Of a DNA stretch of 25,489 nt, positions 1 to 25,489 are shown piece by piece (positions within the stretch are counted from its first letter, which is position 1; every line of letters begins with the position of its first letter). Origin of the DNA: a virus; the IMG/VR virus record IMGVR_UViG_3300028920_000247, positions 1 through 25,489 of that record, one strand, 5' to 3'. Below the pieces are notes generated by a model that had not been told where the DNA came from, did not search any database, and saw nothing but the letters and a program-made list of their open reading frames with translations. A program made the translations under genes and the position numbers.

Positions 1-2
1 CT

Positions 3-1019
3 ATAACTTCCCCAACTGGTATTACTATTGATCTTCCTATGGATAGACTACAACACTTATCAGAAGAATTACAAGAAGTAGCAATACAAGTAGGTTTGAT
101 TGGAAGTGGCGTATACTCCTTGACCAAGGAGCAAATGTTAGAAGCGAAGAACGTGAAGGAGCAGGACTTTATACCTGCTTTTTCTACTGCTATTCCTGGA
201 GATGTAGTAGACTTCCCAAGAGTAGAACTTAAGCCCGTACACTTCCCACTTGATAACAAGTACATTGAAAGCCCCAACCACAAAGCAGTGGTTAACATTG
301 ATACTGAACAAACTTACTCTGTAGTAAGTAACAGGTACAAAAAGTTGGATCATGTGGAGGGTATCGCGTCGATAGAACAAGTACTAATCGAAAATGATTT
401 GACTGATTGCGAAAGAAGCATTTACTTATCAGATGACGGCGGTTTTATGGAATGTAAATGGAACTTCCCTGCTGTAAAGGAGGAAGTGGTAGTAGGGGAT
501 ATTGTAAGTCCTTCTCTGTTTATGAGAACTTCTTATGATACCTCTATGATATTTGAAGTGGCCATGAGTGCTGAAAGGCTTGCTTGTAGTAATGGCATGA
601 CTGTAGCAGATAAACTTGCTTGCTATAGACGAAAGCATACACTGGGGCTTGACTTAATACAAATGCAAAGAGTAATTGCTCAAGGTTTTGATAAGTTCAA
701 AGAACAAGTACAGCATTGGGGTAGATGGGGCAGCATAGAAGTAAACAACGAATTAATTAATCAAGTAAAGGATTGCTTTGGCAAGAAAGACTTTGAACAG
801 CTAAGAGTAACCCAAGAAGTATCTACCAATGAGTCAATAGAAAAAAATACATTTACGGAAGTAGATGAAGAAGAGAACGAAATATTAATTATGAAAAGCA
901 AGCTTAGTGCTTGGGTACTGTTGAACATTTGTACTCAATTCATAACTCATAAAATAGAGAATAGGAAAAAGGCTATTAAGCTAAACGATAGCATAAGTGG
1001 ACTATTTAACAGACTGTAG
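3..1019 (+). CDS. DUF932 family protein (5' end outside window)
   Basis: This is a DUF932-type protein, a family common in phages and plasmids and without a settled biochemical role; it often lies near replication or recombination genes. The family signature is visible as VVSNRYKKLDH, then MRTSYDTSM, then RLACSNGM, followed by a helical C-terminal half. The first ATG is at 39 but has no ribosome binding site, and the frame is open without a stop to the window edge, so the true start is probably upstream and only the 3' part is present. It is the only gene left of the replication operon on the plus strand, converges with that operon, and is closed by the strong terminator at 1032-1077. The assignment rests on remembered family motifs. 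Function is unknown. Confidence 0.75.
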   Translation: MTSPTGITIDLPMDRLQHLSEELQEVAIQVGLIGSGVYSLTKEQMLEAKNVKEQDFIPAFSTAIPGDVVDFPRVELKPVHFPLDNKYIESPNHKAVVNIDTEQTYSVVSNRYKKLDHVEGIASIEQVLIENDLTDCERSIYLSDDGGFMECKWNFPAVKEEVVVGDIVSPSLFMRTSYDTSMIFEVAMSAERLACSNGMTVADKLACYRRKHTLGLDLIQMQRVIAQGFDKFKEQVQHWGRWGSIEVNNELINQVKDCFGKKDFEQLRVTQEVSTNESIEKNTFTEVDEEENEILIMKSKLSAWVLLNICTQFITHKIENRKKAIKLNDSISGLFNRL

Positions 1020-1031
1020 ACAGACGGTAAC

Positions 1032-1077
1032 CCCCGTATACAAGGCACAGAAGCCTTGTATACGGGGTCTTTTTTTT
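1032..1077 (+). terminator. Intrinsic terminator after the DUF932 gene
   Basis: A perfect 15-bp stem (1032-1046 with 1053-1067) closes a 6-base loop ACAGAA and is followed by a T-rich run ending at 1077. It lies 12 bases after the DUF932 stop codon. On the minus strand the hairpin is not followed by a T run, so it should stop only rightward transcription. The rest of the gap up to 1137 shows nothing convincing, including no clear terminator for the leftward operon. Confidence 0.92.
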
Positions 1078-1137
1078 GTCAATAGCCCTCAATATATCCG
1101 CTTTAAAAAATACGATCCTACAGCCGGTTAAGCAGCC

Positions 1138-1353
1138 TCAGTCCCAAAAATTATAAAGCTTCAATCTTTTTTTCAACTCTTCTAAATTCTTAATAGCTTC
1201 TATTGTGCGTGACTCAAGTAATATTCTATCATCGGCTTTTCCTAAATCCCGTAACTGTTTTATAGTATCTTCAATTAGTGTCTGTGTCTTCATAAAAGTT
1301 TTACTCTTTGTAAGATTAATAAATTTCAGAAGCGCTATCCCTGCTAAATGCAA
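1138..1353 (-). CDS. Small hypothetical helical protein
   Basis: A 71-residue protein of unknown function, last gene of the leftward operon. It starts with TTG at 1353, supported by an AAGGAGA ribosome binding site (about 1361-1367) with ordinary spacing. An internal ATG at residue 21 (MKTQTLIED) gives a 51-residue alternative but lacks a comparable site. The C-terminal two thirds is rich in Lys, Glu and Leu and looks like one or two amphipathic helices (TLIEDTIKQLRDLGK and later IKNLEELKKRLKL). It lies 12 bases downstream of the next gene in the same operon. I recognise no family. It could be a small regulatory or accessory replication protein, but nothing seen decides this. Confidence 0.6.
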   Translation of the reverse strand: MHLAGIALLKFINLTKSKTFMKTQTLIEDTIKQLRDLGKADDRILLESRTIEAIKNLEELKKRLKLYNFWD

Positions 1354-1365
1354 TTTTATTTCTCC

Positions 1366-1662
1366 TTATGGTAGTAGTGGTTTCTCCGCTGGACCATCAA
1401 AGTGATCTACTTTTTCTAATTCTACCTCTTCTTCTTCTACAAAGTCTGGCCTATCCATAACTGGTTTACTTTCTAAAAAACGCATTCGCACTGTATCGAA
1501 CCAATGACTGCCCTCTTTCTTCCCTTCTTGTACCTCTGGTGTTACTCCTACCTGTATACACCCGAACAAATCAAATGCGACAGTAGTGACTACTCCTCTA
1601 AATTTTGTCACCTTATCTTCTACTTTCATACCTAATAAATTTAATGCTTGTTGTATTTCCAT
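1366..1662 (-). CDS. Conserved phage hypothetical protein, 98 aa
   Basis: A 98-residue acidic protein. The core 'GMKVEDKVTKFRGVVTTVAF' followed by DLFGCIQVGVTP and then HWFDTVRMRF resembles a small family I have seen in many phage early regions: a compact beta-rich, possibly SH3-like domain near residues 8-66. The C-terminus is acidic (VEEEEVELEKVD) and probably disordered. Its AAGGAG ribosome binding site (1671-1676) lies inside the last codons of the upstream nuclease gene, and the two genes are only 2 bases apart, so translation is probably coupled. Function is unknown. The position downstream of nuclease and primase-helicase suggests an accessory role in DNA metabolism, which is inference. 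Confidence 0.7.
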   Translation of the reverse strand: MEIQQALNLLGMKVEDKVTKFRGVVTTVAFDLFGCIQVGVTPEVQEGKKEGSHWFDTVRMRFLESKPVMDRPDFVEEEEVELEKVDHFDGPAEKPLLP

Positions 1663-1664
1663 AA

Positions 1665-2936
1665 TTATTTCTCCTTGAATTGAGCAAATGCTTGTTGAGC
1701 ATTCTGTATTATTGATGGCCTTGGATCTTCTTCTTTTACCAGTATTGGCCCTCCTGATAAAGTAGAGTAGAGATCTTTAAACTCTTTACTCTTCTTCAAT
1801 TCTTTACTTAACTTCTCTGCTTTGGCTACTGATATAAATTTAGTTTCAAATACGTTAGAAAAGTCAAAAGGGGTACTTTGATCCTCAGCAAGTGCTACCA
1901 AGTACTCCTGGGCTTTTTCAGGATCTTTCCACTTCCTACTATTTCTACCTGCCACCACCTTGTAACCAGGAAAACCTGTAGCAGTACTACATCTGTTCAT
2001 AGCATAAGTATTTAATTCGGATATAAAAGTTTTTATCATATCTGTTTTTTCAAGCAGGTCTTTCAATTCTTCATCTGGTATTACTTCCATTTTAAGTTTG
2101 TTTGTTTCTATATAATTAGTAAATACATCCTTAGCATCTTCTATTACTTTAGCAGTACGAGCAGGACATTTTGCTCCTAAACAAAATTGACACTGTTTTT
2201 TACCTGGAATCAATTTTGCTTTATCGTTTCTTGACTCAATTATACCTGGAGCAAGTTCAAATTCAAGCCACTTCGATAACTCATTAGCTGAAGTCTCCCA
2301 ACAAGAGAAGTAGTCTAAACGTGGTTGGACTATATGTATACGTATATCTGGATGGGCTTTTAAATCAGTAAGACTATCAAATGTACCAGTAGCATAACTC
2401 ATGCCTTGAATATTATTTGGAGCAGTAACAGGTACACCTGCTCCAAACTTAAAATCTATAACATCTCTTCTTTTAAGTAGATCGCATTTAAGTACAACAT
2501 CTGAATGGCCAGATACTTCGGGTAGTCCATACCATTCAAGAGTAGTAGGGGACTCAAGAAGCACTTCTATAACCCCGGTTTTCATTAACCGAAATAATAT
2601 ATCTTTCATTTTCTCTTCCGTCTTTACTTCTAACGATTTAAAAGCAATATATTCATTTGTTATTTCGTAAAGTACTTGTAACACATAATCGAAACATTCT
2701 TGAACTAAAGTTTCGTGTTCTTTATTTGCTAAAACAGTAAATATAGGGCTATTATTTTCTATCCATGTTTTTAATCTTTGCTCAACTATTTCATGGAGCA
2801 TAGTACCTTCTTTAGCAAAGGATGAAGTACCTGTTGGGTTTTCTCTTAACAGTCTCCTACTGCCTGGGCAGAGTAAGATACGTTGTACCTGACTGGGGCT
2901 ACATTCACTATGTACTGTCTTGTTTTGTTCTAACAT
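1665..2936 (-). CDS. DUF2800 / RecB-Cas4-like PD-(D/E)XK nuclease
   Basis: A 423-residue protein of the DUF2800 family, in the PD-(D/E)XK (RecB, Cas4, AddB) nuclease superfamily. Seen in order: SPSQVQRILLCPGS near residues 13-26; EGTMLHEIVE near 43-52, with the superfamily His; GHSDVVL near 143-149 with the metal-binding Asp; and VIDFKFG near 159-165 giving the Asp-x-Lys catalytic pair (D161, K163). Cys23 plus C249, C252 and C257 match the one-plus-three cysteine layout of AddB/Cas4-type 4Fe-4S nucleases. It probably degrades or processes DNA ends in phage recombination or replication. The ATG at 2936 follows AAGGAG with 8-base spacing. It sits between the primase-helicase and a small conserved gene. 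The nuclease fold is confident; the Fe-S cluster is inferred. Confidence 0.85.
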   Translation of the reverse strand: MLEQNKTVHSECSPSQVQRILLCPGSRRLLRENPTGTSSFAKEGTMLHEIVEQRLKTWIENNSPIFTVLANKEHETLVQECFDYVLQVLYEITNEYIAFKSLEVKTEEKMKDILFRLMKTGVIEVLLESPTTLEWYGLPEVSGHSDVVLKCDLLKRRDVIDFKFGAGVPVTAPNNIQGMSYATGTFDSLTDLKAHPDIRIHIVQPRLDYFSCWETSANELSKWLEFELAPGIIESRNDKAKLIPGKKQCQFCLGAKCPARTAKVIEDAKDVFTNYIETNKLKMEVIPDEELKDLLEKTDMIKTFISELNTYAMNRCSTATGFPGYKVVAGRNSRKWKDPEKAQEYLVALAEDQSTPFDFSNVFETKFISVAKAEKLSKELKKSKEFKDLYSTLSGGPILVKEEDPRPSIIQNAQQAFAQFKEK

Positions 2937-2951
2937 TTACTCATCTCCTTT

Positions 2952-5471
2952 CTATTCTATTTCGTTATTAATTATACTATCTTCTGATAGTATCGGTGGC
3001 ATTATATAATACTTGGTAGAGTTGCCTTTCATGATATTAATGCTTCCTTTCTGTACTACTGTTTGATAAGCAAAACTTTCTTTTTTAGCACAATCTTTAA
3101 AAAGTTTTCTACTCATTCTGTTAGTGCCCGTATACCATCCAGCGTATCTTATTAACTCATTTCTTATATCGCTTTCCTTAAATGGCATTCTCCTATTGAT
3201 ATTTAAAAACTCTACCATAGAAGGAACAGTCCAAAAACGAGGGGACTTTTCTGGGTTGCTATTCAACTCCCATAGGTCATTACGTTTTGCTACGATATGT
3301 CTATCAAATCCCTTACGGGTAGTAGATAATAGCTCTTGTGGATCAAAGGTTTTACACGTGTCAGTATCTACTCCAAAAGTAGAACTAAATACCCCTCTTA
3401 CTCCTATATCACTGCTATCTTTACTTTTATTAAATTGATTTGTAAGTTCCCGTTCTTCAGGAGTAAGGCTCCAGGCACTTTGTATCAGTTTGTTTGGATT
3501 TTTTCTTTTGTACTCCTCTAAAGTTTTATAGATATGACCAAATAAATTTTGCCTATTAATACTCTTTAAGTACATTGTATCACAAGCAGTAACGGGAGTA
3601 TGCCATAACTTTCTCGAGCCATCATCACTCGAAAAGAATTCTGTTTTATTAGTAGTGCCGATGTTTACTGCTTTTATCCTTCTCGCATCAGGGGTGTTTA
3701 TATACAAGTCCCTATAATCTGTATCCTCTGTATCTACACTGGACTTGATTTTATACTCATATTTAGGAGTAAGAAGTTTTTCGCATTCATTTATTACCAG
3801 TAGTACATTAGAACAAAGAAATCTATCCCATTCAATATCACTTTTTAAAATACTATCAATCCTGGGTTTAGCCATAAATGGCCTCATCTCTGGGGGTAGT
3901 AACCACTCAGCCCATGACGTTTTATAAATTGCCTCTGGCCCTGAGAGTAGTAAAAACCCATATGTTTTAGGGTTGTCCTCTGGATACATATGAATACCGA
4001 CCATCGACAGAAGAGTATTTTTTATAAAAGTTCTACATAAATCATAGTACTTACTTGGTACACTATCACTTATAGTTAGTGAGTTTATTACTGGAGTCAG
4101 TAGATCCTCTTCTTTATTAGGGGCACTTTTACAAAACTCTAACCAAAGATTTACCGGTTTTGCTTTAAGTATAGTAAGTTCTTTTGCTATGTTTGCTACA
4201 TCTTTTCCTATATTGTAAGTGTGACCAAACCCTTGTTGAACGTAGGGTAGAAAGAAAGTACCCAGTTGTTTCTCATTCATCATTTGACTAAATTCAGGAG
4301 GTCTATAAGTCTTGTACTCCTTCAAAGGACTAAACATCCTACCATTGCTGTTATCATGAATCATAAACTCTATAGGCGCTTTAAAACCGTACCTATCAAG
4401 TATATCATCCTTTACAGGGATCAAGCCATCATACTCAAAAAGTGCTTCTATATTCTCCACACTCTTTGGGTTAGGGGCACCGTTTTTTAGAGTGCGAGTA
4501 AAGTTTGCTCTACTATCTCTCGCCATAACAGCTAAGGTATTAATAGTAACGCATTCATTACTTCTACCTTCTTGTATTTTATACCGAGTAGTGCGAAGAA
4601 AACTTTTAAACTTTTCTACTACATCATCTCTATCGATATACTTTTCTTCATCTTGTGTTGACCAGTTATGGTACAAGTCAAGTATTGTTTGTGTCTTCTC
4701 TTTATCACCAACATGTTCGTATAATACAGCCACATAAGCACAAGCCATACCTACTGTGTACCAGTAATCGTATGCTCCTGATATCTTTGTATACTGTAGA
4801 TTTCTACAAGCTTGTTTTGCTCTGTAGTCATATTGAGGAGGTATAATAGATAAGTACTCTGTAAGTAACTCTAAATCAGTATCTGATATAAAAGGAGTGA
4901 TCGATTTAAAAGTAACTTGGTTTTGCCTCTTGAGTGAAGGTAGTAGTCCAGTGATAGTATCAAAATCAATATACGCTATATCCTCTGTGGACTTCTCATA
5001 TAAGTTATTAGTAAAGACCAGAAACCCTGTACTGTATCTGAAATCTCCAGTAAATATACTACCCTGCTCTATAGAGGTTTTACCCTGAGATGCTTTTACT
5101 CCTGCTAACTTCATTTGTGTTTCGATGTCTACTCTATAGATGATATGTAACCCTTGACCACTGGGCGAGTAGTGAGCATGAGTAGGATGTTCATCTAAGA
5201 AATCAAATACTGCTGGAGGTAGTTCTGTAGTAGCATCTTTCTTTACTCCGGTATTGTCTACGTCTACGTCAAAAGCGATATAGTCTTTCTGTCCCTGAAA
5301 AACAAAACCGTAATAAGGGCTACCCCCTTTCTCTTCCGAAGCATTTTGTACCGCTTCTTCATAGGGAAGGCATTTTCCTCTTCCCAGTCCTTGTGCAGGT
5401 ACTTTATAACTATCTTTCTTTTTATTGTATACACAGTGAGTCCATTGAATTTGTTCTTTTAGCCTTTCCAT
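2952..5471 (-). CDS. PrimPol-SF3 helicase replication protein
   Basis: An 839-residue fusion of an archaeo-eukaryotic-type primase-polymerase and a superfamily 3 (VirE/VapE, D5-like) helicase, the probable core of phage DNA replication. The N-terminal primase domain (about 1-170) shows the metal-binding DxD in FDVDVD (D68, D70) and the nucleotide-binding block YSPSGQGLHIIY (101-112). A helical linker resembling PriCT domains follows (about 195-300). The helicase has Walker A GPEAIYKTS (511-519), Walker B VLLVINE (about 556-562), a sensor-like GTTNKTEFF (605-613) and a probable arginine-finger segment DDGSRKLWH (616-624). A basic C-terminal tail may bind DNA. The ATG at 5471 is preceded by GAGGGG. 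It lies 17 bases after the putative DNA-binding gene and directly downstream of the candidate origin. Domain calls are by motif only. Confidence 0.9.
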   Translation of the reverse strand: MERLKEQIQWTHCVYNKKKDSYKVPAQGLGRGKCLPYEEAVQNASEEKGGSPYYGFVFQGQKDYIAFDVDVDNTGVKKDATTELPPAVFDFLDEHPTHAHYSPSGQGLHIIYRVDIETQMKLAGVKASQGKTSIEQGSIFTGDFRYSTGFLVFTNNLYEKSTEDIAYIDFDTITGLLPSLKRQNQVTFKSITPFISDTDLELLTEYLSIIPPQYDYRAKQACRNLQYTKISGAYDYWYTVGMACAYVAVLYEHVGDKEKTQTILDLYHNWSTQDEEKYIDRDDVVEKFKSFLRTTRYKIQEGRSNECVTINTLAVMARDSRANFTRTLKNGAPNPKSVENIEALFEYDGLIPVKDDILDRYGFKAPIEFMIHDNSNGRMFSPLKEYKTYRPPEFSQMMNEKQLGTFFLPYVQQGFGHTYNIGKDVANIAKELTILKAKPVNLWLEFCKSAPNKEEDLLTPVINSLTISDSVPSKYYDLCRTFIKNTLLSMVGIHMYPEDNPKTYGFLLLSGPEAIYKTSWAEWLLPPEMRPFMAKPRIDSILKSDIEWDRFLCSNVLLVINECEKLLTPKYEYKIKSSVDTEDTDYRDLYINTPDARRIKAVNIGTTNKTEFFSSDDGSRKLWHTPVTACDTMYLKSINRQNLFGHIYKTLEEYKRKNPNKLIQSAWSLTPEERELTNQFNKSKDSSDIGVRGVFSSTFGVDTDTCKTFDPQELLSTTRKGFDRHIVAKRNDLWELNSNPEKSPRFWTVPSMVEFLNINRRMPFKESDIRNELIRYAGWYTGTNRMSRKLFKDCAKKESFAYQTVVQKGSINIMKGNSTKYYIMPPILSEDSIINNEIE

Positions 5472-5488
5472 TTACTTTACCCCTCAAG

Positions 5489-6031
5489 TTAAGTGCGGAT
5501 AGTTTGTACTTCTTTAGTGGCAGGATCTACAAGGTACCCTTCTTTTTCTAAAACTTGAGGTATGGAAAGTGCTTTATCTTGAACTACTCCTTCTTCTGTA
5601 AATATAGAATAGTAGCGAGTACATGAAGCAGGAGACATATTAAAAAACTTTGCTACTGGATTAGGTTTTAAATTGTACCTGTAACAGTATTTTATGGCCT
5701 CTACTTGTTCAAAGGTTAAACTATAAGATACTCTTTTCTGTATAGCAAATAAACCATCTCCATTTACTTGCTCAAATGGAGAAATAAAATTTGCTTCTTT
5801 TAGTATTTTAGGAATAGTAATGATTTTATTTTGAGGTACTTTATATTTTTTGAGTTTCGAATAAATATTGTAGATAAAGGATTGGTGAACACGGAAAAAA
5901 TTTACTACTTCTGGCGGATGCCAGTCATAGGTATATAGTACCTCTATAGCTTTTAACTGTTCCAGAGTAACTATAGAGGTTTCTATAATAGGATTCGGTT
6001 TACTATTGAATTGAAAATCAAATTTACTCAT
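5489..6031 (-). CDS. Putative DNA-binding protein with two tandem HTH-like repeats
   Basis: A 180-residue basic protein, first gene of the leftward operon. It is an internal duplication: residues 22-83 (TLEQLKAIEVLYTYDWHPPE onward) align with 106-167 (TFEQVEAIKYCYRYNLKPNP onward), offset 84. Matching positions include the T-x-EQ-x-x-AI start, Y-R/T-Y, the F-F before a turn, and the closing IP-x-[IV]-L-x-[EK]-[AE] block. Each repeat looks like a helix-turn-helix unit, so the protein may bind two half sites. The start ATG has AAGGAGA with 8-base spacing. It sits next to the iteron-like region, so it could be an origin-binding protein or a regulator of the divergent promoters. I do not recognise a named family; the function is inference. 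Confidence 0.7.
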   Translation of the reverse strand: MSKFDFQFNSKPNPIIETSIVTLEQLKAIEVLYTYDWHPPEVVNFFRVHQSFIYNIYSKLKKYKVPQNKIITIPKILKEANFISPFEQVNGDGLFAIQKRVSYSLTFEQVEAIKYCYRYNLKPNPVAKFFNMSPASCTRYYSIFTEEGVVQDKALSIPQVLEKEGYLVDPATKEVQTIRT

Positions 6032-6239
6032 TTACTCATCTCCTTAAAGTATTGATTTTATTAGTTCTATTGGAAGAACAGAAAAAACAATAGCATAAAA
6101 TATTACAGATTAAAAGAACTTTTTTATTTTATTTGAAATAGGGGTAGAGGTAGAGATTGCAAGCATTAGGGAGATGCTTCTCTGTAAAGTATTGGTAATA
6201 GCAGGTTTAAGAGGGATAGTAATTTAGTAAAAATGATTG

Positions 6240-6686
6240 TTTTGCTAAAAAGAAAATAAGGTTTTTTTACTACTTTACTTAATAATATCAGTAGTATAGA
6301 GGTAGGTTTTGATAAAAGCGGAAAAAACTTTGCTAATGTAAAATTGGGACTATTGACAATAATATCAATGGTTTAAGGCGTTTTGCTAAAGAACGCAGAT
6401 TTTTCTACTGTTCTTTTTCTCCAGAAGCTGTGAAATTTTTTTAAGGGATTTTCTTATTAGTTTCATGTTACTTGTTGTGTGTTATATGCTGTATGTATTA
6501 TATAATAAATTTATTATTTTTTTAAGAATAAAAGTATTAGCAATTAGCAAAATAGAAGGTATATAGCTAATATCATTGGACATATTGGCTTGCTAAAATT
6601 TTGCTAAAAAAACGTGATATTATCAAAAAGAAAGGTTAACTATCTGGATTAGTTGAAGTATTTAAGGAAAAATGTTTTAGCAAAAT
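6240..6686. repeat. Iteron-like repeat cluster, consensus TTTTGCTAAAA
   Basis: Direct copies or near copies on the plus strand: 6240-6250, 6307-6317 (TTTTGATAAAA), 6329-6336 (truncated), 6381-6390, 6590-6598 and 6599-6609. Copies in the opposite orientation (TTTTAGCAAAA or its core TTAGCAA) lie at 6537-6543, 6544-6553 and 6675-6685. Spacing is irregular, with two close pairs (6537-6553 and 6590-6609) around the AT palindrome. Such a cluster usually means a binding site for an initiator or regulator; the tandem-HTH protein at 5489-6031 is the nearest candidate. Confidence 0.6.
6502..6517. repeat. Perfect 16-bp AT palindrome
   Basis: ATAATAAATTTATTAT is a perfect palindrome made only of A and T, followed directly by a T run. 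It sits between repeat copies and would melt easily, as expected of a DNA-unwinding element. It is also the kind of sequence that appears by chance in very AT-rich DNA, so it adds only modest support to the origin idea. Confidence 0.4.
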
Positions 6687-6792
6687 TGTAAAATGGTTTT
6701 GTGCTTTTTTGTAAGCAGCGTCAATTGCGGGTTTACAAAGAATAGCTCTTTATAAACTTCACTGTAAAAAGAATTTCAATTTTTCCCTGGAC

Positions 6793-6827
6793 TTATACTT
6801 CCTTTAATGATAAAGAAAAAGTATAAT
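6793..6827 (+). promoter_or_regulatory. Inverted repeat overlapping a TATAAT box upstream of the late operon
   Basis: TTATACTT (6793-6800) and AAGTATAA (6819-6826) form a perfect 8-bp inverted repeat, with a smaller nested pair CTTTA/TAAAG inside (6802-6806 and 6811-6815). The right arm contains TATAAT (6822-6827), a good -10 hexamer about 50 bases before the small-terminase start. No convincing -35 TTGACA lies at the right distance. This looks like a promoter with an operator laid over it, possibly for an activator-dependent late promoter. Confidence 0.45.
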
Positions 6828-6876
6828 CTCAGAATATAATTATAAATTTAAGTATCTATATTTGAAAAGTAGATGG

Positions 6877-7308
6877 ATGAAAGTTACCGAAAGACAAATT
6901 GAAAAAGCATTAAGAAAAGGCATGGGTTTTAAAACTCATGCCGCTCAAGCTTTAGGCATTACTCTATCAGCAGTTTGCCAACGAATTAAGAAAAGTGAAC
7001 ACCTACAAAAAGTACTGAGAGAGATCGAAGAAACGAATAGCGATTTCGTAGAGTCAAAATTATATAGGCTTATCCATAGAGATAACCCGGCTGCTATTTT
7101 TTTCTATTTAAAATGTAAGTGTAAAAATCGTGGTTACATAGAAAGGGACAAAGATCAAGTAGAAGTTACTTTAAGAAATACTAAGTACACTACTGATATG
7201 ACCCAAGAGCAAGCAGAAGAAATTTATAAAGCCTTTATGAATAACAGTACTGCAATTGAAATGAAAGATAGTACTATAATTGATGTGGAGGGCAGCAACA
7301 GTGAGTAA
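6877..7308 (+). CDS. terS: Terminase small subunit (putative)
   Basis: A 143-residue protein (148 if TTG 6862 is used) resembling phage small terminases, which recognise the packaging site and load the large subunit. After MKVTERQIEKALRKG comes an HTH segment (AAQALGITLSAVCQRIKKS), then a helical stretch ending in a conserved-looking block FFYLKCKCKNRGYIER, typical of this small-terminase group, and an acidic C-terminus. It is the first gene of the rightward packaging and morphogenesis operon. Neither ATG 6877 nor TTG 6862 has a strong ribosome binding site; I prefer the ATG. The gene overlaps the ParB-like gene by 8 bases. The family is clear from domain layout and gene order; a generic HTH regulator is the alternative. 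Confidence 0.75.
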   Translation: MKVTERQIEKALRKGMGFKTHAAQALGITLSAVCQRIKKSEHLQKVLREIEETNSDFVESKLYRLIHRDNPAAIFFYLKCKCKNRGYIERDKDQVEVTLRNTKYTTDMTQEQAEEIYKAFMNNSTAIEMKDSTIIDVEGSNSE

Positions 7309-7852
7309 AGTAATACCGATCACTTGTAAAGGCTCTAAGTACTTACATGTGGACAAATTAAAAGACTTTCAAGGAAACTTAAAATCCCTCTCTCCTGAAG
7401 CCTTAGAAAAATTAAAAAGATCAATACTAAAACATGGTTTTTCTTTTCCTGTTTTTATTTGGAATGACTCTATTTTAGATGGGCACCAAAGAATATTTGC
7501 ATTGAATGAACTTATTAAAGATGGATATTCTATTGGTAATCTTCCTGTGGTAGAGATAGAAGCAGAGGATGAAAAAGAAGCAGCAGAAAAGCTTTTACTT
7601 ATCAATTCACAGTATGCAAGAATTACTGATGAGGGCATAAGAGAATTTATCGATAGTTATAATATTGATATAGAGAGTATAGTACTTGATTTAGAAATTC
7701 CCGATATCGATTTTTCTTTACTTGAAGAACCTGATTTTGCTCCTACTTCCGAAGAAGAGCAAGGAAGGTTAGACCAACTCGATCCAAAAATAGTAGTATG
7801 TCCACATTGCGGAGAGGAATTTGACGTAAGACAAGTAGAAGTTAATAGCTAA
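7301..7852 (+). CDS. ParB/Srx-like N-terminal domain protein
   Basis: A 183-residue protein with a ParB/sulfiredoxin-like domain. The hallmark ILDGHQRIFAL is at about residues 58-68, preceded by VFIWND and followed by LPVVEIEAEDEKEA. The C-terminus has a CPHC knuckle (about residues 167-170, CPHCGEEF) with only one cysteine pair, so any zinc site may need a partner. The start is GTG 7301, because GGAGGG at 7287-7292 lies 8 bases before it; an in-frame TTG at 7280 is less likely. It overlaps the small terminase end and is 2 bases from the Mom gene. ParB-like domains often sit beside phage DNA-modification enzymes, where they are thought to act in DNA recognition, nicking or CTP-dependent loading. 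Its role here is inferred from that. Confidence 0.8.
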   Translation: MSKVIPITCKGSKYLHVDKLKDFQGNLKSLSPEALEKLKRSILKHGFSFPVFIWNDSILDGHQRIFALNELIKDGYSIGNLPVVEIEAEDEKEAAEKLLLINSQYARITDEGIREFIDSYNIDIESIVLDLEIPDIDFSLLEEPDFAPTSEEEQGRLDQLDPKIVVCPHCGEEFDVRQVEVNS

Positions 7853-7854
7853 AT

Positions 7855-15652: not shown

Positions 15653-15714
15653 TCAACTCCCTTGATTAAGCGGAAAGAGTGAGGGGCAATTCGCCCTGCT
15701 CCTTACTCTTTTTT
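15648..15714 (+). terminator. Tandem hairpins with intrinsic terminator after the capsid genes
   Basis: First hairpin: CTTAATCAA (15648-15656) pairs with TTGATTAAG (15662-15670) around a 5-base loop; it overlaps the stop codon and has no T run. Second hairpin: an 11-bp stem 15674-15684 with 15701-15711 (one G-U pair), with an inner GGGC/GCCC pairing, runs into six Ts (15709-15714). The second is a convincing intrinsic terminator. It separates the abundant capsid genes from the tRNA and connector genes, and would lower transcription downstream. Confidence 0.85.
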
Positions 15715-15721
15715 AAAATAA

Positions 15722-15796
15722 TGCAGGGTAGAGTAATGGTAACTCGTTAGCTTCATACGCTAAAGATCACAGGTTCAAATCCTGTCCCTGCTTCCA
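15722..15796 (+). tRNA. tRNA with anticodon CAT (Met, or Ile2 reading ATA)
   Basis: A 75-base cloverleaf: acceptor 15722-15728 with 15786-15792, D-stem GAGT/ACTC (15731-15745), anticodon stem TTAGC/GCTAA (15747-15763) with loop TTCATAC and CAT at 15754-15756, variable AGATC, T-arm ACAGG-TTCAAAT-CCTGT (15769-15785) and encoded CCA (15794-15796). The anticodon stem lacks the three G-C pairs of initiator tRNA, so it is not a standard fMet tRNA. Oddities: a U-U mismatch at 1-72, U at the discriminator and C at position 38. CAT can read ATG, or ATA if the C is changed to lysidine; ATA is frequent in this phage, which favours Ile2. Identity is therefore uncertain. Confidence 0.88.
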
Positions 15797-15813
15797 GTAA
15801 AGGAGTAAAGTAG

Positions 15814-16089
15814 ATGGATTCAAGATTACCAAGTACTACAAGAAAAGCCAAGCCAAGCAAGGCCCACATAGAGGGAAAAGTAATAGTAAAAATGATTAGA
15901 ACTTGCTTAGGTTGTGATGAAAAAGTTTATGCTGAGGAGTTTGAAAAAGGTAAAACATATAACATAGGCGAGTCATTAGCAAAGGTATTTACAGAGGAAT
16001 TGAAAGTGGCAAGAAAAGTAAGGTTAGTACAATCTAAGAAAAGAGAGACACCTGAAAAATCAATTGAAGTAGAGACACCTGAAAAGTAG
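15814..16089 (+). CDS. Small Lys/Glu-rich hypothetical protein with a CxxC motif
   Basis: A 91-residue protein. A basic N-terminus is followed by MIRTCLGCDEKVYAEEFEKG (CxxC at about residues 32-35), then YNIGESLAKVFTEELKVARKVRLV and a low-complexity tail with two ETPEK repeats. The central block resembles short phage proteins between head and connector genes that contain 'G..Y.v.e..A..l...g.a' patterns. AAAGGAG (15799-15805), 3 bases after the tRNA CCA, gives 8-base spacing to the ATG. Function is unknown; a head-completion accessory is plausible by position. Confidence 0.65.
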   Translation: MDSRLPSTTRKAKPSKAHIEGKVIVKMIRTCLGCDEKVYAEEFEKGKTYNIGESLAKVFTEELKVARKVRLVQSKKRETPEKSIEVETPEK

Positions 16090-16107
16090 TATAAAAGGTA
16101 ATTAATT

Positions 16108-16686
16108 ATGGCTTGGGAACTCGTATCATTTGCATCATTAAAAGCTTTATTGGGGTTAGAAGATAGCTTAGTTACCGACTATCCCGCATTGAATATTTTA
16201 AAACCGAGCGTAGAAGCAGCAATAGAGAGCTATTTAGGTAGGCAATTAGAATCAGCGGAAAGGACAGAAACATTTTATATTACTGGCCCATCTAATATCA
16301 TACCTTTAAAAGCAATTCCGGTTACTGCTGTATCTTCGCTTGAAATTACTATGCTTAATGAAACTGAAACTTATTCAACAGGGGATTACTACTTTACTGA
16401 ATATGGTCTAACTCTGGATGCTCCTATCTATGACGGATATAAATCTTTTACTAATCTAAATGATGCGAAAATTGCAATTACTTATACCGGTGGCCTTTCT
16501 GCTGTTCCATCTGATATTGAAAGAGCGGCTTTACTACAAACAGCATATGAGTTTTTAGGTAAAGATCAGATTGGTGCAACTTCAGTTACTACAGAAGGGG
16601 GGACAGTAAATAGACCGGCTTTAAATTTACTCCCCGTGGTCAAAGATTTACTTAATCCTTATAAACACCCATTAAAGATTAGATGA
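16108..16686 (+). CDS. Head-tail connector (gp6-like adaptor)
   Basis: A 192-residue protein similar to HK97 gp6/SPP1 gp15-type adaptors, which form a ring below the portal. The N-terminal half is helical with LKALLGLEDSLVTDYPALNI and VEAAIESYLGRQLES, typical of the family; then a beta region (LKAIPVTAVSSLEITM, YYFTEYGLTLD, KIAITYTGGLSAVP) and a helix DIERAALLQTAYEFLGKDQI, with a C-terminal VKDLLNPYK. It follows the small CxxC gene and precedes the gp10-like gene by one base, as expected for neck genes. Confidence 0.8.
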   Translation: MAWELVSFASLKALLGLEDSLVTDYPALNILKPSVEAAIESYLGRQLESAERTETFYITGPSNIIPLKAIPVTAVSSLEITMLNETETYSTGDYYFTEYGLTLDAPIYDGYKSFTNLNDAKIAITYTGGLSAVPSDIERAALLQTAYEFLGKDQIGATSVTTEGGTVNRPALNLLPVVKDLLNPYKHPLKIR

Positions 16687-16687
16687 T

Positions 16688-17275
16688 ATGACACTTACAG
16701 TATCATATAATAGCAAAGAAGTAGAACAATATTTAAAAAAGCTCCCTGAAACTTCTTTTGAAAAAGCAAAAAAGGTGTTTGCTACTTCCGTACTCGCTGC
16801 AAATAGAGAAGTAAAATCAAATGCTACAACTAAATTGAATGTTCGTACAGGCGCATTAAGAAGATCTATTGGGCAATCAGTAAAAGGAATGAATTTAGAT
16901 GAATTAAGAGCATCAATTTTCAGTGGCAGTTCTGGAGGCAAACCTGTCGTATACGCGCCTATTCATGAATTCGGTGGTACAGTAACGGCTAAAAAAGCTT
17001 ATACAAATGTCCCCGGCGGACCTTATTTAAATATACCAATTGCAGATAATTTGACTCCAGCAGGTGTAATGAGAATGACTGCTGGCATGGTTTTTAATCA
17101 AGGCGGGTATTTGTTTAAATCTAAAAGTGGTAAGTGGTTTGTAGCGATGAATGATAAATTGATGTTTGTACTAGTCAAAGAAGTTACTATAAAACCGCAG
17201 TTGGGAATGAGAGACGCAGCAGAAAAACAAGTGCCGATAATTCTAACAGAATTAAAAAAGATAATAGGTGAGTAA
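16688..17275 (+). CDS. HK97 gp10-like head closure / tail completion protein
   Basis: A 195-residue protein of the HK97 gp10 type. Seen: VEQYLKKLPETSFEKAKKVF, then NVRTGALRRSIG (about residues 51-62; the 'TG-LR-SI' signature), VYAPIHEFGGTV (about 88-99) and a C-terminal helix EKQVPIILTELKKIIG. A segment about 115-150 (MRMTAGMVFNQGGYLFKSKS onward) is longer than in the shortest family members. It probably joins head and tail. It starts one base after the previous stop with no ribosome binding site of its own, so translation is likely coupled. Confidence 0.8.
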   Translation: MTLTVSYNSKEVEQYLKKLPETSFEKAKKVFATSVLAANREVKSNATTKLNVRTGALRRSIGQSVKGMNLDELRASIFSGSSGGKPVVYAPIHEFGGTVTAKKAYTNVPGGPYLNIPIADNLTPAGVMRMTAGMVFNQGGYLFKSKSGKWFVAMNDKLMFVLVKEVTIKPQLGMRDAAEKQVPIILTELKKIIGE

Positions 17276-17276
17276 A

Positions 17277-17384
17277 ATGGCCAAAGGCGTACCAAAGAAA
17301 GATGGATCAGGCAAAGGTAGGAGAATAAATAAGGGTAGAGGTGGGTGTAAGAACACTCAAACTAAAGGCAAGGGCAGAAAGTAA
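17277..17384 (+). CDS. Tiny Gly/Lys/Arg-rich basic protein (35 aa)
   Basis: A 35-residue ORF between two neck genes: MAKGVPKKDGSGKGRRINKG, then RGGCKNTQTKGKGRK. It starts one base after the gp10-like stop and ends exactly one base before the next ATG, so it fills the gap completely. The composition (Gly, Lys and Arg with a single Cys, no hydrophobic core) resembles unstructured nucleic-acid-binding peptides, and GSGKGRR-x-NKGRGGC looks like short basic phage peptides I have seen. The tight fit to both neighbours favours a real gene. Function is unknown. Confidence 0.55.
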   Translation: MAKGVPKKDGSGKGRRINKGRGGCKNTQTKGKGRK

Positions 17385-17876
17385 ATGGCTTATACTCCAG
17401 CAGATACGTCAATATTAAATGAAGTAGAGGCAAGACTTGGAAATATTACTACAGCTAATGGGTATAACAACGAGTTTAAAAGAATATCAAGGGCGAGAAT
17501 GAAACCCTTTAAAGGTTTTGATCTACCTGCTTGCAACGTATATCATGGCACAGTGGAATCTATTAAAACACCCTACGGCACTCAGAGTAAAAAACAGTTT
17601 CTAATTATAGAAGCACATTCAAAAACTCATGATGATCCGTTTATTGATATAGCTGATTCTCTTGCTGCTGATATAGTAACGGGTCTTTTTCGAAAAACCA
17701 TTTCACCTAAAGTGTCTGATGATGTGAGTACTGCTTTAGGGGGCATAGTTAAAAATTTAATTTTCACTGGGCATGATCCTTTTATTGGTTCAGGGCAAGA
17801 ACCTTTTTGTGGTACCCTGGTGAGATTTGAAATAGAGTACGAAACTGCTATCGGTAATATGGAGACTTTTGAGTAA
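17385..17876 (+). CDS. Putative tail terminator / minor tail protein
   Basis: A 163-residue protein in the position of the tail terminator (lambda gpU-like): after the head closure gene and before the major tail protein. It begins with a helix (TSILNEVEARLGNI), has a beta segment (KKQFLIIEAHSK), a helix DIADSLAADIVTGLFRK, and ends with CGTLVRFEIEYETAIG, a strand typical of the terminator fold. The start ATG directly follows the tiny basic gene; the ribosome binding site is weak. The assignment depends on order and predicted fold more than on strong motifs. Confidence 0.6.
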   Translation: MAYTPADTSILNEVEARLGNITTANGYNNEFKRISRARMKPFKGFDLPACNVYHGTVESIKTPYGTQSKKQFLIIEAHSKTHDDPFIDIADSLAADIVTGLFRKTISPKVSDDVSTALGGIVKNLIFTGHDPFIGSGQEPFCGTLVRFEIEYETAIGNMETFE

Positions 17877-17954
17877 TACAGGTAGGCACTAAGAAATAAA
17901 AAACTAAGAGATAAAAGAAGTAGTTTTGATTAATATCTATTCAAGGAGGAAAGT

Positions 17955-18977
17955 ATGGCAAATTCGGAGAATGCAAAAATCCAATTCGAAGCAGGGCAAG
18001 TGTTAACCACTTATGAAGCGATGACAGATTCAGGAGATCATCAAGTTTTTACTGCTACTGAGAATGTTTGGTCTGGTAAGTCTGGTTATACACCGTCGAT
18101 TCGACCAAATGGTATGGTAACAGGTAGGAATGTTTTATCTGCTTCGGCATCTACTAATGATACTGTAGTAATCGCAGCATTTACGGCTTATTCAAAAGGG
18201 GTGTTAAAAACGGTCAATGCCACTACTCAAGCAATCACCAGAACAGCTACGGTGGATGTTGCTCAAATCCATTCGATTACTATGGCCAGTGATGGGAGTA
18301 TTGCAGTGGTTGAAGGTTTGGTAAGTGCAGATACTTCTTTTAGTGAAACAAGAGGCGCGGCAGGCGGGCCTCCTTTGATTCCTGTAAATGATGTTGAAGT
18401 AGGGCAAATAAGGGTAACAGATGAGGCGGCAGCCTTACTTACTTCATCTGAGATCTTTCAATTGGTGGGTACGCATACTGAAAGATATGATTATCCCGGA
18501 TGGACTGAAAATAATATCGGGGATGGGCTTACTGCAAGTGAATCGGCTAAGACAAATGCATATGTTGAGTTTGATTCTGTACTGCCTTTGATTCATACGG
18601 GTCCAGTTGCGAAAGCGGCATTTGCTCAATATTATGCGCCTTCATTTGTAGATATGAGTAAAACAATGGATTTTGTGCCAGTGGAAAATTCTCATTCAGT
18701 ATCATCCACTCAAGTATATGGAAAAACTATTGGCTCAAGGTCTTCTTCAATTGGTCAAGGTTCTTTTACTGCCATGCTTAACGATGGGGTAACTGATGCT
18801 TTTGTTGGTCTTAAGGATGAGATTATCACTATTAAATTTTTTCCTGATAAAAATAAAACGCCTTATGTTTTGACACAAGGTAAATTGGGGCTTGGTAGGA
18901 CATTCCCTGTGTCCGATCAAAACCAAGTAGCAGTAACTGTTTCAGCAGATAATATCTCAGCGGAATTTACCAGCTAA
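17955..18977 (+). CDS. Major tail protein (tail tube), putative
   Basis: A 340-residue protein, beta-rich and Thr/Ser-rich, with a very strong AAGGAGG site (17942-17948), as expected for an abundant structural protein. It starts MANSENAKIQFEAGQVLTTY, and the C-terminal half has long strand segments (IITIKFFPDKNKTPYVLTQG, AVTVSADNISAEF). Its place just after the probable tail terminator and before the tail chaperone genes fits a tube protein; it is longer than many tube proteins (about 150-250), leaving room for an added surface domain. It overlaps the next gene, a sulfotransferase-glycosyltransferase, by one base, hinting that this protein or a neighbour is the substrate. Family assignment is by position. 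Confidence 0.65.
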   Translation: MANSENAKIQFEAGQVLTTYEAMTDSGDHQVFTATENVWSGKSGYTPSIRPNGMVTGRNVLSASASTNDTVVIAAFTAYSKGVLKTVNATTQAITRTATVDVAQIHSITMASDGSIAVVEGLVSADTSFSETRGAAGGPPLIPVNDVEVGQIRVTDEAAALLTSSEIFQLVGTHTERYDYPGWTENNIGDGLTASESAKTNAYVEFDSVLPLIHTGPVAKAAFAQYYAPSFVDMSKTMDFVPVENSHSVSSTQVYGKTIGSRSSSIGQGSFTAMLNDGVTDAFVGLKDEIITIKFFPDKNKTPYVLTQGKLGLGRTFPVSDQNQVAVTVSADNISAEFTS

Positions 18978-20797
18978 TGATATTAATCACTGGCCATCCT
19001 CGTTCTGGAACGAGGTATACAGCTAATTTACTTCAAGCAGCAGGAAAGAAATACGGGCATGAAGTTATAGAAGAAGACGGAGTAGTTTCATGGCTACATA
19101 TTTCTAAGGGTGGTAAAGTATCCTGGCTGCCAGAGGTAATTGACGGACTTTCATTTGGTGATGCAGAAGATAAAAGAGCAGCAGTGGAAGAACAAACCGA
19201 ATGGGAAAAAGTAATTCATTTAGTGAGGAATCCACTGGATGTGATTTCATCTTCTCAAACTCTCTCCAATGAAGCGTTTGAGTATATGTTTACTACTCTT
19301 AAAGATCATCCTGGCGGGGAACGTTCTTTAAGATGGTACATGTGGACATGGTTAAAATGGAATGAGTCAATTGAGCAATTAGCTGAATACCGATTTAAAG
19401 TTGAGGATCTTAATAATAATAAATCTAAGGTACTTCATAAGTTTTTAAAACTTACAGGGAGTGAAGTACCTGAGATATTTCCATCAAAAAATGTAAATGC
19501 AAGACCGCATAGTGACTACACTTGGCTTGATTTAGAACTAGAAGATAAATACTTATGTGAAGCAATTAAATGTAAAGCAAGAGAATATGGGTATGCTCCA
19601 TTTACTTTTGGGGCCATCATAATTGCTAAGGATGAAGCGCATAATTTACATAGGTGTTTATCGTCAATTAAGCCATTAGTAGATGAAATAATTTTTGTTG
19701 ATACGGGATCGGTAGATGGCACCCCTACTATAGCTGAAAGTTACGGCGCTAAAGTATATCACCATCCTTGGGAAAATAATTTTAGTTTACATAGAAACCA
19801 AAGTTTAAGTTATTCAACTTGTGATTGGGTTATTCAAATAGACTGTGATGAAGAGTTATGCGGAAATGTAATCGATTTACGATTTCAAGCTTTATCTGCA
19901 GAACTTCAAGGCTTTAATGCCGTAGCAGTGCTTTTTAAAGATATGCAAGATGGAAAACAAGCAATGCAGTTTAATGCTCCACGCGTTTTTAAAAGAACTG
20001 CTGTACATTATGAAGATATAGTGCACAATAGGCCGGTGTTTGAAGGCAATGCGGCAATGGGTACGGGCAATGCTTCGGTATGGTTTCAGCACTATGGGTA
20101 CGATATTGAACCTAAAAAGAAACATAAAAAGTTAATACGTACTAAAGAACTATTAGAAAAAAGAATAGCTGATAATAAAGATGATATTCCTGCTTATTTT
20201 TATTTATCACAAGTTGAAGGTGAATTAAACAATAATGAAAAAGTACTCCAATTATGTGAGCACTATATAAGCCATAAAGACCAAGTGAAAGAACGTTTTA
20301 ATGATAGTGTTTACTATACTCATTTACAAGCTTTATTTGTTACTGACAAAGGGCGATATTCAGAAAAATATGTTTCGACATTAAATAAATATATGAATGA
20401 AGTGCCGAATAATTTAGATATTATTTTTGCTGCAATGGAGTATTCAGCAGCAGTAAATAACATTAAACTTTTAAAACAGGCAGCGGATAAGTTTATTTCT
20501 AACTATATTAAATATGGGGTTGATTCACCAGTTCAAGGAAGTACTTTTATTTATACATACAAACCTGAATGCTTTTGCATGGCTCTGTTTTATTCTTCTA
20601 CTCTTTCTTTCAGTACGGGCATAAAACATTTAGATATGTTTAACAAAGTACTCCCCGCAACAAATAAAGAATTTAAAAGGAAAGCTGCTAAAGATATGCG
20701 AATTGCTTGTAAAAATTTAGGAATAGATTGGAAATATTCAAATGGGCAAGAGTCAAGGGAGAAGGTTAAACCGAAAAAGAAAAAGGGGAAAAAGTAA
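18977..20797 (+). CDS. Sulfotransferase-GT2 glycosyltransferase fusion
   Basis: A 606-residue two-enzyme fusion. Residues 1-205 look like a PAPS-dependent sulfotransferase: GHPRSGT (6-12) is the 5'-phosphosulfate loop, and VIHLVRNPLDVISSS (79-93) the 3'-phosphate-binding segment, followed by KVEDL (141-145). Residues about 209-375 are a GT-A family 2 glycosyltransferase: FGAIIIAKDEAHNLHRCLSS (211-230), EIIFVDTGSVDGT (237-249) and the metal-binding IDCDEE (288-293). The C-terminal part (about 376-590) is helical and TPR-like, with a Lys-rich tail. It probably adds sugar to a protein or glycan and sulfates the product. The ATG overlaps the tail-protein stop by one base; no good ribosome binding site is visible. 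Its place in a tail operon is unusual. Confidence 0.85.
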   Translation: MILITGHPRSGTRYTANLLQAAGKKYGHEVIEEDGVVSWLHISKGGKVSWLPEVIDGLSFGDAEDKRAAVEEQTEWEKVIHLVRNPLDVISSSQTLSNEAFEYMFTTLKDHPGGERSLRWYMWTWLKWNESIEQLAEYRFKVEDLNNNKSKVLHKFLKLTGSEVPEIFPSKNVNARPHSDYTWLDLELEDKYLCEAIKCKAREYGYAPFTFGAIIIAKDEAHNLHRCLSSIKPLVDEIIFVDTGSVDGTPTIAESYGAKVYHHPWENNFSLHRNQSLSYSTCDWVIQIDCDEELCGNVIDLRFQALSAELQGFNAVAVLFKDMQDGKQAMQFNAPRVFKRTAVHYEDIVHNRPVFEGNAAMGTGNASVWFQHYGYDIEPKKKHKKLIRTKELLEKRIADNKDDIPAYFYLSQVEGELNNNEKVLQLCEHYISHKDQVKERFNDSVYYTHLQALFVTDKGRYSEKYVSTLNKYMNEVPNNLDIIFAAMEYSAAVNNIKLLKQAADKFISNYIKYGVDSPVQGSTFIYTYKPECFCMALFYSSTLSFSTGIKHLDMFNKVLPATNKEFKRKAAKDMRIACKNLGIDWKYSNGQESREKVKPKKKKGKK

Positions 20798-20798
20798 A

Positions 20799-21263
20799 AT
20801 GGCTTTTGATATTAAAAAATTTAGAAATCTAAAAACACAACCGAGAATAAAAGAAGTAACTATTTCTCAATTACAAGTATTATTTGATGAAGATGAAAAG
20901 CCAGTTTTTAAAGTTAGAAATCTCACTGGACATGAATTAGCTCTATGTAATGAAGCAGTAAAAGCTAATACTCAGATAAGGGCTTTAGTTGAAAAACTAT
21001 TATCTGAAAGTGCTAAGGAAAAAGCACAAGCTATATGTGAAAGTTTAGGAGTAAATAGTGATAAAACCCCAGATGATTTAGTTAGGAGAATACAATTACT
21101 TAGATTAGGAGTAATTGAACCTGAATTAACACATGAGGATTGTGTTAGATTTGCGTCTATGTTCCCCGAACCTTTTTATGATTTGACTAATCAAGTACTA
21201 CAATTGACGCATTTAGGTGCAGACTTGGGGGAGTACAAAGACTCTGGAATGATCAAGGAATAA
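20799..21263 (+). CDS. Tail assembly chaperone, first ORF
   Basis: A 154-residue protein at the site of the lambda gpG-type chaperone: between the tail protein region and the tape measure. It is mostly helical and charged (FDIKKFRNLKTQPRIKEVTI, ELALCNEAVKANTQIRALVE, then DLVRRIQLLRLGVIEPEL and VRFASMFPEPFYDLTNQVLQ). ATG 20799 is chosen over TTG 20742, because the earlier start would run inside the Lys-rich end of the preceding gene, and AGGGG lies close before 20799. Such chaperones coat the tape measure during tail assembly and are often extended by frameshifting into the next ORF. Confidence 0.7.
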   Translation: MAFDIKKFRNLKTQPRIKEVTISQLQVLFDEDEKPVFKVRNLTGHELALCNEAVKANTQIRALVEKLLSESAKEKAQAICESLGVNSDKTPDDLVRRIQLLRLGVIEPELTHEDCVRFASMFPEPFYDLTNQVLQLTHLGADLGEYKDSGMIKE

Positions 21264-21265
21264 GA

Positions 21266-21415
21266 ATGAGTATGATAATGGCTCATGGAGGCGGAATGGG
21301 TTCACAAAGATTTCTTTTTGAGATCAGACCGGATGTCTTTCCAGAGGGATTCTTAACACCTGTCGAAATTGAATTATGGATAAAGTTTTTTGGAGATAAA
21401 AAACAAAGGACGTAA
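21266..21415 (+). CDS. Tail assembly chaperone, second ORF (possible -1 frameshift partner)
   Basis: A 49-residue ORF (MSMIMAHGGGMGSQRFLFEI onward, ending KKQRT), two bases after the first chaperone ORF and in its -1 frame. The -1 frame is open from 21191, so a ribosome slipping in 21191-21260 could make a fusion. A run of five Gs (21227-21231) lies there, in TTG GGG GAG. The pattern fits the P-site slip but not the A-site, so frameshifting is uncertain. AAGGA (21255-21259) before ATG 21266 allows separate translation. It contains an aromatic helix (IELWIKFF). Confidence 0.55.
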   Translation: MSMIMAHGGGMGSQRFLFEIRPDVFPEGFLTPVEIELWIKFFGDKKQRT

Positions 21416-21417
21416 AA

Positions 21418-24312
21418 ATGGCCGATGTACGTAAGACCATAGAAATTGTATTTCAAGGTGATGATCAATTGACAGGCACAGTCGGTGGTATGTCAAGCGC
21501 ATTTGGTCAACTTGAAAGTGGGGTTCTTGCTGTAGCAGAACCCCTTTCAAAACTCGCCGATGGTATACTTGCTGCTGATGCAACCTTGGCAGCTTTAGCT
21601 ATTGGTGGTCTTACGTACGCTTTTCAGAAATCAAAAGAATTTGAAAACTCTTTAATTGAATTAAAAAAAGTCACTGATGGTAGTACAGAATCTATAGAAA
21701 AAGCTAAAAAACAAGCTTTTGAGTTGTCTAGTGTCTACGGGGAATCTTCAAGTAGTATATTATTATCTACTGCTGATATGATTCAAGCAGGGTATAATTT
21801 AGATGATGCTATGGCCTTGACTGCTAAATCGATGGATTTAGTTATTGCTGGGGGTTTAGGAGCGTCACAAGCAAGTGAAATCCTTATCGCTACATTAAAA
21901 GGTTTTGATGCTCCTGCTTCTGAAGCAGCAAGACTTACAGATATATTAAATGAAGTAAGTCAGAAATACGCTACAAGAGTGGATCAACTGGCAATTGGCA
22001 TGAGTAAGATTGCCCCTATATCAAAATTAATGGGGTTTTCATTTGAGGAAACAGCGGGACTTTTGACCCCCGTTATAGAAGTATTTAGGTCAGGGGACCA
22101 AGCAGCATTCGCTTTAAGGACAGGACTTTTAAAACTTATTGATGATGCCGCACCAGTAAAAGAAGCGCTTGCAAAATTAGGTATATCTCAAACAGACCTT
22201 AACGGTAAGTTAAGATCAGGTAAGGATGTTCTATTAGACGTTGCTGAAGCCTTTAAAACAGCAGAACAAAATGATAAGTTATTTTTAACCGCTCAGTTAG
22301 TAGGTACTGAACAATCAGCAAGAATGGTTACAGTATTTGACAACCTTGCTAAGTATACAGATATCGTAGGAGTAGCTTTAAATTCAGCAGGTAGCGCAGC
22401 TAAGGAAGTCGCTTTAAGATTAGAAAGTGCAGAAGTACAAGTAAATCGATTTAAAACAGGATTTGAGAATTTAGGGATAGCGGTTGGTGATCAGTTTAAA
22501 GCGGCAGCAGTAGGCGCTATTAGTGGCATGACTGATATAGAAAGTGCTATTTCTACTGGCGTTACAAGCGGAGCATTTGAACCCTTATTTAAAATATTAA
22601 GGGAAGCAGGAGATGAACTAGGAAAATTTTTAAAAGACATAGCTAAAGCGTTACCTGAAGCATTTGAAAAATTAGATTACTCGGGTATTTTAAAAGGGTT
22701 CGAAAGTATACGAGACGTCATAGGGGATCTTTTCGGTGGCCTTGATTTAAGAGAACCTGATGATTTAGCTATAGCACTACAAAAAGTAGTGGATACAATT
22801 GAAGCGCTATTAATAGTCACTAGGGGCATGATTGAAGGGTTCGCTCCTTTCTTTGAAGCTATCTCTCAAGGAATAGCTGAAGTTAGAAATATGGATGATG
22901 AAACTGCTAAAGCCTTTGGAAATATACTAGCTTCAGCTAAATTAATTACAGATGCAGGAATTGCCATAGCTGCTTCTATGTACGCAATTCAACAGAGTGG
23001 AGTAAGTATAGGCGCGGTATTTGACGCGGTTATAGGGAGTGTTACAGTGGTTTGGAATTTACTACAAGCCTCATTTTCCGCTACTGTTGCAAAAATTGTT
23101 GGGGTAGTAGAATTTTTTGTATCAAAATTTAATACAGTTTTTCAAGTAATCCCTGATGTTATAGCTAATGCTATCCCTGGTCTAAGTGATTTTAGAGATG
23201 GTTTGCAAGAAACGACTACTGGTCTTCGGAATTACCAAGCAGCTGTTCAGATGGACTTAACGGATGATCTTGGAGAAGCATGGGAGGGGGCAAAAAGAGC
23301 AGCAAGTGCATTTACTGATAGTACTAAAGAGGCCACTGAAGAGGCTAAAGATTTTGGTAGTGCGATAAAAGAAATACCCGCAGAAACAAAAATTAAAATT
23401 GATACGGATGTTTCTTCAGCAGAAGATATAAAAAAAGAACTTGCAGTAATAGAAGCAAGAGCAGCCCAGATAAAATTTAAGTTATCAGAAGGTTCACTTG
23501 ATGTAGGATTTGCAAATAGAGCACTTGATAAATTACATGACAGATCAGTTGAATTACAAGATGCTTTGAATTTTAAACTTAATGTTGATAGCGTTGGAAT
23601 TGATAAAGTAGAGTCTGCTATTAATGAATTGCCCGAAGAAAAGATGGTTGAGATTTGGGTAGACGGAAAAAAGATTGGTGAAGTATCAGAAGAATTAGAA
23701 AAGAACTTTCCAGATAAATTTGATTCTGAAGTGCAATTATTAATCGACAAAGCGTCTCTTGAAGAGACTACAAAAGAAGTAGATAAAGCAGTCCCTGAAG
23801 AAAAAGATTTAAAAGTGTCTGCCAAATTAGATAAAGAACAAGCAGAACGAAATTTAAAAGAGTTAGGAATTAAAGCAGATGTTCTGCAAGCGTCTTTTGA
23901 TTATAAAGCTAAAGTTGATATAGCAGAAATAGAGGCCGCAACAGCAATCACCCAATCAGCTTTTACTTCTCTTACCGAGACATTAGCAGGGTCCGCCGAC
24001 ATACTACAAGCTTATTCAGGGGCATATTCAGAAGCTGATTCAGCTTCTAAAAGATTATTTCTTCAGACTCAAATAAGAGAAGAAAGCGCAAGAAGAGATA
24101 AAGAATTAAGATTACAAGAGCAATTAATTGAAAAACAATTAGAGTATTATGAAGCAAGAGCAGAAGCAGCAGAACGAGGTGACGCCTTAGTCCAGATAGA
24201 TGGTACAGGTTTACAGCCACACTTAGAAGCTATTATGTGGGAAGTACTCGCAGCGATTCAAATAAGAGCAAATGAAGAAGGCCAAGCGGCCTTATTAGGG
24301 TTATCGGTATGA
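21418..24312 (+). CDS. Tail tape measure protein
   Basis: A 964-residue tape measure, which sets tail length and passes into the host during infection. The N-terminal part has the TP901-type core (SKEFENSLIELKKVTDGSTE near residue 77, ELSSVYGESSSSILLSTADM, SEILIATLKGFD, KIAPISKLMGFSFEETAGLL). The middle is hydrophobic and Ala-rich (ITDAGIAIAASMYAIQQSG onward, then AKIVGVVEFFVSKF), typical of membrane-penetrating segments. Residues about 656-840 repeat short beta-alpha units, and the C-terminus is coiled-coil (RRDKELRLQEQLIEKQLEYY). At about 0.15 nm per residue, a tail near 145 nm is expected. AAAGGA precedes the ATG. It overlaps the next gene as ATGA. Confidence 0.92.
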   Translation: MADVRKTIEIVFQGDDQLTGTVGGMSSAFGQLESGVLAVAEPLSKLADGILAADATLAALAIGGLTYAFQKSKEFENSLIELKKVTDGSTESIEKAKKQAFELSSVYGESSSSILLSTADMIQAGYNLDDAMALTAKSMDLVIAGGLGASQASEILIATLKGFDAPASEAARLTDILNEVSQKYATRVDQLAIGMSKIAPISKLMGFSFEETAGLLTPVIEVFRSGDQAAFALRTGLLKLIDDAAPVKEALAKLGISQTDLNGKLRSGKDVLLDVAEAFKTAEQNDKLFLTAQLVGTEQSARMVTVFDNLAKYTDIVGVALNSAGSAAKEVALRLESAEVQVNRFKTGFENLGIAVGDQFKAAAVGAISGMTDIESAISTGVTSGAFEPLFKILREAGDELGKFLKDIAKALPEAFEKLDYSGILKGFESIRDVIGDLFGGLDLREPDDLAIALQKVVDTIEALLIVTRGMIEGFAPFFEAISQGIAEVRNMDDETAKAFGNILASAKLITDAGIAIAASMYAIQQSGVSIGAVFDAVIGSVTVVWNLLQASFSATVAKIVGVVEFFVSKFNTVFQVIPDVIANAIPGLSDFRDGLQETTTGLRNYQAAVQMDLTDDLGEAWEGAKRAASAFTDSTKEATEEAKDFGSAIKEIPAETKIKIDTDVSSAEDIKKELAVIEARAAQIKFKLSEGSLDVGFANRALDKLHDRSVELQDALNFKLNVDSVGIDKVESAINELPEEKMVEIWVDGKKIGEVSEELEKNFPDKFDSEVQLLIDKASLEETTKEVDKAVPEEKDLKVSAKLDKEQAERNLKELGIKADVLQASFDYKAKVDIAEIEAATAITQSAFTSLTETLAGSADILQAYSGAYSEADSASKRLFLQTQIREESARRDKELRLQEQLIEKQLEYYEARAEAAERGDALVQIDGTGLQPHLEAIMWEVLAAIQIRANEEGQAALLGLSV

Positions 24313-24671
24313 TAAAAAGAATAGGGATTTCCACATCCGTTTTTGATGCTGATGGTGCAAGAACAATAGCAGTAGATTCAAAAACTTTTTTTAACTCTGA
24401 TTCTGGCAGTAGAAGAGTAACAAGAACTGCTACATTAGACGGAGGAAGTACTATTTATGATACTGGATTTGCTGTAAGTGACTTAACTATAAATGTAACT
24501 TCTATTACCGATAGCGAGGATATCGGAAATTGGTTTGCTTATATAGTTCAAAACTATAATAGCGTAAATTTAATTACTCCGAGAGGGATGTTTTATGCAG
24601 TTCCAAAAAAATGGAATGTTAATAATGGGCTGCCAGTGTTAACTTTAATGGTAACGGAACAAGTAGTATAG
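24309..24671 (+). CDS. Small tail protein after the tape measure
   Basis: A 120-residue beta-rich protein, overlapping the tape measure stop as ATGA. It begins MIKRIGISTSVFDADGARTI and has VSDLTINVTSITDSEDIGNW, then NLITPRGMFYAVPKKWNV and a closing strand TLMVTEQVV. Small proteins at this place usually join tail tube and tip (distal tail or minor tail proteins). I do not recognise a precise family; the role is inferred from position and fold type. Confidence 0.6.
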   Translation: MIKRIGISTSVFDADGARTIAVDSKTFFNSDSGSRRVTRTATLDGGSTIYDTGFAVSDLTINVTSITDSEDIGNWFAYIVQNYNSVNLITPRGMFYAVPKKWNVNNGLPVLTLMVTEQVV

Positions 24672-24679
24672 GGGGAAAC

Positions 24680-25069
24680 ATGGCTATAAGAGTAGATACA
24701 AACCTTAGAAATGATATTATAGATAATTCAGTGGTAATGAATCTAGGCACAGGGGATTTACAAATTAGAACGGGTTCCCAACCTGCGAGTGCAGATGACG
24801 CGGCATCGGGCACTTTATTATGTACTATTAGCATTACAAGCGGTTTTGGGTCAGCGGCAAGTGGTAGTGCAAGTTTAGCAAGTGCTCCAGAAACGGGGAC
24901 AGCAGTAGCAACAGGAACAGCAGGATGGGCACGATTAGTAAGTGGAGCAATGAACATTGATGGCAGCGTGGCCACCAGTGGCGGGGATTTTACTATTAAT
25001 ACATTATCAATTGTTTCCGGGGGTTCCGTATCGTTAACAGCTTGTACTCTTACTATGCCATCTTCTTAG
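24680..25069 (+). CDS. Ser/Gly/Ala-rich beta protein, possible tail or head fibre accessory
   Basis: A 129-residue protein with low-complexity Ser, Gly, Ala and Thr stretches (SGFGSAASGSASLASAPETG) framed by strand-like ends (NLGTGDLQIRTGSQ, DFTINTLSIVSGGSVSLTAC). Similar small beta proteins are common in phage morphogenesis regions. A GGGGGA site precedes the ATG. Its third-position GC content is clearly higher than in the tape measure, resembling the decoration gene at 14728. Function is unknown; a tail-tip or baseplate decoration is plausible. Confidence 0.6.
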   Translation: MAIRVDTNLRNDIIDNSVVMNLGTGDLQIRTGSQPASADDAASGTLLCTISITSGFGSAASGSASLASAPETGTAVATGTAGWARLVSGAMNIDGSVATSGGDFTINTLSIVSGGSVSLTACTLTMPSS

Positions 25070-25077
25070 GATATTAA

Positions 25078-25489
25078 ATGGCTACATTACCTTCTTTACA
25101 AATATCATGTGATATTAATGTCAAACCGGGTATTTTTGGGGATATTACTTTCCCTAAACTTGGACTTTCAGGCAGTATAACAATACCGACTGAACTTTCT
25201 GGTAGTGTTATCCTCCCTGGTCTTGAAGTTGAAGGTGATTTAAATTGGTCAATTAATGGTGATATTGTTCTTCCTTCCTTAGAATTAAATGGTGCAATTG
25301 GATGGGGCGTAAGTGGCAATCTAACTCTTCCATTGTTTGAAATGAATGGAGAGATAAATTGGAATATAAATAGTAGTATAACTCTTCCTGCTTTTCAAAC
25401 TACTGGAACTCTTTGCACTCCGGCAATTTTAGCGGGCGATATAAATTTACAATCTTTTGAAAGTAATGGCACCCTTTATATACCTGTAG
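25078..25489 (+). CDS. Repeat-rich beta protein, incomplete at window end
   Basis: An ORF from ATG 25078 open to the window end (137 codons seen). AGGA (25068-25071) overlaps the previous stop and gives 6-base spacing. Residues 42-60, 61-79, 80-98 and 99-117 are 19-residue repeats of the form G-[SDN]-[IVL]-x-LP-x-[LF]-E-x-x-G-x-[IL]-x-W; for example GDIVLPSLELNGAIGWGVS and GNLTLPLFEMNGEINWNIN. Earlier copies are looser (GDITFPKLGLSG, GSITIPTELSG), and a further one starts at 120. The alternating strands suggest a beta-solenoid or fibre shaft, perhaps a tail fibre. Downstream sequence is needed to name it. Confidence 0.7.
   Translation, partial: MATLPSLQISCDINVKPGIFGDITFPKLGLSGSITIPTELSGSVILPGLEVEGDLNWSINGDIVLPSLELNGAIGWGVSGNLTLPLFEMNGEINWNINSSITLPAFQTTGTLCTPAILAGDINLQSFESNGTLYIPV

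Follow-up and report, generated by a model that had tools for sequence, protein, structure and literature searches.

A gene joining sulfotransferase-like, GT2 and TPR-like parts beside the tail-tube gene of an uncultivated virus, and its possible role in decorating the virion

The fusion gene and its neighbours in the tail operon

The window, meaning the whole stretch of DNA analysed here, is a 25,489-base IMG/VR virus record and represents an uncultivated viral contig, as do the contigs of its relatives. Its tail operon contains the following features.

17385-17876, + strand: tail-terminator-like gene (weak match to phrog_4204, tail terminator, E 0.032; position conserved)
17955-18977, + strand: tail-tube (major tail) protein, 340 aa, with an insert at about residues 50-180 (AlphaFold pLDDT 93.1; fold matches)
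18975-18977, + strand: stop codon of the tail-tube gene, read from the sequence, with the last base of TAA forming the first base of the fusion ATG
18977-20797, + strand: fusion gene of sulfotransferase-like (ST), GT2 and TPR-like parts, 606 aa, open from ATG to TAA
18977-19594, + strand: ST-like domain, residues 1-206, with R9-S10-G-T12, H28-E29, R84...S92 and E143-D144 (PF13469, 28.6 bits for the domain alone; residues kept in 6/6 fusions except G11 and T12)
19598-20101, + strand: GT2 (GT-A) domain, about residues 208-375, with D289-C-D291 (PF00535, 6.6e-16; GmaR, 1.8e-21; SunS/ThuS fold)
20111-20716, + strand: helical/TPR-like C-terminal part, about residues 379-580 (secondary structure of the model; inside the SunS/ThuS alignments; TPR Pfam matches in homologues)
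20799-21263, + strand: tail-assembly chaperone (a family conserved in the interval from tail tube to tape measure; -1 extension)
21191-21415, + strand: open -1 frame over the chaperone 3' end, a probable frameshift product, ending 3 bases before the tape-measure start
21418-24312, + strand: tape-measure protein (PF10145, 2.4e-32; phrog_4211, 3.6e-47)

A first-pass annotation of this DNA had described a sulfotransferase and a GT2 glycosyltransferase joined in a single chain, and the uninterrupted frame of 18977-20797, with the quoted motifs GHPRSGT, LVRNPLDVISS and DCD all present in its translation, agrees with that description. The one-base overlap with the upstream gene was likewise correct, base 18977 being shared by the end of TAA and the start of ATG. 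The helical/TPR-like part at residues ~379-580 had been overlooked, and the 606-aa chain therefore has three parts rather than two. The structure model of this protein has a mean pLDDT of 88.0.

The gene upstream had been taken for a major tail protein, and the fold matches of its model are indeed tail-tube proteins, with the T1 tail tube (9l0f_G, 2.3e-4) as the top Foldseek match followed by lambda V and others, and a VIA score against the R4C tail tube of Z 12.0 over 121 aligned residues (rmsd 3.0). Its product corresponds to phrog_30644, whose function is not annotated in PHROG. The inserted domain of this protein resembles a phi812 baseplate protein (VIA Z 13.1, 20% identity, 112 residues). 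Further upstream, the tail-terminator-like gene marks the edge of the slot which enzymes occupy in the relatives described below.

The true start of the chaperone gene is the ATG at 20799, one base past the fusion stop, and the start at 20742 in the list of open reading frames is a mechanical one. A PHROG search with this gene returned no match. In 16 hand-picked chaperone loci, the -1 frame was open across the chaperone stop in all 16, its end falling anywhere from 18 bases short of the tape-measure start to 16 bases past it, and a GGGGGA run lay near the stop in 15 of the 16 loci inspected. A -1 frame extension is the usual arrangement of tail chaperones, and its conservation here backs the earlier identification of the downstream gene as a tail-assembly chaperone.

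Domains of the encoded protein and their conservation

The same two-domain order was sought in other phage tail modules and was found in five further distinct proteins (L003, L013, L014, L108, and L142), for a total of six ST-GT2 fusions including that of the window. Conservation among these six was used to assess the N-terminal domain, whose match to Sulfotransfer_3 (PF13469) straddles the cut-off of 27 bits, with 25.6 bits (1.7e-5) for the whole protein and 28.6 bits for the domain alone. Four of ten homologous ST domains matched PF13469 at E 0.01. A profile search of the PDB with the domain gave sulfotransferases as the best matches, with E from 0.039 up and unrelated proteins mixed in lower down, and the fold match lists for the whole fusion model were filled by the glycosyltransferase (GT) domain, residues 42-47 and 51-73 having pLDDT <50. 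R9, S10, H28, E29, R84, S92, E143, and D144 were invariant in 6/6 fusions, and R9, S10, R84, and S92 are what we take to be the 5'- and 3'-phosphate binding motifs of PAPS sulfotransferases. G11 and T12 varied among the six, with F in place of T12 in L108. Because the other five fusions are only 30-58% identical to the window protein, this conservation of motifs is above chance. Judged by its sequence, the N-terminal domain appears to be PAPS-type sulfotransferase-like, with a similarity that is modest.

The GT2 domain matched Glycos_transf_2 (PF00535) at 59.1 bits against a gathering cut-off of 23.3 bits (6.6e-16), and D289 and D291 of its DxD motif were invariant in 6/6 fusions and nearly invariant (at least 90%) in alignment A7. 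Its top PDB sequence match was GmaR, a flagellin GlcNAc-transferase (1.8e-21), whereas the GT2 and TPR parts together were closest in fold to the peptide S-glycosyltransferases ThuS and SunS (Foldseek, 2.5e-17). In VIA both parts were superposed on these two enzymes, with Z 25.8 (288 residues, rmsd 3.7) and Z 24.0 (283 residues, rmsd 2.5), and the next GT2 enzymes fell below Z 18, in match lists that leave room for other folds. The cut-off of the SunS equivalog model TIGR04195 (NCBIfam) was missed, at 57.6 vs 350 bits. The nearest solved relatives of the GT2 domain thus act on proteins or peptides, which favours a protein substrate without proving one, and the TPR-like C-terminal part is a possible dock for the acceptor.

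Relatives and the slot beside the tail tube

Each of the six fusion genes directly adjoins a gene from this one tail-tube family, lying downstream of it in four cases (window, L003, L013, and L108) and upstream in two (L014 and L142). Homologues are found within structural operons, and their motif residues are not degenerate. The first-pass annotation had also considered enzymes to be rare at this point in tail operons, a view contradicted by the counts in this phage group. In an unbiased scan, the tail-tube alignment picked up 355 relatives, and 80 loci were kept; leaving out L155, for which the profile made no tail-tube call, the remainder amounted to 71 distinct tail-tube proteins. A GT2 relative was present in the fetched stretch for 23 of the 71, always within two genes of the tail-tube gene (one gene away in 19 and two genes away in 4) and on either side of it. 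The fetched stretch contained no GT2 relative for the other 48, which indicates that any modification is dispensable for the fold.

The enzyme found in this slot varied in its partner. The 23 comprised 10 long ORFs labelled GT4-GT2, 9 with GT2 alone (one cut by a contig end), and 4 ST-GT2 fusions. The GT4-GT2 label came from Pfam in 4/4 long proteins scanned (L031, L045, L047, and L059), for L128 and L118 it was backed by a PHROG glycosyltransferase match of the N-terminal part, and the remaining rows of the trees were labelled by length alone (over 650 aa). In three of the four two-gene cases (L107, L124, and L136), a hexapeptide acyltransferase gene lay between GT2 and tail tube, and in L115 the intervening gene was an ORF of 93 aa, possibly spurious, whose sequence overlaps the GT gene. 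L106 and L146 carried GT2 alone on one side of the tail tube and a separate sulfotransferase of ~210 aa on the opposite side (PF13469, 1.1e-9 and 1.2e-11). This separate enzyme and the fused domain are not orthologs, as hhalign aligned 30 columns only with a probability of 22. Across relatives, then, the partner of the GT2 domain is exchanged among a fused ST domain, a fused GT4-type domain, a separate non-orthologous ST, and an acyltransferase. Two other combinations were observed in passing: a phage protein of 1005 aa with GT4-type, methyltransferase, and GT2 parts in one chain (L089, 2009-5026), and a GDSL lipase/acylhydrolase two genes upstream of a tail-tube gene without a nearby GT2 (L110, 2882-3991).

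When the fusion was searched directly in 50,697 phage records, 16 records were returned and the GT part alone was matched in all of them. Bacterial genomes gave 26 loci, none covering both whole domains: 22 matched the GT part, L197 matched residues 163-425, and L201-L203 matched the ST part. The bacterial locus L178 is phage-like and tail-tube-adjacent. The four viral loci with the ST part only (L095-L098) had no adjacent tail tube by profiles. On the chromosome of Sedimentitalea nanhaiensis, a 504-aa protein (L203, 5152-6666) combines a GT25 domain (3.5e-6) with the match to the ST profile, and is perhaps another fusion of a sulfotransferase with a glycosyltransferase.

When a quick tree was built from 76 tail tubes, with GT state known for 70 rows, the presence of the GT changed 3 times over the 70 rows compared with a mean of 20.7 after shuffling, and among the 25 GT-positive rows the side changed 3 times and the partner 5 times. 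The enzyme and the tail-tube type therefore seem to travel together while side and partner move, although clustering of this kind is also expected from relatedness after few acquisitions. The tree of the GT itself had patchy support and long branches.

A second genomic context emerged from a scan with the GT2 domain, which gave 202 relatives and 80 kept loci. Eleven of these were tail-tube adjacent, and 33 lay within three genes of a major head protein assigned to phrog_212, an assignment checked in three loci. One more was beside a protein of ~155 aa, and 35 were near neither, some of them lying at contig ends or, judged by other markers, in tail regions. For a virion-directed role of the enzyme, the 33 loci beside a second structural gene count in favour and the 35 unplaced ones against. 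The ~155-aa family (L018, 2477-2932, and homologues) usually has its gene flanked by the phrog_212 capsid gene on one side and the GT2 gene on the other; it had no PHROG match and no PDB match at E 1. In this capsid-side phage group, the ~155-aa protein is a possible acceptor.

A possible role in decorating the virion

The earlier suggestion that a virion protein is decorated gains comparative support from the homologues in structural operons, the kept motif residues, and the protein- or peptide-modifying nearest relatives of the GT2 domain; the sulfated sugar that it included we retain as a conditional step, and the ends that it proposed, adhesion or the hiding of epitopes, stay speculative. 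Our preferred reading is that the fusion is probably a cytoplasmic enzyme or cassette for the glycosylation of virion proteins, with the tail-tube subunit encoded upstream as the most likely acceptor and with sulfation as an optional addition. The enzyme would be produced alongside the tail proteins in the cytoplasm, where the GT2 domain, with the TPR part docking the substrate, would transfer a sugar from a nucleotide sugar to a protein side chain, so that the tail tube would be glycosylated before or during assembly. The N-terminal domain would next transfer sulfate from PAPS, probably to that sugar, and since a tail contains many subunits, negatively charged glycans would be arrayed over the surface of the tube. 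Relatives would replace the second step with a second glycosyltransferase, a different sulfotransferase, or an acyltransferase, and such an exchangeable second step would make the locus a slot for virion-decorating cassettes. More tentatively, and with slightly less than even confidence, we suggest that a widespread siphovirus-like group of phages coats its tail tubes with sulfated or otherwise decorated glycans by means of an exchangeable cassette of glycosyltransferase and tailoring enzyme beside the tube gene.

For the ST step, the main rival is direct sulfation of the protein, in which a virion protein would still be modified but the sulfate would be placed on a protein side chain, as in tyrosine sulfation, apart from glycosylation. 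In tyrosylprotein sulfotransferases a Glu in the region of E29 serves as base, and none of the 12 ST sequences aligned departs from E29, which stands within H-E in 11 of them. In addition, the PDB matches of the separate L106/L146 sulfotransferase at E <=0.1 were all protein-tyrosine sulfotransferases, if weak ones (best 0.02). That enzyme, however, is not the ortholog of the fused domain, and exchange with GT4 and acyltransferase partners suits the decoration of a sugar better, so we regard direct protein sulfation as unlikely.

We place at a similar level the idea that the acceptor is a different virion or tail-assembly protein, such as the tape measure, the terminator, or a fibre. When 25 GT-positive and 21 GT-negative tail tubes were compared by column, no S/T/Y/C position separated them cleanly, and any residue difference between the two sets would be confounded by ancestry; no acceptor residue was thus found in the tube. 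The relatives near the major capsid gene in another phage group also imply that the acceptor can differ. Against this, it is the tail-tube gene that is touched from either side, and the presence of the GT tracks the tree of the tube, which argues for the tube subunit as acceptor.

A role on host surface glycans, for instance in superinfection exclusion or serotype conversion in the manner of GtrB-like phage enzymes, appears less likely still. PHROG annotates the GT as a beta-1,4-glycosyltransferase of the moron class (9.4e-20), GtrB-type matches occur but are weak (0.013), and three of the ST-only viral loci (L095, L097, and L098) lie amid glycosyltransferase, LicD, methyltransferase, or sugar-aminotransferase genes. 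The late tail operon site, touching the tail-tube gene in 6/6 fusions, and the nearest folds, which act on proteins or peptides, both speak against such a role. That the gene is a moron inserted by chance with no functional tie to the tail fits its lack in many phages of the group, but is very improbable given the same slot in diverged phages, the occurrence on both sides, the exchange of partners, and the conserved motif residues.

Glycosylation of the tail tube by the fusion would have precedents. Glycosylation of virions by phage enzymes is established in mycobacteriophages, and was reportedly described for Che8, Corndog, and Myrna by Freeman et al. in Cell Host Microbe in 2023. According to two articles citing that work, the mycobacteriophages' own glycosyltransferases act on capsid and tail-tube proteins (PMC12363180, PMC11600133). 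Che8 gp108 is similar to the window protein in that a GT2 domain is fused to a sugar-modifying type of enzyme, there a methyltransferase, but gp108-110 are located at the right end of the Che8 genome. The Che8 trio consists of a GT2-methyltransferase, a weak GT2, and a GT25 (gp110), and gp108 and gp109 have nothing beyond the broad PF00535 family in common with the window protein. In a search of these three proteins the GT2-TPR profile reached at best 5.4 bits and blastp at best E 0.05, and a sulfotransferase match was found in none of the three. If our reading is right, the window system would work like the mycobacteriophage one, but by sequence it does not belong to it.

GmaR, the flagellin O-GlcNAc transferase of Listeria, shares the order of a GT2-type domain followed by TPR helices and modifies the subunit of a helical filament. 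Its GT domain puts GlcNAc on flagellin and its TPR domain is proposed to bind flagellin, but GmaR is also an antirepressor with extra C-terminal domains (PMC9638930); it is without a sulfotransferase. SunS and ThuS, the glycocin S-glycosyltransferases, have a common fold with the window protein across GT and helical dock, and they too are without a sulfotransferase, whereas the window protein is far below the SunS equivalog cut-off and its gene adjoins that of a tail tube. Sulfotransferases are also encoded by other phages, OM43 phages among them; these enzymes belong to the same broad Pfam family (PF13469) and their role has been called unclear (PMC10580990). Unlike them, the window domain is fused to a GT2 in a tail operon. 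Among the titles and abstract openings searched in the open-access literature, none described a tail-operon gene that joins ST and GT2.

If the proposed reading is true, virion glycosylation would extend to uncultivated phages of another kind through a different enzyme family, with the tailoring enzyme fused in one chain and the tailoring step exchanged between relatives. It would also mean a sulfated bacteriophage virion, giving phage sulfotransferases a role, and the locus would offer a direct way to test what a sulfotransferase does in a phage.

Several other genes of the window deserve mention. A Mom family protein (PF25680, 3.6e-46), of a phage DNA-modification family, is encoded at 7855-8463 on the + strand just upstream of the terminase gene; DNA modification was considered as a role for the fusion on account of this gene, and nothing ties the two. 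Padloc, run on seven other window proteins, reported no defence system and one weak methyltransferase match. The region 1665-5471 on the - strand encodes a DUF2800 protein (2e-59) and a PriCT-2/VapE-like primase-helicase protein; a weak NCBIfam match of the former to a retron St85 effector (4.5e-4, far below cut-off) is doubtful because of the Pfam result. Lastly, a tRNA-Met (CAT) gene lies within the head-tail operon at 15722-15796 on the + strand.
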